Source of the DNA: Polyangium sp. 15x6
GTDB lineage: Bacteria > Myxococcota_A > Polyangia > Polyangiales > Polyangiaceae
Length of the DNA: 64,000 nt
Direction of reading: 5' to 3'
Assembly (NCBI RefSeq): GCF_029960785.1
Contig: NZ_JASBQE010000011.1
Span: forward strand, 1 to 64,000
The notes below the pieces were generated by a model. That model searched no databases, was not told the origin of the DNA, and saw nothing but the letters and a program-made list of their open reading frames with translations. Each line of letters opens with the position of its first letter. Position 1 is the stretch's first letter. Below are positions 1 to 64,000 of the stretch, in pieces. Made by a program: the position numbers and the translations under genes.

Positions 1-714
1 CAGGTGCCGCCGACACCGGCTCCGCCGAGCAGCGCACAGGCCCCCGCGCAGCAGCCCGCCGCGCCTCCGCTCGCCGCACCTCCGCCCGCGCCGAGCGCGC
101 CCGCCGGCGCCGTTCCCGGCGCGCCTCCGCCGAGTGGTACGGGCGCGGCTACGCCCCCGCCCGCGGGATATGGCTATGGCTATCCGCAAGGGTATGGCCC
201 GCCTCCGCCCGGATACATTCCGCCGCAAGGTGGCGAGTACGGACAGCCTCCGCCTGGATACGGGCCGCCGCCGCAAGGGTACCCCTACGGATATCCGTAC
301 TACGGCCCGTACTACGGCGAGCCGCAGCCGCCGCAGCCGCGCTACGAGCGCAAGAGCACCCCGATGATGATCGGCGGCATCCTGGCCACGACCGCGGGCA
401 TCGTCGGCGTGCTCGCCGGCTCGGCGATCGCGAGCACCGCGGCCAACCAGATCCCGATCTATTGCGACTCGGATTTCGGCCCCACGATCTGCGAGACGCG
501 CGCCGACGAGACGCAACAAGCCGTGGGCTACGCCATCCTGATCACCGGCGTCGTGGCGCTCGGCGTGGGCGTGCCGCTGTGGGTGATCGGCAGCAAGCGT
601 GTGCCCGTGAAGAGCGACGAGACCACGCCCTCCACGACCACGCCGGCCGCGCCGCAAACGAGCCTGCGCCTGCTCGTGGGCCCCACGTCCGCGGGGCTTC
701 GCGTCACGTTCTGA
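1..714 (+). CDS. Pro-rich membrane protein, 5' end missing
   Basis: The frame is open from the first base of the window, so the true start lies upstream and only the C-terminal ~237 residues are present. The first ~115 residues are a low-complexity Pro/Ala/Gly/Tyr stretch with repeated YGYP, GYGPPP and PPPGY motifs. Two hydrophobic segments follow, around residues 122-145 and 174-194, separated by a short loop with two cysteines (YCDSDFG and TICETR). A basic residue cluster and a Thr/Pro-rich tail end the protein. Myxobacteria encode many such Pro/Tyr-rich proteins with one or two membrane helices, often after an N-terminal sensory or TPR region, but I cannot assign a function. It converges on the Cys-rich lipoprotein gene downstream, 19 bp away. 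Confidence 0.6.
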   Translation, partial: QVPPTPAPPSSAQAPAQQPAAPPLAAPPPAPSAPAGAVPGAPPPSGTGAATPPPAGYGYGYPQGYGPPPPGYIPPQGGEYGQPPPGYGPPPQGYPYGYPYYGPYYGEPQPPQPRYERKSTPMMIGGILATTAGIVGVLAGSAIASTAANQIPIYCDSDFGPTICETRADETQQAVGYAILITGVVALGVGVPLWVIGSKRVPVKSDETTPSTTTPAAPQTSLRLLVGPTSAGLRVTF

Positions 715-716
715 TC

Positions 717-734
717 ACGTCGCGCCCGCGACGT
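717..734. terminator. Possible bidirectional terminator hairpin
   Basis: An inverted repeat (ACGTCGCG at 717-724, CGCGACGT at 727-734) lies in the 19-bp gap between two convergent genes. It could form a 6-bp stem with a 6-nt loop. It has no T-tract on either side, so intrinsic termination is only inferred from its position. Confidence 0.35.
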
Positions 735-1774
735 CACATGCAGTTGCCGCTCCCATCACACATGCCAACCGTGGAGCCCGCGGTCATGCATGTGGTGCCC
801 TGCGGTTTGGGGGACGTCGACGGCGTGCCACTCGAGCACACAGGGCTCGTGCAATCGTTCGGGGTCGGATCGGACGGCACGTCCATGTCGTCGGGCTGAT
901 CCAGCATGCCGCCCATGCCGTCGCACACGGTGGTGCGGCAATCGCCGGGCACCTGCGTCTCCGTGACGACGTCCGTGCCCGGCAAGGGCATCTGCACGCA
1001 CGCGCCCGCGGAGCACGAGCTCGGCTTGCACGTCGTGGATCCGCCACACGTGGTGCCGTCGGGCTGCGGCATGTGGGCAACGGTGCCGTCCTCGCCGCAC
1101 GACTCGACGTCGCAGTCGTTGTCGTCGGGCGGGGGCACATCGAGCGGCGCAGGCGCCGGGACGATGAGGCCGTTCATGTCGCAAACGGCCTGCACGCAGT
1201 CGCCGGAATCGCCGTTCAAGACCAGCTTGCCGACGTCGATCTCGAGGCCACACGCGTTCATCATGCCCATGGCGTTGCAAACGGCCACGTGGCAGACGCC
1301 GCCCTGCGGGCATTGCGAAGCATCGCTGCAACCGACGCACAGACCACCGGAGCACGTGATCTGGCTGTTCGTGCCGCACGGCGCGCCCTCCATGATCGGA
1401 TCCGGCGGGTTGCTCGGCACGCCCCCGGTGCACGTGTCGAGCGTGCAGGGGTTGCCGTCGTCCGGTTTGTCCGTGTCGTCGACGATCTCCTCGATCGTGC
1501 CTTCGGCCGTGCACTGCTTGCGTTTGCAATCGCCGGGGACGAGGCCGTCGAAGACGAGTTTGCCCGCGGGCGCCTGGGTCTCGACGCAGGCTCCAGCGAC
1601 GCACGCAGCGGTCTTGCAAGGATCACTCGCGGGGCACTGCGCGTCGGTCGTGCACGCGGGCTCCGACCCGCCGCCCGACGACGACGCGGCGTTGCCCTCG
1701 CCTCCACCTCCGCACGCAGCCGCGAAGACGAAGCCAGCGAGACCGAGCCCGAGCAGGTGATCGAAGCGAAGCAT
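734..1774 (-). CDS. Cys-rich secreted lipoprotein
   Basis: A 346-residue protein with a lipoprotein signal peptide: basic start, hydrophobic core and lipobox FAAAC near residue 20, followed by a Gly/Ser linker. The mature part has some thirty cysteines in spaced motifs such as CTTDAQCP, CKTAACVAGACV, GDCKRKQC and CSDASQCP. These resemble the disulfide-knotted repeats common in myxobacterial surface lipoproteins. The open frame runs ~200 codons further upstream, but that extension is antisense low-complexity sequence and lacks a signal peptide, so the ATG at 1774 was chosen. It lies 46 bp downstream of another Cys-rich lipoprotein gene and is probably co-transcribed with it. Function unknown; no catalytic motif is visible. 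Confidence 0.75.
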   Translation of the reverse strand: MLRFDHLLGLGLAGFVFAAACGGGGEGNAASSSGGGSEPACTTDAQCPASDPCKTAACVAGACVETQAPAGKLVFDGLVPGDCKRKQCTAEGTIEEIVDDTDKPDDGNPCTLDTCTGGVPSNPPDPIMEGAPCGTNSQITCSGGLCVGCSDASQCPQGGVCHVAVCNAMGMMNACGLEIDVGKLVLNGDSGDCVQAVCDMNGLIVPAPAPLDVPPPDDNDCDVESCGEDGTVAHMPQPDGTTCGGSTTCKPSSCSAGACVQMPLPGTDVVTETQVPGDCRTTVCDGMGGMLDQPDDMDVPSDPTPNDCTSPVCSSGTPSTSPKPQGTTCMTAGSTVGMCDGSGNCM

Positions 1775-1820
1775 GAAGCGATCGTCTCCGCGCGTGGCGA
1801 TCCCTGTCAACTCGTGCCGC

Positions 1821-2309
1821 TCAGGGCGTCTTCTGCGCGAGGCAGGAGAGGACGTAAGGGGCACACGAGGTCTCGACGCACGCATCACACGCCGCCACGT
1901 CCATCGCGGTGTTGCCGCACGCAGGGGTGAGCGAGCAGCTCGCGTGACACACGCTCGCCTCGCCGCATCGGCACACGTCGAGCAAGGCGTAGACGTCGGC
2001 CGAGCTCGGACATACCTCGACATCGGCGGGCGGCTTCGCCACGCTCGCGCCGGCGAGGTTCGCGCACGGGATGCACGACCCGCCTGCGCCTGGGCCGCCC
2101 ATGCCCCCGGCGCCGCCCATGCCCCCGGAGCCGCCCGATCCCGCAGCGCCGCCGCCCTGTCCGGCGCAGCCCTTCGCGGTCGGATTCGTGTCGCAGAGCG
2201 TGGCCCAGTCCGTCGCGTGGAAAAGATCACTGCCGCAGGCGATCGACGCGACCGCGAAGCACGACGGCAAGAGGCAGGCGAGACGGGGCCAACTCGAACG
2301 ATCGCGCAT
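1821..2309 (-). CDS. Small Cys-rich secreted lipoprotein
   Basis: A 162-residue protein beginning with a basic segment (MRDRSSWPR), a hydrophobic stretch and a lipobox-like SIAC, then a Gly/Ser/Met linker (GGAAGSGGSGG type). The C-terminal ~90 residues carry about 14 cysteines (CIPCANL, CRCGEASVCHASC, CDACVETSC), so a compact disulfide-bonded domain outside the cytoplasm is likely. An in-frame ATG at 2324 would add five residues; neither start has a strong ribosome-binding site, and 2309 gives the more typical signal peptide. It precedes the larger Cys-rich lipoprotein gene by 46 bp on the same strand. The family is not recognised. Confidence 0.7.
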   Translation of the reverse strand: MRDRSSWPRLACLLPSCFAVASIACGSDLFHATDWATLCDTNPTAKGCAGQGGGAAGSGGSGGMGGAGGMGGPGAGGSCIPCANLAGASVAKPPADVEVCPSSADVYALLDVCRCGEASVCHASCSLTPACGNTAMDVAACDACVETSCAPYVLSCLAQKTP

Positions 2310-2366
2310 CGCGAAGAGGAGCATCCGTGATCCAGGGGCGGCTCGACAAGGCCCAAGATGAGCGCT

Positions 2367-3992
2367 TCACGCGTCGAACGCGTCGCGCAAGCGCTCACCT
2401 TCGAGCTCGGCGAGGAACGGCGTCCGCTCGGTCGTCGCCTCGATCCACCGCGCCTCGCTCTCGCCGATCCAGCCCCGCCCCGCGAGTCGGCAAAGCCGAT
2501 CCACGCGGCTCGCGTGCGCGCGGACGCGTGCCGCCGCGTACGCGGCCATCTCGCCGCGCCGGATCATGAAGCCCCAGTCGCTCGCTTCGAGCAGCACGAG
2601 CTCACGGATCGCCTGATCGAGCGCGCGTCCTGCGAGCCCGTCCGCGCCGCGCCGCGCCCGCACGAGCCCCTGCACGGTCTGCTCCGCGTGGCGCACGTGC
2701 CGCACGAGGTGCGCCGGCGACATGCCCTCCGTACGGTCGGGATCGAGCGCGCGCCCGAGCCATGCCTCACCGAAGCCCCCTTCGCCCCATGACGAGGCCG
2801 AGGGCTCGGCCACCGTGAGCGCAGGCTCGGCCGCGAGGTAAGCGCCGAGCGTCACGGGCGCGATCTCACCTGCGAGCTCGGCGTGATGCAGGGCGCGCAG
2901 CGCGTGTTCGAGGAAGATCGGACCTTCGAACCACCAGTGGCCGAAGAGCTCGGCGTCGTACGGCGCGACCACGACGGGCCGCGGTCCTCGGCCTTGCACG
3001 GCCCGCAGCGTAGCCGCCCTCTCGGCCACGAAATGCGCGGCGTCCGCGCGCGCGCGAGCCTCGGCCGCGGCGGGATCCCAGAGCTCCTTGTGCGACCTGG
3101 GGCCCGTGATGCGGTGGTACTTGAGGCCCGTCATGAGGCGCGTACCATCCGGGCCGATCTCCCCCGCGAGCGCGACCTCCGGCAGATCGAAGCCGATGTC
3201 GCGGTAGAAATCACGATAGTCCGGGTGGCCCGGATATCCGGCCTCGCGTGACCACACTTCGCGTGAGGCCTGCGGATCGCGGCCGAAAAACGCGACGCCT
3301 GCGGGAGACAGGATCGGCGCGAGCACCCCTCGCGGAGGACGCGGCAAGGCGAGCTCGAGACCGTGCGCGTCGAGCACCGTGTACCCCACGCCCGCCGCCG
3401 AGAGCTCCGGCAAGAGCGAGGGATCGTACCCACACTCGGGCAGCCACAGCCCACGCGGCCTTCGCCCCACGAGGGCCTCGAACGCGCGGAGGCCGAGTTT
3501 TACCTGCGCGCGCGCGGACGAACGCGTGAGCGCCGGCAGATACGCGTGCGTCACGCTCGTCGTCAAAAGCTCGATCGAGCCGCGATCCTCGTGTCCTGCA
3601 AGAGCGCCGAGCACGTCGCCACGGATGCGCTCCCACGTCGCACGCGTGGCCTCGATCCGCGCCCGGTAAAACGCCACGATCGGGCGCAGTGCAGCGTCGC
3701 CGCTCGTACGCCGCTCTTCCTGCGCCGCGAGCTTGTCGAGCCGGTCCATGTGCAGGACGAAGCGCTTTCGAAGCAGCGGATCGGCGAGCATCGCCGCGAG
3801 CGTCGGCGACACCGACACCGTGATCCGCGCCGCGATCCCGTCCGCTTCGAGCCGCGCGAGCATGTCGAGCAGCGGCAGGTACGACTCCCAGAGTGCCTCG
3901 TGCAGCCATCGCTCTTCGAGCGGGCGTGCGTGCTCCGGGTGCCGCACCCAGGGCAGGTGCGCGTGCAGGACGATCGCGACGTATCCGAGCAT
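2367..3992 (-). CDS. GH57-family 1,4-alpha-glucan branching enzyme
   Basis: A 541-residue cytoplasmic enzyme of glycoside hydrolase family 57, the clade with DUF1957. It forms alpha-1,6 branches in glycogen-like glucans. The N-terminus MLGYVAIVLHAHLPW (residues 1-15) is the family signature, with H10/H12 in the active site. The nucleophile is predicted as E186 in GLWLPECGY and the acid/base as D346 in APYDAELFGHWW; both motifs are intact. Length matches characterised GH57 branching enzymes of about 520-560 residues. It begins 24 bp after hemC on the same strand, so it probably sits at the end of the haem operon's transcript, although no metabolic link is known. The family could also include amylase-like activities; branching is the usual assignment for this subgroup. 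Confidence 0.88.
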   Translation of the reverse strand: MLGYVAIVLHAHLPWVRHPEHARPLEERWLHEALWESYLPLLDMLARLEADGIAARITVSVSPTLAAMLADPLLRKRFVLHMDRLDKLAAQEERRTSGDAALRPIVAFYRARIEATRATWERIRGDVLGALAGHEDRGSIELLTTSVTHAYLPALTRSSARAQVKLGLRAFEALVGRRPRGLWLPECGYDPSLLPELSAAGVGYTVLDAHGLELALPRPPRGVLAPILSPAGVAFFGRDPQASREVWSREAGYPGHPDYRDFYRDIGFDLPEVALAGEIGPDGTRLMTGLKYHRITGPRSHKELWDPAAAEARARADAAHFVAERAATLRAVQGRGPRPVVVAPYDAELFGHWWFEGPIFLEHALRALHHAELAGEIAPVTLGAYLAAEPALTVAEPSASSWGEGGFGEAWLGRALDPDRTEGMSPAHLVRHVRHAEQTVQGLVRARRGADGLAGRALDQAIRELVLLEASDWGFMIRRGEMAAYAAARVRAHASRVDRLCRLAGRGWIGESEARWIEATTERTPFLAELEGERLRDAFDA

Positions 3993-4016
3993 CGGCCGCA
4001 GGATAAGCGAGCGCCC

Positions 4017-4916
4017 TCAGGCGCGAAGGAGCTCTTGTCCGAGATCAAGACCGACACGCGTCGCATCCGCCGCCACGCTCGGCCACGCGACGTGCCGCTC
4101 GCCCATCCGCGGACGACTCCCATCCGCCTCGGCGATCATGGCCCGGATCCAGAGCCCCTCGTCCGTGCGCACCGCGTGCGCCGCCACGGGCGTACGGCAG
4201 TCGGCCCCGAGCGCGACCATCACGCCACGCTCGGCTGCGACGCGCACGCTCGTCTCGGGATCATCGAGCGGCGCGAGCGCGCTCCGGGTCTCCGCGTCGG
4301 CCTCGCGGCACTCGATCCCGAGCGCGCCTTGCCCGATCGCGGGAAGCATCACGGCCGGATCGAGAACCTCGGTCGCGCGTCGTTCCAGACCGAGACGCCG
4401 CAGCCCCGCGAGCGCGAGCACGATCGCATCCACGTGCCCCTCGTCGAGCTTGCGCAGCCGCGTGTCCACGTTCCCGCGCAGCGGCACGATCACGAGGTCC
4501 GGCCGCGCGAGCCCGATCGCCGCAGCACGCCTGAGGCTCGACGTGCCCACACGCGAACCCCGAGGCAAATCCGCGAGCGTCGCGCCCGTCCGCGTGATGA
4601 AGACGTCGCGCGGATCCTCGCGCCGAGGGACACACGAGATCACGAGCCCGTCGGGGATCACGGCGGGCACGTCCTTGTACGAGTGCACCGCGAAGTGCGC
4701 GCGCCCATCGAGCAGCGCCTCTTCGAGCTCCTTCACGAAGAGCCCCTTGCCGCCGACCTCCTGAAGCGGTCGATCGGTGATCTTGTCGCCCGACGTGACG
4801 ATCTCGAGCTCGCCGACCGTCAGGCCGGGTGAGACCTCGACGAGGGCGCGCGCGAAGGCGCGGGACTGGGCGAGAGCGAGGGCGGAGCGCCGGGTGGCGA
4901 GTATCAGGCGAGTCAT
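4017..4916 (-). CDS. hemC: Hydroxymethylbilane synthase (porphobilinogen deaminase)
   Basis: A 299-residue enzyme that polymerises four porphobilinogen molecules into hydroxymethylbilane in tetrapyrrole synthesis. The N-terminus (LILATRRSALALAQS) is typical. D82 in HSYKDVP corresponds to the catalytic aspartate; the usual HSMKDVP has Tyr in place of Met here. GTSSLRR (residues 124-130) and the substrate loop RGNVDTRL are conserved. C240 in GADCRTPVAAHA should hold the dipyrromethane cofactor. The ATG at 4916 overlaps the hemA stop codon in an ATGA, so the two genes are translationally coupled. Length is normal for the family. Confidence 0.96.
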   Translation of the reverse strand: MTRLILATRRSALALAQSRAFARALVEVSPGLTVGELEIVTSGDKITDRPLQEVGGKGLFVKELEEALLDGRAHFAVHSYKDVPAVIPDGLVISCVPRREDPRDVFITRTGATLADLPRGSRVGTSSLRRAAAIGLARPDLVIVPLRGNVDTRLRKLDEGHVDAIVLALAGLRRLGLERRATEVLDPAVMLPAIGQGALGIECREADAETRSALAPLDDPETSVRVAAERGVMVALGADCRTPVAAHAVRTDEGLWIRAMIAEADGSRPRMGERHVAWPSVAADATRVGLDLGQELLRA

Positions 4917-6364
4917 CCGAGATCCTTTGCGCCCGCGACCTCGCGCGGGGAGGGTACTGCGAGCGGCGCCGCGGAAGGCGCCCCTGCGGGCGAAGCCTGC
5001 GCGGGCGCGCGCGCCTTGCCGTTCGTGCCCGCGGGCTTCAGCGTGATCGCTCCGTCGATCGCGCTGCCATCGCCGCCCTCCAGGGCAATCGCCGAAAGAG
5101 GGACCGCCGATAGGTCGAAGAGGTCGTGCAAGGCCTCGACGTACCCCTCGGCGCGCGCGTCGCCCGCGAGCTCCTTGAGGCGCGTCACCGGCGCGTGGAG
5201 CAGCTTGTTCGTCGCGGCGTCGACCATGACGAGCAGCGCCTCTTTCTCCGCGGCTCCGAGATGCTTGAGACGCCCTGCAAAACTCCGCTCGAGCTCGGCG
5301 AGCAGCACCGCGCGCGTCCGGTTGAAGAGCCCCACGATCGTCGGCGTGAGCTCTCGTTCAAGCGTCCAGTGCTCGAGCGCGCGCGCCTCCTCCTCGACGA
5401 TCGCCTCGGCGCGCGCCGCCTCCGCGGCCCGGCCTTCGAGCGACTGCGCAACGATCTGCGAGAGGTCGTCGACGTCGTAGAGGTAGACGCCGTCGAGGTC
5501 GTTCACGGCGGGCTCCACGTCGCGCGGGACGGCGATGTCGATCAAGAACAGGCTCTTGCCGCGCCGCACCTTCCGCACGCGCTTGACGAGATCCACGGTG
5601 ATCACGGGCGTCGGGCTCGACGTCGAGGCGATCGCGATGTCGACCTCGCCGAGCGTCCGCTCGAGATCCGCCATCCCGCGCGGCTCGCCGGACACGTCGT
5701 ACGCGAGCACCTTCGCTCGCGCCGGGCTCCTGTTGAGCACGATGATCTTCGCGCCCGCCTTCGCGAGCAGCTTCGCCGCGGCCTCGGCCATCTCGCCCGC
5801 GCCCACGAGCGCGGCCTTGCGTCCCGCGAGATCCCCGAAGATCTCCTGCGCGAGATCCACGGCCACGCTCGACACCGACACCTGGCCTTCGCCGATCGCC
5901 GTCTCGCTCCGCGCGCGTTTGCCCACGCGAACCGCTCGCAGCATCGCCTTGCCGAGCGTTTGTCCGAGCGCCTTGTTCTCCCGCGCGAACTCGATCGCGT
6001 CCTTCAGTTGCCCGAGGATCTGCGGCTCGCCCACGACGAGCGAGTCGAGCGACGAGGCCACGCGGAAGAGGTGCCGCACCGCGTCGCCGCCCTCCTTGCG
6101 CCCGAGGTGCATCGCGACCGCGTCGCCGCCGATCGCCGCGAGCGCGGAGATCGTCGCGCGGCTCGCCGCTTCGAGCGAACCTCCGCGTGACGGCGCGGCG
6201 TACACCTCGACGCGGTTGCACGTGGAGAGCACCACGGCCTCGCCGATCGCCCGATCCGCGAGGAGCTTCTCGTAGAGCGCGGGGAGCGCGTCACGCTGCA
6301 CCGCGAGCCGCTCGCGCACCGCGATCGGCGCTGTCTTGTGGGAGAGACCAACGACGACGATCAC
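4913..6364 (-). CDS. hemA: Glutamyl-tRNA reductase
   Basis: A 483-residue enzyme reducing glutamyl-tRNA to glutamate-1-semialdehyde, the first step of the C5 route to tetrapyrroles. The N-terminal VVVGLSHKTAPIAVRE motif and the nucleophile C49 in LSTCNRVEVY are present. An NADPH-binding GAGEMAE motif follows, then a helical dimerisation domain. The tail after about residue 430 is extended, Ala/Pro-rich and probably disordered, longer than in typical GluTRs. The start is a GTG at 6364, with GGAGG eleven bases upstream inside the end of the preceding gene. The stop overlaps hemC. Together with the CcsA/HemX-like gene upstream this forms a hemX-hemA-hemC order seen in several bacterial lineages. 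Confidence 0.96.
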   Translation of the reverse strand: MIVVVGLSHKTAPIAVRERLAVQRDALPALYEKLLADRAIGEAVVLSTCNRVEVYAAPSRGGSLEAASRATISALAAIGGDAVAMHLGRKEGGDAVRHLFRVASSLDSLVVGEPQILGQLKDAIEFARENKALGQTLGKAMLRAVRVGKRARSETAIGEGQVSVSSVAVDLAQEIFGDLAGRKAALVGAGEMAEAAAKLLAKAGAKIIVLNRSPARAKVLAYDVSGEPRGMADLERTLGEVDIAIASTSSPTPVITVDLVKRVRKVRRGKSLFLIDIAVPRDVEPAVNDLDGVYLYDVDDLSQIVAQSLEGRAAEAARAEAIVEEEARALEHWTLERELTPTIVGLFNRTRAVLLAELERSFAGRLKHLGAAEKEALLVMVDAATNKLLHAPVTRLKELAGDARAEGYVEALHDLFDLSAVPLSAIALEGGDGSAIDGAITLKPAGTNGKARAPAQASPAGAPSAAPLAVPSPREVAGAKDLG

Positions 6365-6371
6365 GCTCGCC

Positions 6372-7244
6372 CTAGCCTCCGATCCTCGGCGAGCCGAGCT
6401 CGACCACGGGCCGCACGAGGTAGACCACGAGCACCGCGGCCACGCAGCAGAACCCCGCGATCGTCCCGTACGCCGCCCGCCGCCCGCGCCACCCTGCTGC
6501 GGCGCGCAGGATCAGCACGGCCGCGATCACGAGCCACGTCGCGTACCCCAGCACGGCCCGGAGGATCTCCTCCACGGTGCCGTTCTCCAGGCTCTTCGCC
6601 CAGATCGTCCCCGTGAGCACGCCGAGCGTGAGCAGCGGAAAGCCCGCGACGAGGAAGCGGTGCACGGCTTGATCGAGGACCTCGAGCGGAGGAAGGTTGC
6701 CGATCCGCAGGCGATCCGTGCGCTTCTTCTTCAGGCGCTTCTCCTGGACGAGGTAGAGCATCGCCGCGCCGCCCGCGAGCAGGAACAGCGCCGTCCCCGC
6801 GAGGTTCGCGAGCACGTGCAGCGCGAGGAACGCGGGGCTTATCGTGTGCGCGGGCCCCGGCTGACCGAGGAAAAACGTGCCGAGCACGAACACGAGCCCG
6901 AGCGGCGCGAGCAAGACTCCGATCGCGTCGATCCGGACGCGGCGCCGCGCCGGCAGGTACACGGCGATCGCCAGGATGGAGGCCACGGAGAGCGAGAAAT
7001 GCACCGAATTGACGGGGCACACGCGCGCGACGAGGCTCGCGAACGTCACGTACGCGAGGTGAAACGCCGCGGCCACGCCGAGGCTCATCGCGGCCCACGA
7101 CGAGCGCCGGGGCGGCGGCACGGAGCCGATCGACGCGGTGATTCGCGTCTCCTTGCGGGCGATGTCGAGGAAAAAGAGGGCGCTCGCTACTCCGTAGAGC
7201 AGAACGGCCACGAAGAATGTCCCCGTGGAGAGAGCGCGCGTCAT
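6372..7244 (-). CDS. CcsA/HemX-like cytochrome c assembly membrane protein
   Basis: A 290-residue integral membrane protein with about eight hydrophobic helices, resembling the CcsA/ResC/HemX group (cytochrome c assembly domain). Histidines within or near helices (AAFHLAYV and LALHVLANL) are candidate haem ligands. GVLTGTIWAKS near residue 222 resembles the tryptophan-containing periplasmic loop of this family, although a full WWD motif is not evident. The gene ends seven bases before hemA. HemX proteins beside hemA are known to influence GluTR level in other bacteria, while CcsA proteins export or attach haem. The sequence alone does not separate these roles. Confidence 0.75.
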   Translation of the reverse strand: MTRALSTGTFFVAVLLYGVASALFFLDIARKETRITASIGSVPPPRRSSWAAMSLGVAAAFHLAYVTFASLVARVCPVNSVHFSLSVASILAIAVYLPARRRVRIDAIGVLLAPLGLVFVLGTFFLGQPGPAHTISPAFLALHVLANLAGTALFLLAGGAAMLYLVQEKRLKKKRTDRLRIGNLPPLEVLDQAVHRFLVAGFPLLTLGVLTGTIWAKSLENGTVEEILRAVLGYATWLVIAAVLILRAAAGWRGRRAAYGTIAGFCCVAAVLVVYLVRPVVELGSPRIGG

Positions 7245-7310
7245 GGCGGGAGAAGGTAGCGCGTCTTCGGTGCGGCGGCAGGCGGATGCGCGCCCTTGCC
7301 TATCGAATGC

Positions 7311-7706
7311 TCAAAGCTTCGTGGCGAGGAAGGCCGCGAGCAGATCCTCGTCGGTCGTCAGGTTCCGGGTCTGCGACGGGGGCCCGCCGCGCTGGTGGTC
7401 CGCGAAGGTCCCGACCGGCGCGCCCACGAATCCCGGCACGACGTCGTAGGCGTTGTCTCCGAGGATCATCGAGGTCTCCAGGATCTCCGCGCCGAGCTCG
7501 GCGAGGAAGGCCTTCGACTTCACCTTGCCGAGCAGCTCGTGGCTGTCGGGCGAGCCGCTGACCTCGCTCAGGATGCGGATGGCCTCGATGATGCGGTATT
7601 TTCGCCCCTCGCTCTTGATCGTCAGCTCGTCGTTCTTGAGGTCGACCCTGTCCTCACCCAGCCACTCGTCGAGCGCGACCTGCGGGAAAAATACGCGATT
7701 CTTCAT
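7311..7706 (-). CDS. Conserved-looking hypothetical protein
   Basis: A 131-residue soluble, acidic protein without signal peptide or membrane helix. It starts MKNRVFFPQVALDEWL and reads as a compact alpha/beta protein: a short N-terminal strand region, an internal KSEGRKYRIIEAIRIL segment and a longer C-terminal part with FVGAPVGTFADHQR. I do not recognise the family. The start is an ATG at 7706. It lies between pssA (66 bp upstream) and the hemX-like gene (66 bp downstream) in the same direction, so it may belong to that transcript. Confidence 0.65.
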   Translation of the reverse strand: MKNRVFFPQVALDEWLGEDRVDLKNDELTIKSEGRKYRIIEAIRILSEVSGSPDSHELLGKVKSKAFLAELGAEILETSMILGDNAYDVVPGFVGAPVGTFADHQRGGPPSQTRNLTTDEDLLAAFLATKL

Positions 7707-7772
7707 GGACGGCGCGCAGTCTACATGGTTCGGCCCTGCCGCAAAGTCAAAGCCGTTCCGAACGCTCCGGGT

Positions 7773-8600
7773 TCAGGTCGAGGCCGCGGGCGGAGGCTGG
7801 TTCGAATCGCCGGCGAGCAAGCTCGCGCGGAGGCGCCGGGGCAGGTGCCACAACGACTCCAGGATCCCCATCGTCACGTAGCAGCCGAGCAGCCACACCA
7901 GGACGAACGCCGGCTGCATCTTCAGGGACACGGCCACGGACGAACCCACCATGAACGCGACGAGCAGGGCCGTCCGCGCGTTCAGCTTCACGTCCTTGAA
8001 CGAGCGGAACCGGATCGTCGACACCATCAGCATCGACAAACCGATCGTCACGCCGAGCATCAGCACGGTGTACTCGGCGCGCCCGAGGATCCCGCCGGCC
8101 GTGTGACTCGCCACGACGAGCGAGACGAGGATGCCCGCGGCGCCCGGGATGGGCAGACCCACGATGTACTTCGAGGGCTTCGAGGGTTTGCCGTCGTCGC
8201 CGGTCGAGAGCACGTTGAACCGCGCGAGCCGGATCGCCCCGCACGCCGTGAACAGGAACGACGCCACGAGCCCGAGCGTGCCGAGCCGGTGGAGCGTCCA
8301 CTGGTAGAGCAGGAGCGACGGCGCCACGCCGAACGACACCACGTCGGCGAGCGAGTCGATCTGGAGCCCGAACGCGCTCTGCGTCTTCGTCGCGCGCGCG
8401 ACGCGGCCGTCGAGCGTGTCGAAGAACATCGCGAAGACGATGAGCAACGCGGCGCGGTAGAAGTCCGCCTCGCCTTGCGCCGTCGCCGAAGTCCGGATGC
8501 TGTCGAAGCCGCAGAAGATGCTCGTCAGCGTGATCATGTTCGGCAGCAAGAAGAGCGTCTTCTTGAGCTCGAATTTCCGCAGCCGGATGCCCTTCCCCAT
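7773..8600 (-). CDS. pssA: CDP-diacylglycerol-serine O-phosphatidyltransferase
   Basis: A 275-residue membrane enzyme of the CDP-alcohol phosphatidyltransferase family, making phosphatidylserine from CDP-diacylglycerol and serine. The family signature is complete: D61, D64, G65, A68, R69, then G78, D82 and D86 (DTLDGRVAR ... FGLQIDSLAD). Several hydrophobic helices follow to residue ~250, and the C-terminus is an Ala/Pro-rich tail. The frame is open to 8672, but the ATG at 8600 has a strong ribosome-binding sequence (GGAGGAGAGGGACG) directly before it and gives the usual N-terminus (MGKGIRLRKFELKK). It may be the first gene of the run leading to the hem genes. Confidence 0.88.
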   Translation of the reverse strand: MGKGIRLRKFELKKTLFLLPNMITLTSIFCGFDSIRTSATAQGEADFYRAALLIVFAMFFDTLDGRVARATKTQSAFGLQIDSLADVVSFGVAPSLLLYQWTLHRLGTLGLVASFLFTACGAIRLARFNVLSTGDDGKPSKPSKYIVGLPIPGAAGILVSLVVASHTAGGILGRAEYTVLMLGVTIGLSMLMVSTIRFRSFKDVKLNARTALLVAFMVGSSVAVSLKMQPAFVLVWLLGCYVTMGILESLWHLPRRLRASLLAGDSNQPPPAAST

Positions 8601-8676
8601 CGTCCCTCTCCTCCAGCGCATGAGGACGACGAGCGTAACGACGCAGCGCGCGATAACGCAAGCAAAGCCCAAGGAT

Positions 8677-8693
8677 CGGACGCAGATCGTCCG
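8677..8693 (-). terminator. Possible terminator after the XRE regulator gene
   Basis: A 6-bp inverted repeat (CGGACG at 8677-8682, CGTCCG at 8688-8693) with a 5-nt loop sits between the regulator gene stop at 8855 and pssA. There is no T-tract. The rest of the 254-bp gap shows no gene or other clear signal. Confidence 0.25.
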
Positions 8694-8854
8694 CTCCTCG
8701 GAAGCGCGTTACGCACCGCGCGGTCGCTCGAGGATGGAAGTGGATACGACGCTTCGCACCCGGACGACACGAACGTCGATCGCTTGACGGAGAGCGTGGC
8801 CGCAGGATCGTCCGCGGGAGAACCGATCCGTTTGAACAGCAACGAATCGCGGAC

Positions 8855-9316
8855 TCACGACGAGCGCTTTTTCTTCCGCGCCTTCGTGGGCGCGCTCTTC
8901 CGCTTGGCGGCCTTCTTCGGCGGAGGCGCCGCGGCCGCGGGCTCCTTCGTGGACTCGAGCGGCGCCATGTCCTTGAGGATGTCCTTCAAGAGCTTGCGGA
9001 TCGTCCCGCGCCGGAGGTAACGCGTGAGGTCCACGAGCTTCTGGCGATCGCCCTGCTCGGGGAACGTGAGGAGATCGAGCACGTCGACCTCCAGCCGCTC
9101 CGCGAGGACCCTCAGCGTGTGGATCGTGGGCCTCGCGAGCCCTCGCTCCAGGTTCGACAGGTGTCCCTTCGAGCCGAGTTCGCTCTCGAAGGCGAGCTTC
9201 TCCATCGTGAGGCCCTGCTCCTCGCGAAGCTGCCTGATGCGGATACCAACTTGGAGAGCAAACGGATCGGGCTCGCGTCGTCGCGGCATGTGGGCACGGT
9301 ACCCAAAGTCGTGCAC
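8855..9316 (-). CDS. XRE-family HTH regulator with lysine-rich tail
   Basis: A 153-residue protein with a Cro/C1-type helix-turn-helix at about residues 24-78: IRIRQLREEQGLTMEKLA, then HLSNLERGLARPTIHTLRVLAERL. A helical linker follows. The last ~35 residues are almost only Ala, Pro, Lys and Arg (for example KKAAKRKSAPTKARKKKRSS), like a histone H1 or high-mobility-group tail. Such basic tails occur in myxobacterial DNA-binding proteins and would add sequence-independent DNA affinity. The GTG at 9316 has AGGA upstream; an in-frame ATG at 9289 would remove nine residues. It is divergent from the hydrolase-fold gene across a 274-bp gap that must hold both promoters. The target is unknown. Confidence 0.82.
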   Translation of the reverse strand: MHDFGYRAHMPRRREPDPFALQVGIRIRQLREEQGLTMEKLAFESELGSKGHLSNLERGLARPTIHTLRVLAERLEVDVLDLLTFPEQGDRQKLVDLTRYLRRGTIRKLLKDILKDMAPLESTKEPAAAAPPPKKAAKRKSAPTKARKKKRSS

Positions 9317-9590
9317 GGACTGGTTTTCCTAGACAAACTTCGTGCGAGGCCCCGAAAGCCGCCCCGCACGTCCCCATCCGCCCTCGGTTTCCCGCCGTTT
9401 TCGGCGGCCGGCGCGCGCCCGGAGAGCCACCTCGCGCATCCATTGGGAAAGCGCGTACGAGCCGGAGGACCGTGAGCCTTCCGGCCAGGCAGGGATCGGG
9501 CACCAGGCGAAGTCGGTGGTTCGGGCGGACCGGTTCGGGCTCTTCCTGGGGAGAGCTCGGGGCCGGTTCGCGGCGCGAGGAGGGGGACGG

Positions 9591-10382
9591 ATGCTTTCGG
9601 TCGATGTGGCGCACGGGGTGGATGCAGGGATGTTCGTCCGGGACTATCACCCGTCCGCGCGGGGCACTCCGCTCGTGTACTTGCACGGGCTCGCTGGACA
9701 CGGGCTCGTGTTCGAGTCGGTCGCGCTGCACGCGCGGCTCTCCGCGCACCGGCACGTCGTGCCCGATCTGCCCGGGCACGGTCGGAGCGTCCCGGCCCCG
9801 CGGCCGGCGCCGCTCATGGCGTTCGCCGATCACTTCGCCCGGTGGCTCGCGGGTCGCTTCGGCGAGCGCGTCGTGCTCGTCGGACACGGACTCGGCGGGA
9901 CGCTCGGCACGCTCGTCGCCGAGCGGCATCCGGGCCTCGTCCGCGCCGTCGTGGACATCGACGGCCCGAAGACCGTCGACGACTGCGCGAGCCTCCGCCC
10001 CGCCGCGGAGCTGACCCTCACCGACCTCGGCGGACCCGGGATCAGCGCGCTGCGCGACGCGGTGAGGCTCGCCTCGCGGGCCACGACGACGGCCGAGGAG
10101 CCGGGTCGCGTCCCCTGTGACGCGCGCCTGCTCCACGCGTGGGGACGCGAGCTCGTGGCGCTCGCCGAGGACGGATCGCTCGCGTGGCGGCTCGCCCGTT
10201 TGTCCGTGCCCGCGCTCTTCGTCACGGGCAGCCGCGGCGCCGTTTCCCAGCGATCGCTCGAGCGCCTCGCCGAGGCGCGCGTCGTCGTCGCGGAGATGCC
10301 CGACGCGGGCCCGTCGCCCTTCGTCGAACGCCCGCACGAGTTCGCCGCGATCCTCGGCGACTTCCTGCGCTTCAAATCCTGA
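9591..10382 (+). CDS. Alpha/beta-hydrolase-fold protein lacking the catalytic triad
   Basis: A 263-residue protein with clear alpha/beta-hydrolase fold features: LVYLHGLAGHG (oxyanion region), PDLPGHGRS, and the nucleophile-elbow strand VVLVGHGLGG. The nucleophile position, normally Ser in GHSLGG, is Gly100. The acid loop reads VTGSRGAVS, where a GxxD motif is expected. The C-terminal GH(x)nE motif reads DAGPSPFVERPHEF with Pro in place of His. So all three triad positions look replaced, suggesting a non-enzymatic binding or regulatory role. The start is the ATG at 9591, preceded by GAGGAGGGGGACGG. The longer upstream frame lacks a ribosome-binding site. Divergent from the XRE regulator gene. 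Confidence 0.8.
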   Translation: MLSVDVAHGVDAGMFVRDYHPSARGTPLVYLHGLAGHGLVFESVALHARLSAHRHVVPDLPGHGRSVPAPRPAPLMAFADHFARWLAGRFGERVVLVGHGLGGTLGTLVAERHPGLVRAVVDIDGPKTVDDCASLRPAAELTLTDLGGPGISALRDAVRLASRATTTAEEPGRVPCDARLLHAWGRELVALAEDGSLAWRLARLSVPALFVTGSRGAVSQRSLERLAEARVVVAEMPDAGPSPFVERPHEFAAILGDFLRFKS

Positions 10383-10403
10383 CGCGAAAACCTCGGCGAC
10401 GGA

Positions 10404-11942
10404 TCACGCCCGGACGAGCACGACCTCGCGCCCGGCCGGCGTCTTCTCCTTCACGGAGCCGAGCCGCTGCGACACGGGCGAGACGCCCTTGCGCCGGTCG
10501 AACACGACGAGCCAGCCGTTCTCGATCCCGAGCCGCTCGAGCGCCTCGTCGACCTGCGCGAGCCCTTCGGGGATCGGATCCGGGTCGCGGTCTCGACGCA
10601 CCTTCACCACGAGCGCGACCGCGGCTCCGCCCTGACGGATGCACACGTCCATGCGGCCGCGGCCGATCGCGTAGACCCGCTCGATGAGGCCGCCGCTCTT
10701 CACGACGCGGTTCAAGAACGCCGTCAGCACGAGCGGCGAGAGCTCACCGTAGGGCGCGCTGGAGAAGAGCGCGTCGCCGTGACGCCGCCAGAACTCCAGG
10801 AACGCTTCGAGCAGCCGGTCCGCGTCGAGCCGCCCGTCGGGCCCGACCCACGCCGGCTGCCCGACCGGGAACACCGATCGCACCGCGCCCGGCAAAAGGC
10901 GCGCGACGAGCGCGTGGAAGATCGGGTTCGCCAGGGCGACCGTTCCATCGGGCGAACGCTTCACGAGCCCGAGATCGACGCCGCTTCGCATGTCCTCGGC
11001 CGGCGGCTCGCGCGGCGCCTCGGCGAGGATCTGCTCGAGCGCCGCCCGGAGTTTTCCGTCGCGCATGCGATCGCCGATCTCGTCGAGCAGGCCGCCGCGC
11101 CGGTCGAGCAGGAGATCCTTCGCCCGCTCGATGTCCACCGCCGTCAGCGGGCCCTTGCGGCCGTCGGAGCCCTCGATGATCCGCTGCGCGAGCGCGTTCA
11201 CGAGGAACGGATGTCCCTGGGTGAGCTCGTGGACGCGATCGACCGCGCCGGGCAAGAGCTCGAGCCCCGTCCGCTCCTCGAGCCCTTGAAGCAACGTCTC
11301 CACCTCGCTCCGCGTAAAACCCTGGAGTGGGAGGACTTCGGCATCGAGACCGGTCGAGCTCGCGGGCCCGCGGGTGCTCGACGGCGCCTGACCGGCGTCG
11401 AGCTCGCGGGGCTCGCGGACCGAGGCGAAGCCGATCGACCAGGGGAAGGCGCGCGGGCGGCGCGGCTTGCCGGCGCGGATCTGCCGGACGAGCGAGGCGC
11501 GCACCTCCCGGGCCAGGGAGTCGAGGCCGTCGAGGAGGATGACGAGCGGCCGCGGCGCTTCCTGCGAGAACGCCGAGAGCGCGGCGCCGATTCGGTTTCC
11601 CTGGGGCGCGTCGGGCCAGCGCGGGACCGAGACGTCGGCGGGCAGGTAGGCGGCGAGGTCGTAGCGCCACGAGTCGAGCATCGCGAGCTCGGCCGCGTCG
11701 ATGCTCGTCAGCGCGGCGCCGGGCTCGAGCGAGAGCACCGCGGCGACGTACTTGCCTTCACGGTTCAGCACGGAGGCGATGTCGAGCAGCGCGGTCGTCT
11801 TGCCGGTCTGCCTGGGGGCGTGGAGGATGAAGTAACTGCCCTGCTCGATGATTTCCCGGACGCCGGGGACACGGGATAGCGCGGGGACCGTGTGGTGGCG
11901 CGCCGGATCGTTCGGGCCAGCCGTGTTGAAGCGGCGGGACAT
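10404..11942 (-). CDS. AAA-type ATP-binding protein (AAA-ATPase_like group)
   Basis: A 512-residue protein with an N-terminal STAND/AAA-like ATPase module. FNTAGP at residues 5-10 and the Walker A HAPRQTGKTT (41-50, K48) are typical of a family of paralogous ATPases found in many copies in some myxobacteria and cyanobacteria. Walker B is VILLDGLD (134-141). A winged-helix-like segment follows (LTQGHPFLVNALAQRI). The C-terminal ~150 residues (RHGDALFSS, GGLIERVYAIGRGRMDVCIR, VVKVRRDRD, ENGWLVVFDRR) resemble a restriction-endonuclease-like PD-(D/E)xK core: D in the strand of MDVC, VxVK-type motif in LVVKV. The start at 11942 matches family N-termini; the open upstream frame is spurious. Role unknown. 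Confidence 0.72.
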   Translation of the reverse strand: MSRRFNTAGPNDPARHHTVPALSRVPGVREIIEQGSYFILHAPRQTGKTTALLDIASVLNREGKYVAAVLSLEPGAALTSIDAAELAMLDSWRYDLAAYLPADVSVPRWPDAPQGNRIGAALSAFSQEAPRPLVILLDGLDSLAREVRASLVRQIRAGKPRRPRAFPWSIGFASVREPRELDAGQAPSSTRGPASSTGLDAEVLPLQGFTRSEVETLLQGLEERTGLELLPGAVDRVHELTQGHPFLVNALAQRIIEGSDGRKGPLTAVDIERAKDLLLDRRGGLLDEIGDRMRDGKLRAALEQILAEAPREPPAEDMRSGVDLGLVKRSPDGTVALANPIFHALVARLLPGAVRSVFPVGQPAWVGPDGRLDADRLLEAFLEFWRRHGDALFSSAPYGELSPLVLTAFLNRVVKSGGLIERVYAIGRGRMDVCIRQGGAAVALVVKVRRDRDPDPIPEGLAQVDEALERLGIENGWLVVFDRRKGVSPVSQRLGSVKEKTPAGREVVLVRA

Positions 11943-12113
11943 CACCGGAGGATCCCAGGGTGGGGATGGGGCGTCAAGCGAACCCCAAGACGGGCATGGC
12001 TCGCGCTTGAAGGGTTCGCGTGTCGCCCGGCACCGTGATACGCCTGAACATCGAGCCCGGCCCGAGGCCCAGGTGCTCCCGGCATGGCGCTCCGGTGACC
12101 ACACGCGCCTCTC

Positions 12114-13754
12114 GTGTTCGACGTTTCCTCCCTGTGCTGGACCTCTCGTGACGAGGTCGGCGAACGACTCCTCTCCGCCCTCGAACTCCCGGGCTGCGTG
12201 GGCCTTCGTGCCGCGCGCCTCCTCGCGCTCCTCGCGCCGCCGTCGCTCGCGGCTGCGCTGACGCGGATCGCGGCGGATCCCGCGCGCTCCTTCTGGCATC
12301 GCGGCTACGCGCTACGCGCCCTCGCGCGGGCCTCGATCGGTTTACCCGACGAGACGTTCGCGCGCCTGCTCGATGAAGTCCTCGTGGACAACCCCGCGGC
12401 GCCGCTCGCCGAGCTCTTCCCTTTCGCTCGGAGCGGCGCGCGCCTCGCGGCTCTGCTCGCGCGCTTCGATCGGGCGACCCCTGCGGCGCGCCGCGCGTGG
12501 CTCGCGACCATGGGCCGTCTCGCGGACCATCGCTGCGAGGAGATCGAAGCATGGCTCGTCGCGCGCTGGATCGAGGACGTCGCCCGGACGTCCCCCGACG
12601 ACGAGGACGCCTCGCTCGCGGTCTACCTGGCCGAGGACCACCCGGACGTGCTCGACGTGCTCGCGGCCTACTTTCGCGATCGCCCCCAGGACCCCGAGCT
12701 TTTCGAGGACATTCGCCTCTTCCCGGATCTCGCCCATCGTCTCGACGACGAAACACGCGCCGCGGCGGCCGCCGCCCTCGTCCTGCCACGCCGGGACCTT
12801 TTGCGACGTTCGAGCATCGCGGAGCTCCGCCGCGCCGCGCGAAAGGCCGTCCTCGACCATAACTTCGCGCGCTTCTGCCCCATCGACAAACCGCGGACCT
12901 CTTACGGCTATCGTGGCGCCCTCGCTTTCCTGGAAGAGGACGAAAACGGCCCCGCGATGGCAGCCAACCTGCTCGCCCGCGCGCGCCTCCACGAGGCCCT
13001 ACGCGCCGATCTCGGCCTCGTCCTCCATCGACGCAGGCGGCGCGTCGCCGTCCAGTATCTCGAACGGCGCGGCGCCGATCCGGAAAACCTCGAGCTCGCC
13101 CGCGCGCTCCTCCGCGAGATCGCCAAAAACCCCGACACGCGCGACAGAGCCGCGCTCCTCGCCGCGCTCCATTTTCCGGACCCCGAGGCCCGCTTCCTCG
13201 CCCTCGACGTGCTCGACGCCGTCGCCGAAAACGGCCCCACCTTCCGCGCCGCGCTCGAATCCCTCGCCGAGGATCCCGACCCATTCGTTCGTCTCCGCGT
13301 GACCGGCGCCCTCGCGTGTCGTGGCCACGCCTCGCATATGCAAACCCTCGTCGAGGCCGCTCGCGCCTCCGCCAACGCCACCCTCCGCGCCTTGGCGATC
13401 CGGCTCCTCGGCATGCTCGACGAGGCCCGGGACCATTTCGCTCTTTTCGAGCGCGCGCTCCTCGAGGATCACGCCGCCGAGGAACCCGACGGCCCCACGC
13501 CGACCGTCGAGCAAGCAGCCTTCGCCCTCGGCTCCGTCTTCGGCCCCGAGGCCACGACCGCCCTGCTCCGCGGCCTCCTGCTCGCCCCGAGCAACGCCTC
13601 GCTCGACGTCGTCGAAGCCGCGCTCTCCGTCATCCTCGACGAAATGGAAGGCGCGCCCCTCACGACCTCGGCGCGCCGCCAGGAGATCACCCTCCGCGAC
13701 GGCGGACGATGCACCTCCTGGTCGCCTCTTCGCTCACCGGGATGGTGGTGGTGA
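12114..13754 (+). CDS. HEAT-repeat protein
   Basis: A 546-residue, all-helical, Ala/Leu/Arg-rich cytoplasmic protein without signal peptide. Repeating helical pairs with the pattern DPxARxxALxAL can be followed through the chain: LHFPDPEARFLALDVLDA, then LAEDPDPFVRLRVTGALACRG. These are characteristic of HEAT-type solenoids, which bind proteins. No enzymatic motif is visible. Its last 21 bp overlap the 3' end of the convergent gene at 13734-14813, so the final seven codons (LRSPGWWW region) are shared in antisense. Ribosome-binding evidence for the ATG at 12114 is weak and the exact start is uncertain. Confidence 0.72.
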   Translation: MFDVSSLCWTSRDEVGERLLSALELPGCVGLRAARLLALLAPPSLAAALTRIAADPARSFWHRGYALRALARASIGLPDETFARLLDEVLVDNPAAPLAELFPFARSGARLAALLARFDRATPAARRAWLATMGRLADHRCEEIEAWLVARWIEDVARTSPDDEDASLAVYLAEDHPDVLDVLAAYFRDRPQDPELFEDIRLFPDLAHRLDDETRAAAAAALVLPRRDLLRRSSIAELRRAARKAVLDHNFARFCPIDKPRTSYGYRGALAFLEEDENGPAMAANLLARARLHEALRADLGLVLHRRRRRVAVQYLERRGADPENLELARALLREIAKNPDTRDRAALLAALHFPDPEARFLALDVLDAVAENGPTFRAALESLAEDPDPFVRLRVTGALACRGHASHMQTLVEAARASANATLRALAIRLLGMLDEARDHFALFERALLEDHAAEEPDGPTPTVEQAAFALGSVFGPEATTALLRGLLLAPSNASLDVVEAALSVILDEMEGAPLTTSARRQEITLRDGGRCTSWSPLRSPGWWW

Positions 13755-14813
13755 CGGCGGCGGCGCCGCATCCCGCTTGCGGCACGGCCCCATTTCCTTG
13801 AGCACGTCGAGCGGCAGCGCCACGTCCAGCGTGAATCGCCCGTCCCGCGGCTTGACCGTCGCGTAATCGAGCAGCTCCCGCAGCCGCTCGTCGCCCTCGT
13901 CCTCGGCGCCGGCGCGGGCCAGGCTCAAGGCCGCGCCCATCGATTTCGCCAGATCCCTCACGTCCTCCGCGTTCGAACCATTCACGTCCGCCACGATGGC
14001 CACGTCCTCCGACGTGTCCACGTGCAGATCCACGCGGTCGATCGAGGCCCGGAGCATCGCCGCGATCTCGCCTTGCCCCTCGGGCAACATGTCCGCGAGC
14101 TCCTCGGGCGAGATCACCCCGAAAATGTCGCCGTACACCGACCATTCCGGGATCGTCTGCTCCCGCGGCGGGCTCTTCGATTCGAGCCGCTCGATCGCCG
14201 CCTCGATCTCCTTCAGGTCTGCCCCCGCGAGGACGATCTCGTCCCCCCACGTCGCGAACACCCCGCCGCCCTCCGGCTCCTGCCAGATCGAGCCCTTCTC
14301 GCCGAACGAGCGCTTCGGCCAGCCGCTCCTGTCGAACTTCGCCGTGCCCTCCGCGACCGACAGGACCGCCACCTTGCTCGACGACATCGCGATCCGATCG
14401 ATGTCCTTGAAGAGATCGATCCCGAACTGCTCCTTGAACTTGTCCGCGCCGCGTCCGCCGCGCTGATTCTCAGCCTGCCTCTCCAGCATGCAATCGAGCC
14501 AGATCTGCCCGATCGGCGACTCCTTCAGCGCCGCGACCTCGAACACCACCGCGCTCTTGCCCTTCTCCATCGGCAGCGCCACGAGCAGCGGATCTCGCTT
14601 TCGCAGGACGCCCTCCTCCTCCCCGGGCCGCGGCGCCGCGGGCGGCAACGTCCTCCGTTTCCGGTTGCGCTCCTCTTCCCAGGGCTTCGGGAACCGCGGG
14701 AACTCGGCTTTGAGCACCCGCTCGGGCTTCTTGGGTTTGTCCCCCCGCGACATCAAGAACGCCGAGAGCGCCAGGAGCGCGGCGAACGCGACGAGCCAGG
14801 CCACCCGTCTCAT
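13734..14813 (-). CDS. Membrane-anchored hypothetical protein in ABC exporter operon
   Basis: A 359-residue protein with an N-terminal hydrophobic helix (VAWLVAFAALLALSAFL, residues 4-20) that could be a signal anchor. A charged Pro/Arg/Lys segment follows, then a soluble alpha/beta domain and a Pro-rich C-terminus. No catalytic motif is recognised; the domain has repeated acidic segments such as HVDTSEDVAIVADVNGSN. The ATG at 14813 shares one base with the stop codon of the ABC permease gene (TGATG), so it is translationally coupled and probably a partner of the transporter. The open frame upstream of 14813 is antisense to the permease and was not used. Confidence 0.7.
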   Translation of the reverse strand: MRRVAWLVAFAALLALSAFLMSRGDKPKKPERVLKAEFPRFPKPWEEERNRKRRTLPPAAPRPGEEEGVLRKRDPLLVALPMEKGKSAVVFEVAALKESPIGQIWLDCMLERQAENQRGGRGADKFKEQFGIDLFKDIDRIAMSSSKVAVLSVAEGTAKFDRSGWPKRSFGEKGSIWQEPEGGGVFATWGDEIVLAGADLKEIEAAIERLESKSPPREQTIPEWSVYGDIFGVISPEELADMLPEGQGEIAAMLRASIDRVDLHVDTSEDVAIVADVNGSNAEDVRDLAKSMGAALSLARAGAEDEGDERLRELLDYATVKPRDGRFTLDVALPLDVLKEMGPCRKRDAAPPPSPPPSR

Positions 14814-15646
14814 CAGAAATCCTTCCGTTCGAAGAGGTGAATGCCGAGCGAGAGCGCCGCGAGGCCGAAGACCACGAGCCCGAGGAGCAAGCTCGTCAGC
14901 GCGGCGGAATCGACCGGCTGGGCGCCCGCGATCTCCCCGGCCGAACGCGCGAGCGACGAGACCCGCGGCAAGAACAGGGTGATTCCCCGGAAGATCGTGC
15001 GCGAAATCCCCGGATCGAAAAACTCCGAGATCCGCTCCCGCTCCCCGGCCACGATCCCGAGCAGGACCAATGCGCCCCCCGACGCCGCCGAGAGCGCCGC
15101 GCTGCGAGCCGCGATCGCGACCGTCAACATCGCGCCATAAATGGCGGAAAACGTCACGCTGGCGAGCAGCGCCGAGACGATGAGCCGCCCCGAATACACG
15201 CCCGTCTTCACCCCGAAGATCAAGACGAGCCCGCCCGCTCCATAAAGCGCCCCGAGCAGCGCGAGCGCGAGCACGCCGAGGAACGTTCCCACGATGAGCT
15301 CGAATCGCCGCACGGGTAACGAAAGCAGGTGCTCGATCCGCCCCGGCGCGAGCAGGCTCGGGCCGAAATCGGCGCACGCAACCACGCCGAAGAGCAGGCC
15401 CCCGTAAAAGATCAGATACGACGAAGCCACGAACACCGGCCGCAGGGCCAGGTCGGCCGCGCGGATCTGCGTGTTCACCGATTTACCGAAGAACCGCGTC
15501 GCCGCGAGCGCCCCGTCGACGACGTCCATCCGCAAGGAAAGTCCTATCACCACGAGCCCCAGGGTGATCCCCAGGCCGAGCGCGAGGAACCAGCGCCGCG
15601 ACGCCGCCTCGCGCAGGAGGTCTCTGGCCACGACAAACGATTTCAC
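14813..15646 (-). CDS. ABC-2 type transporter permease
   Basis: A 277-residue protein with about six hydrophobic helices. The first is at residues 20-40 (FLALGLGITLGLVVIGLSL), others near 78-95, 118-140, 155-180, 190-203 and 250-270. This is the usual architecture of ABC-2 permeases. SLLAPGRIEHLLSLPVRRFELIVGTFLG between helices two and three matches the conserved region of ABC-2 permeases, where LLSLPVsR precedes the third helix. The start ATG overlaps the end of the ATP-binding gene by four bases (ATGA). With that gene it should form an exporter; the substrate is unknown. Confidence 0.82.
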   Translation of the reverse strand: MKSFVVARDLLREAASRRWFLALGLGITLGLVVIGLSLRMDVVDGALAATRFFGKSVNTQIRAADLALRPVFVASSYLIFYGGLLFGVVACADFGPSLLAPGRIEHLLSLPVRRFELIVGTFLGVLALALLGALYGAGGLVLIFGVKTGVYSGRLIVSALLASVTFSAIYGAMLTVAIAARSAALSAASGGALVLLGIVAGERERISEFFDPGISRTIFRGITLFLPRVSSLARSAGEIAGAQPVDSAALTSLLLGLVVFGLAALSLGIHLFERKDF

Positions 15647-16572
15647 GCGTGTCCCCGCTCCCCTCCCTGGCCGAGCGCCTCCGCCAGCACGTCCTCGAGA
15701 TCCCGCACGTCGTGCGTGAGCCCCACGAGCCGCGCCCCGGTGCGCCGCGCTCGATCGAGCAGATCGTTCAATGCCGTAGGATCCGGCGCATCCACCACGA
15801 ACACCCCGTCGCCCTCCCCCGGCCGAAAGCCGAGCGCCTCGAGCGCCGCTGCGTCGAGCGGCGGGGCAAACCGCACGCGATACCGCGTCTCGCTCCCGCA
15901 GAGCGCCTCGATCGGCCCTTCCCGGAGGAGCCGCCCGCCCGAGAGAATGCCGATCCGATCGCAGACGCGCTCCGTCTCCGAAAGCAGGTGCGAATTCAGG
16001 AACAGCGTCGCGCCCCGCGCCCGCTCCTCCGCGAGGATCCGCCGGATCTCGGCCCGGCCGAGCGGATCGACGCCGTCCGTCGGCTCGTCGAGCACGAGCA
16101 ACATCGGCCCGCCGAGCAGCGCCGCCGCGAGCCCGAGCCGCTGCCGCATTCCCTTGGAAAAACCCCCGATCCGCCGCCCCTCCTCCCCGGAGAGCCCCAC
16201 CCGCCCGATCTGCCGCCGCACCTCGTCGTCGGCTTCGGAGATCCCTTTCAATCGCGCCACGCTCGCCAGGAATTGCACGGGCGTGAACGCGTGCGGCAAA
16301 AAGAGACGCTCGGGCAGATAGCCGATCTTCGCGCGCGCCGACGGATCCTCCGGGTCCTTGCCGAGGACCCGCACGACGCCCGCGCTCGGCCGCACGACGC
16401 CGAGCAGCGCCTTGATGAACGTGGTTTTTCCCGCGCCATTGAGCCCGATCAGACCAAACGCCGCGCCCTCGGAGATCGCGAGATCGAGCCCCGCGAGCGC
16501 CTCCTTCCCCGCGCCCCGTGAAAAACCCCCGCCGTACGTTTTACGGAGCCCCCGGGCCTCGATGGCCAGCAT
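15643..16572 (-). CDS. ABC transporter ATP-binding protein
   Basis: A 309-residue ATPase subunit of an ABC-2 exporter. Walker A is GLNGAGKTT, preceded by EGAAFGLIG. The signature motif is FSKGMRQRLGLAAALLG and Walker B is MLLVLDEPTDGVDP. The switch His is in LFLNSHLLSE. The C-terminal ~80 residues form the regulatory extension typical of CcmA/NatA-type exporters. The ATG at 16572 gives the usual start (MLAIEARGLRKTYGG), and the longer open frame was rejected. The last four bases overlap the permease start. With the permease and the anchored protein it forms a three-gene operon. Confidence 0.9.
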   Translation of the reverse strand: MLAIEARGLRKTYGGGFSRGAGKEALAGLDLAISEGAAFGLIGLNGAGKTTFIKALLGVVRPSAGVVRVLGKDPEDPSARAKIGYLPERLFLPHAFTPVQFLASVARLKGISEADDEVRRQIGRVGLSGEEGRRIGGFSKGMRQRLGLAAALLGGPMLLVLDEPTDGVDPLGRAEIRRILAEERARGATLFLNSHLLSETERVCDRIGILSGGRLLREGPIEALCGSETRYRVRFAPPLDAAALEALGFRPGEGDGVFVVDAPDPTALNDLLDRARRTGARLVGLTHDVRDLEDVLAEALGQGGERGHA

Positions 16573-16585
16573 GGCCGAGACCCTA

Positions 16586-19500
16586 TCACCGATGCCGGCG
16601 CCGCGCGACGAGCGCGAGGACCCCGAAGAGCCCCACGAGCCCGAGCGGCCCCTCCCCCGTCGATCCGGGGAACGTGCACGAACACCCACGCGGGCCAGGC
16701 TTCACGGGCAGGATCCGCGGCTCTTCGTGGGGCGTTCGCCGATCGCCCACGACCTCGACGGCTGCGCCCATCGGCGACGGATCCCCGAACACGCCGAAGC
16801 TCGCCCAGAAATACGGGTGTGACGTGGGCTCGTCGGCGAGCATGGCGAGCTCGACATCCCGGAGCGCGGCGCTCCGGCCGCCGCCCTTCGTGACGCGCTG
16901 GTAATAGGCCACCATGAGCCGCTGCGTCTCCTCGTCCGCGACCTTCCACAAGCTCGCGACGAGCGACTCGGCGCCGGCCACGAAGAGCGCGCGCCGAAGG
17001 CCGTACACGCCCTCGCCGCGCTGCACGTCGCCGAGGCCCGTCTCGCACGCGGAGAGCACGACGAGCTTGGTGCCCCAAAGATCGAGCGAGCTCGCTTCGA
17101 GCGCCGTGAGGATCCCGTCCTCGCCGCCGCCGCCCTTCTTCGCGTTCGCCCCCGCGAGCGCGAGCCCCGAGCGCAGCAGCGGATCATCCGGCAGCCAGTC
17201 CGGCGACGGTTCGAGCTCGAGCCCACGCTCACCTTGTGCCGCCGCGCGCGCCGCCGCGCCCTTCGCGGGCAGGAAAAACCCGTGCGTCGCCACGTGCACG
17301 ATCCGCGGCGCGTGCGCCTTCTTCAGCGTCGACTCCGTCGCCTCGAGGTCCACGTGCATCGCGGCGCCCGGCAGGATCGGGGCGAGCGCGCGCGCCTCGA
17401 CCGCCGTCGCCGGCAGCGGCTCGAAATAGGCCTTGTCGAGGCCCCGCGTCTTCGCGTCGGGTTTGCCGTCCAGCAGCGCGAGCGCGCTCTCCCCCTGCTC
17501 GCGCTGCCCGAACGCGGGATTCGCCACGACGAGCGCGCCCTGCCCCGGCGGCGCCGTGCGCGACAGCCGCAAGAGATCCCGCCCGCTCGTCAGGTACGAG
17601 ATCTCGTACCGCTTGACCAGGTACTGCCCCTCCTCGTCGACGAGCGCCGCGAACGGCACGAGCGAGAGCGCGCCGTCGGCCGCGATCATGAGCTTCGTTT
17701 TTCCGCCGAGCAGCGGCCGGATCTTGCGCATCACGAGCTCGTCGAGCGCCCGCGCCGGCGGCTTCGGATCCTGGTCGAGCGACGCCGAGAGCGTCTCGCG
17801 CAGCGCCTTCGTCGCCGCCTCGATCGGCCCGCTCTCGCCGAGATCGACGAAGCTCACCTTGCCCGACGCATCGAGCACGTACGCCGCGAAGCGCGGCGGC
17901 CCGTCGCGGCTCGGCATGTCCACGTCGGCCGAGCGCCGTGGCACGTACAGCGAGATCTCCACGAGCGCCGTCTCCGCCGGCACCTGCGCTTGCACGCGCT
18001 CGATCGTGACGGGCGTCTCCTCCGCGCGGAACACGTCGCTCCGCCCGCCCATCTTCTCCTCGATCGCCCGCGCCTTCTCCTCGCGCCGCGCGAGCTCCGC
18101 CTTGAACTCCTCGAGCGGCTGGCCCGCGGGCCCTCGCATCGCGAGCCGCGCGACCTCGCCCCGCGCCGCCGCGAGCTCGTCCGCGAGCTTCGCCTCCTCG
18201 GCCCCGAGCTTGCGCCGCAGGGCCGCGAGCGAGCTCGCCATCACGTCGAGCACGCGCCCTTTGCGCTGCAAGATCGTGGTCAGCGCGAGCTTCCTCGCGT
18301 CCGCGTCCGCGGGCATCGTCCGCGCGTGCAGGCTCGTGAGGAAATCGGTCCCGGTGCGCATCGTCGCCACGAACGCGCGCTTTTGCGCCTCGGATCCCCC
18401 CGCGATCACGAGCGCCGCTTGCCGCTCGCGGATCTCCGCCGCCCGCGTCGCCGCGCGAAGCGCCAGATCGAGCTTGCCCGTCTCCACGTACAGCGCGGCG
18501 AGCCCTTCGAGCCCGGCCGCCACCTTCTCGTGCTCGCCTCCGAACGTCGTCTCGAAGATCCCGACCGCCCGCTTGTAAAACCCCTCGGCCTCACCCGCGT
18601 TGTCCGACGTTCGGGGCTTCGGGTCGCCTTTGGCGCCCTGCGCCCCGAGCCCCCCCTGCCGCCGCGCGAGATCCGCGAGATCGAGCAGCGACGACGCGAC
18701 GAACGGATGCTCCTTGCCGAACGTCTTTTCGCGCGCCGCGAGCGCCTCCTCGTGGAGCTTCTTCGCGCCCGCCGCGTCTCCGCGCATCTCGCGGATACGC
18801 CCGAAGATCGCCCGTGACTCGGCGCGATCCGGGTGCATCGCCGGAAGCAGCTCGTCGCGGATCGCGAGCGCCCGCGCCGCGTGGACCTCGGCTTTGTCGA
18901 GCTTCTGCGCGCGCCGGTAGAGATCGGCGAGGTTCGCCGACACCTCGGCCACGGACTTGTCCTTCGGCCCGTTCGTCTTCTCGTAATGGGCGAGCGTGCG
19001 CGAAAGCAGCTGCTCGGCGCGAGAAAAATCCCCCTTTTGCGTCGCGATCTGCCCGAAGATCCACTGCAAGGCGACGCGCAGCTCCGGCGCGTCCTTCCCC
19101 TTTTGGGCATTCGCCTCGACGATCGCCTGCGCGCGGAGGAGCCTCGACTCGGCCCGGTCGTACGCCCCCGTCTCCACGTCGAGCGCCGCGCGCAGCGCGA
19201 GCTGGCTCGCGTAATAGAGGCTGTCTTCACCCTCTCGTTCCCGGGCGATGGCGACGAGCTCGTCGAGCACCACCTCGGCGCCCGCATAGTCCTGCAGGGC
19301 GACACGCGTCGCCGCGAGCTCGCCCATCTCCGTCGTGGCGTTGAACCGAAACCCGCTCACGTCCGCGACGCGCTCGACCGCCTGCGCGCGGATCGGCTCG
19401 GCCCGCGTGTAACGGCCGGTGTCGTGGTACAACCGGCCGAGGTTCACGAGCAGATACGGGTACGGTTTTCGATCCCGCGAGACATCCTCGCAGATCTTGA

Positions 19501-20107
19501 TCGCGCGGCGCAGCATGGCCTCGGCCTCGTCGTACCGCCCGAGCGCCTTGAAGGACTCCGCGATCGCCGCGAACGGCCCGATCGTGTCCTCGCCCTCGAC
19601 GCCGCGCCTCGACTTCACGCTGATCGCGATCTCGCGTTCGAGCAGCTTGATGGCGCGCGCGTGCTCGCCCCCGGCTTGCAGCGCCCTCGCGAGCTCGTGG
19701 ATGCGATAGCGAAGATCCGCCTCGTTGTCTGGCTTCTTCTCGACGACCGCGAGCAGCTTCTCGCGGTAGGGCACGGCGCGGGCGTACTGCTTCTTCCCCT
19801 CGTGAATGTCCGCCACCTGACGCAGGCTCATCTTCGTCCAGACGCTCTCGGGATCGATCTTCTCCCGGATCGCGAGGGCCTTCAGCGCCGGCGCGAGCGC
19901 CGGATCGTATTGCTTCTTTTCGAGCAGCCGCTGCGCCTCGACGGCGAGCTCTTGCGACTCCTTCAGCGCCGCCTGCTCCGCGCTCGTGAGCGCGGCTTTC
20001 GGGGCGGCCTTCGGCGGCGCGCCGAGGGCCGGCGCCGCGGCGAGCGTCACCCCCGCGAGGAGGAACACCGAGGAGATCCGACGGAACGTGCGGTAAGCTC
20101 GCGCCAT
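16586..20107 (-). CDS. Secreted TPR-CHAT protease with MYXO-CTERM-like anchor
   Basis: A 1173-residue protein. Residues 1-29 are a signal peptide (basic start, hydrophobic core, AAPALGA). Residues ~45-560 hold many tetratricopeptide-like helix pairs (KQYDPALAPALKALAIRE, GRYDEAEAMLRRAIKI). The C-terminal ~400 residues are a CHAT domain, a caspase-like cysteine protease fold. The predicted dyad is H942 in HVATHGFF and C1021 in VVLSACETGLG, both intact. The tail has GCSC at 1141-1144, a short linker, a hydrophobic helix (GLVGLFGVLALVA) and RRRHR. This is the layout of MYXO-CTERM surface-anchoring signals. The protease is thus predicted at the cell surface, unlike most cytoplasmic CHAT proteins. 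Its start codon overlaps that of the divergent esterase gene. Confidence 0.88.
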   Translation of the reverse strand: MARAYRTFRRISSVFLLAGVTLAAAPALGAPPKAAPKAALTSAEQAALKESQELAVEAQRLLEKKQYDPALAPALKALAIREKIDPESVWTKMSLRQVADIHEGKKQYARAVPYREKLLAVVEKKPDNEADLRYRIHELARALQAGGEHARAIKLLEREIAISVKSRRGVEGEDTIGPFAAIAESFKALGRYDEAEAMLRRAIKICEDVSRDRKPYPYLLVNLGRLYHDTGRYTRAEPIRAQAVERVADVSGFRFNATTEMGELAATRVALQDYAGAEVVLDELVAIAREREGEDSLYYASQLALRAALDVETGAYDRAESRLLRAQAIVEANAQKGKDAPELRVALQWIFGQIATQKGDFSRAEQLLSRTLAHYEKTNGPKDKSVAEVSANLADLYRRAQKLDKAEVHAARALAIRDELLPAMHPDRAESRAIFGRIREMRGDAAGAKKLHEEALAAREKTFGKEHPFVASSLLDLADLARRQGGLGAQGAKGDPKPRTSDNAGEAEGFYKRAVGIFETTFGGEHEKVAAGLEGLAALYVETGKLDLALRAATRAAEIRERQAALVIAGGSEAQKRAFVATMRTGTDFLTSLHARTMPADADARKLALTTILQRKGRVLDVMASSLAALRRKLGAEEAKLADELAAARGEVARLAMRGPAGQPLEEFKAELARREEKARAIEEKMGGRSDVFRAEETPVTIERVQAQVPAETALVEISLYVPRRSADVDMPSRDGPPRFAAYVLDASGKVSFVDLGESGPIEAATKALRETLSASLDQDPKPPARALDELVMRKIRPLLGGKTKLMIAADGALSLVPFAALVDEEGQYLVKRYEISYLTSGRDLLRLSRTAPPGQGALVVANPAFGQREQGESALALLDGKPDAKTRGLDKAYFEPLPATAVEARALAPILPGAAMHVDLEATESTLKKAHAPRIVHVATHGFFLPAKGAAARAAAQGERGLELEPSPDWLPDDPLLRSGLALAGANAKKGGGGEDGILTALEASSLDLWGTKLVVLSACETGLGDVQRGEGVYGLRRALFVAGAESLVASLWKVADEETQRLMVAYYQRVTKGGGRSAALRDVELAMLADEPTSHPYFWASFGVFGDPSPMGAAVEVVGDRRTPHEEPRILPVKPGPRGCSCTFPGSTGEGPLGLVGLFGVLALVARRRHR

Positions 20108-21050
20108 GACGCGCTTCTACCCCTCCCTTGTCCTCGCATCCATACCGTTCGTTTTTGCCCTGGCCTGCGCCTCGAATCCCGCCGGGTCGGGCGGCAACGC
20201 CGGCGCCGGAGGCACCGGCGGCGCGGGGGGCACCGGCGGCGAAGAGCCGGGCGAGCTCGTCGTCGGCGGTGATCGCCCCGTCACCGTCCACGTCCCCCCC
20301 GGCCTCGACCCTGCCAAACCCTCCCCGCTCGTGATCCTGCTCCACGGCTACAGCGCCTCCGGCGCCGTCCAGGAGCTCTTGTTCCAGTTGAAGCCCCAGG
20401 CCGACAAACACGGTTTTTTGTATGCGCACCCGGATGGCACGTTCGACGCGGAGTCGAAGCGCTTCTGGAATGCGACGGACGCCTGCTGCGATTTCGGGGG
20501 CGTGGGCGTCGACGACGTCGCCTACCTCTCGGGCCTCGTCACCGAGATCGGACAGCATTACAAGGTCGACCCGAAGCGCGTGTATTTCCTGGGCCACTCG
20601 AACGGCGGCTACATGTCGCACCGGATGGCCTGCGACCGCTCGGATCTCGTCGCCGGCATCGCGAGCCTCGCGGGCGCGACGTGGAGCGATCCGGCGAAAT
20701 GCCCGGCGGAGAAACCCGTCGCGATGCTGCAGATCCACGGAACGGCGGACGACACCGTGCTCTACGACGGCGACTCCATCCTGGGCGTGAGTTATCCGGG
20801 CGCCGTGGCGACGACCGAATCATGGGCGCAGAAGAACGGCTGCGCGCTCACGCCGTCCGCAGGCGAAGCGCTCGACCTCGAGGCGACGATCGAAGGCGCG
20901 GAGACCAGCGTCTCGAAATACACGACGGGCTGCAAGGCGGGCGGCGCGGCCGAGCTCTGGACGATCGCCGGCGGGACGCACGTGCCGGGGCTCGGGCCGA
21001 ACTTCGCCCCGAAGGTCGTGGAGTGGCTGCTCGCGCATCCGAAGCCTTGA
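20106..21050 (+). CDS. PHB-depolymerase/feruloyl-esterase-type lipoprotein (LpqC-like)
   Basis: A 314-residue secreted alpha/beta-hydrolase. The signal peptide ends in lipobox FALAC (C21), followed by a Gly/Asn/Ala linker (NAGAGGTGGAGGTGG). LVILLHGYSASG is the oxyanion region. The nucleophile is S155 in FLGHSNGGYM. The acid is D205 or D206 in HGTADDTVLY and the base is H282 in GGTHVPG, so the triad is complete. This is the esterase PHB/polyhydroxybutyrate depolymerase family, which also includes secreted feruloyl and acetylxylan esterases. The substrate cannot be read from the sequence, but the enzyme acts outside the cytoplasm. Its ATG overlaps the start codon of the divergent CHAT protease gene. 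Confidence 0.85.
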   Translation: MTRFYPSLVLASIPFVFALACASNPAGSGGNAGAGGTGGAGGTGGEEPGELVVGGDRPVTVHVPPGLDPAKPSPLVILLHGYSASGAVQELLFQLKPQADKHGFLYAHPDGTFDAESKRFWNATDACCDFGGVGVDDVAYLSGLVTEIGQHYKVDPKRVYFLGHSNGGYMSHRMACDRSDLVAGIASLAGATWSDPAKCPAEKPVAMLQIHGTADDTVLYDGDSILGVSYPGAVATTESWAQKNGCALTPSAGEALDLEATIEGAETSVSKYTTGCKAGGAAELWTIAGGTHVPGLGPNFAPKVVEWLLAHPKP

Positions 21051-21064
21051 GAGGGGATGCCGTT

Positions 21065-22058
21065 TCAGCGGGTCTGTTCACCGAGCCGCCGGAGGTGCGG
21101 TCGCCCTCCGGCTTCTTCCACGACGACCCAGGGATTTTTCGGGTCGTAGGCCGTGACGCCCCAGATGGGGAGCGGCGGGGCTTGGTCGATCGAGGTGAGG
21201 CCGTCGCGCAGGAGGGAGCGGCCGACGTCGGTGATCTCGTAGCGCGAGGTCCATAGGCCGTTCGGGGTGCGGTAGGGCTCGGTAATCAGCGCCCCGGGAC
21301 CGTCGAATTTCGCCCATGCGGCGATGCGATCGAACAGGATGACGTCTCCGGTGAGGTCGAACCATTGGCGAAACGCATCGCCCTTCGCCCCTTCTCGCAT
21401 GAAGATTGCTGCGGGAGTTCTGGGCGTGTCGTCGACGAGATCGAGCATGAGTGTATCCAGGGTCGAAAGGGAAAGCCCTCGCTCGCTGAACCGGGGGAAA
21501 AAGCCCGCTTGGTAGGCGCCCAGCTCGAGGAGCTCCTTGCGTGATGGTGTCTTCCCGAGGTTTTTCCGGAAAGGATCGGCGAAGGCGCCGTGAGCTTCTT
21601 CCAAAAGCGCGCCTTTTCGCGGACCTCGCGGAGCGAAAGAGAACGCATCGTCTCCCACGCGAGAGGCGCCATCGCCGGCTTCAAGCTCACATAACCAATA
21701 CCAAAGCTGATGGGCGGATCCCGCTCCTTGTGTTCTCCCACGACGACGAGCGATAGGTCGGGCTGCGTGGGCCGGCGCTGGAGCCGATAAGAGCAGAGCG
21801 CCCAGAGCGCAACTCGATCGTCCCACGAGGGAGACATCCAGATAACAACAGGCTCGTCGGCGGCGAGCGCCTTGAGGGCTCGGCGATATGGCGGTAAGCC
21901 GAGAACGACGGCCCTATCCGGACGTCGCCATCCTTCCACGCGTACCCGAAGGCGACGGACGTCTGGTTGTAGACCCCGACCCCGAGCCTACCCGTCCCGG
22001 GCAGGACGCTGCACAGGTCGTCCACGCCAAACGAGCATGCTGCTCTCGATACGGCCAT
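21065..22058 (-). pseudogene. Frameshifted gene, possibly DUF1835-like
   Basis: Three reading frames carry consecutive, non-overlapping protein-like segments. From 22058 one frame gives DDLCSVLPGTGRLGVGVYNQ up to FSAYR near 21895. A second continues with RRALKALAADEPVVIW through WDDRVALWALC and SLREVREKARFWKK to about 21605. A third runs EEAHGAFADPFRKNLG to the stop at 21065, ending with EPYRTPNGLWTSRYEITDVG. The first junction looks like a 5-bp insertion in TACCGCCATATCGCC; the second is a one-base shift. The pattern (short N-terminal nucleotide-fold-like part, C-terminal domain ending in a winged-helix-like segment) resembles DUF1835-type proteins, but this is tentative. Sequencing error cannot be excluded. 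Confidence 0.55.
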
Positions 22059-22691
22059 CCCCCCAAGCCACGCGCTCCCCCTCCCCCGTCACGGTGCGCG
22101 AGCCGTGACGCAGTCGGGTAGGCTACGGTAGGCATCACCACACCGTCAACCTCTTCCCCGGTGTTTTCCGGGCATTCACCGTGCCCACATGCCGCAAGTG
22201 GCCCCGCGACGCCTCGACGACCCATCTCGAACGTTCGAACCACATTCGCCACGAAGCTCCGCCCCCGCCTCCACCCGCGATGCAGCACCGGGATCGTTCC
22301 GCAGGCCCCGTCGCGGGCCGAAACCCGAACGTCGACGCGTCGCTCCCTCGCTCCTTTCGCATGAACCGCTCCGGCTCGCGTTGGCACGCAGGTTCGAGCG
22401 CCGATCGCCGCACGGCGAAAAGCGCGCACCACGCACCTCCGGCGCCACGAGCGACGATGCAACCGCTCACGCCCCCGTTCCCCGCGCCCCCGTCCCCCCC
22501 GTCGACGTTGCGACCCCACTTCGGGCGCCCGAACCGCCCCCGCGACGCGTTGCAACGCCACTTCAGCCCCCTCGAACGCCCCCGCAAGCCGTCTCCGGCG
22601 CGTTCGAGCCCCTTCCCGTGAGAGGCGGCAGTGTCCCCGGACGCATCACGTCGTTGACGGCCGGCGCGGGAGCCCTCTACCATCCGCCGCC
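22059..22691. other. Gene-free C-rich intergenic region
   Basis: These 633 bases hold no convincing gene. The open frames on both strands are Arg/Pro/Ala-rich antisense-type sequence without ribosome-binding sites or signal peptides. The plus strand is strongly pyrimidine-rich from about 22240 to 22610 and includes a four-tract cytosine motif annotated separately. Promoters for the gene at 22692 and for the disrupted gene on the minus strand should lie here, but I could not identify them. Confidence 0.6.
22472..22500 (-). other. G-quadruplex-forming motif
   Basis: The plus strand has cytosine runs of 5, 4, 5 and 7 bases (22472-22476, 22480-22483, 22487-22491, 22494-22500) separated by loops of 3, 3 and 2 bases. 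The minus strand therefore carries four guanine tracts of at least four with very short loops, a canonical G-quadruplex pattern. The opposite strand could form an i-motif. No function is shown. Confidence 0.6.
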
Positions 22692-23549
22692 ATGGTTGGA
22701 GTCAAGACCCTCCCTGAAACAGCGACCACCGCGACTGCCGCGGTCCATTTCCGCTTCATGGCGGCCCGTATCCGGCGCAATCCCCTCACGCAGGCGCTCG
22801 TCCCCGACGTGGATGCATTCGAGCCGCGCATCGAGGCCACCATCGCCGAGGAGCGCAACCTCCTCGAAGCCGAGGCCTCCGCCACCGCAGTGGTCCAGTT
22901 CGCGGATTACGATCTCGATGATTCGGTCGATTTCGTCTCGGCCAACGTGGACAAGCGTTCGCTTCTCGCGCAACGCCTCTTCAAGGACCTACGCCCCAGC
23001 GAATTGAAGCGACCCACGCTCGGCGGGCAGCTCGACATCATGCAAACCTGGCCCGAAGCGCTGGCGGAAGCCGATAAAGCCGTGCTGAGAGACCACGCGC
23101 CCGTGGTGGCCACACGTGCAAAGGCAGGCGAGGAAGCGGCGAAGGAAAAGAAGACCGCGACGCAAAACCTGGTCAACTTCCGGACCATCGGCACGCGCGT
23201 GAAGCTGAACCAGGACCACAACAAATTGCGGAAGTCGCTCTACGGCAAGCTGGGCGAGATTCAGCACGCGCACAAGCTCGGCGCCGGCTGGGCGGAGTCG
23301 TTCTTCCTCCAGGACTCGGCCGAGGAGCTGACCCTGAGCCAGCTCGACAAGAAGATCGGGGCGGCCTTGGCGGAGCTCGACGCGCTGAAGATGCAGCGCG
23401 AGGCGCTCGCCGCACAGGAAGCGAAGATCGCAGCCCAGCGGGCGCAGGCCGCCCAGCAAGAGAAGAAGGCGAAGCTCGAAGCGCTCCAGAAGCTCAAGGC
23501 CGACCTCGCGGCGCAAGAGGCGGCGCTGCTGTCCGAGCTTTCCGAGTGA
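22692..23549 (+). CDS. Hypothetical coiled-coil protein
   Basis: A 285-residue soluble protein. The first ~200 residues are mixed alpha with a conserved-looking core (FADYDLDDSVDFVSANVDK; LGGQLDIMQTWPEALAEADK; NLVNFRTIGTRVKLNQDHNKLRKSLYGKL). The last ~70 residues are a long charged helix rich in Ala, Gln, Lys and Glu that should form a coiled coil (QREALAAQEAKIAAQRAQAA). There is no signal peptide or membrane helix. The family is not recognised. The gene overlaps the next one by four bases (ATGA), so the two are probably co-translated, although the second product is exported. Confidence 0.7.
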   Translation: MVGVKTLPETATTATAAVHFRFMAARIRRNPLTQALVPDVDAFEPRIEATIAEERNLLEAEASATAVVQFADYDLDDSVDFVSANVDKRSLLAQRLFKDLRPSELKRPTLGGQLDIMQTWPEALAEADKAVLRDHAPVVATRAKAGEEAAKEKKTATQNLVNFRTIGTRVKLNQDHNKLRKSLYGKLGEIQHAHKLGAGWAESFFLQDSAEELTLSQLDKKIGAALAELDALKMQREALAAQEAKIAAQRAQAAQQEKKAKLEALQKLKADLAAQEAALLSELSE

Positions 23550-24097
23550 GGATTCGTAGGGTCGCGATACGCCCGCCATCGCTGCCGCGACGTTCGCGGT
23601 ACTGGTCATGCTTCGGCGTGTTGCTCGCTCTTGCCTCGTGTGCGCCAGGGTTTCGCACGTTCGTGCCCCAAGGCCCGGAAGTCCGCTGCGATGGCACACT
23701 TGGTTCGGGCGGCGTGCGCATCGTCTACTGGACGGGCGCGTGCCATGGCAATTGTCCCCAGTACCGAGCCACGTTATGTGGCGACGGCACCGCCGTTCAT
23801 GACGGCATGATCTTCGTGAAGGCGCCCGGTCGACACGTACGTGTGCTCGACCCGGATCGGCTCGCGAAGCTCTGGAGAGCGCTCGATCGGGTCGCCGATG
23901 GGCCAAGCCCGCTCGACGATGCCATCGGAGAGGTGCGGCCGCACCTCCGCTGCGAGAAGAAGGGCGTCACGCGCTGGCTCGCGAGCACGACACCCGAAGG
24001 CACGAGCACGTACGATCTCTTCGAAAAAGCGCTCGGTCTCGAGGAGTGGGTGGGCTCGGATGCCGAGAGAAACCAGCTATGGTTGGAATCGCGCTGA
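23546..24097 (+). CDS. DUF6438-like lipoprotein
   Basis: A 183-residue protein with a basic N-terminus, hydrophobic core and lipobox LASC near residue 32. The mature part contains IVYWTGACHGNCPQYRATL and CGDGTAVHDG. These match the pattern of the DUF6438 domain, where a GxCxGxCPxY motif precedes a beta strand with DGTVxYxG. The two cysteines of CHGNC could bind metal or form a disulfide. Function is not known for this family. The start ATG overlaps the stop of the coiled-coil gene. Confidence 0.7.
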   Translation: MRIRRVAIRPPSLPRRSRYWSCFGVLLALASCAPGFRTFVPQGPEVRCDGTLGSGGVRIVYWTGACHGNCPQYRATLCGDGTAVHDGMIFVKAPGRHVRVLDPDRLAKLWRALDRVADGPSPLDDAIGEVRPHLRCEKKGVTRWLASTTPEGTSTYDLFEKALGLEEWVGSDAERNQLWLESR

Positions 24098-24130
24098 AAC
24101 GGTACGCGGGCGCGCCCGAAGCCGTGAATC

Positions 24131-25666
24131 TCACTTCTTCTTCTTGTAGGGCTTCGGCTGCGTCGGGGTCACCGTATCGGTGAGCGTCTTCATGTACGCC
24201 ACGAGCGCCGCCTCTTCCGCCGCGGTGAGGCCCAGGTTCCCGAGCAGGCCCAGCAAGCCGGCCTGATTCGGCGTATCGAACTCCGCGGCCGGCCAGCAAC
24301 CCCTCTCCATCGCCTCGTCCGCCGTCGTCCCCGGCGGGCAGTTCACATCGTCCCGGAGCAGGAGCGACGTGTTGTAGAAGTGGACCACCTGCTCGAGGCT
24401 CTTGAAATAGCCATTGTGCATGTAGGCCTTGGTGAACCCGTTGCCGCGGCGCTTGTCGACGTTGCGCAGCGTCGTGGTCTTGAAATGTCCGGCGAGGGGC
24501 GTCGCCGCCGGGTTCTCCGGGTCGAACGAGGCGCTCTGATCCGCGTGCTCGAGGATCCCGGCGTCGCCATTGTCCGGATCGAAGTTCTCGATGTCGAAGT
24601 TCGCCGGCACTCCGATGTTGTGATAAGCGAAGTCGGTGTAGACCTGGTTCGGCTCGTCGCCCCTGGAGCCCAGGACGGGCCCGAAGGCCGTCGAATTGTG
24701 GCTGTTGTGGCACCGCCCGCAGTTCGCATTCTTCAGGCCGGGGTTCAGCCCCGAGTCATTGCGCCCGTAAAACAGGTCGTGTCCCAGATTCTCCTCCGGC
24801 GTCAGGTTGGAGAACGGGAGCGCGAGGACCTGGTTGCCCTGGGAATCCAGTACCTTGTTTCCCTGATCGCGCCGAGAGCTGAACGAGTTGACCTCGGAGG
24901 AATGCTGCCAGGCCGAGAGCGCGAGGGCGATGCGCTTGAAGCTGATGGCCGGATCGGCGCAGTCGATCGGCTCGCCCCAGGCCAGCGCGAAGAGCTCCGC
25001 GTATTTCGCCGACTCGACGTGCAGGCAGACAGCTTCGGCGCCGGGCAAACCGTGATCGTCGCCGTCGGGGACGTTCTGTTCGGCGTCATTCGGAAAAGGC
25101 CCGAGCGCCTGATCCGCGAGCGGTCCGATGTAGAGGCCGTACGCCGCCGCGCGGGCCGCATTCCCTTTGAAGATTTCCGTGCCGACATGCGTGGTGGCCC
25201 CCGCGCCCGTGAAGGTCGGAAGCGCCACGAAAGGCGTTGCCGTGCCCTCGGCGCGTCCGTCCCAGAAGGTGCCTCCGGTGCAAAGACGCGTGATGCCGAG
25301 AGCGCACGCGGCGGCGGGGGGAATCAGGGTGACGGTGACGGTCTTGGGCGTTTCGCCGAACGCCGGGCTGAAGCTCGCGTACGCGTTGCTCGGGGGCTTG
25401 CGCCGCCCAGCCGCTTTGGGATTGGCGCCGGGGACGACGACGCCGTTCTTGTTGACGCCGGCGACGGCGCCCGTCCAGCCATTCGCGGCATCGTGACAGG
25501 TATGACACCCCTGGCGCTTCGGACTGGAGATGTTGTCGAAGAAAACACGCTTGCCAAGCTCCTCGAGGGCGGCGACGTCCTGGGCAAGGGCCGTCCCGCT
25601 CGACAACAGCACCGCTGCGGACGCGAAAAGCGTCACGCGTTTCGTCACCACGTTAAGGACAATCAC
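24131..25666 (-). CDS. Di-haem cytochrome c peroxidase family protein
   Basis: About 511 residues with an N-terminal signal peptide (VTLFASAAVLLSSGTALAQ). Two haem c attachment motifs are visible: CHTCH near the N-terminus and CGRCH about two thirds along. This is the layout of the bacterial cytochrome c peroxidase/MauG family, which acts in the periplasm on hydrogen peroxide or on protein substrates. The central segment between the haems is longer than in classical CcpA (about 330 residues total), so this is a larger paralogue. The start is uncertain: the frame has GTG codons at 25666, 25651 and 25648. The sequence AAGGAG lies upstream of 25666, with ten bases between. The protein ends in a Lys-rich tail. 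Confidence 0.82.
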   Translation of the reverse strand: MIVLNVVTKRVTLFASAAVLLSSGTALAQDVAALEELGKRVFFDNISSPKRQGCHTCHDAANGWTGAVAGVNKNGVVVPGANPKAAGRRKPPSNAYASFSPAFGETPKTVTVTLIPPAAACALGITRLCTGGTFWDGRAEGTATPFVALPTFTGAGATTHVGTEIFKGNAARAAAYGLYIGPLADQALGPFPNDAEQNVPDGDDHGLPGAEAVCLHVESAKYAELFALAWGEPIDCADPAISFKRIALALSAWQHSSEVNSFSSRRDQGNKVLDSQGNQVLALPFSNLTPEENLGHDLFYGRNDSGLNPGLKNANCGRCHNSHNSTAFGPVLGSRGDEPNQVYTDFAYHNIGVPANFDIENFDPDNGDAGILEHADQSASFDPENPAATPLAGHFKTTTLRNVDKRRGNGFTKAYMHNGYFKSLEQVVHFYNTSLLLRDDVNCPPGTTADEAMERGCWPAAEFDTPNQAGLLGLLGNLGLTAAEEAALVAYMKTLTDTVTPTQPKPYKKKK

Positions 25667-26460
25667 GATGCATTTTCTCCTTGGATTCGAGGGTCGGTCT
25701 CCGTCGACTCGTCTCGCTCTCCGCGCGATCACTCCTTTGCTTCGATCTGGAAAATGGCGTGGGGGGCCTGCCCACGACGCACCCCCTTCACTCTATCGTC
25801 AATGGCCCCTGCGCGCAGAAGAAGCACGGCGCGGCCCGCAGAGCAAGGCCGGTGCCACGAGCGCGATCACGCGCGTTCTTGCTGCAATGCTGTCCGCACG
25901 GGCGGAGCTGAATCGAGGGGCCGATCAGGCATTACGCAAAATCGAATCCACGAATCGAACGAGCGTGTGGGATTCGTTTGTTTAGATGGATCAATTCGCG
26001 GATGAACTACCACGAACCGCGCCGAGGGCCGCGCCGCGCACGGGCACCTGGTGCGACGCTCCCAGGCCCGGACGACGGCTCGAACGTCCCGGCGTCGAGC
26101 CCCGGCCAGGATGTCCCACGGACGGACGCTCGCAGCTGCGAGCCACGCGCGCGCCGAGCATCGGGCATCCGTCGTGGCCGACCCCTCCGACGATCGCGCA
26201 ATTCGTTGCGCGATCCGCGCAGCACGGCATGCACGCCTCGGGCAAACGAACCCGAGGGCTCGGGCCTTCACCTGCTGCATGCTCCCGGATCCACCTCGCC
26301 CACATTTCGCCGCGAACCTGCATCCATCCGGATCCACCTCGCCCCGGTTTTCCCCCGCGTTCGCCCCGAAAATCGACCCCTCCCCCGCGGGCACGTCGCC
26401 TGCAATCCGAGCTTCTCCGGCAACCGAGCCGATTTCCTGCTCGCGCCGCTGGAGGAACTC
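25667..26460. promoter_or_regulatory. Divergent intergenic region with inverted repeat
   Basis: A 794-bp gap between the peroxidase gene and the GNAT synthase gene. It holds no credible gene; open frames here lack ribosome-binding sites. An AT-richer patch at about 25930-25990 includes an inverted repeat CGAATCC (25943-25949) and GGATTCG (25970-25976), with a further CGAATC between the arms. This patch is a plausible promoter or operator for one of the divergent genes. The stretch 26240-26450 is C-rich and probably the untranslated leader of the downstream gene. Confidence 0.35.
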
Positions 26461-27264
26461 ATGTCGGACATCCGCTGCATCATCGCCGAAACCCAGAGAC
26501 ACCTCGACCACGCCGTCCGCGTCCGTTTCGAGGTGTTCGCCCGCGAGCTCGGCTACCTCGATACGAAAGAGCACGCCGTCCCCCGCGAGCTCGATTGTTT
26601 CGATACCCTCGCCACGACCCTCCACCTCATCGCCTACGACGGCGACATCGCCGTTGGCACCCTCCGCCTCCTCCTGCCGAACCCCGAGGTCGCCGCCACG
26701 AACGGCACCTCCTTCGGCCTCTCCGTCGAATCGCAGTTCGACCTCGCGCCCCTCGCCGCCGCCGGCCTCCGCCTCGCCGAGACCTCGCGATATTGCGTCC
26801 TCGCCACCCATAGACACTCCATGGCCGTCGCCGAGCTCCACGCCGCCGCCGTCCACCTGAGCCGCGTCCTCGGCGTCGGCCACTGGATTGCGACCGCGAA
26901 TACCGAGACCGACGGCATCGAGGACGCCCGCCTCATTCAGCAGGTCGCCCGCGAGCGCGGGTTCGTCCGAAACGACCTTTCCCTCGCCCCGCGCCTCCCT
27001 TCGCCCGCCCCCGCCTCGCCGAAGCGCCCGTTCTTCGACGACCACGCGCGCTCCGAGGCCACGCGCTCCCCCGCGCGATCCCGGCTCCCGCGCACGCTCG
27101 ACATGTACGCCCGCCGCATGCGCGCCCGCTTCGTGGGCCCTCCGGTCTACGATACCCGCTTTCGCATGTGCGCCCTGCCGCTCCTCGCGTCGGTCGCCGA
27201 GCAGCGCACCGTGCAGCGCGCGAAGCCCCCCGTCTTCCCCCATCCGGGCTCGATTGCCGCCTGA
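26461..27264 (+). CDS. GNAT-fold acyl amino acid / autoinducer-synthase-like enzyme
   Basis: A 267-residue cytoplasmic protein; the first ~165 residues resemble the GNAT-fold group that includes N-acyl amino acid synthases (FeeM type) and LuxI acyl-homoserine-lactone synthases. The early VRFEVFARELGYLD segment fits the family's RyxvFveElGy motif. DGDIAVGTLRLLL is the central strand pair and LAETSRYCVL the ExSR-type motif. Such enzymes join an acyl chain from ACP or CoA to an amino group. The last ~100 residues are Pro/Arg/Ala-rich. The ATG at 26461 follows GGAGGAACTC; the frame open upstream is not coding. A haem-oxygenase-like gene starts 19 bp downstream, so the two probably form an operon that makes a small molecule. 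Product unknown. Confidence 0.65.
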   Translation: MSDIRCIIAETQRHLDHAVRVRFEVFARELGYLDTKEHAVPRELDCFDTLATTLHLIAYDGDIAVGTLRLLLPNPEVAATNGTSFGLSVESQFDLAPLAAAGLRLAETSRYCVLATHRHSMAVAELHAAAVHLSRVLGVGHWIATANTETDGIEDARLIQQVARERGFVRNDLSLAPRLPSPAPASPKRPFFDDHARSEATRSPARSRLPRTLDMYARRMRARFVGPPVYDTRFRMCALPLLASVAEQRTVQRAKPPVFPHPGSIAA

Positions 27265-27283
27265 ACAAAAGGAGCCCGTCCTC

Positions 27284-27976
27284 ATGAACTCCCTCGTGAA
27301 AACTCTCGATACCACCGTCGCGGACCTTCTTTCGGTCCTCGACACACACCCCGCGGCCCGCCGCCTGCTCGCCGGCGACCTCGACACCGACGAATACGCG
27401 GCCTTTCTTCGACAAACGTATCTTTATGTCCAGCAAACCCGCCCCTTGCTCCGCCGCGCCGGCGAGCGGCTCTCGCGCGCGGGCAAGGCCCCCGACCTCG
27501 CGCGGCTCTTCCTGCAAAAAGCCGACGAGGAGCAAGGGCACGACCTCTGGGTTCTCGAGGACCTCGCCGCGATCGGCCGCCCCGAGACCCCGGCCGCGCC
27601 GCCCTCGCCTTGCCCGGCCGTCGATGCCTACATCGCCTGGAACCGGTTTCAGGTCGAGGCCGGCTCGCCCCTCGCCTTCCTCGGCACGGCCTACGTCCTC
27701 GAGGCCCTCTCCCAGGCCCGCGCCGGCACCACCGCGGCGCATCTCGTCGCGCGGCGACGGATCCCCGGCATCGAGCGCGCCGTCCGCTTCCTCTCCGGGC
27801 ACGCCGACGCCGACGAAGAGCACACCGAGGTGCTGCGAGGCCTCTTCGAGCGCATCGAGTCCGCCGAGGATCGCCGCGCCGTCACGCTCTCGGCCGCGGT
27901 GACCGCGGCGCTTTATCCGGGGATGTTCGCGGGGAGAGAGACGACCTTCAACGCTGCCGCCACGCTGTGTGAATGA
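27284..27976 (+). CDS. Haem-oxygenase-like diiron (iron-containing redox) enzyme
   Basis: A 230-residue all-helical protein. The start ATG at 27284 is preceded by AAAAGGAGCCCG. Two metal-binding-type motifs are in place: KADEEQGHDLW (ExxH) in the middle and DADEEHTEVL (DxxH) near residue 190. A further acidic helix lies at VLEALSQA. This fits the haem-oxygenase-like diiron oxidase/oxygenase (HORA) superfamily, which includes UndA-type fatty-acid decarboxylases and several natural-product N-oxygenases. Next to an acyl-transferring synthase, it may tailor the acyl product. The last 29 bp overlap the convergent LuxR-type regulator gene. Confidence 0.7.
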   Translation: MNSLVKTLDTTVADLLSVLDTHPAARRLLAGDLDTDEYAAFLRQTYLYVQQTRPLLRRAGERLSRAGKAPDLARLFLQKADEEQGHDLWVLEDLAAIGRPETPAAPPSPCPAVDAYIAWNRFQVEAGSPLAFLGTAYVLEALSQARAGTTAAHLVARRRIPGIERAVRFLSGHADADEEHTEVLRGLFERIESAEDRRAVTLSAAVTAALYPGMFAGRETTFNAAATLCE

Positions 27977-29015
27977 GCGCGGCGCGGTTCGGGATGCCGA
28001 GCTTGTCGAAGACGTGCGAGAAATGCTTCTTCACCGTGAGCTCCGTGATGCCGAGCTCGGTGGCGATGAGCGCGTTGTCCCAGCATACGCGCTCCGCCAC
28101 CTTGATCTCCGCGGTCGAAAGGGACTTCAGCCACGGAAGGGGGATGGGCACGAGCTTCGGGACCTCTTCGAGCAGCATCACGAAGGACGCGCCGTCGAGC
28201 CCCGGGAGCTTCTGGATCGAGACCTTCAGCTCGGCGAGCGCGCCGGTCCGCCAGTAAGCCTCGGGGAGCATGTGGGGGTTCTTCACGAAGGACGCGAGGC
28301 GCGCGGCGAGAAGCTCGGGCAGCCCGTCCGGGCCGAGCTCGGTCGGCTTGAACCAGGCGCAGAGCATCTTCTCCGCGCTCGCCGTCCGCGCGATCTCCGC
28401 GCCCGACGCGCTGAACACGATCGCCTCGTGCCCCATCCCGGCGAGCACCGCGTCGAGCAGCGACGCGCGCTTCGCCATCGCCCCGAAGAGCCGGCAGTTC
28501 TTCACCGCGTTCGTGAAATGCCGGGAGAGCTTCTGCAGGATCATGCGCTCGTGATCCGAGAATGGGATCCGCTTGTCCCGGTAGAGGATGAGCCCCCCGT
28601 GCCACGAAGGATCGTCGCGGAGCATGACGGCCATCACGTGTTCGAGACGCATCCCGATGTCGCGGCAGTGGTTGTAGAGGTAGCTCCGCTCCATCGCCGC
28701 GCGCGGGAGCATCTCGGTGTCGCGCAAGACCTCGTTCGGACGCTCGGCGACGGCGATCCGGACGAAGTCGTGCGGGACCATCTCCGCGTATCCCTGGAAA
28801 AACCTCTCGGGCATCTCGACGACGGCCCAGTCGTAGACGGCGTGCCCCTCGGGCCGGCTCACGCAGAGCGCCCCGTGATCCGCGGACACGAGCTGCGAGA
28901 GCAGGCCGTAGCCGCGGCCGAGCACCTCGTGCAGATCGAGCGATCCTCCGAGCTCGGCGACGAGGTCCAGCATGAGGCCGTGCTCATGCTCCGTGAGATC
29001 CGAGGGCCCCCTCAT
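27948..29015 (-). CDS. LuxR-type regulator with GAF-like sensor domain
   Basis: A 355-residue regulator. The N-terminal ~180 residues look like a GAF-type sensory domain (ELGGSLDLHEVLGRGYGLLSQ; IPFSDHERMILQKLSRHFTNAV). A middle segment shows a second sensory-type fold. The last ~60 residues are a LuxR/NarL-type helix-turn-helix: LSTAEIKVAERV, then NALIATELGITELTVKKHFSHVFDKLGI. No receiver domain is visible, so it is not a two-component regulator; control probably comes from a ligand. It converges on the GNAT/diiron gene pair with a 29-bp 3' overlap, and may respond to their product. The start ATG is at 29015. Confidence 0.82.
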   Translation of the reverse strand: MRGPSDLTEHEHGLMLDLVAELGGSLDLHEVLGRGYGLLSQLVSADHGALCVSRPEGHAVYDWAVVEMPERFFQGYAEMVPHDFVRIAVAERPNEVLRDTEMLPRAAMERSYLYNHCRDIGMRLEHVMAVMLRDDPSWHGGLILYRDKRIPFSDHERMILQKLSRHFTNAVKNCRLFGAMAKRASLLDAVLAGMGHEAIVFSASGAEIARTASAEKMLCAWFKPTELGPDGLPELLAARLASFVKNPHMLPEAYWRTGALAELKVSIQKLPGLDGASFVMLLEEVPKLVPIPLPWLKSLSTAEIKVAERVCWDNALIATELGITELTVKKHFSHVFDKLGIPNRAALIHTAWRQR

Positions 29016-29048
29016 GGGCGTTCATGATGAACCCGAACTGACCGCGGT

Positions 29049-30596
29049 TCAACGCCCGCCTGCACCCCTGCGCTTCGATCCCGTACCGTTCCGGGGGACC
29101 AACCCTTCGGGCCACTGGCGCGCATCCGGCGACGCGAGCGGATGTTTTCGATACCATTCATAAAGGCCCTGCCCCGACGCGGGCGCCTCGCCTTGCGCCG
29201 GGGCGGGGCCCGCCACCGGCGCAGGTGCGGCCCCGCCCTCGGATCCGCCTCCCTCGTCGCTCGTTCGGAGCCCGTGCCTTCGCATCACCCGCTGGACGAA
29301 CGCCCGTCCCACGCCGGCGATCTTGGCCGCCTGGGACACGTTGTACCCCGTCTCCCGCAACGCGCGCTCCACATAGGCCCGCTTGTAAGCACTCTCCAGG
29401 TGCGCGAGCCCCACGTGCAGAGGCACCTCGAGGTTCACGACCGGAAGCACCGCCGAGGGCGGCTCCTCCGTCTCCTCGGCGGCCCAGGGCGGCTCGTCGA
29501 GCCCGAGCGAGAGCATCATCTCCACCTTGTTCCGGAGCTCCCGCACGTTGCCCGGCCACGGCCGCGGGTGCGCCTTCATCCGCTCGAGCACCTCGTTCGG
29601 CAGGAGCGGCGGCGCGTCCGTCCGCCCTTGCCATTCCTTCTCGAAATGCCGCACGAGCAGCGGGATGTCGTCGAGCCGCTCCCGCAGCGGCGGCAGCCGC
29701 ACGGGCACGACGGCCAGCCGGTAATAGAGATCCTCGCGGAACCTGCCTCGCTCGACCTCGACCGCCAGCGATCGGTTCGTCGCGGCCACGATCCGCACGT
29801 CGGCCCGGCGCGGCTCGTTCTCTCCGATCCGGGTGATCGTGCGCGTCTCCAGAGCCCGGAGCAGCTTCGGCTGGAGCTCGAGCGGCAGCTCGCCGATCTC
29901 GTCGAGGAAGAGCGTCCCGCCGTGCGCCGCCTCGAACCTCCCCACGCGGTTCTCGGTCGCGCCCGTGAAGCAGCCGCGCTTGTGCCCGAAGAGCTCGCTC
30001 TCCAGCACGCCCGCGCTCACCGACGAGCAATCGAAGACCATGAACGGGCCACTCGCCCGCGCGCTCTCGGCGTGAATCGCCGCGGCCGCGAGCTCCTTGC
30101 CCGTCCCGGTCTCCCCCTCGACGAGCACGGTCATCGCGTTGCTCCGCGCGATCTTTTCGAGCAGCGCGAAGAGCCCCCGCATCGGCACGCTCGCGCCGAC
30201 GAGGCGGCCGAAGCGGGTGCGGGACGAGAGCGGCAGCGCCACCACGTCGCGCATCATCTGCAGCCGCAGCGCCGAGGCGCCGAGCCCGATCGTCGAGTCG
30301 GGCCGGGCGTAGGCGTCGCGGATCCGCACGCCGTCGACGGTCGTGCCATTGCGGCTGCTCGTGTCGAGCACGCGCAGGAGGTCACCTTCGATCCGGAGAA
30401 GCAGGTGGTGCCGGCTGACGGTCGGATCCTCGAGAACGAGATCACAATCCTTCCCGCTCCCGACCCGCACCTCCGGCCCGAGCACCTCGGTGACGACGCC
30501 TGCCATGGGCCCTCGGCTCACCTCGACGCGAATCTTGTGCGTCCGGAGCTCGAGCCCCCGATCGGCTTCCATGGTCCAGGTATTCAAGTCCTTCAT
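29049..30596 (-). CDS. FHA-domain sigma-54-dependent transcription activator
   Basis: A 515-residue enhancer-binding protein. An FHA phosphothreonine-binding domain lies at residues ~30-105 (VRVGSGKDCDLVLEDPTVSR; SSRNGTTVDG). The AAA+ domain begins with Walker A GETGTGKE (161-168). The sigma-54 contact loop reads GCFTGA (208-213), with Cys in place of Ala in the GAFTGA consensus. Walker B is GGTLFLDEIGELP. A Fis-type HTH (YNVSQAAKIAGVGRAFVQRVM) follows near 460-480, and the tail is Ala/Pro-rich. FHA-EBPs are characteristic of myxobacteria and are activated by Ser/Thr kinases. The ATG at 30596 was chosen; the open frame extends to 30671. Three copies of an AAAGTG(G)TAC motif lie upstream, and a weak sigma-70-like promoter (TTGTAC, 16 bp, TACAAA) precedes the start. 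Confidence 0.88.
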   Translation of the reverse strand: MKDLNTWTMEADRGLELRTHKIRVEVSRGPMAGVVTEVLGPEVRVGSGKDCDLVLEDPTVSRHHLLLRIEGDLLRVLDTSSRNGTTVDGVRIRDAYARPDSTIGLGASALRLQMMRDVVALPLSSRTRFGRLVGASVPMRGLFALLEKIARSNAMTVLVEGETGTGKELAAAAIHAESARASGPFMVFDCSSVSAGVLESELFGHKRGCFTGATENRVGRFEAAHGGTLFLDEIGELPLELQPKLLRALETRTITRIGENEPRRADVRIVAATNRSLAVEVERGRFREDLYYRLAVVPVRLPPLRERLDDIPLLVRHFEKEWQGRTDAPPLLPNEVLERMKAHPRPWPGNVRELRNKVEMMLSLGLDEPPWAAEETEEPPSAVLPVVNLEVPLHVGLAHLESAYKRAYVERALRETGYNVSQAAKIAGVGRAFVQRVMRRHGLRTSDEGGGSEGGAAPAPVAGPAPAQGEAPASGQGLYEWYRKHPLASPDARQWPEGLVPRNGTGSKRRGAGGR

Positions 30597-30674
30597 GGGG
30601 CCATTTTGTATCCGGGCCGTCAAAGTGTACAAGAATAGGGCGATCCGGCGTCCGTCTTCGTTGCACGGCAACTT

Positions 30675-30848
30675 GGATTACCGAACCACTACGACAAAAG
30701 TGGTACGAAGCCGAAGGACGTACGAGCCGTAATCCTGTTTGGCGGGGACGAGAAGCGACGCACCGGCCGGGCCCGGGGCGGCGGCAATACGGATCACCAG
30801 ACGGCTACTACCAAAGTGGTACGAAGTCGCGACGCCGATGAGCCGTAT
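30675..30848. repeat. Imperfect direct repeat with internal inverted repeats
   Basis: Two related copies lie in the 334-bp gap between the FHA activator gene and the protease gene. Copy 1 (30675-30735) is bounded by GGATTAC and GTAATCC; copy 2 (30787-30848) by ATACGG and CCGTAT. Both contain the identical 14-mer AAAGTGGTACGAAG (30697-30710 and 30813-30826). Copy 1 also has an inner hairpin CCACT (30686-30690) and AGTGG (30699-30703); copy 2 has TACCA and TGGTA around AAG. The bounding arms differ between copies but pair within each copy, which suggests a conserved folded RNA or paired protein-binding sites. A degenerate third core (AAAGTGTACAAGAA) is at 30622-30635. Confidence 0.6.
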
Positions 30849-30880
30849 CCCTTGATGAGAGGGCGAAGTCGCCGGGAGGG

Positions 30881-30920
30881 GGCGACGAGAGGCGACGAGA
30901 AGCGACGAGAAGCGACGAGA
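30881..30920 (+). repeat. 10-bp tandem repeat, four units
   Basis: Four head-to-tail copies of GGCGACGAGA or AGCGACGAGA (10 bp each) end eleven bases before the stop of the protease gene. A partial unit (GACGAGAAGCGACG) also follows repeat copy 1 near 30747, so the unit appears linked to the larger duplicated element. Confidence 0.7.
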
Positions 30921-30930
30921 AGAGCGCCGC

Positions 30931-32364
30931 TCAGCCGCGGACCGTGGCGCCGAATACGTTTTCGACAAAATCGGCAAACTTCATCCGGACACGACCCCCG
31001 CCTTCGGGCATCGCCACGCGGGGCGGTTTGTCGCCGCCCTCGTCCTTGCCCCACGGATTTCGGAGGACGATGGAGGCGGGCTTGCCATCCTTGCCCGCTT
31101 CGAGCCACTCGACCGAGAGCCAGTGGTACGTCCGGAACTCCAGGATCACGGGCACCGGCACGCCGCGCGCCGCCGACGTCGCCACGAGGGCCGCGACCTC
31201 GTCCTTCGGCCGGGAGAGCGTGCTCACGCTCGAATAGGTCCCGCCGAGGATCGCTTGATACAGGCTGGTGAAGCCATACACGGCCATCTGGCTGTTGCCC
31301 CGCACAGCCGCCCAGAACGTGTCGTTGTCCTCGGGGTTGTCGTAATCGAAGAGCCAGCTCATCGCCGAGGCGTGGTTCATGATCGCCGACTGGAAGAGCC
31401 GGTCGAGGTCCACCCGCCCCGAGGCGTCCCGCGCGATGGCGCTGCGAGGCATCTCGAGCTTCTTGCCGGACCGGAGCGTGACCGCGCGCGCCTCACGGGT
31501 GATGCCGTCGACGAGCCGCACGAGCTCGGCCGGATCCCGCCGCAAGAGCACGTACTCCATCACGCCGGCCCCACACGTCCCGTGCCCCAGCCCCTGCTGC
31601 ACCCGGAGCGGGTTGTCGACATGCCGGATCACCTGCCCCAGCAAGAGCTCCGGCTCGATCCCCGCCTCCAGCAAGAGCGCGGGGTTGCGCGGCGTCTGCG
31701 CGAACGTCGCGAGGTTCGGTAAGAGCGCCCCCTCGTGCAGGCGCCCCGCAGCGAGGAGCCGCTCGAGGGCCGCGTTCGCGGGCGCGTCGTCGCCGATCGC
31801 GCGCCGAACGGCGTCGAGCGAACCGACACGGTCCGAAGGCAGCGGCCCCTTCGCCTTCGTGCCGGCCTGAGCCTGGGCCGGCGGCGGGGCATCCGGGTCC
31901 GCCACGGGCCCCGCGCCCGGGCCCCGGAGCTCGGCCGCGTCGTCGAAATACCCCTGATCCTGCCGCGAAGGCCCGCCCGCCACCGCCGGCGCCGAGGCCG
32001 CGGGCCTCGCGGGCGCGCCCCCGACCGCCGCCGCCATGGCGTCGTGCAGCCGGCCCTTCCGCCGCGTGGCGAGGCGCCGATCGATGGCCGCGAGCGTCGC
32101 CGCGTCGAGCACGCCCGTCTGGGGCAGCCCCGCCGCGGCTTGCTCGGCCACGATGGCCGTGTGGGTTTTCGGTCCGAACGAGCCATCCGGGGTGAGGGAC
32201 GCGCCGAGCTCGACGAGCGCCTTCTGCAAGAGGACCACGGTCCCGCTCTTCACCCCGCGCTCGAGCGTCGCTTGCCCCGCGGCCACGGCCACGAGCATCG
32301 CGTCCTCCGCGAGCTCGGGCGACACGAGAGTCCCGTCCCCTGCGTTCGACTCGTTCTCGTTCAT
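30931..32364 (-). CDS. Predicted papain/calpain-like cysteine protease with PG-binding domain
   Basis: A 477-residue protein. Residues ~43-95 form a peptidoglycan-binding domain of the PF01471 type (LLQKALVELGASLTPDG, FGPKTHTAIVAEQAAAGL). A Pro/Ala-rich linker follows to ~170. The C-terminal half contains GLGHGTCGAGVMEY (C264), FRTYHWLSVEW (H414) and IVLRNPWGKD (N436). This Cys/His/Asn order and the LRNPWG motif match papain-clan proteases, most closely the calpain pattern. No signal peptide is visible, so if it acts on the wall it would need non-classical export. The start ATG at 32364 has GGAGGATTGGA directly upstream. The gene is 76 bp after pnkp on the same strand. Catalysis is inferred from motifs only. 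Confidence 0.68.
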   Translation of the reverse strand: MNENESNAGDGTLVSPELAEDAMLVAVAAGQATLERGVKSGTVVLLQKALVELGASLTPDGSFGPKTHTAIVAEQAAAGLPQTGVLDAATLAAIDRRLATRRKGRLHDAMAAAVGGAPARPAASAPAVAGGPSRQDQGYFDDAAELRGPGAGPVADPDAPPPAQAQAGTKAKGPLPSDRVGSLDAVRRAIGDDAPANAALERLLAAGRLHEGALLPNLATFAQTPRNPALLLEAGIEPELLLGQVIRHVDNPLRVQQGLGHGTCGAGVMEYVLLRRDPAELVRLVDGITREARAVTLRSGKKLEMPRSAIARDASGRVDLDRLFQSAIMNHASAMSWLFDYDNPEDNDTFWAAVRGNSQMAVYGFTSLYQAILGGTYSSVSTLSRPKDEVAALVATSAARGVPVPVILEFRTYHWLSVEWLEAGKDGKPASIVLRNPWGKDEGGDKPPRVAMPEGGGRVRMKFADFVENVFGATVRG

Positions 32365-32440
32365 TCCAATCCTCCATCCGGCGCGAGTGTGGCCGCGCGA
32401 AGAGAATAGCAAACGTGGAGCATCCCGCCCGGCAATGGCA

Positions 32441-35047
32441 TCAAAGTCTCGGGTCGACCGGCTCGCTTTCCAGCGCGAGGATCGCGAACACGCATTCGTG
32501 CACCCGTCGTAAGGGCTCGCCCCGGACGAAACGCTCGAGCGCCTCGACGCCGAGCGCGAGCTCTCGCAGCGCGAGCGACCGCTTCGCGCCGAGCCCACGA
32601 TTGCGGAGCCGCGCGAGGTTCTCCGGCAGATCGTATTCGGGCCCGTAAATGATGCGCAGATACTCGCGGCCACGGCATTTCACGGCCGGCTGCACGAGGC
32701 CGCGTTTGCCCCGCGCGAGGAACGTCATGGGCTTGACGACCATGCCCTCGCCGCCGCCCGCGGTGAGCTCCTCCCACCACGCCGCGCCCTTTCGCTCGCT
32801 CTCCTCGTCCCCGAGCGTGACCTCCACGTGCCGCGTCGAGACGAGCACCTCTCCATCCGCCTCGGCGAGCCGCGCCGCGATTCCCAGGTGAAAAGAATGG
32901 TCCCGATCGACGAACACGCGCCCCTCGGCCGCGAGCAGGTGGAACGGCGCCACGCGATAATCCTCGATACGCGCGACGGGCCAGCAATACCGTCGATAGG
33001 CCTCGACGTAACGCGAGGCGGCCCGCGCCCGGTCCTGCATTCGCGTGAAGAGCTCGTCCGCTTCGATCCCGCGTGCTTTCGCTTGCCCGAGCGCCTCGAT
33101 CGCGGCCCCAAGCGAGGATCGGCTGGCGCTGCCCACGGGCGCGTATTGCACCCGGACGAGCGCCTGCGCCTTCGCCGACCACGGCATGATCTCGGCGTCG
33201 AGCACGAAAAAGCCGCCGAGCTCGTCGAAGAGCCCGCTCGCCTCGGCCGCGCGCCGCACCCGCGCGAGGAGCGCCTCTTCGAGCGCCCGATCGTCGAAGA
33301 ACGGCCGGCCCGTGCGCGTGTACACGATGCCCGCCCGACCGTCCGTCGTGCCAAACCGCTTCGTCGCCGTCGCCTCGTCGCGACAAACGACGAGGACGGC
33401 CCGCGAGCCCATGTGTTTTTCTTCGCAGACGACGCGCGGGACCTCGTTCCGTCGGAAATACGCGAACGCCTCTGCCGGGTGCTCCAGCGTGCCCGGAAGC
33501 GCGCTCGTCTCGGTCGGGGACATCGTGGGCGGCAGATAGACGAGCCAGCGCGGATCGACCGCGAACCGGCTCATCGCCTCCAGCGCCGCGGCCGCGTTCT
33601 CCTCGCGCACCGTGACCCACCGCGCGAGGCGCGTGCTCACGGGCCGCTTGCCGGTCACGTCGTCGAGATCGAGCGTGTCGTCGTGCGCCTGCTGCGCCGA
33701 GCGCCCGTCCTCGGCCGCCACGGGGATCAGCGGCTTCTTCGGCTCGCAATATTGACGCGCCGCCGGCACGCTGACGAGCTCGCGCTCGGGATAACGCAGC
33801 GCCGTCAGCGCGCCGCCGAAAACGCAACCCGTATCGATGCAGATCGTATTGTTCAGCCAATCCGCCGTCGGGACCGGCGTGTGGCCATACACGACCGTCG
33901 CGCGGCCCCGATATTCGGTCGCCCAGTTGAGCCGCACGGGCAAACCATACTCGTCCGTCTCGCCCGTCGTGTCGCCGTACAGCCCGAATTCACGCACCCC
34001 GCCCGAGGAGCGCCCTTGCATCGACGCCTTCATGCCCGCGTGGGCGACGCAAAGCCGCCCATCATCGAGCACGTAATGGCTGACGAGGTCGTCGATGAAA
34101 CGCGCCAGCTCCGCCTGAAACGCCTCCGTCGTACGCGCGAGCTCGGCGAGCGTCTCGGCGAGCCCGTGCATGATCGTGACCTGCCGTCCGCGGAGCACCT
34201 TGAGCAGCTTCACCTCGTGGTTGCCCGGCACGCAGAGCGCGGCGCCGCTCTGCACGGCCGTCATGACGAGGCGCAGGACGTCCACGATCCGCGGGCCCCG
34301 ATCGACGAGATCCCCGAGGAAAACGAGGCGCCTGCCCGGCGGCGGCGTCACGCGCACGCCGTGCGGGCCCGCCGCGGGGTCCCATTCGACCGTGTACCCG
34401 AGATCTTCCAGCAATGCTTCGAGCTCGTCGCAGCAGCCGTGCACGTCGCCGATGATGTCGAACGGACCGTGCTCGTCGCGACGATCGGTCCAGAGGCGCG
34501 TGCGCTCGATCGTGACGTTCTCGATCTCCTCGGCCTTCCGCAGCACGTGCACCACGCGGATGCCCTCGCGCTCGATCCCGCGCAGCGACGCCCGTAGATC
34601 CTGCGACTGCCGCCGCACCACGTGGACCGCCACGTTGCGATCCGTGCGCGACTCGTTCCGCTCGTTGCAGACTCGCTCGCCCACGTCGAGCACGATCCCC
34701 GTCGCGAAGACGTGGTGCTTGCGCGCGATCGCCACGAGCGGCTTGCGGAACTCGGGCCGCACGTTCGTCGCGTCGACGACCACGAGCTTGCCCGCCTCCA
34801 GGCGTTTGTCCACGACGAGGTGCAGCACCTCGAACGCCGAAGCCGACGCGCTTTGATCGTTCTCGTCGTCCGAGACCATCGCGCGGAACATGTCGGACGA
34901 GACGACCTCGGTCGGCGCGAAATGCTTCCGCGCGAAGGTGCTCTTCCCCGATCCCGACGCGCCGAGGAGCAGGACGAGGCTCGGCGTCGGCAGGGAGATC
35001 GTGCGGCCGTTCGCGGGGGCCGCCTCCGCCGGGGCTTCCGTGCTCAT
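32441..35047 (-). CDS. pnkp: RNA-repair polynucleotide kinase-phosphatase-ligase
   Basis: An 868-residue trifunctional RNA-repair enzyme, nearly the same length as Clostridium thermocellum Pnkp. The 5'-kinase has Walker A GASGSGKST (29-37, K35). The metallophosphoesterase has GDVHG (200-204), GDLVDRG (245-251), GNHE (275-278) and YGHTP (387-391). The adenylyltransferase module has the lysine nucleophile K544 in EEKHMGSRA. It heals 2',3'-cyclic-phosphate and 5'-OH ends left by ribotoxin cleavage and seals them together with Hen1. The start ATG at 35047 overlaps the hen1 stop in an ATGA, so translation is coupled. Confidence 0.95.
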   Translation of the reverse strand: MSTEAPAEAAPANGRTISLPTPSLVLLLGASGSGKSTFARKHFAPTEVVSSDMFRAMVSDDENDQSASASAFEVLHLVVDKRLEAGKLVVVDATNVRPEFRKPLVAIARKHHVFATGIVLDVGERVCNERNESRTDRNVAVHVVRRQSQDLRASLRGIEREGIRVVHVLRKAEEIENVTIERTRLWTDRRDEHGPFDIIGDVHGCCDELEALLEDLGYTVEWDPAAGPHGVRVTPPPGRRLVFLGDLVDRGPRIVDVLRLVMTAVQSGAALCVPGNHEVKLLKVLRGRQVTIMHGLAETLAELARTTEAFQAELARFIDDLVSHYVLDDGRLCVAHAGMKASMQGRSSGGVREFGLYGDTTGETDEYGLPVRLNWATEYRGRATVVYGHTPVPTADWLNNTICIDTGCVFGGALTALRYPERELVSVPAARQYCEPKKPLIPVAAEDGRSAQQAHDDTLDLDDVTGKRPVSTRLARWVTVREENAAAALEAMSRFAVDPRWLVYLPPTMSPTETSALPGTLEHPAEAFAYFRRNEVPRVVCEEKHMGSRAVLVVCRDEATATKRFGTTDGRAGIVYTRTGRPFFDDRALEEALLARVRRAAEASGLFDELGGFFVLDAEIMPWSAKAQALVRVQYAPVGSASRSSLGAAIEALGQAKARGIEADELFTRMQDRARAASRYVEAYRRYCWPVARIEDYRVAPFHLLAAEGRVFVDRDHSFHLGIAARLAEADGEVLVSTRHVEVTLGDEESERKGAAWWEELTAGGGEGMVVKPMTFLARGKRGLVQPAVKCRGREYLRIIYGPEYDLPENLARLRNRGLGAKRSLALRELALGVEALERFVRGEPLRRVHECVFAILALESEPVDPRL

Positions 35048-36441
35048 CGGGAGAACACCGCCATTTGCGTGGGAGATCCCAGGGTTTCATCGACCGGTCC
35101 GATCGGGGCGAACCGGACGGCATAGCCATTTCGCTCCGCGACGCCGCGCGCCCACGCCTCGAATTCGGCGCGCGTCCATTCGAATCGGTGATCTTTGTGG
35201 CGCATGTGGCCCGCGGGGAGCGAGGGGAAGACGACGTTGTATTCGACGTTCGGCGTGGTCACGACGACGACGCGGGGGCGAGCGTGCTCGAAGACCGAGC
35301 GCTCGAGCGCGCCGAGGCGTGGAAGCTCGAGGTGCTCGATGACCTCCACGAGCGCGGCCGCGTCGAAGCCCGAGAGGCGCGCGTCGCGGTAGAGGAGCGA
35401 TCCGTGCAGGAGCTCGATCCGCTCGGATTTCCGGCCGCCGTGCCGATCGAGCTTCAACCGCTCCGAGGCCACGTCGAGCACGCGTTGCGAGACGTCGAGC
35501 CCCACGAGCCGCGTGATCGCCCGGTTTCGCACGAGCTTCGCGAGGAGCTTGCCTTCTCCGCAGCCGAGATCGACCACCGACGTCGCGCCTTCGTCCGAGA
35601 GCGCCCGGGCCACGGCCTCGATCCGGGCCTCGTCGAGGCGTACGGGCGCCTCGATCGCGGCCTCCTCCTCGGCGTGCGCCTCGGCCTCCGCGTCGGGATC
35701 CTTGGCCTCGCCCGAGACGAGCCGATCGAGCGCCGCGCGCGCGAGGCGGCCCCGATGCTTCAGGTACCGCCGCGCGATGAGCTCCTTTTCCGGGTGCGTC
35801 GCGAGCCACCCCTCGCCGTGGTAGACGAGCTTCTCCACCTCGTCGTCGCCGACCCAGTAATGCTTGTCGTCGTCGAGCACGGGCACGAGCACGTACACGT
35901 GCGAGAGCAGCTCCGAGAGCGGGCACGCCTTGCGCAGGCGGACGTCGTGGTGCGCGCCCTCGCCCCACGCGGGGAAACGCTCGTCGAGCGGCAAACGGGT
36001 CGCGGTGACCTCGTATCCGAGCGGCTCGAACAGCGCGCGGAGCAGCGTCGCGCCGCCGCGGCACGGCACCGCCGAGAGCGTCGCTTCGAGCGGGATCGAC
36101 GCCTGCGCGAGCTCCGGCCGATCCTTGCAGCGCCCCGCGAGCGCCGAGCCGAGCACCTGCGCGATGGCGACGCTGAGGAACGACGACGCGGCGTACGGCC
36201 TGTCGTTCACGTACTGATCCACGAGCCCGCCCTCGGACGATCCGGGCCGACCCCGCACGAGGGCGACCGGATCGAGGTCGACGAGCAGCGCGGCCGTCAC
36301 GGCCTCGGCCGCGGCTTCGGGATAGAAGACGTGCGCGCGGCCGAACGCGAGGGGGAACGTCTGGAGTTTGTCGGGGTGCTTGTGTAGCAAGAACCCGAGC
36401 CCCGACGCGTGCGGACCCGTGGCGCGGAGGGTGAAGAGCAT
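35044..36441 (-). CDS. hen1: 3'-terminal RNA ribose 2'-O-methyltransferase
   Basis: A 465-residue partner of Pnkp. The N-terminal ~240 residues are the Hen1 N-terminal domain that activates the Pnkp ligase (LGFLLHKHPDKLQTFPLAFG; KACPLSELLSHVYVLVPVLD). The C-terminal methyltransferase has the SAM motif VVDLGCGEGKLL and the metal-binding EVIEHL motif, followed by VVVTTPNVEYN. It marks the repaired junction with a 2'-O-methyl group, which blocks repeat cleavage by the same toxin. The frame can start from a TTG at 36468, but the ATG at 36441 gives the typical Hen1 N-terminus (MLFTLRATG). The stop overlaps pnkp. Confidence 0.93.
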   Translation of the reverse strand: MLFTLRATGPHASGLGFLLHKHPDKLQTFPLAFGRAHVFYPEAAAEAVTAALLVDLDPVALVRGRPGSSEGGLVDQYVNDRPYAASSFLSVAIAQVLGSALAGRCKDRPELAQASIPLEATLSAVPCRGGATLLRALFEPLGYEVTATRLPLDERFPAWGEGAHHDVRLRKACPLSELLSHVYVLVPVLDDDKHYWVGDDEVEKLVYHGEGWLATHPEKELIARRYLKHRGRLARAALDRLVSGEAKDPDAEAEAHAEEEAAIEAPVRLDEARIEAVARALSDEGATSVVDLGCGEGKLLAKLVRNRAITRLVGLDVSQRVLDVASERLKLDRHGGRKSERIELLHGSLLYRDARLSGFDAAALVEVIEHLELPRLGALERSVFEHARPRVVVVTTPNVEYNVVFPSLPAGHMRHKDHRFEWTRAEFEAWARGVAERNGYAVRFAPIGPVDETLGSPTQMAVFSR

Positions 36442-36483
36442 GCGAAGACCGTCGGCCGAGGCTATCAAAGCCCGGCGCCGGGG

Positions 36484-38793
36484 TCACCCCTGGATCTTGC
36501 CGCATGCGCTCCGTTTTTCGCGGGAGAGGCGCCTCACGACGAACGCGGAGAGCCCGAGCACCAGCGCAAACGGCACGCCGCCGCTCGTCCTGCGTCCCCG
36601 GCCCGCGCCCGCCGCTTCGCAGAACACGCCGTTGCCCTCGAAACCCACGGTGGGCACGGGCTCGCAGACGCCGAGCTGCGAGGTCTCGGAGGTGCAGAAC
36701 GATCCCGCGGGACAACCGTTGCCCGCCGCGCCGCGGCAGCCCGCCTGGCAGACACGCGCCGGGATGTCGCAGACGCGCCCGCTGCCCGGTGCGCCGCAAT
36801 CGGCGTCCTTCGCGCACTCGTTCGGTCCGGGCTCGCAAACACCGCGCGAGGCATCCGCGGACGAGCACACCTCGCCATGAGGACAACCATTGCCCCCGAC
36901 GCCGCGGCAGCCGGGCACGCACATGCCCGCCTCGCAGACGGAGCCGCTCACGGGATTGCCGCAATCTTCGTCCGTGAAACAGGTGAACGCATCGTCCGCC
37001 GGATCGTTCGGGTTCGTCTCGCCCGCATCGACGACGCCGTCGTGATCCGCATCTTCGAGCCCGTCCGGTTTGCCGCCGCCGTCGGTGTCGGCCTTCGTCG
37101 GATCCGTCGTCGTGGCGCCGAGATCGCCGTCGGGCACGCAGGTCGAAGGCGCGGGGTTCGTCGCGGGATCGTCGCAGCCGTAGCCCATCTCGGTGCCGTC
37201 GAAGAGGCCGTCGTCGTCGCTGTCCGGATCGAGCGCGTTGATGAGCCCGTCGCCGTCCGAGTCCTCGGCCATCGACGGCTCGGCGCCGTCGGGCACGCCG
37301 TCGTCGTCCGTGTCGGCGTCATTCGGATCCGTGCCGAGCAATCCCTCCTCCGCGTCGGTCAGCCCATCGCCGTCCGTATCCGCGCAGCCCTCGTCCGTCA
37401 CGCCGTTGCAGTCGTCGTCCACGCCGTTGCACGTCTCGGTCGAGGGCAAACCCGGCATGGCGCTGCACGTCGCGTTGAAGAGCACGTCGCAGACGATCAC
37501 GCCCGACGCGAGGCACGCGCCGACGCCCACATCGCAATTCATGCCGAGCCCGAAATCTTCGTCCGCAGCGCCGTCGCAATCATCGTCGATGCCATTGCAC
37601 GTCTCCGCCGCGGGCGCGCCGGGCGTGACGCTGCACTCGCTCGAGAGCTCGTCATCGGCGCACACGACGACGCCCGAGGCCGCACACGCGCCGATTCCCA
37701 CGTCGCAATCCATGCCCAGCCCGAAATCCTCGTCCACGGCGCCGTTGCAATCATCGTCGATCCCGTTGCACGTCTCCACCACGGGAGCGCCTGGCGTGGC
37801 GCTGCACTCGCTCGAGAGCTCGTCGCCGGTGCACACGATGACGCCCGACGCCGCGCACGCGCCGATTCCCACGTTGCAAGCCACGCCGAGCCCGAAATCC
37901 TCGTCCGTCCCACCGTCGCAATCGTCGTCGATCGCGTTGCACGTCTCGATGCCGGGTTCGTCGGGGAACCCGTCGCAGAACCTCGTGAGCCCGTCGCACA
38001 CAATCGAGCCCGTGGCAACGCAGGCCCCGACGCCGACGTCGCAGGGCACTCCGGAGTCGAGGCAGTCGTACAGGCAAGTCGCGCCATAAAGGGCGATCGG
38101 ATCGGCCACGAGCCCGGCGAGCGTGAGGGCGCCCTTGTCCGAGATCAGGTCGCCCGTGAGGCTCTGCGCGTCGTTCGACGAGCCGCACGCGAGCCGGAAC
38201 GGCGTCTGGTTGGCGATGCCCAGATCCACGCGCGCGACGGCCCAGTCGATGAAGAAGTCGGCGTCTCCGCTCACCATCGAGGAGGCCGCGACGGAACGCG
38301 CGTGCGTCGACGCCGGGTAACTCTTCACGAGGAGCTCCGAGATGTCCGCGGGCGATCCAGCGTTCTGCGGACTCGTGTTTCGCCGGAGCTCGACGACGTC
38401 CGAGCTCCCGGTGACCCCGATGGAGAGCTCGTGGGCCCCGAAGTCGCCATCGGTATCGATGAGACAAACCCAGCCGAACGCCTTGAAATCCGCGGGCGAC
38501 GCCTGGAGCACCGCGTCGTCGATCCGCAGCCGGACGTAGAGGAAATTGGCGTCTCCCGCGAAGTAGGCCGCGGCGCCGCCCTGCGCGGGGTCGCTGACGA
38601 CGTCGCGCCCAGACCCCGCATCCCCCGGTGGATCCGCAACCCGCACGCCACCCCGGACGAGCGGTTTCCACGCAGCATCCGCGGGGAACGTCTGCGCGCC
38701 GGCGGACCCGAGCGCCATGAACGAGGCGAGCCCGAGCGCCGCGGCGAGGAGCGCGGACCGAGCGGTCCGACGAGGGCGAAAGGTCGAAGCCAT
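36484..38793 (-). CDS. MopE/TSP3-type Cys-rich secreted surface protein
   Basis: A 769-residue exported protein. The signal peptide (basic start, ALLAAALGLASFMALGSAGAQ) is followed by a ~230-residue N-terminal beta-rich domain. Four MopE-type motifs (ETCNGIDDDCDG, then DEDFGLG) span ~260-460; MopE motifs bind copper or calcium. Thrombospondin type 3-like calcium repeats follow (DTDGDGLTDAEEG, DPNDADTDDDGVPDG). Then come two Cys-rich modules (CRGVGGNGCPHGEVC; CRGAAGNGCPAGSFC). The C-terminus has a single Cys (GNGVFCEA), a short hydrophobic helix (VPFALVLGLSAFVV) and RRLSREKR, resembling a degenerate MYXO-CTERM anchor. The open frame extends upstream to 39330, but the ATG at 38793 starts a proper signal peptide. 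The gene follows the PARG-like gene on the same strand. Confidence 0.82.
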   Translation of the reverse strand: MASTFRPRRTARSALLAAALGLASFMALGSAGAQTFPADAAWKPLVRGGVRVADPPGDAGSGRDVVSDPAQGGAAAYFAGDANFLYVRLRIDDAVLQASPADFKAFGWVCLIDTDGDFGAHELSIGVTGSSDVVELRRNTSPQNAGSPADISELLVKSYPASTHARSVAASSMVSGDADFFIDWAVARVDLGIANQTPFRLACGSSNDAQSLTGDLISDKGALTLAGLVADPIALYGATCLYDCLDSGVPCDVGVGACVATGSIVCDGLTRFCDGFPDEPGIETCNAIDDDCDGGTDEDFGLGVACNVGIGACAASGVIVCTGDELSSECSATPGAPVVETCNGIDDDCNGAVDEDFGLGMDCDVGIGACAASGVVVCADDELSSECSVTPGAPAAETCNGIDDDCDGAADEDFGLGMNCDVGVGACLASGVIVCDVLFNATCSAMPGLPSTETCNGVDDDCNGVTDEGCADTDGDGLTDAEEGLLGTDPNDADTDDDGVPDGAEPSMAEDSDGDGLINALDPDSDDDGLFDGTEMGYGCDDPATNPAPSTCVPDGDLGATTTDPTKADTDGGGKPDGLEDADHDGVVDAGETNPNDPADDAFTCFTDEDCGNPVSGSVCEAGMCVPGCRGVGGNGCPHGEVCSSADASRGVCEPGPNECAKDADCGAPGSGRVCDIPARVCQAGCRGAAGNGCPAGSFCTSETSQLGVCEPVPTVGFEGNGVFCEAAGAGRGRRTSGGVPFALVLGLSAFVVRRLSREKRSACGKIQG

Positions 38794-38843
38794 GGGCGTC
38801 CGTCCGATCGTGCCGGGAAGCGCGCCGCGGCACAAGAGGCCGA

Positions 38844-39668
38844 TCACGGGTTCGCCATCCGCTCCTCGAACGCGCGCAGCGTCGCGCGTGCCGCGCTGCG
38901 ATCGTAGATCCCGAAGACCACACGATCGAAGGCGCCCGCGAAGCGCGGATGCGAAAGCCAGCGCGCGAGCACGTCCGCGACCTCGCGTGGGTCGTTGCGG
39001 AACACGCCGCAGCCCCACGCGCCGAGCACGAGCGTGCGGTGGCCGTGAAGGGCCATGGCCGCGAGCACGTACGCCGCGCGCCGCTCGAGGGCCTCGCGGA
39101 TCGCGGGGCCCGCCTTCTTGTCGCGGCGGAGCGCCTCGCCCGCGTTCGGCGCCGGCGCGGTCACGATCGAGAGCGTGAACGGCTCGTCGAGGAGCGCGAG
39201 CCGATCGTCCCGGAAAAACGGCACGTCGGGCGAGTAGATCAGGTGATCGGTGTAGATCATCGACGCCGTCGCCCGGTTTGCCTCGTAATACTTCGGCTGC
39301 CGGACGAGGCAGGTGTAAAGCGCCGAGCACCGCGCGAGGTCTTCCTCCTGGGCCTTCGCGCCGCCGAGAAATCCGCCGCCCGGGTTCTTCGCAGAGGCGA
39401 AATTCAGCGCGGCGACACGCGCCTCGCCCTCGCGGCAGAGCCTCCGACCCGCGGCCGCGGTCGTCTCGTCCGTCACCTCGACACGGATCGATCCGGATCG
39501 CCGCTCGCGCGGCTCGGCGTTCGCGAGATCGCCCGGCTCGTACAGCACGGTCCCCGCCGCGGCCGCCTCGACGAGACGGCCGATCTCGACGCGCTGTCCC
39601 CCGGCGCTCTCGTATTCGCCGCGGGACACGATGTCGAGGGTTTCCTTCGCGATGCTCGCGAGCTTCAT
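38844..39668 (-). CDS. PARG-like macrodomain protein (TIGR02452/DUF2263)
   Basis: A 274-residue cytoplasmic protein. The poly(ADP-ribose) glycohydrolase signature is present: GGG at 97-99 and QEE at 107-109 in NPGGGFLGGAKAQEEDLAR. The following segment LYTCLVRQPKYYEANR and the late GAWGCGVFRNDP (phosphate-binding loop) are typical of the microbial PARG-like TIGR02452 family. Members hydrolyse ADP-ribose links on proteins or nucleic acids. The ATG at 39668 follows a strong GGAGGGGAC; an upstream start would add eight residues. It lies near the Pnkp-Hen1 RNA-repair pair but is separated from it by the MopE-type gene, 50 bp downstream. Confidence 0.88.
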   Translation of the reverse strand: MKLASIAKETLDIVSRGEYESAGGQRVEIGRLVEAAAAGTVLYEPGDLANAEPRERRSGSIRVEVTDETTAAAGRRLCREGEARVAALNFASAKNPGGGFLGGAKAQEEDLARCSALYTCLVRQPKYYEANRATASMIYTDHLIYSPDVPFFRDDRLALLDEPFTLSIVTAPAPNAGEALRRDKKAGPAIREALERRAAYVLAAMALHGHRTLVLGAWGCGVFRNDPREVADVLARWLSHPRFAGAFDRVVFGIYDRSAARATLRAFEERMANP

Positions 39669-39777
39669 GTCCCCTCCGAAACGCAAAACCAAGTCATGCC
39701 GCCAGGATATGCCACGCGCGGCGCGATCGGTCGATCTTCGTGTAAGTCCCGGCGCTCGCCTCCGTTATGCTCGGGCC

Positions 39778-42700
39778 ATGACCTCACGTGCGCGTGCCTT
39801 CCTGGTCCTCCTCGCGCTGTTCACGACGCTCTCCACGAGCGCGGGCGGCTGCGGCGGCAGCTCGGCCCCTGCCTCGATGGCGGAGGCGCCCGCGACCGAC
39901 GGCGAGGCCGCTCCCGCGGCCGTCGAATCGATGGGATCGGAGTCCGCGCCGGCGCCTCGATACGACGTCGACGACGCCAAACCCGCGGAGCCGCCTCCGC
40001 CACCGGCGGCGCCGGCCCCGATGGCGGCCGGCGACGCGGCGCCGATGCCCGCGCCCACCTCCGCGCCGCCGCGAGCGCCCGTCTCCCCGGGAGGGGGAGC
40101 GCCGCGCGCAGCGGCCGAGGCGAAGGCGGACGAGAAAGGGGCCGCCGCGGCGAAGCCCAAGTCCGTCGCGGGATCCGACGAGGCGACGACGTGGAAACGC
40201 GCGCAGAGCGGGGCACACTCGGTGCGCGTGGAGATCGGCGATCGTGACGCGCTGCCCGTGCGCAGCGTGCAGGCCAAGGTCGCGATCGACGGCTTCATGG
40301 CCCGTGTCGTGCTCGACATCGTGGTGAAGAACAACCGCCCGGAGACGTACGAAGGCACGCTCAAGCTGCGCCTGCCCGTGGGCGCGTCGCCGTATTATTT
40401 CGCGTTCGGGCAGGACGCGATGGCCATCGCGGGCGACGCCGTGCCGGCGTTTTTCCCGGCGGAACGAGCGCGCGGCATGGGCGGCGAGCCGGCCGAGATC
40501 CGGAGCGCGCGGCAATCCGCGTGGCAGGGCGTGAAGGAGGCGCGCATGGTGCCGAAGGAGAAGGCCGCGCTCGCCTACACGCAGACCGTGCGCCGCAACG
40601 TGGATCCGGCGCTGCTCGAATGGGCCGGGCCGAACGTCTTCAACACCCGCGTCTTCCCGCTCGTCGGGGGCAAATCCCACCGCATCGTCCTCGGCTACGA
40701 CGTGCCGCTCACGCGGATCGGCGAGGATCTCGAATACAGCTTCGATCTGCCGGAGAACGTCGGCAGCAAGGCGATCGATTTCGCCGTCGCGGCGCCGCAG
40801 GGCGCGTCCGTGGACGTCACGCCGGCCGTGCCGGCCTTCTCCGGCCCGGACAAACGTTTCTATCGCTTCGACGATCCGTCCGGAAAAACCGTCACGGTCC
40901 GCATCAAGAAGCCGGGCGCAGCGCACGTCGTCGCGACGGACGCCGCGACGGGGCCTTATTTCGCGGCCGACATCGCGCCGCAGTTCCCCGCGTCGTCGGC
41001 GGCGAAGGGCGAGGAGAACGTGCTGTTCCTCGTCGACACCTCGCTCTCGTCGAACCCCGATCGCTTCAACGTCTGGCTCAAGCTCCTCGACGCGATCCTC
41101 GCGAACAACGAGGACACGATCAAGCAGTACAACGTCCTCTTCTTCAACATCGAGCAGAGCTTCTGGAAGCCGCGCTTCGTCACGAACGACGCCGCCTCGC
41201 GCCGCGAGCTCCGGACGTTCGCCGAAGGCCTCGCGCTCGAAGGCGCGACCGATCTCGGCGCCGCGCTCGGCCGGGCCGCGACGGCCCCCGGCGCCGCGCA
41301 GTTCGACGTCTTCCTCCTCAGCGACGGCGCCGCGACCTGGGGCGAGCCCGACGCGCAGATGATCACGAAGCGCCTGCAGAAGACCCCGGTCCGCTCGATT
41401 TACGCATACCAGACGGGCCTCGCGGGCACGGACGTGGACGCGCTCACGCTGCTCACCCGCGAGACCGGCGGCGCGCTCTTCTCGGTCACCGGCGACGCCG
41501 AGGTCCAGAAGGCCTCGACGGCGCACAAGAGCCGCCCCTTCCGCCTGGTCTCGGCGCGCGTCTCCGGCGGCAGCGACGTCCTCTTCGCCGGCCGTCCTCG
41601 CTTCGTATTCCCCGGCCAAACCCTCCGCGTCGCCGGCCGCGGCACGCCCGACAAGGACGCCGCCGTCGAGCTCACGCTCGAATCCGGCAGCGGCACGCAG
41701 GTCGTGAAAGCCCCGCTCGGCCAGGCAATCCCCTCCCCGCTCGCGATTCGCGGATATGGTCAGATCGCGGTCGCGCAGATCGAAGAGCTCGCCCCGGCCA
41801 CCGAGACCATGGCGAAGGCGTACTCGATCCACTTCCGCGTCCCCGGCAAGACCTCGTCGCTGCTCATGCTGGAGTCCGAGGCCGATTACCAGCGCTTCGG
41901 CATCGTGCCCGAGGACTTCGCCCGCGCCATCAAATCGGCGGCGGCCTCGCGCGTCGTCGAGGACACGCTGGCCCTCTCGGCGTCCGCGCTCGGCAACCCC
42001 AAGGCCACGTTCCTGCGCTGGATCGACGGTCTGCCCACGACGCCCGGCGTGGCCCTCACCGTGCCGCCTTCGTTCCGCCAGGCGCTCAATCAAATGCCCG
42101 AGGAGAGCTTCCGCGTCGACGCGGCCCCGCTCGCCGTGAAATCGCGCGACAAGAAATCGCTCCCCGCCCCCGTGCTCGCCGACCTCGCCGCGCACAAGCT
42201 CGATTACGATCGCATGACGAACGAAGCCGAGCGCCGGCGCGCCTCGCTCGGGCCCGCGGACGCCCTCAAAGCACTGAGCTCGCTCGTCGAGGAGAACCCG
42301 GGCGACGCCGTGCTCGCGCGCGACGTGGGCGTCACCGCGATGAGCTTCGGCCTGCCCGCGGACGCATTCCACCTCTTCCGCCGCGTCGCCGTCGCGCGCC
42401 CCTACGAGCCGCAGACCTACCGCGCCATGGCGCAGACCCTCGCGCGGCTCGGCCGCGCGGACCTCGCGATGGCGTATTTCGAGGTCGGGCTCGCGGGGCG
42501 GTGGGAAGCGCGGTTCGGCGAGTTCCGCAAGATCCTCGCGCTCGAATACTTCGATCTGCTCCAGCGCGCGGCGCGCGGCGACATCAAGACGAGTGTACCG
42601 GAGTACGTCAAGAGCCGCCTGCCCCAGGTGGCCCGCGAGACCCAGCTCCAGAGCGCCGATCTCGTCGTGATGATCACCTGGAACACGGACGCGACCGACA

Positions 42701-43068
42701 TCGACCTGCACGTGACCGAGCCAAACGGCGACGTCTGCTACTTCGGCAACCGCCAGACGCAGATCGGCGGTCAGCTCACGATGGACGTCACGCAGGGTTA
42801 TGGCCCGGAGATGTACGTCCTGAAAAACGCGACGGACGGCAAGTACAAAATGCAGGCCCATTACTTCGCGTCGGACCGGAACCGCACCTCGACGCGCACG
42901 AAGGTGCAGGTGATCGTGTTCGAGGACTTCGGCACGAGCGCGCAGAAGGCGACCGAGAAGGTCATCACGCTCGAATACGGCAAGCAGAAGCACGACCTCC
43001 TGGAGATCGTGCGGAAGGCGAAGCCGGGCCAGAAGCCCAAGCCGACGCTGGAAATGGCGGGGCCCTGA
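39778..43068 (+). CDS. VIT-vWA domain lipoprotein with DUF2135
   Basis: A 1096-residue protein. A lipoprotein-type signal peptide ends near C25 (STSAGGCGG) and a Pro/Ala-rich disordered stretch runs to ~140. A VIT domain follows (VRSVQAKVAIDGFMARVVLDIVVKNN region; EKAALAYTQ). The von Willebrand A domain has an intact MIDAS motif DTSLSS (NVLFLVDTSLSSNPDRF). A TPR-like segment lies at ~830-930 (NPGDAVLARDVGVTAMSF; YRAMAQTLARLGRADLAM). The C-terminus is a DUF2135 domain (TDIDLHVTEPNGDVCYFGN). Such inter-alpha-trypsin-inhibitor-like proteins mediate metal-dependent adhesion or assembly at the bacterial envelope. The gene has its own 109-bp upstream gap; the open frame before 39778 was rejected. 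A terminator hairpin follows the stop. Confidence 0.85.
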   Translation: MTSRARAFLVLLALFTTLSTSAGGCGGSSAPASMAEAPATDGEAAPAAVESMGSESAPAPRYDVDDAKPAEPPPPPAAPAPMAAGDAAPMPAPTSAPPRAPVSPGGGAPRAAAEAKADEKGAAAAKPKSVAGSDEATTWKRAQSGAHSVRVEIGDRDALPVRSVQAKVAIDGFMARVVLDIVVKNNRPETYEGTLKLRLPVGASPYYFAFGQDAMAIAGDAVPAFFPAERARGMGGEPAEIRSARQSAWQGVKEARMVPKEKAALAYTQTVRRNVDPALLEWAGPNVFNTRVFPLVGGKSHRIVLGYDVPLTRIGEDLEYSFDLPENVGSKAIDFAVAAPQGASVDVTPAVPAFSGPDKRFYRFDDPSGKTVTVRIKKPGAAHVVATDAATGPYFAADIAPQFPASSAAKGEENVLFLVDTSLSSNPDRFNVWLKLLDAILANNEDTIKQYNVLFFNIEQSFWKPRFVTNDAASRRELRTFAEGLALEGATDLGAALGRAATAPGAAQFDVFLLSDGAATWGEPDAQMITKRLQKTPVRSIYAYQTGLAGTDVDALTLLTRETGGALFSVTGDAEVQKASTAHKSRPFRLVSARVSGGSDVLFAGRPRFVFPGQTLRVAGRGTPDKDAAVELTLESGSGTQVVKAPLGQAIPSPLAIRGYGQIAVAQIEELAPATETMAKAYSIHFRVPGKTSSLLMLESEADYQRFGIVPEDFARAIKSAAASRVVEDTLALSASALGNPKATFLRWIDGLPTTPGVALTVPPSFRQALNQMPEESFRVDAAPLAVKSRDKKSLPAPVLADLAAHKLDYDRMTNEAERRRASLGPADALKALSSLVEENPGDAVLARDVGVTAMSFGLPADAFHLFRRVAVARPYEPQTYRAMAQTLARLGRADLAMAYFEVGLAGRWEARFGEFRKILALEYFDLLQRAARGDIKTSVPEYVKSRLPQVARETQLQSADLVVMITWNTDATDIDLHVTEPNGDVCYFGNRQTQIGGQLTMDVTQGYGPEMYVLKNATDGKYKMQAHYFASDRNRTSTRTKVQVIVFEDFGTSAQKATEKVITLEYGKQKHDLLEIVRKAKPGQKPKPTLEMAGP

Positions 43069-43114
43069 CCTTTCGCCAAGCCCCTTTCGTGCGTGAGGAT
43101 GCGGGGAAGTGCAT

Positions 43115-43142
43115 GAGGGCGCCGGTGGACATCGGCGCCCTC
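43115..43142. terminator. Bidirectional terminator hairpin
   Basis: A perfect 10-bp inverted repeat (GAGGGCGCCG at 43115-43124, CGGCGCCCTC at 43133-43142) with an 8-nt loop lies in the 87-bp gap between two convergent genes. The stem is very GC-rich, with no T-tract on either side. Position and stem strength support termination of both genes. Confidence 0.65.
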
Positions 43143-43155
43143 GAGGTGCCCTGAA

Positions 43156-46407
<3,252 letters not shown>

Positions 46408-46520
46408 CCTTTCCGTGAGCATCGAACGAGACACGAAATCTCGTAGATCTAACCCAAGCCCGGAAGTGGTAGCAAGAGGAAAGCTCTGGTACAAATCGTG
46501 CTCTCTGGGAGAGAGCTCGT

Positions 46521-48125
46521 TCAGGGGTGGACGTACACGAGCGTGCCGCCGGCGGGGGTCATGGCGCCGTGCCACGCGGCCGGGACGGGCGGATCGGTGA
46601 ATTCGAAGAGCCAGGCCGCGTCCGCGGGCGAGACGTTCACGCAGCCATTGCTGCGCGCCTTGCCGAATTCGTCGTGCCAGTACGCGCCGTGAATGGCGTA
46701 ATTCTGGTGGAAGTACTGGACGTAAGGCACGTCGTGGAGCTCGAACGCGGCCTCGCTCGCCGGATCGCCGTCCATCGTCGCCGTGACGTGCTTCGATTGG
46801 ACGAAAAACGTCCCCTGGACCGTGGCGCCCGTGGTCTCCGGGTCCGAGAGCCCGCCGCGGCCCGTGGAGACGAGCGTGGCGAACACGGGGTTCGTGCCCT
46901 CGTAGGCGACGAGCATCTGGAGCTCGATCGAGATGTCGATCCAGCGCTTGCCGCGCTTGGCGTGCCCCCAGAGATCCTGCCCGAGCCGGCCGATCCGCAA
47001 GCTGCTCGCCGCGAGCCATACACCCTCGGTGGTCTCGAGGTAGGCCGCCGGCGCCTCGCCCGGTTTTCCCTCGACGCGGTGCGTGCCGCCGCTCGACGCG
47101 CGCCCCGTGAGCACCCAGCCGCTCCGGAAAGGGACGTACTCCGCGGGCCGAAGCTTGCCCTCTTCGTCGGGCCGCAGCGCGCGCAGGCCCTGGTGCATGA
47201 CGAACGCCGGCATGCCCGGCGCCTTGAAGACGACCCCGCGCAGCTCGGAAAGGTGCGCGGGCCGCGTGCGATCGATCGGCACGAGATCGAGCTCGGTCGT
47301 GAGGCCGAATCTTCGGCCCGTCCAGTCGAAAGAGGCCATCAACCCGAACGCCGAGCGCGCCTTGGCACGGCCGCGGTGCGCGTGGAAGCGGACCTTCTCC
47401 TCGGCGCCCGCGGGCTTCGGCAAATCGCGGCCGGATTCGAGGAAGGGGGAGATCGGGTCGGCGTCGCCGATCGTCCTGCCAATCTCCTGCACGATCCAGT
47501 CGTTCATGCCGCGAGCGCCGAGGGGGCGGCCCTCGACGGTGCGTTGCTCCTCGGGCGTGGGGAGGTGGACGTAGAGGTGCGGCGGGGGGCTGCGCGAAAC
47601 GACGTAATGGTAGGGAAAAGGTTCGCCCCGGCGCGGGCCGCGGACGGCCGCGAGGGCGACGGGGTGCTTCGTGTCGAGCGTCGCGCCCGTGCCCACGCAA
47701 ACGTAGCCGCGCGGGTGGATCCGATAAAAACCGCCCTTGCACCGCTTGAAGCCCGCGGGCTCGGCGGCGCGCGGGACGATGGCGCCGGCGCGCAGGTAGC
47801 CGAGCCGCGTGGACTGATAATCGGGCGCGATGTACACGAAGTTGCGCATCGCGATGCTGGCGAGCTCGTGGCCCTGGCCTGGCTCGAGGTCCGCCGGCGC
47901 GGGGCCTTCGGGCTCGGGCTCGCTCACGGCCGAGGGCTCGGGTGGGAGCGGGAGCGCGCCGCCCGAGGCGAAAGGCGCCGCGGGCACGGCCGGATCCGGC
48001 CCCTCGACGGTGCGGCCCGGCGGCTCGTCGGGCGCGCCGCACGCGACGAACACGACGAGCGCCAGCACGAGCGCGGCCAAGCGCGCTCGCGGCACCACGT
48101 TCGGGGGCGTTCGGCGCGCGTCCAC
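46521..48125 (-). CDS. L,D-transpeptidase lipoprotein
   Basis: A 534-residue envelope protein. The lipobox is VVFVAC near residue 29, after a basic start, and a Pro-rich linker follows. An SH3-like segment lies at ~90-145 (FVYIAPDYQSTRLGYLRAGA ... GYVCVGTG). The C-terminal L,D-transpeptidase (YkuD) domain has YAIHGAYWHDEFG and the catalytic Cys in KARSNGCVNVSPADA, which matches the family's S(H/N)GC motif. It would form 3-3 peptidoglycan cross-links or attach proteins to the wall. The start ATG at 48125 fits the signal peptide. It is transcribed toward the beta-propeller gene 113 bp away, possibly as an operon. Confidence 0.85.
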   Translation of the reverse strand: MDARRTPPNVVPRARLAALVLALVVFVACGAPDEPPGRTVEGPDPAVPAAPFASGGALPLPPEPSAVSEPEPEGPAPADLEPGQGHELASIAMRNFVYIAPDYQSTRLGYLRAGAIVPRAAEPAGFKRCKGGFYRIHPRGYVCVGTGATLDTKHPVALAAVRGPRRGEPFPYHYVVSRSPPPHLYVHLPTPEEQRTVEGRPLGARGMNDWIVQEIGRTIGDADPISPFLESGRDLPKPAGAEEKVRFHAHRGRAKARSAFGLMASFDWTGRRFGLTTELDLVPIDRTRPAHLSELRGVVFKAPGMPAFVMHQGLRALRPDEEGKLRPAEYVPFRSGWVLTGRASSGGTHRVEGKPGEAPAAYLETTEGVWLAASSLRIGRLGQDLWGHAKRGKRWIDISIELQMLVAYEGTNPVFATLVSTGRGGLSDPETTGATVQGTFFVQSKHVTATMDGDPASEAAFELHDVPYVQYFHQNYAIHGAYWHDEFGKARSNGCVNVSPADAAWLFEFTDPPVPAAWHGAMTPAGGTLVYVHP

Positions 48126-48235
48126 GGCGGGGGACTATAGCCGATCCTCGCGGAACGCGTGAGGTTTGCCCGCGGAGCGGGAAGAGGGCATTTTTGGGCT
48201 CCCGGAGGGGGTTTCCGTCTGCTAGGATGTGGAAC

Positions 48236-49093
48236 ATGGATCCCAAGCCTGATCGGTCGATGGTCCTCCTCGCCCCGCCTCGCGGCGGCGGCGGCGCGGT
48301 GCTGTCGTTCCCGCCGTCAGGCTCTCGCCCGGGACGTTTTCCGCCGGTCGACGAGCACATCGTCGTGCCCGAGACGACGCGGGACGAGATGATCCGCGGC
48401 CGCAAGGTCGTCGCGCAGCCGGCGCTCGAGCCCCACGCGGACCTGCAGACGAGCCTGGATTTTTTGATCCTCCCGCACGTCCGTCCGGGCTACCGGCCCT
48501 CGACGGAGCTGCTCACCCGCGTCTCCGAGGGGTCGAACTTCGCGACCGACCTGTCGATCCGGCGAGAAGGACAGGACCCGGCCACCGGGCGTCGGTTCCT
48601 GGAGGAGATCTCGTTCGAGATCGTGAACGAGCAGAGCGTGCGCGACGTGGTCGAGAAGGCCGAGGAGCTCGCGGAGCGCGGCGTTCGCCGGGTGTTCGCG
48701 ATCTTCGTCAAGCGCCGCGAGGTCTGCGAGTGGTCGACGGAGAAACGCGCGTTCTTGCCGCTCCTCCTGGACGGCATGCTCGAGGATCCGTGCTTCGTGC
48801 GTCCCATTGCGGTGCGCGCGCTGCTCGACGTGCAGAACGCGGAGCGCGAGGTGGTGCGCGCGCTCGAACGAAAAGGGAACGCGGAGCTCGAAAAGCTGAA
48901 GGATGGCGCACGCGACGAAGGCCGTGAAGAAGGCCGCCGCGAGGCGCTCCGCCCCCTGCTCCGGGCGCGCTTCGGCGAGATCTCGGCGGACGCCGAGGCC
49001 CGGATCGCCGGAGCCACGTGCACCATGCTCGACGCGTGGATCCTGCGCTTGCTCGATGCGAAGACGATCGACGAGGTCCTCGCAGAGCCCTGA
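48236..49093 (+). CDS. Uma2/PD-(D/E)xK-type putative nuclease
   Basis: A 285-residue cytoplasmic protein. The middle part resembles the Uma2 family of restriction-endonuclease-like proteins. TDLSI (acidic residue after a strand), then FLEEISFEIVNEQS (E-x-V type core), then EKAEELAERGVRRVFAIFVKRREVCEW match the order of motifs. The last 60 residues are a charged helical region (DGARDEGREEGRREALRPLLRARFG) typical of this group and of Rpn-like transposase-nucleases. The start is the ATG at 48236, ten bases after AGGA; an ATG at 48227 would add three residues. Uma2 proteins are abundant in some lineages and their role is unclear. It stands alone, divergent from the transpeptidase gene. Confidence 0.65.
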   Translation: MDPKPDRSMVLLAPPRGGGGAVLSFPPSGSRPGRFPPVDEHIVVPETTRDEMIRGRKVVAQPALEPHADLQTSLDFLILPHVRPGYRPSTELLTRVSEGSNFATDLSIRREGQDPATGRRFLEEISFEIVNEQSVRDVVEKAEELAERGVRRVFAIFVKRREVCEWSTEKRAFLPLLLDGMLEDPCFVRPIAVRALLDVQNAEREVVRALERKGNAELEKLKDGARDEGREEGRREALRPLLRARFGEISADAEARIAGATCTMLDAWILRLLDAKTIDEVLAEP

Positions 49094-49159
49094 GAGGGTG
49101 TTCCACAGGCGGGCGCGGCTCTTTACGCTCGTGACGTCCATGAGGCACGATGGCTCCCC

Positions 49160-50314
49160 ATGCCTCGCGCCTTCGCCTTGCCCCTGACCCTCGCGACGCT
49201 GTTCGTCCTATCCGCCTGCGGCCCGTCCGAATCCTCGGGCAGCGGCGGCGCGGCATCGAGCGGATCGCAGCAAAGCGGCGGCGCAGGCGGCGATGCGGGG
49301 AGCGGCGGCGCGGGCGGCAGCGCCGGGGGCGGCGGCGCGGGCGGCAGCGGCGGAGAGGCGGGGCCCTCGGCCTGGCAAACCGTGCTCGATGCGCAGGACC
49401 TCGACGGCGCGGTGCTCTCGATCTGGGGCGCGAGCTCGTCGCATGTATTCGCCGTCGGCGGGCCGCTCGGAAACGAGGGATTCGAGACGCTCGTGGTGCG
49501 CTTCGACGGCGCCACGTGGAAGCGGCTCGCGCCGGGCGGCACCGAGACGTACTGGTGGGTGCACGGCACCGCCCCCGACGACGTGTGGTTCGTCGGGGAA
49601 AAAGGGCGCATCACGCACTGGGACGGCGCGTTGTTCACCGAGCACGCGTCCGGCGTGGAGGCGACGCTCTGGGGCGTGATGGCCTTCTCGAAGACCGAGG
49701 CCTTCGCCGTGGGCGGCACGCCCGGCGGGGGGATTGGCGCGCCAAACGACATCGTCCTTCACTGGGACGGCGCGACGTGGAAGCCCGAGCCGCTGCCCGG
49801 CGCGCCCCTCGGCCGCACGCTTTACAAGATCTGGGGCAGCGCGCCCGACGACCTGTATGCCGTGGGCGAGAAAGGCACGATCTGGCGCAAGAAAGGCGCG
49901 GTGTGGTCCCTCGTCGAGCCCGCCCCCACGTCGGCCAAGCTGTTCACCGTGTCCGGCTGCGGCGCGAAGGAAGTATATGCCGTCGGCGGCTCCGCGGTGC
50001 TCCGCTCGGACGGAGATGGTTTTTCCGAAGTGAACGTTTCCCTGACGAACCTCGTCAACGGCGTCGCGTGCGGCCCCTCGGGCTCCGCGCTGCTCGTCGG
50101 CGACGGCGGGCAAAAGCAGCGGCTCGTGAACGGGGCGTGGATCGACGAGTTCGTCCTCGAGCCCTACGACGATCTGCACGCGGCATGGTCGGACGGCGAA
50201 GGCTCGTTCTGGGCCGTGGGGGGCGATTTTTATGCGCCGAAGGCCGCGGGGGTGCGGCGCAAGGGAGTCGTCGCGCGGTATGGCCCGGGCACCTTGCCCG
50301 GCGTGGTGCGATGA
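49160..50314 (+). CDS. Secreted beta-propeller-like lipoprotein
   Basis: A 384-residue protein with signal peptide and lipobox VLSAC (C20). A long Gly/Ser/Ala linker follows (SGSGGAASSGSQQSGG and similar, to ~68). The mature part has repeated motifs with a strand-turn pattern: VLSIWGASSSHVFAVGG, WVHGTAPDDVWFVGEKG, TLYKIWGSAPDDLYAVGEKG, LFTVSGCGAKEVYAVGG. These fit a BNR/beta-propeller fold common in myxobacterial lipoproteins. No enzymatic motif is seen. The ATG at 49160 is the natural start for the signal peptide. The gene converges on the CBS-domain gene seven bases away. Confidence 0.78.
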   Translation: MPRAFALPLTLATLFVLSACGPSESSGSGGAASSGSQQSGGAGGDAGSGGAGGSAGGGGAGGSGGEAGPSAWQTVLDAQDLDGAVLSIWGASSSHVFAVGGPLGNEGFETLVVRFDGATWKRLAPGGTETYWWVHGTAPDDVWFVGEKGRITHWDGALFTEHASGVEATLWGVMAFSKTEAFAVGGTPGGGIGAPNDIVLHWDGATWKPEPLPGAPLGRTLYKIWGSAPDDLYAVGEKGTIWRKKGAVWSLVEPAPTSAKLFTVSGCGAKEVYAVGGSAVLRSDGDGFSEVNVSLTNLVNGVACGPSGSALLVGDGGQKQRLVNGAWIDEFVLEPYDDLHAAWSDGEGSFWAVGGDFYAPKAAGVRRKGVVARYGPGTLPGVVR

Positions 50315-50321
50315 GCGGGAT

Positions 50322-50732
50322 TCAGCCGCCCTCGACCTCGTCGAGCATCGTGGTCAGGGCCCGGAGCGCGTCCACGGTCGTGAAGAGACCGACGACGGTG
50401 TCGCCCTCGACGACCACGGCCGAGCCGTATTTCTTCTCGGCCATGGTGCGCGTGACCTCGGCGAGCGGACACTCGGGCGAGACGCTGTAGGGCGGGCCCA
50501 GGATGAAGTCCTCGACGCAGGCCATGCCCGCGTCGACGACGCGCATGTTCTCCACGATCTTGAGCTCGCGCTCCGAGAGCAGGCCGATGAGCTTGCCAGC
50601 CTCGTCGACGATGGGCAGGTGCCGGAAGCCGTGCTCGTCGAGCAGCTTCATCGCGCGCGCCATCGTGGTCGTGCGCGGGACGGTGAGCGGGCTCCGGGTC
50701 ATGTACGTGCGGACGATGCGGCGCGTTCCCAT
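50322..50732 (-). CDS. Two-CBS-domain protein
   Basis: A 136-residue cytoplasmic protein made of two CBS domains: MTRSPLTVPRTTTMARAMKL to LLSERELKIVE, then DFILGPPYSVSPECPLAEVTRTM to LFTTVDALRAL. CBS pairs bind adenine nucleotides and regulate partner proteins, but no partner is fused or next to it. The start ATG at 50732 gives the usual length for a stand-alone pair; the open frame extends further upstream without a ribosome-binding site. Role unknown. Confidence 0.85.
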   Translation of the reverse strand: MGTRRIVRTYMTRSPLTVPRTTTMARAMKLLDEHGFRHLPIVDEAGKLIGLLSERELKIVENMRVVDAGMACVEDFILGPPYSVSPECPLAEVTRTMAEKKYGSAVVVEGDTVVGLFTTVDALRALTTMLDEVEGG

Positions 50733-50802
50733 GCGGTAACGCGGTACCGCGACGCGACGCGCTCCGCAAGCGCCGAGCAACCTGCCGCGTGATGTCTCGA
50801 CG

Positions 50803-51336
50803 TCAGAGGGTCGGCAGGACGGGCGCGAATCGCTCCTCGAACGAAGCGTCCACGAGCAAGCTGCGATCGAGCTCGACGGTCGTTCCGTCCTTGCCAACGA
50901 GCCGATATCGCGCTTCGCCCATGGCGTCGACCGCGACGAACGAGGTCGTCCGGGTGCGGAGGACCGGCTCGATCGCGAAATACCGGGTCAAAAAGAGCCG
51001 AATGCGCTGCGCCGCGCGCTCGTTGTCCATGTACACGCCGCCGTGCGGGAGGCGGAAATAGACGCGGCTCTGGGCGTCGACGCGGACGTAATAAAATGCG
51101 TGGCTCTGCACGCCGTGGCCCCAGAAACCAACGAGCAGGTATCCCTCGGGGGCGGTCCGGAGAAACGGGCCGATCTCGGCCTGGGCGAGGGCGACGCCGT
51201 GCGCGTGCGCGACCTCGGAGCCGACGAGCATGGCCGACGCGTCGAAAGGTCGCAGCGGATCCGTGGGGAGCATGCCCTCCGGCGGGAGGATGCCGAACCG
51301 GTCGTGGAAGGTCTGGACGAGGTGGTGCATCGGCAC
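50803..51336 (-). CDS. Hypothetical protein
   Basis: A 177-residue soluble protein, no signal peptide. It reads as alpha/beta: an N-terminal helical part (HHLVQTFHDRFGILPPEG), then LVGFWGHGVQSHAFYYVRVD, and later RVYFRLPHGGVYMDNER and a beta-rich C-terminus ending ERFAPVLPTL. The central strand-loop pattern looks like a sensor or binding domain, but I do not recognise a family. The frame starts with a GTG at 51336; an ATG at 51330 would shorten it by two residues. Neither has a clear ribosome-binding site. It lies 70 bp upstream of the CBS gene on the same strand. Confidence 0.6.
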   Translation of the reverse strand: MPMHHLVQTFHDRFGILPPEGMLPTDPLRPFDASAMLVGSEVAHAHGVALAQAEIGPFLRTAPEGYLLVGFWGHGVQSHAFYYVRVDAQSRVYFRLPHGGVYMDNERAAQRIRLFLTRYFAIEPVLRTRTTSFVAVDAMGEARYRLVGKDGTTVELDRSLLVDASFEERFAPVLPTL

Positions 51337-51587
51337 GCGCCGGGCTCACCAGAGCACGCGCCCCTCCATTTCGCCCGCGACGAGGCGCACCTCGCCCGCG
51401 AGGTGCCCCGACATCGCCGGAGAAGCCACAGACAAAACTGCTCGCGCCACGTCCGTCGAGGTCGAGCCCTGTCGTTCCAGGTCCACGCGACTCCGCATAA
51501 AACGATCGCGGCCGGACGACAAGACGACAAGCACGAGCCGAGCCTTCCCCTTCCCTTCGAGCCCGGCCCTGCGATAGCCTCGCGGCG

Positions 51588-52082
51588 ATGCGGCGCGGCG
51601 GCAAACGAGCGTTCGGGCAAAGGGGTGCGTGGGGTGTCATTTTTTTGGCTCTCGCGGGGCTCGCGGCCTCGTGCGGGGGCGGCGGAGCGAGCACCACGAG
51701 CGAGGCACCGAAGACGCCCGCCGTGGCCGAGCTGCCCGCGTGCACCACGGAGGCTTGCGAGGACCTCTCGGCGTGTCCTTTGACCTCCAAGGAACACCTC
51801 GACGCCTTCAACTGCCGGCCCTGCGGTGAGGAGGCGGCGAAGGACTGCGAGGACGCGAAGACCTGCACGGTGCGCGACGCGCGGAGCCTGGAGGCGCTGA
51901 TCTGCCGGGCGATCCGGCAGGAGACGCCCTGCCAGGCGGCGACGACGCGCGCGCTCGAAGGGTGGCGCAAGGACGGCGAGCTGCCGTTCGTCGACGAACC
52001 CATCCTGAAGCGCGCCGTGGAAGAGCGTTACGCGCGGCAAGCCAAGGCCGCGCTCGCGTGCACGAGCTCCGCGCCGCGCTGA
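51588..52082 (+). CDS. Small Cys-containing lipoprotein
   Basis: A 164-residue protein. A basic start and hydrophobic core lead to lipobox AASC near residue 29, then Gly/Thr/Ser. The mature part has paired cysteines (ACTTEACEDLSACP, NCRPCGEEAAKDCEDAKTC) and a helical C-terminus (AVEERYARQAKAALAC). Probably a small disulfide-containing envelope lipoprotein; family and function not recognised. The 251 bases upstream (51337-51587) show no gene and must hold its promoter. Confidence 0.62.
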   Translation: MRRGGKRAFGQRGAWGVIFLALAGLAASCGGGGASTTSEAPKTPAVAELPACTTEACEDLSACPLTSKEHLDAFNCRPCGEEAAKDCEDAKTCTVRDARSLEALICRAIRQETPCQAATTRALEGWRKDGELPFVDEPILKRAVEERYARQAKAALACTSSAPR

Positions 52083-52126
52083 AGTCGCCCGCGCGCGACA
52101 TTGCTGGGCGTTGGTAGGATGCGCCC

Positions 52127-53413
52127 ATGAGGTACGTTCTTTCCTTCTTGGTTCTCGCATCATGGCTCGCGGGGTGCGACACCTCCGTCGAGACGAACAC
52201 GACCGCCGGGACGGGCACGGGAGGCAGCGGCGGCTCCGGGGGCTCCGGCGGCGCGGGGGCCGCTGGCGGCTCCGGCGGCAGCGGCGGCTCCGGCGGTGGA
52301 GCGCCCGTGTCATGCCCGCCCGATGTGCCTCCCGTGCCGCTCTGCGGCCCCGCGAACGCGCCTTGCAAGATCCTCGCGAAGGAGTTTGTCCCCACCCCAG
52401 CCGCCTTCCGGATCGACGCTCCCGGCCTCGCGCTCGATCCCCTCTGCCAGCCCCAAATCCTCTTTGCGAATGCGAACTTCAGAGATGGTTATCTCGCCGT
52501 GCGCAATGCGCAGGGCAATTGGACGGTCAACCTCGCGCCGTTCGACGCGCATTTCGTCGGGCTGGTGTCGACGAGCGCGGGGGTGCCGCTCGCGCTCGTG
52601 AACGACGGGCCGATCAAGACGTCGACGTCCTCGTTGTGGTCGTTCACCGCCGGGGGGTGGGAACACATCGCCAGCATCCCCGGGGAAACGAACATGTCGG
52701 CGCGGGGCTTCACGATCAGCAAAACCGGCGAGCTTTTCGCCGCGCTTCGCGACGGGAACACGCTCCTCTTTGCGCGGTACGACTCGGCCTGGTCCATCGA
52801 GACGCTCGGGTCGACCTCGACCGCCGGCCCTGTCGCCGCCTCGCCAGAGGGCGCGCCCCACATCGCAGCGTGGACCAACGTGAACGGACCATGGGAGCTC
52901 ACCTGGCATGCACCGCCAAGCGCGCCCGAGGTCGCCTTGCTGTATGGCTCGACGGGCATCGACGTGGACGCGAGGCTCGCCGCGCTCGCGGTGACGGCGC
53001 AAGACGGGCCAAACCCCCAGGGCAAACCCCACATCCTCGCGTTGCGCCTGCACCAGGCCGGAGGGCACGAGCTCGTGTACGTGACCCGCGAAGGCAAGAA
53101 TGCATGGTCCGTCACGCCCATCGAGCCGACGCCCTCGGAGAGGCAGCTCTACCCGCTCGGGATCGTGACCGACGAGGCGGGCTCCGTGCGGCTCTTTTAT
53201 GCTCGATCGAGCGGCGCCATGCCGTCCCTCGGCGAGTTCGTCGTCGCCTGGCCGAACGCGGAAGGCGGGGTCTCGAGCGCCGTCGTGGCGTCGGGGTTCT
53301 CCCCGTTCGGCGCCACGTTCGCCCGCGACGGGTCCGGGCGCATCCACGCCGCGCTTTACGAGTACAACGCGTCTTTCGATAACCCCGTCCGCTACCTCAT
53401 GCTCGGTCCGTGA
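52127..53413 (+). CDS. Secreted lipoprotein, beta-propeller-like
   Basis: A 428-residue lipoprotein with lipobox LAGC (C17). A long Gly/Ser linker reaches residue ~60. A Cys-rich start of the mature part (CPPDVPPVPLCG, ANAPCKI) is followed by beta-strand-rich repeats, for example WTVNLAPFDAHFVGLVSTSA and LLFARYDSAWSIETLGSTST. No catalytic motif is visible. It starts 44 bp after the previous lipoprotein gene, so the two may be co-transcribed. The start ATG at 52127 fits the signal peptide. It converges on the PHP-domain gene. Confidence 0.75.
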   Translation: MRYVLSFLVLASWLAGCDTSVETNTTAGTGTGGSGGSGGSGGAGAAGGSGGSGGSGGGAPVSCPPDVPPVPLCGPANAPCKILAKEFVPTPAAFRIDAPGLALDPLCQPQILFANANFRDGYLAVRNAQGNWTVNLAPFDAHFVGLVSTSAGVPLALVNDGPIKTSTSSLWSFTAGGWEHIASIPGETNMSARGFTISKTGELFAALRDGNTLLFARYDSAWSIETLGSTSTAGPVAASPEGAPHIAAWTNVNGPWELTWHAPPSAPEVALLYGSTGIDVDARLAALAVTAQDGPNPQGKPHILALRLHQAGGHELVYVTREGKNAWSVTPIEPTPSERQLYPLGIVTDEAGSVRLFYARSSGAMPSLGEFVVAWPNAEGGVSSAVVASGFSPFGATFARDGSGRIHAALYEYNASFDNPVRYLMLGP

Positions 53414-53419
53414 CGCTTC

Positions 53420-55900
53420 TCAGCGCACGAACACCGGGTTCGTGAAGGAGAGCGGCGGGACGCCGGGCACGTAGGCGTCCATCGTCTTCGTGCCGCGGGC
53501 GATCGCGAGGATCCAGTCGCCCTTCTCGAACGTCTCGCGGCTGCGCTGCTCGACGGGGCCCTTGCGGCCGGTGACCGGGAAGGTCCGCAGGGTTTTTCCG
53601 CGCTTGACGAGCTCGATGCGATCGACGTCGATCCAGGGCGGCGCGTCGACGCGGACGACGACCTCGGCCTCGCCCGGCGGGATCGTCTCGCCCATGGTTT
53701 TGCCGGCGACCTCGATCCGGACGAACGGCCCTCCCGAGACGCTCACATTTCCCTTGCGCAGCGCGTCCACGAAGGCCGCCTCGGAGACCACGCCCTTCAC
53801 GTCGCTCCCGACGAACACCATGTTCCGGGGCAAACCCGCCTCGTGGTAGACGAGCTTGTGCGAGTCGGAGTTGCCCGTGCCGACGACGCGGAAGCCGGCG
53901 TCGAGCAGCGCATACCAGTCGCGCATGACCGGCTCGACCCCGGCGATGTAACGGGAATGGTCGCCGTTGTAGACCTCGAGCAGATCGAAGCCCATGTCGG
54001 CGATCGGGGAGCGGTCGAGCCAACCTTTGAGGTCGTCCGTGTCGAGGCGGAGGAGCTCGAAATAACCGATGCCGCCCCAGCGCGGGTGGTTCACCTGGAG
54101 GATCGTGCTCGTGCCGTAAGGCTTCTGCGCGCGCGCGGCGGCGAAGATCTCGGCCGGCAGGACCCCGATCCAGGGGAGCGCCGCGGACGCGGGGAGGAGC
54201 GGGAAGACGTTGAAATGGCCCCAGGCAGGCGAGGTGACCTCGTCGCCGACGATGCTCACGAGATCGGAGGCGAGGCCCATTTCGCGGATCGTGGGGCCGT
54301 AATCGGTGACGGCGTTGTGGTCGGTGGCGACCGCGACGTCGACGCCCACGGAGACGAGGCTACGCACGCGCTCGGCGAGCGGCGCGGGGGCGTCGGGGGA
54401 AGGTTCGGCGTGGAGGTGCAGGTCGGCCGAGACGAACCCTTTCGTGTCGACGACACGTTCGAGCTTCGCGCGGACGGTGACCTCGCGGCCCGCGGCCACC
54501 TCGATGTCCTCCTCGTGGGCCGTGTACGAAAAGCCGCGCGTGAGGGCGACGTGGTATTTGCCGGGCGGGAGGAAGAGCTCGCGCTCGCCGCGGTCGAGGT
54601 AAACGACGTTGAGGGCCGCGCCGAGGAGGGGTTCGTCACCCCAGTCGGGATCGGACGTGCCGTCCTTGCCACGCACGAGGAGCCGCGCGGGAAGGGGTTT
54701 TCCGCCGTCGGTGACGGCGACACGCAGGCGCCCGGCGGAGGGTTTGGCACGGGCGATCTCGGCGGCGAGAGATTCGACGCGGATCCAGGGGCCCGGGGCG
54801 TGGCCCGGCGCGACGAGGCGGGCGTCGAAGCAGCCCTCGGGCAAGTCGATCGTGCGGTCTGTCTTGCCAAACATGCGCTCGTCGGCGGCGAGCTCGACGT
54901 AGATGCGGCGACGGCCGGCGCCGTCGCAGCGGGCGAGCTCGACGCGGGCGCCGCGGACGGGGAGCGTGGGGAGAGTGACGCGGCGGCGATTGGCGGGGGC
55001 GCGGCAGGGCAAGGCGAGCGCGGCGTCGCCGGAGGAGCGGTCGCTCAGGGTGACGGCGACGCGGCGTCGCTCGGAGGCGCCGGCGTGGACGACGGGGACG
55101 ACGCGCTCGCCGGTGAGGGCGGCCTCGAAAAACCCATATTCGGGCGAGCCGAAGCGGGCGAAGAGCGGGCCTTCCTCGGAGCAGAGCGCGTATGAGGTGC
55201 CGAGGCTCTGGCGGGCGACGAATTCGGTCCGGAGCTGAAAAGCCCGGGTGATGGGCCCCGCGCCCTCGATCCACGTGGGCACGTTGCCCCAGTGGATGTT
55301 CTCGCCGAGGGTGACGGCGAGCGCGGGGAGGCGCTTGGCCGCGCCGAGGGGGCCGGGATCGACGGGCTCGATCTCGGGCGAGGTGACGGCGAGGCTCTCG
55401 ATCCAGAGCGCATCGCCGGGGCCGAAGAAATAAAAGCTCACGTGCGTGAGGGGCTGGCCACGCACGGCGCGATCGACGCGGATGATGTTTTTCTTTTCGC
55501 CGACGAGCTCCACCCGGACGACGTCGGTGGCCGCGACGCCGAGGCCCATCTGGACGACGGATTGCAGGGAGACCATTCCATCCGCGCCGCCCTCGGAGCC
55601 ATAATCGACGAGGTGGCCACGCGCGGAGACGACGGCGACGCGGCCCGCGTGCGAGAGGACGAAATCCCCCGGGCGAGCATCGACGCGCAAGCCTGTGAGC
55701 GGGACTTTTTCGCGCGACTCGACGGGCGCGGCGGTGCCGAGGGCGCCGCTCGGAGGATCGACCGGGACCTCGCGCGGGACGACAGGCGCAGGCGGTTCCT
55801 CGGGGGGATCGGAGGCAGGCGCGCCCGTGGGGCTGGGTGAGGCGGCGCAGGAGACGGCGACGGCGGCGAGCGCGAGGACGAACGGGGAGGAGAGGCGCAT
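53420..55900 (-). CDS. PHP-domain metallophosphoesterase-like lipoprotein
   Basis: An 826-residue protein. The signal peptide has lipobox AVSC near residue 18, and a Pro-rich linker follows. A ~450-residue N-terminal part of beta-rich domains ends with a carboxypeptidase-regulatory-like segment (LFLPPGKYHVALTRGFSYTA). At about residue 492 begins a PHP domain: SADLHLHAEPSPDAP (HxH), VAVATDHNAVTDYG, VGDEVTS, GHFNVFP and later TGNSDSH. These are the metal ligands of the PHP family. The domain is phosphoesterase-like, and this secreted version of unknown substrate occurs in several Proteobacteria. The ATG at 55900 fits the signal peptide; the longer frame was rejected. It lies 52 bp downstream of the ATPase-TOPRIM pair. 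Confidence 0.82.
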   Translation of the reverse strand: MRLSSPFVLALAAVAVSCAASPSPTGAPASDPPEEPPAPVVPREVPVDPPSGALGTAAPVESREKVPLTGLRVDARPGDFVLSHAGRVAVVSARGHLVDYGSEGGADGMVSLQSVVQMGLGVAATDVVRVELVGEKKNIIRVDRAVRGQPLTHVSFYFFGPGDALWIESLAVTSPEIEPVDPGPLGAAKRLPALAVTLGENIHWGNVPTWIEGAGPITRAFQLRTEFVARQSLGTSYALCSEEGPLFARFGSPEYGFFEAALTGERVVPVVHAGASERRRVAVTLSDRSSGDAALALPCRAPANRRRVTLPTLPVRGARVELARCDGAGRRRIYVELAADERMFGKTDRTIDLPEGCFDARLVAPGHAPGPWIRVESLAAEIARAKPSAGRLRVAVTDGGKPLPARLLVRGKDGTSDPDWGDEPLLGAALNVVYLDRGERELFLPPGKYHVALTRGFSYTAHEEDIEVAAGREVTVRAKLERVVDTKGFVSADLHLHAEPSPDAPAPLAERVRSLVSVGVDVAVATDHNAVTDYGPTIREMGLASDLVSIVGDEVTSPAWGHFNVFPLLPASAALPWIGVLPAEIFAAARAQKPYGTSTILQVNHPRWGGIGYFELLRLDTDDLKGWLDRSPIADMGFDLLEVYNGDHSRYIAGVEPVMRDWYALLDAGFRVVGTGNSDSHKLVYHEAGLPRNMVFVGSDVKGVVSEAAFVDALRKGNVSVSGGPFVRIEVAGKTMGETIPPGEAEVVVRVDAPPWIDVDRIELVKRGKTLRTFPVTGRKGPVEQRSRETFEKGDWILAIARGTKTMDAYVPGVPPLSFTNPVFVR

Positions 55901-55952
55901 CGAGGGGCGCGAGGATAACCGACGGGGCTCTACCGTGCGAGCCCCCAGCCGA

Positions 55953-56600
55953 TCATCCTGGCTCGTCGCGCACGTCGAGCGCCTCGCGAACTCGGTCGAG
56001 CCAGAGCCGCAACGATCGGGCGTCCTCGCGTACCCGGGCGAGATCGGAGGAAGCGACGACGGCGCGCTTCCCATCCAGCGTGGTGATATGGTGCCTTTCC
56101 TCGAGGACCTCCTTGGCGCTCCCGTGCCTCTCCGCGTCCTTGTGATTCAGGAGAGAGAGCACCCAAGATTCGACCTCCTCGATCGCGACACCGCCGGCGA
56201 TCCTTGGGGCGAAACGCTCACGAGCCAGCGTCAGCGCTGTCTCGATGTCGTCGGCTCGCCCTTCATCTCGATCACGATCCCGGACGAACACGAGCGCGTC
56301 ATACCCTTTTTCCTCGGCGAGGAGCGCGAGACCGAGGACGGTGTGGCCCTCGGCGCCGAGGTGCTTGCCCCGCGTGTCGCTGAGCGTTGGACGATTGTCC
56401 TGACTTCCCCGCCTGGCGACGTACTTGGGGATTCTCTTCCAGAACCTCGCGTCCACAACCGACCATCCATCCGGTCGAATACGACGGAGAAAGGCTTCGA
56501 TCAAGCCGTCTCCTATGTCGTTTTGGCGAGACCGATGGGGCTCTTCGATGGCCCATCGGCCGAGTTCGTCCTTGCCCTCGCCGGCGATGAGCAGCTTCAT
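55953..56600 (-). CDS. TOPRIM/DUF4276-like nuclease-type protein
   Basis: A 215-residue cytoplasmic protein that begins with MKLLIAGEGKDELG: a TOPRIM-type glutamate motif (E8). The DxD part is FVRDRDRD (D108/D110). A later VAIEEVESWVLSL fits the E-x-W segment of the DUF4276/RloB-type TOPRIM proteins. Such proteins act as nucleases or effectors paired with OLD-like ATPases. The start ATG overlaps the stop of the ATPase gene by four bases, so the two are translationally coupled. Codon choice here has more A/T in third positions than in the neighbours. The two proteins together probably form a phage-defence module; see findings. Confidence 0.72.
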   Translation of the reverse strand: MKLLIAGEGKDELGRWAIEEPHRSRQNDIGDGLIEAFLRRIRPDGWSVVDARFWKRIPKYVARRGSQDNRPTLSDTRGKHLGAEGHTVLGLALLAEEKGYDALVFVRDRDRDEGRADDIETALTLARERFAPRIAGGVAIEEVESWVLSLLNHKDAERHGSAKEVLEERHHITTLDGKRAVVASSDLARVREDARSLRLWLDRVREALDVRDEPG

Positions 56601-57709
56601 CGAGCGGCTGCCTCGAAGAGCGGGGCCTCCACGTTCCCATCAGCGTACGCGAGCCAGAGTTCGCCGAGCGCGTAGACGCTCGAACGCTTCTCGAAGTTGG
56701 GCGTGTCTTTGATCGGGGTGACCTTGGTGCCTTCTTCTAGCGATGGGCGCGTGACGACGGAGACCTCGTCGGGGTTCAGCTCATTAATCACGAGGGGGCT
56801 GTGCGTCGCCATGAGGACCTGAACGCCGGATTCATCGACGATCGCCCTAAGGATGCGGACGATCTCCGCGATGCGTGCGGGATGGAGGCCGTTCTCGGGC
56901 TCCTCGACGAGAATTACGGAAACGGGCTCAAGGTAGGGAATGGCCGCGAACGCAAGGTAGTAGAGGAGACCTTCGCTGATCTGGTTGGCTCGCAGCTTCA
57001 TTCCGGATTTCAGCTCGACCTCAAGCTCCAGCCTCGTCGGTGATATGGGCAGCACGCCAATGCGCTTGATCGTAGGAAAAAGCTTCTCAACCGACGCACG
57101 AATGTTTGCCCATGCGTCGTCGCCCCGCCCAATGATCGCCTGGTAGACACCAGGCAAACCGTACCCTCTCTCGTCGAGAAAACCGGCACTCGTGCCAAAC
57201 GGTATCAATCCGCTCGGCTCGCGGAGTGCGCTCGCCCCAAAGTGAATCAGCCGCGCGGTCCTCAGTTGGTCGAGAATCTTGCGTTGGTCTTCGAAAACGT
57301 TATCCCAATAAACGCTGGAGGCATCCCACGATCGCTCCTGACCGAGTCCACGATCCAGCTCAAAAAACAACTGACTACCCCGCTCGTTCACATGAGGTGT
57401 GCCAGACTCTGGATCCATAGATCTGACTCTATAGTGTCCACCCTCTACGTCGCACGCGAGGGTCGCCCGCGCCGCTTTACCCATCGCCTCGGCCTTCACG
57501 AATTCGGATGGCAACATCGGGTCGAATGGCAACCACTTGTCTTCTCGTCGCTCGAACTTCCCACCCGCAAACTGCACGACCGTCCGGATTCCTCTCAAAA
57601 TGGTGCTCTTCCCGCTGTCATTCGGCCCGATAAATGCGTGAAGAGGTGTGAGCCCGACGGTCACATCCTTGAGGCATCCGTAGTTCTTGGCGTGAAACGT
57701 CTTGATCAT
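56597..57709 (-). CDS. OLD/RecF-type AAA ATPase
   Basis: A 370-residue SMC/ABC-type ATPase of the AAA_15/AAA_21 group. The N-terminus FHAKNYGCLKDVTVGL is typical of RecF-like ATPases. Walker A is GPNDSGKST (28-36, K34). A signature-like motif is in QISEGLLYYLAFAA. Walker B is VILVEEPENGLHP and the switch His is in MATHSPLVINEL. No coiled-coil insert of Rad50 length is present. It pairs with the overlapping TOPRIM gene, in the order ATPase-TOPRIM, as in split OLD systems. The gene is visibly less GC-rich than the surroundings, suggesting recent transfer. Confidence 0.85.
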   Translation of the reverse strand: MIKTFHAKNYGCLKDVTVGLTPLHAFIGPNDSGKSTILRGIRTVVQFAGGKFERREDKWLPFDPMLPSEFVKAEAMGKAARATLACDVEGGHYRVRSMDPESGTPHVNERGSQLFFELDRGLGQERSWDASSVYWDNVFEDQRKILDQLRTARLIHFGASALREPSGLIPFGTSAGFLDERGYGLPGVYQAIIGRGDDAWANIRASVEKLFPTIKRIGVLPISPTRLELEVELKSGMKLRANQISEGLLYYLAFAAIPYLEPVSVILVEEPENGLHPARIAEIVRILRAIVDESGVQVLMATHSPLVINELNPDEVSVVTRPSLEEGTKVTPIKDTPNFEKRSSVYALGELWLAYADGNVEAPLFEAAAR

Positions 57710-57753
57710 CGCTCAACCCTAGGCCGGAGATCGGGTCACACCCTGGCAGGCTC

Positions 57754-60700
57754 TTACCTTACCTCATGTCCTCCACTCGCGCCGCTTCCAACTTTTTCCG
57801 CACGTCCACCTTTCGATCGCTCGGGCTGCCCCAGCATCTTTCCGAGAAGCTCCCTCACCCCGCGCTTGTCGAGCTTCGTCTCTTCCCCGGGCGCCGCGTG
57901 GCATTGCGGAATTTGCAAGCACGACGGGCACCCCTCGGCCGCGGCGCACCGCGCCGGGCAACGCTCGACGATCGCCAGGGAAAACCCACAGGCCACGCGC
58001 AGGACGTCGAGCGTCACCGCCTCGGAGAAACCCACGCCGCCCGGATGCGCGTCGACGAACGCGATCGCGGGCGTCTCGGCGGCGCCGAAGCGCGCGGCGC
58101 GCACGATGAGCAGGTCCTCTTCGCGGCACCACACGAACGCCGGCAAAGTGACGCGGAAGAGGTGCACGAGCGCGTGGAGCGTGCCCTCGGCGATCGTACC
58201 GAACGAGGCCTCGGGCAGCGCGAGGACCGCGGCCTTCGTCGAATAACGGTGAAGGAGCGGATCGGCGTAGAGGGTCACGTCGCGCGGCTTTCCGTCGGGG
58301 CCGTGGCGGCGCAGGCCGAGGCTACGTTCCTCGACCTCGACGAGCCTGCGCTCGAAGACGAACTGCGCGCCGCCGAGCGATCGGAGGGGCTCGGCGCGGC
58401 GCTCGGCCCGCTCCCCTTCCCCGCCCTGCTTGGAGAGAGCTTCTTTGCGGCGCTCGATCGGGGTGACCGTGACCTCGCGAATGGGGCTCGTGACGAGCAA
58501 GCGCTCCTCGCGCTCGCACGCGACGCGGCCGGCGGCGAGGCCGTCCTGCTCGGAGGCCGGTTTGACCACGTACCGGCCGCCGCGGAAGACGAAGATGCGG
58601 CCGGGATACGCGGCCGAGAGCATTCGCGCGCGCTCGACGCCGTAGAGGACCTCGCCCGTGTGGCGATCGACGAGCCGCGCAGGCTCGGCCGCGACGTCGA
58701 AGCAAAGCGTCGGGTGCGCCTCGCCGGCCGCGGAGACCCGCGAGACCTCGCGGCGCTCGCCGGTCTCGGGATCTAGGACGGTGTGCACGGTCCGCGCGAG
58801 GCGCGGGGCCTCGATGGAGGCGTTTTCCGCAGGGGAAAGCTCGCTTTGCACGAGGGGGCGCGAGAAGTCCGCGGCGAGCTCGTCCTCGCTCCACGAGGCC
58901 TCGACGAGCGCCGCCCGGAGGTGCGCTCGCTGAATGACCTCGGCGAGCGGATCGACGATGAGCGCGCAGCCGAGGTCGAGGTCGGGGTGACGGAAATGCG
59001 GGCGCTCGGCCGCGAGGAGCGAGGAGAACGGGTCGGGATCGGGCTGCCAGAGGACGAGGACTTTCCGTTCGAGATCCGTCTGCGCGATGGCCTCGGCTTG
59101 CAGCTCGCCGGGCGATTGCGGGGTTTCAGGTTGGTCCGGTGAAACCTCTTTGGGCTCGGGCTTCGGGGGCGCGATGGCCTTGCCGACGCGCTCGCCGGCG
59201 CCGAGGGCGGCGACGCGCGCTTCCGGGACGGTGGCGGCGCGGAAGCCGACGTGGGCGGCGAGGATCGGGCTCTTTCCATACGTCGCGGCGCGGACGCGGG
59301 CAATGACGACCTCGGCCTCGGAGAGGGCGCGCGAGAGCTCGTGGCGCTCCTCGGCGAAGGCGCGGCCGCGCGTGGCGACGTCGCGGCCGAGGGTCCATTC
59401 GTTGGCCCGCGCGACGTCGGCCCGCGAGAGGACGTCGTCGTACCCGAAGAGCTCCGCGGAAAAACCCTGCGCGAGGGATTCGCCGAGCGCGCGCACGGCA
59501 GGGTGCACGTCGGCCTGGGCGCGCGGGCGCGGGGGGAGGAAATACGAGACGATCGGGGGGCGCGGGGCGCCGTCGACCTCGGGGCCGAGCACGAGCATGG
59601 GGCGGCCGACGAGGCGCTCGCCGAGCTGGCCGAGGTCGCGGAAGGAAGGATCGGCCGTGCAGAGGAAACGAATGCGCTCTCCGCGTTCGAAGGAGCGCGC
59701 GGAGACGCGGCCGGCGGCGCGGCGGAGGCGGCGGAGGAGCAAGGCGAGGTGCGCGCCGGGGGCGCCGTGCCATTCTTCGAGGTCCGGGAGGACGACGAGC
59801 CCCATGCCGCCGAGGAATGCGGACCATTCTTTTTGCCGGCCGCAAAGCTCGCGGTGCACGCCTTCGGGGTCGGCGAAGACGAGCGAGGGCGACGCGTGCG
59901 TCGGATCGGCCGCGCCCGCGCCGGACGCGATGTTCGCCGCGTGGACGTTCCATTTCCAGCGCAGGGCCTCCGCGCGCGCGAAGACGCGCCGCTCGGCCGC
60001 GCGCGCGGCCGCGGCGGAGGGCGCGAGCCAAAGGACGTTCTCGGCCTCGACGAGGAGCGCGTAAAAAAGGAGCAGGTCGAGCGTCGTGGTTTTTCCCGAG
60101 AGCGGCGGCGTGCAGAGGAGGATGTTCTTCCGCTCCTCGAAGGCGTCGCAGGCGAGGCCCTGATGGACGTAGAGCCCTTTTCCGGCGCCGAGCTCGCGCG
60201 AGAGATCGTCGAGCAAACGTTTGGCGCGTAAATCGGTGCCGGGCGAGATGCGGGCGGGCTCGACGCCGGGCGTCTCCGGGGGCAGGAGCAAGGGGCCCTG
60301 CGCCGCGTGAATGGCCTCGACGAGCGGGCGGAGCTCGGGCCTCGGCGCGGGGGGTTCTTCCTTTTTCTCGGGCTCGGGTTTGTCAGGGCTCTTCGTGCGG
60401 GTCGCGAGGTTCCGGCGCAGGCCGTCGAGCGCGATCGCGGAGCCGACCCAGAGCGGCGCCGAAAAATGCCCGGCGAGCGCGGCCGGGAGGGCGAGCGCGG
60501 CGAGGCCGCCGAGGGCAAACACGAGCGGGCCTTGCCAGCGCACGAAGCGGGACTCGACGTATTCGACGCTGGTCCAGTGGCCGAGGAGCTTGAAGACGCG
60601 GCCGAATCGGTCGTCGGCGAGGGGCGCGCTCTCGACGGGTTTGACCGGGAGCGGGCGGCCCTCGGCGAGGGCCTTGGCGATGGCTTTTTGCTGTTCGAGG

Positions 60701-61203
60701 CGCTCGCGCGCGAGGACGTCGTCCGGCTTCTGCTCGAGCGAGCCGAGCTCTTCGATCGTCCGCGCAGCCCAGAAGACGAGGCCGAGGTAGACGACGACGC
60801 CGAGGAGCAAGGCGAGCGGCAAATGCACGGGGCCGGGGAGAACGAATCGACCCCCCGCGGCGAGGGCGAGGATCTTCCGCAAGGCCTCGTATGCTTCCCG
60901 CCCCTCCCCCGGCGCGAGGAGCAAAAGGACGCGCTCCTCGATCAGCAGCATGTCGTAATGGGCGAGCAAGGCGTCGACGATCGCCACGACGAGCGAGAGC
61001 GCGAAGATGACGAGGCCGGCGAGCGCAAAAAGAGGGCCGGTGGAGACGCGGATGGCGCGGAGTTCGAAACGAGCTTTCGCGAGGGCGCCGAGATAAAGGA
61101 GAATGGCGATGGCGATGGCCATGCCGCCGAGGCTCGTGCGAATGGGTTTGGCCTGGGCGAGGCGGGACCATTCGCCGAGGAGCGCGAGGATCGCGTCGAT
61201 CAC
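57754..61203 (-). CDS. Membrane-anchored Hrq1/MrfA-like helicase with DUF1998 C-terminus
   Basis: A 1149-residue protein. Four hydrophobic helices lie near 24-43, 56-80, 126-148 and 225-260. From ~330 the sequence follows the Hrq1/MrfA family of superfamily-2 helicases: LYVHQGLACDAFEERKNILL, Walker A TPPLSGKTT (365-373, K371), a motif II region VVLPDLEEWHGAPGAHLALLLRRLRR (473-476 PDLE in place of DEAH) and a SAT-like LCTADPSFRDLGQLGERLVG. The C-terminus is a DUF1998/MZB-type zinc domain: DAHPGGVGFSEAV, then CPARCAAAEGCPSCLQIPQC. Both the membrane anchor and the degenerate motif II are unusual. The start is GTG at 61203, overlapping the upstream stop (GTGA). The longer open frame to 63201 is antisense-type sequence over the neighbouring gene. 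Confidence 0.78.
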   Translation of the reverse strand: MIDAILALLGEWSRLAQAKPIRTSLGGMAIAIAILLYLGALAKARFELRAIRVSTGPLFALAGLVIFALSLVVAIVDALLAHYDMLLIEERVLLLLAPGEGREAYEALRKILALAAGGRFVLPGPVHLPLALLLGVVVYLGLVFWAARTIEELGSLEQKPDDVLARERLEQQKAIAKALAEGRPLPVKPVESAPLADDRFGRVFKLLGHWTSVEYVESRFVRWQGPLVFALGGLAALALPAALAGHFSAPLWVGSAIALDGLRRNLATRTKSPDKPEPEKKEEPPAPRPELRPLVEAIHAAQGPLLLPPETPGVEPARISPGTDLRAKRLLDDLSRELGAGKGLYVHQGLACDAFEERKNILLCTPPLSGKTTTLDLLLFYALLVEAENVLWLAPSAAAARAAERRVFARAEALRWKWNVHAANIASGAGAADPTHASPSLVFADPEGVHRELCGRQKEWSAFLGGMGLVVLPDLEEWHGAPGAHLALLLRRLRRAAGRVSARSFERGERIRFLCTADPSFRDLGQLGERLVGRPMLVLGPEVDGAPRPPIVSYFLPPRPRAQADVHPAVRALGESLAQGFSAELFGYDDVLSRADVARANEWTLGRDVATRGRAFAEERHELSRALSEAEVVIARVRAATYGKSPILAAHVGFRAATVPEARVAALGAGERVGKAIAPPKPEPKEVSPDQPETPQSPGELQAEAIAQTDLERKVLVLWQPDPDPFSSLLAAERPHFRHPDLDLGCALIVDPLAEVIQRAHLRAALVEASWSEDELAADFSRPLVQSELSPAENASIEAPRLARTVHTVLDPETGERREVSRVSAAGEAHPTLCFDVAAEPARLVDRHTGEVLYGVERARMLSAAYPGRIFVFRGGRYVVKPASEQDGLAAGRVACEREERLLVTSPIREVTVTPIERRKEALSKQGGEGERAERRAEPLRSLGGAQFVFERRLVEVEERSLGLRRHGPDGKPRDVTLYADPLLHRYSTKAAVLALPEASFGTIAEGTLHALVHLFRVTLPAFVWCREEDLLIVRAARFGAAETPAIAFVDAHPGGVGFSEAVTLDVLRVACGFSLAIVERCPARCAAAEGCPSCLQIPQCHAAPGEETKLDKRGVRELLGKMLGQPERSKGGRAEKVGSGASGGHEVR

Positions 61204-63614
61204 GATTCCCCCGGGGGGTTTGGGGGCGCAGCTTGGCTTGTCCAAGCGGAGTCCCCATCGTCCGATGCGCGCGCGAGGGCGAGCGATTCGAGCGGTAAGC
61301 CGGTGCGCGCGACGACGAGCAGGATCGAATCGGGATCCGGCGAGAGGGCCCGCACATCCCAGGCGCCCTCGAAGCCGCCCTCGGCGAGCGCGGCGTCGAC
61401 GAGCTTGCGCGCCTCGGGCGGCGCGAAGAGGAGGCGGAGCGGCGCGGGGGCCTCGGCCGCGTATTTCGGGGCGAGCTCGAGGCCGGGCGAGAGCTTGAGG
61501 AAGAGGCGGCGGAGGAAGCTCTTCGCGGAAGATTCGGCGGCCTTGTGCAGCGCGGATTTGCCTTCCTCGAAGGGCGAGGTTTTCTCGAAGGATTCGAGCT
61601 CGGCGTGGCAAAAGGCGACGAGGTCGTCGTGCGCGGCGAACGGCGCCTCGGTCCAGGGGCGCTCGGCGAGGCTCTCGCGGAGCCAGCGCTCGGCCGCAGC
61701 GCTCGGCTCGGGCGGGCGGATTTCGGCGTAAATGGCGTCGACGTCGTCGGGGCCGACGATGGTCGCGTGGAGGACCGAGGAGGAAAGAAGGCCGCCGGAA
61801 AAGAGATTTCGTTCGCCCTCGTGTTCTTCGCGGTGCAGCGCGCGATCGGCGGCGGCGAGGGCCGCGCGTGTGGCTTCGAGGGCGGCGATGGTTTGCTCGA
61901 TGCGGCCGAGCAGGTGCGCGAGGACGCGCTGTACCCAGAGGAGGCGCGCGTAATGCAAGCGGCGCTCGTAATGGCCGACGAGGTCCTCGCGGATGTGGCG
62001 CGCGATCGACTGCGCGAGGTCGTCCCGGGCCTCGCAGGCCCAGTTGTGATGGCGTTTGCGGTGCTTCCAGAGTCGATAACCCGTCGAATACGCCGAGACC
62101 GCGGCGCCGGCGAGGAGCGGAACCGGCGCAGTGAAGAAGGGGCGGAGGCGGCCGCTGGGCAAAGCCGAGACGGCGTCGAAGAAGGGTGGAAATGGGGCGA
62201 GCAGGGCGCGATAGGAGGAGACGAGCACGCCCGAAAGGAGGAGCGCGGAGACGAGGCCGAGCGCGGCGCCGAGGACGACCATGCGGCGCGGGCGCGGGCG
62301 ATGAGAGATGGCCTCCTCCAGCGCGGCGAGTTTTTCCGCGAGCGGCGAGGGCGGGAGTGGCGAGAGCTCGGGAGCTTCGATCGCGCGGACGACCTCGTCG
62401 AGATAGCCCTTCGCGCGGGTGCGTGCGTCCCGTAAAACCAGGAGGGCCCGCGCGTGGCCCGTGGGGCGCTCGGCGACGAGCTCGGCGACACTCGTCTCGA
62501 TGGCGCGCTCGCCGCCTTCGAGGCGGACCTTGCCGCGCTGTTCGAGGGCGGCCGCGAGTTTGTCCATGCGGAACCGCTCGACCTCGTCCCGAAACGCGCC
62601 GATCGTGGCCTCGGCGCGCGCCCGGAAGAGCGAGCCGAACTTGCGTTCGAGGAGCGTCTCGGGGTCGTCGTCCCATTCGATCGGAGGGACGTCGATCGTG
62701 GGCGGCCCGAGCAAATCGGCGAGCGGCTCGGCCTCGGCGAGCTCGGTGTCGAGGCGGCTCTGCGTGGGGACGAGCGGCGGGGCGAGGGAGGCGATGTCGA
62801 GCGCGGCCGGATCGACGGGGGCGCGGAGGAGCGCGAGGATCTCGCGGCCGAGGCGCGCGGCAGCGATACGGGAGAGCGCCGCGTGATCGAAGGCGAGGCT
62901 CGCGCAGGCGAAGGTGGCGAAGGTGCCGGGCGGGCCGTCGTCCTCGACGAGGCGGCGCACGCCGCGATCGTCGTCGCGTACCTGCGACAAGCAGAGCGTC
63001 GAGAGGAATGCCGCGAAGGAGCGGACCATCTCGGCGCGGGAGAGGAGGTATTTGCCGCTCTGGTCCTCGACGAGATAGACGCGGCCGCCGAGGCGCGCGC
63101 GGGCCGAGGACGCGGTTTGTCGGGACAGGTCGGCGAGGGAGGAGGCCGCGCGCGCCATGGCGGCCCGGTCGCCGGTGCGGGGGCAAAAGAGCAAGGGGCA
63201 AACGACGAGCGCGCCGTCACCCGAGCGCAGGATGGCCGAGAAGGCGCGGCGCAGGCCCGAAGCGAGCGCGGCGGCGAGGGGCGCGACGAGGGGCGCGACA
63301 GAGGGCTCGCCGAGGTCGGCGACGACGAGGATGTCGCAAAGCGGGCCGCGTGGGTCGGTCGGGGACGAGGAGCCGAGGTAATGGCCGACGTCGAGGAGCG
63401 CGGCGAGGGCGTCCTCGGCGCGCTTCACGACCGGGGAGTACGGGTCCTTTGCATTCGGATCGAGGGCCGCGCCGTCGGGTTTGCCCTCCTCGCCCACGGC
63501 GATTTCGAGCGCGACGAGCGAGGCGCCGCGAGCCGCGCGCGCGACGTCACGGCCGAAGGCGCCCACGCCGACGAGCAGCGTGGGACGCCTCGTTCGATCG
63601 TCGATCACGCGCAC
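61200..63614 (-). CDS. Tubulin-like N-domain membrane protein
   Basis: An 804-residue protein. Residues 10-30 (RRPTLLVGVGAFGRDVARAA) start a Rossmann-like domain with a Gly-rich loop. The next ~240 residues follow the order of tubulin/FtsZ-like proteins of the Tubulin_2 group: DILVVADLGEPSVAPLVAPL, GGRVYLVEDQSGKYLLSRAEM, AAFLSTLCLSQ, TFATFACASLAFDHAAL. Similarity is weak and the GTPase signature is not obvious, so the call is tentative. Two hydrophobic helices lie near 444-466 and 490-512, so the C-terminal ~290 residues are cut off from the N-domain by the membrane hairpin. A GTG at 63614 starts the gene. The stop overlaps the helicase start in GTGA, so the two are translationally coupled. 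Confidence 0.55.
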   Translation of the reverse strand: MRVIDDRTRRPTLLVGVGAFGRDVARAARGASLVALEIAVGEEGKPDGAALDPNAKDPYSPVVKRAEDALAALLDVGHYLGSSSPTDPRGPLCDILVVADLGEPSVAPLVAPLAAALASGLRRAFSAILRSGDGALVVCPLLFCPRTGDRAAMARAASSLADLSRQTASSARARLGGRVYLVEDQSGKYLLSRAEMVRSFAAFLSTLCLSQVRDDDRGVRRLVEDDGPPGTFATFACASLAFDHAALSRIAAARLGREILALLRAPVDPAALDIASLAPPLVPTQSRLDTELAEAEPLADLLGPPTIDVPPIEWDDDPETLLERKFGSLFRARAEATIGAFRDEVERFRMDKLAAALEQRGKVRLEGGERAIETSVAELVAERPTGHARALLVLRDARTRAKGYLDEVVRAIEAPELSPLPPSPLAEKLAALEEAISHRPRPRRMVVLGAALGLVSALLLSGVLVSSYRALLAPFPPFFDAVSALPSGRLRPFFTAPVPLLAGAAVSAYSTGYRLWKHRKRHHNWACEARDDLAQSIARHIREDLVGHYERRLHYARLLWVQRVLAHLLGRIEQTIAALEATRAALAAADRALHREEHEGERNLFSGGLLSSSVLHATIVGPDDVDAIYAEIRPPEPSAAAERWLRESLAERPWTEAPFAAHDDLVAFCHAELESFEKTSPFEEGKSALHKAAESSAKSFLRRLFLKLSPGLELAPKYAAEAPAPLRLLFAPPEARKLVDAALAEGGFEGAWDVRALSPDPDSILLVVARTGLPLESLALARASDDGDSAWTSQAAPPNPPGES

Positions 63615-63629
63615 GCGCCCCCCGGGGCC

Positions 63630-63998
63630 TCAGAGCCCTTTTTCCCGGCGGAACACCACGATGCATTCGAGCTCGCGGGCGAGGTGTTCGAGCTCGGGTT
63701 TGCCGCCCGCCCCGTCGGCGAGTTTGACCAGGCGCTCGATGTCGGTGACGTGCGCTTCGAGGCGCGAGGCGAGCTCGGCGTGATTGCGGTCCTCCTCGAT
63801 CTTGAGGAGGTGCGCCGCATACGCGCGACGCACCCAGGTCTTCTGCGCGTCGACGCGGCCGCGATAACTCGTGAATGCCTGGTCGCGGAATTTGCCGAGC
63901 TTGCGGCGGTCCTCCGGGAGATCGGGGTCCTCGATCCAGTAGACGCCGTCGGCACGGCGGATGACGCCGAAGCAAACCGCGAGCGTGAAATCACGCAT
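63630..63998 (-). CDS. Hypothetical protein, possibly truncated by the window edge
   Basis: At least 122 residues from an ATG at 63998, two bases from the end of the window, so the true start may be outside. The part seen is soluble and helical: TLAVCFGVIRRADGVYW, then IEDPDLPEDRRKLG, WVRRAYAAHLLKIEEDRN, and a C-terminus ending CIVVFRREKGL. There are no membrane helices. I do not recognise the family. The stop lies 15 bp upstream of the tubulin-like gene start, on the same strand, so it is very likely part of the helicase operon. Confidence 0.5.
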   Translation of the reverse strand: MRDFTLAVCFGVIRRADGVYWIEDPDLPEDRRKLGKFRDQAFTSYRGRVDAQKTWVRRAYAAHLLKIEEDRNHAELASRLEAHVTDIERLVKLADGAGGKPELEHLARELECIVVFRREKGL

Positions 63999-64000
63999 GT

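Follow-up and report, generated by a model that had tools for sequence, protein, structure and literature searches.

Myxobacteria are social predators in which communication by small molecules is poorly understood. A functional synthase of N-acyl-homoserine lactones (AHLs) is known from one myxobacterium, Archangium gephyra, whose solo LuxI protein, AgpI, yields AHLs in E. coli and is without a cognate receptor (PMC7862692). In addition to AgpI and the LuxI-LuxR pair, described systems close to the locus analyzed here include FeeM of the fee cluster and the mycobacterial tyzA-tyzBC genes, in which a FeeM-fold N-acyltransferase adjoins an O2-using oxidase acting on an N-acyl amino acid (PMC10404671). 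A further group comprises the heme-oxygenase-like dimetal oxidase (HDO) superfamily (UndA, CADD, BesC, SznF, FlcD, and others), characterized by a motif of three histidines and three carboxylates (PMC13108848).

The locus lies in a window comprising the whole analyzed stretch of 64,000 nucleotides of Polyangium sp. 15x6. It encodes a FeeM/LuxI-fold acyltransferase (GNAT), a putative N-acyl amide synthase (26461..27264, + strand, ATG at 26461, 267 aa), an HDO of family PF14518 (27284..27976, + strand, ATG at 27284, 230 aa), and a LuxR-HTH regulator, P0003 (27948..29015, - strand, ATG at 29015, stop at 27948, 355 aa). The arrangement given in the initial annotation matches the open reading frame coordinates exactly: 19 bp separate the GNAT stop from the HDO ATG, and the HDO and regulator genes, on opposite strands, share a 29-bp 3' overlap (27948-27976). 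An FHA/sigma-54-type activator gene (29049..30671, - strand), directly upstream of the regulator gene, is a possible operon partner of the latter; it is missing from most of the distant loci and stands outside the core set. No sigma-70-like promoter was found in 25733-29100 and no Rfam family in 25700-29100, and no PHROG matches were obtained at E 0.01 except for an HTH of the regulator.

Compared with the systems above, the three-gene set appears to be a so far undescribed relation of the quorum-sensing circuits known from bacteria. It shares with FeeM the fold (Z 17.8) and a Pfam FeeM match above the cut-off; in this set the partners of the acyltransferase are an HDO and a regulator of the LuxR-HTH type. 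The adjacency of acyltransferase and oxidase resembles tyzA-tyzBC. The tyz oxidase is a flavoenzyme accompanied by a ThiF-like cyclase (PMC10404671); the present set has an HDO instead and includes the linked regulator. With LuxI-LuxR the set has in common the synthase fold, a possibly receptor-like sensor, adjacent and often convergent genes, and a dyad before the synthase gene; it differs in that both family cut-offs are missed, the key tryptophans are lacking, the regulator contains a PAS-like middle domain, and each locus includes an oxidase. Like AgpI, it brings a LuxI-fold synthase to a myxobacterium, but with a receptor-like partner and a synthase that is not a canonical LuxI (PMC7862692). 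The initial statement that myxobacteria are not known for standard LuxI-LuxR circuits has to be narrowed in view of the AgpI AHL synthase (PMC7862692). In this Polyangium genome the canonical LuxI and LuxR families have no match, and among 60 Polyangiaceae genomes each scores above its cut-off in only one. The oxidase shares PF14518 and the ligand motif with the HDO superfamily (PMC13108848) and is distinguished by its position beside genes for a LuxR-HTH regulator and an enzyme of FeeM/LuxI fold; the main text of the HDO review contains no instance of 'acyltransferase', 'N-acyl', or 'quorum' (PMC13108848). We recognized no published description of the three-gene set in a literature search conducted largely without subscription journals.

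The acyltransferase matches Pfam Acetyltransf_5 (3.9e-13) and FeeM (PF21926; 4.5e-9, 36.7 bits against a cut-off of 27) above their cut-offs and Autoind_synth (PF00765; E 0.075, 13 bits against 24) below it; at E 1 or better, FeeM was matched by all 15 members scanned and Autoind_synth by 6 of the 15 (best 5.5e-4). For the structural model, FeeM (2g0b) ranked top in both Foldseek and VIA-align (Z 17.8, 171 residues, 2.5 A), and the AHL synthases RpaI/BjaI, TofI, and LasI gave VIA-align Z values of 16, 15.0, and 14.3, a range that generic GNATs also enter (up to 15.8). Judged on overall fold, the level at which the acyl-binding cleft was assessed, the FeeM/LuxI-like character proposed at the outset is borne out. 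Of the nine reference residues invariant in three LuxI proteins (R24, F28, W34, E43, D45, D48, R70, E100, R103), the counterparts R22, E43, D48, R69, E107, and R110 are conserved in 23-24 of 24 sequences (in these counts L063 and L084 are one locus), and F26 is phenylalanine in 21 and tyrosine in 3. The LuxI-type set is broken at the W34 position, where no sequence has tryptophan and all 24 have Y, M, or L, and incomplete at D45 (D in 17/24). The product is probably a fatty-acid amide.

The assignment of the second gene to the heme-oxygenase-like diiron enzymes was supported. HDO matches Haem_oxygenas_2 (PF14518; 1.1e-16, 61.6 bits against a cut-off of 28.9), and its predicted metal ligands, aligned to CADD, are E83 (or E82), H86, E140, H173, D177, and H180; all six positions are conserved in 23 of 24 sequences, the L064 protein having serine at E140. 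This enzyme probably oxidizes the GNAT product.

The regulator had been described as a GAF-LuxR protein without a receiver domain, which is correct for the DNA-binding part (GerE, 1.6e-8) and for the receiver, absent from the Pfam scan; GAF scores below the cut-off (0.022), in a sensor that is also autoinducer-binding-like. The protein consists of a sensor (residues ~8-180), a PAS-like middle domain recognized from secondary structure (~183-290) and missing from one regulator copy (G133 C1), and a GerE/LuxR HTH (299-351). GerE (PF00196) was matched by 12/12 members at E 1 or better (slightly below the cut-off in L085, 22.8 of 23.5). Autoind_bind (PF03472) had no match in P0003 at E 1 and was matched by one member of the 12 (E 0.0016, 18.4 bits against a cut-off of 23), over positions 6-148 of 149. 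In VIA-align superpositions of the sensor, CepR2 was best (Z 16.2, 158 residues, 2.5 A), with LasR at 15.4 and GAF domains next in the list (13.8-14.3; 3k2n, 14.3), and in Foldseek with the whole model bacteriophytochromes ranked first and RhlR fifth. By profile the sensor is equally close to GAF and LuxR ligand domains (31.8 vs. 32.6; the GAF control comprised 27 of 30 sequences fetched, from 107 GAF matches). The sensor falls between GAF and LuxR autoinducer-binding domains. In TraR, W57, Y61, and D70 are residues of AHL contacts. Measured against SdiA residues invariant in eight LuxR proteins (P64, W67, Y71, D80, G118), the regulators keep P69 (23/23), Y76 (23/23), and D83 (21/23) and do not keep the tryptophan (L in 12, F in 10, W in 1 of 23) or the glycine (E in 22/23).

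The initial annotation had made its proposal depend on the three genes being kept together in relatives, and they are. The comparison covered 23 distinct loci with this acyltransferase, from Polyangium, Corallococcus, Sorangium, and others. HDO adjoins GNAT in all 23, which is not chance, and in 22 the regulator is no more than 2.3 kb away, in three gene orders; loci on the same contigs (L072, L073, L074, and L084 with G107, G115, G116, and G108) were counted once. Other genomes carry the set at GNAT identities as low as ~26-28%, so its composition is more than chance, and two genomes (G133 and G098) carry two diverged copies each of the whole set. The distance patterns of the set proteins agree (r 0.95-0.98, 22 loci); when each clade is reduced to a single representative, those of the regulator agree only moderately with the others (r 0.54 and 0.46). 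Nine weak GNAT hits that belong to a different Acetyltransf_5 branch (G059, G041, G031, G427, G448, G391, G414, G421, and G108 C150) were left out of the 23; none of them has the regulator within ~1.5 kb of flank, and one (G421, L098) has a weak HORA match ~1.3 kb away (E 1.5e-5). The regulator also occurs outside the set: homologs in G122 and G150 have neither GNAT nor HDO alongside. The scan of a genome collection for the set used a single peptide pattern and says little on absence beyond Myxococcota; likewise, a search of 29 genomes from a single further order of myxobacteria, which had no positive control and weighs little, yielded nothing. Corallococcus has an NRPS-like gene at a distance of a few kb from the set.

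A regulator site had been expected near 25940-25980; the inverted repeat there was rejected as an operator because it has no counterpart in five of five Polyangium relatives. The conserved elements are found closer to the synthase gene. A 16-17-bp dyad, TTGCGYGATC(N)RCGCAR (26206..26222, + strand), is a candidate operator present in 6/6 Polyangium genomes at -246 to -255 from the synthase gene. It is rare (1-5 places per Polyangium genome; outside the synthase locus it occurs at 11 places, the neighborhood being examined at 10), and within the window it is not in excess when up to three mismatches are allowed (4 found vs. 6.3 expected). Two copies of a 21-bp direct repeat (26275..26295, at -186, and 26318..26338, at -143, both + strand) stand at fixed distances in all six genomes and are almost confined to the synthase locus. 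Neither motif was found upstream of the Corallococcus and Sorangium synthase genes.

The best reading of these data is that the product is an oxidized N-acyl amide rather than an AHL and that the linked regulator senses it. We infer, with a probability of about 0.5, a self-contained signal-synthesis-and-response module, in which GNAT would link the acyl group of a CoA or ACP thioester to an amine, most likely that of an amino acid, and HDO, by means of a dimetal center and O2, would oxidize, desaturate, or decarboxylate the resulting N-acyl amide. The regulator may detect the oxidized product, binding the mature compound through the GAF/autoinducer-binding-like domain, and its LuxR-type HTH would act at the conserved dyad, the direct repeats, or both to control the promoter of the synthase gene. 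More tentatively, the set may represent a new class of Myxococcota circuit, in which an N-acyl amide needs dimetal oxidation before a GAF-derived, autoinducer-domain-like LuxR regulator senses it; the regulator would then be an extant intermediate linking GAF sensors with LuxR receptors.

The main rival is a specialized-metabolite or lipid pathway, in which the oxidized N-acyl amino acid made by GNAT and HDO would serve, for instance, as an antibiotic, a surfactant, or a protective lipid, and the regulator would switch the pair on in response to another cue (precursor, redox state, or prey cue). The mycobacterial tyz genes set a precedent, as their FeeM-fold acyltransferase and O2-using oxidase lead to acyl-oxazolones (PMC10404671), and a plain GAF domain would also fit the sensor, as the NRPS-like neighbor in Corallococcus would fit such a pathway. 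We regard this explanation as possible but on balance doubtful, in view of AHL receptors being the best VIA-align superposition of the sensor and of the regulator staying with the pair despite rearranged gene orders.

A diverged but ordinary AHL circuit with an extra tailoring enzyme would account for the GNAT match to AHL synthases (Z 14-16), the conservation of most LuxI active-site residues, and the receptor-like sensor, and is nevertheless very unlikely: the Autoind_synth and Autoind_bind cut-offs are missed, the W34 position is substituted in every GNAT, and the receptor tryptophan is replaced by L or F in 22/23 regulators. We give equally little credit to a membrane-lipid or PEP-CTERM/exosortase acyltransferase (ornithine-lipid OlsB or TIGR03694 type) with HDO beside it by chance. 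OlsB-type and exosortase-associated acyltransferases are indeed the top NCBIfam matches, but their scores fall far below the cut-offs (46.7 of 350 and 41.5 of 111.95 bits, respectively), and the adjacency of HDO in every locus speaks against coincidence.

Should the module reading be true, signaling would join the roles of the HDO superfamily, and the finding would be relevant to the origin of LuxR receptors from GAF-type sensors. Compact and conserved, and with its promoter defined, the synthase-oxidase-regulator set is a candidate that can be tested directly in culturable Polyangium, Corallococcus, and Sorangium. A plasmid search with GNAT returned one weak record, from Rhizobium (E 4e-4). 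A sequence kinship of GNAT with 'thermostable hemolysin' proteins was rejected (profile comparison probability 0.2, E 0.3); in Pseudomonadota, these proteins adjoin HORA genes.

The three genes lie within the part of contig C22 covered by the window, in a 13.4-Mb genome, and encode a GNAT-type acyltransferase (26461-27264, forward strand; Pfam Acetyltransf_5 and FeeM over their cut-offs, Autoind_synth under its cut-off), a haem-oxygenase-like oxidase (27284-27976, forward strand; Haem_oxygenas_2, PF14518), and a regulator (27948-29015, reverse strand; GerE, with GAF sub-threshold). These ORFs, the 19-bp gap between the GNAT and oxidase genes, and the 29-bp overlap between the oxidase and regulator genes match the initial annotation exactly. 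An FHA/sigma-54 activator gene (29049-30671), also on the reverse strand and immediately upstream of the regulator gene, is present in all six Polyangium genomes and on contig C6 of the relative G133; the two may be co-transcribed.

Searches of 144 genomes of the same order with each of the three proteins placed the GNAT at 12 sites in 10 genomes, the oxidase in 22 genomes, and the regulator at 11 sites in 9 genomes. All three genes are adjacent in one shared order in 6/6 Polyangium genomes and on G133 C6; the genome G098 carries a second, diverged triple (identity 27% for the GNAT, 31% for the oxidase, and 37% for the regulator), and contig C1 of G133 a rearranged one. Scanning a species-genome collection with a single pattern yielded 17 confirmed loci, in Polyangium (3), Corallococcus (9), a Myxococcaceae MAG (1), Sorangium cellulosum (2), a Byssovorax MAG (1), and a Myxococcales MAG (1); the oxidase adjoins the GNAT in all 17 and the regulator is present in 16, the only locus without it being that of the Byssovorax MAG, whose contig starts 618 bp before the oxidase gene. 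Pooling both searches, with duplicates removed and nine weak matches from another acyltransferase branch left out, gave 23 distinct loci; the GNAT and oxidase occur together in 23/23 and the regulator lies at most 2.3 kb away in 22/23, which bears out the co-conservation raised in the initial annotation. Among the 22 loci with a regulator, 19 have GNAT-oxidase facing the regulator, two have oxidase-GNAT-regulator, and one has regulator-oxidase-GNAT on one strand. Pairwise protein distances agree over these loci (r 0.979, 0.966, and 0.953; 0/1000 label shuffles as high), and with one representative for each of six clades r is 0.90, 0.54, and 0.46 (values reached in 44, 182, and 467 of 5000 shuffles); both sets of shuffles leave the species-tree effect in. 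That the three genes form one functional unit is well supported, and we consider it very probable. All ten loci from Corallococcus (nine) and the Myxococcaceae MAG (one) have an NRPS-like ORF on the far side of the regulator, at a distance of a few kb, and nine of the ten also have a hydrolase-like ORF (both named by eye from sequence).

The best single reading, to which we assign a probability of about one half, is that this unit produces an oxidised N-acyl amide as a signal and also senses it, in line with the modified acylated signal originally proposed. Its main rival, a metabolite pathway whose regulator takes another input, is a less probable alternative. Regulator homologues also occur outside the set: one lies on an 8.3-kb contig of G122, a genome with no GNAT or oxidase match, and another, in G150, has neither gene with it in 18 kb of sequence. 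In a 377-genome phylum sample, five of seven regulator matches are at triples; the remaining two are the G150 homologue and, in G389, a partial match. The latter, on contig C172, is a distant homologue matching the middle and HTH parts only; a long ORF with a HORA-like C-terminal part lies about 0.8 kb from it (region 4839-8988), and the 10.4-kb contig has no GNAT match.

The predicted GNAT structure (mean pLDDT 87.7) is closest to FeeM (Z 17.8, 171 residues, 2.5 A), followed by the CoA-dependent AHL synthases RpaI and BjaI (Z 16) and generic GNATs (at most 15.8), and in profile comparison its active-site blocks align with three real LuxI proteins (E 6e-8). Among 24 sequences, R22, R69, and E107 are invariant, E43, D48, and R110 have one exception each, D45 is kept in 17, and the LuxI tryptophan position is occupied by M, Y, or L. 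The protein is thus built on the FeeM/LuxI plan, yet by sequence it is no LuxI.

For the oxidase, the nearest solved chain is 3dde (5.7e-9), whose title describes a haem-oxygenase-like fold in a domain of unknown function; CADD is also found with the oxidase as profile (7e-4). The three-histidine, three-carboxylate HDO motif (PMC13108848, in part) is complete in 23/24 sequences, the diverged G098 copy having Ser at the E140 position. Characterized HDOs have mostly been connected with fatty- or amino-acid-type substrates, as part of the same source describes, and an N-acyl amino acid as putative substrate would fit these types.

The regulator model (mean pLDDT 85.7, pTM 0.64) comprises a sensor domain, a middle domain that is PAS-like by secondary structure and absent from the G133 C1 regulator, and GerE. 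VIA-align places CepR2 first (16.2; 158 residues, 2.5 A), then LasR (15.4) and other AHL receptors, then GAF domains (14.3, 13.8); Foldseek, given the whole model, has bacteriophytochromes at the top of its list and RhlR in fifth place. In profile comparison, the score of the sensor domain is 32.6 with eight LuxR ligand domains (100 column shuffles gave at most 20.3, none reaching 32) and 31.8 with 27 GAF domains from its own genome; these two sets score 15.0 against each other. The G133 C1 regulator has a match to GAF (1.1e-4, over cut-off) as well as one to Autoind_bind (0.0016, under cut-off). The sensor domain thus sits between the two families. The eight LuxR proteins share five invariant ligand-domain positions (Pro, Trp, Tyr, Asp, and Gly); the regulator has counterparts in P69 (23/23), Y76 (23/23), and D83 (21/23) and none for Trp and Gly. 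In TraR, the Asp contacts the N-H of the amide, and the carbonyl of the lactone is contacted by the Trp; this pattern would suit a putative non-lactone N-acyl amide ligand. Polyangium regulators have two residues fewer in the GerE domain before W313 (RVC--WDNALIA) than those of the other genera aligned.

No canonical quorum-sensing system was found in the source genome, which matches neither Autoind_bind nor Autoind_synth; across 60 genomes of the family, each exceeds its cut-off in one. The source genome has 107 GAF matches. The Byssovorax-like MAG (G108, C150:6480-6896) has an Autoind_synth match over the cut-off (29.3 bits vs 24) apart from its GNAT-oxidase pair. Parts of published accounts report AgpI, a solo AHL synthase without a receptor, in Archangium gephyra (PMC7862692), AI-I synthase and LuxR homologues in Myxococcaceae (PMC7694542), and a FeeM-fold acyltransferase together with an oxidase in the mycobacterial tyz pathway (PMC10404671); our literature search found no description of the GNAT-oxidase-regulator set.

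In 6/6 Polyangium genomes, a dyad, TTGCGYGATC(N)RCGCAR (here 26206-26222), precedes the GNAT start by 246-255 bp; two of its forms are 16-bp palindromes without a mismatch, and between G088 and G116 both arms are changed, each in keeping with the other (TTGCGTGATCACGCAA vs TTGCGCGATCGCGCAA). Whole genomes hold 1 to 5 instances of the pattern (in G098, only the one at the GNAT site) and none of its backwards control; of the 11 instances elsewhere, ten were inspected, and apart from one ORF pair their surroundings have no genes in common between genomes. With three mismatches allowed, there is no excess in the window (4 found vs 6.3 expected). The dyad is followed by a 21-bp direct repeat (26275-26295 and 26318-26338; about -184 and -141, 43-44 bp apart), both copies being exact in 5/6 genomes and one having a changed base in G116; beyond the GNAT locus, the six genomes hold one further copy (G088). 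The dyad was not found before the Corallococcus and Sorangium GNAT genes (best 10-11/16 positions), and the repeats were not found in those loci. These elements may be bound by the linked regulator, the obvious candidate, and the dyad's central GATC is reminiscent of lux- and tra-boxes. At 26192-26215 in the source genome, overlapping the dyad, two perfectly inverted 10-bp arms flank a TTCG loop, an exact form that is absent from the five relatives aligned.

Outside myxobacteria, oxidase relatives occur on plasmids of Citrobacter, Alteromonas, Pseudoalteromonas, Variovorax, and Novosphingobium. All five loci opened, of 23 matches, share a run of 'thermostable hemolysin' (PF12261 in the three scanned), AMP-binding, HORA, SDR, and TPR/hypothetical genes, possibly a biosynthetic operon masked by a toxin name; on the Novosphingobium plasmid, the AMP-binding part is fused with the HORA part.
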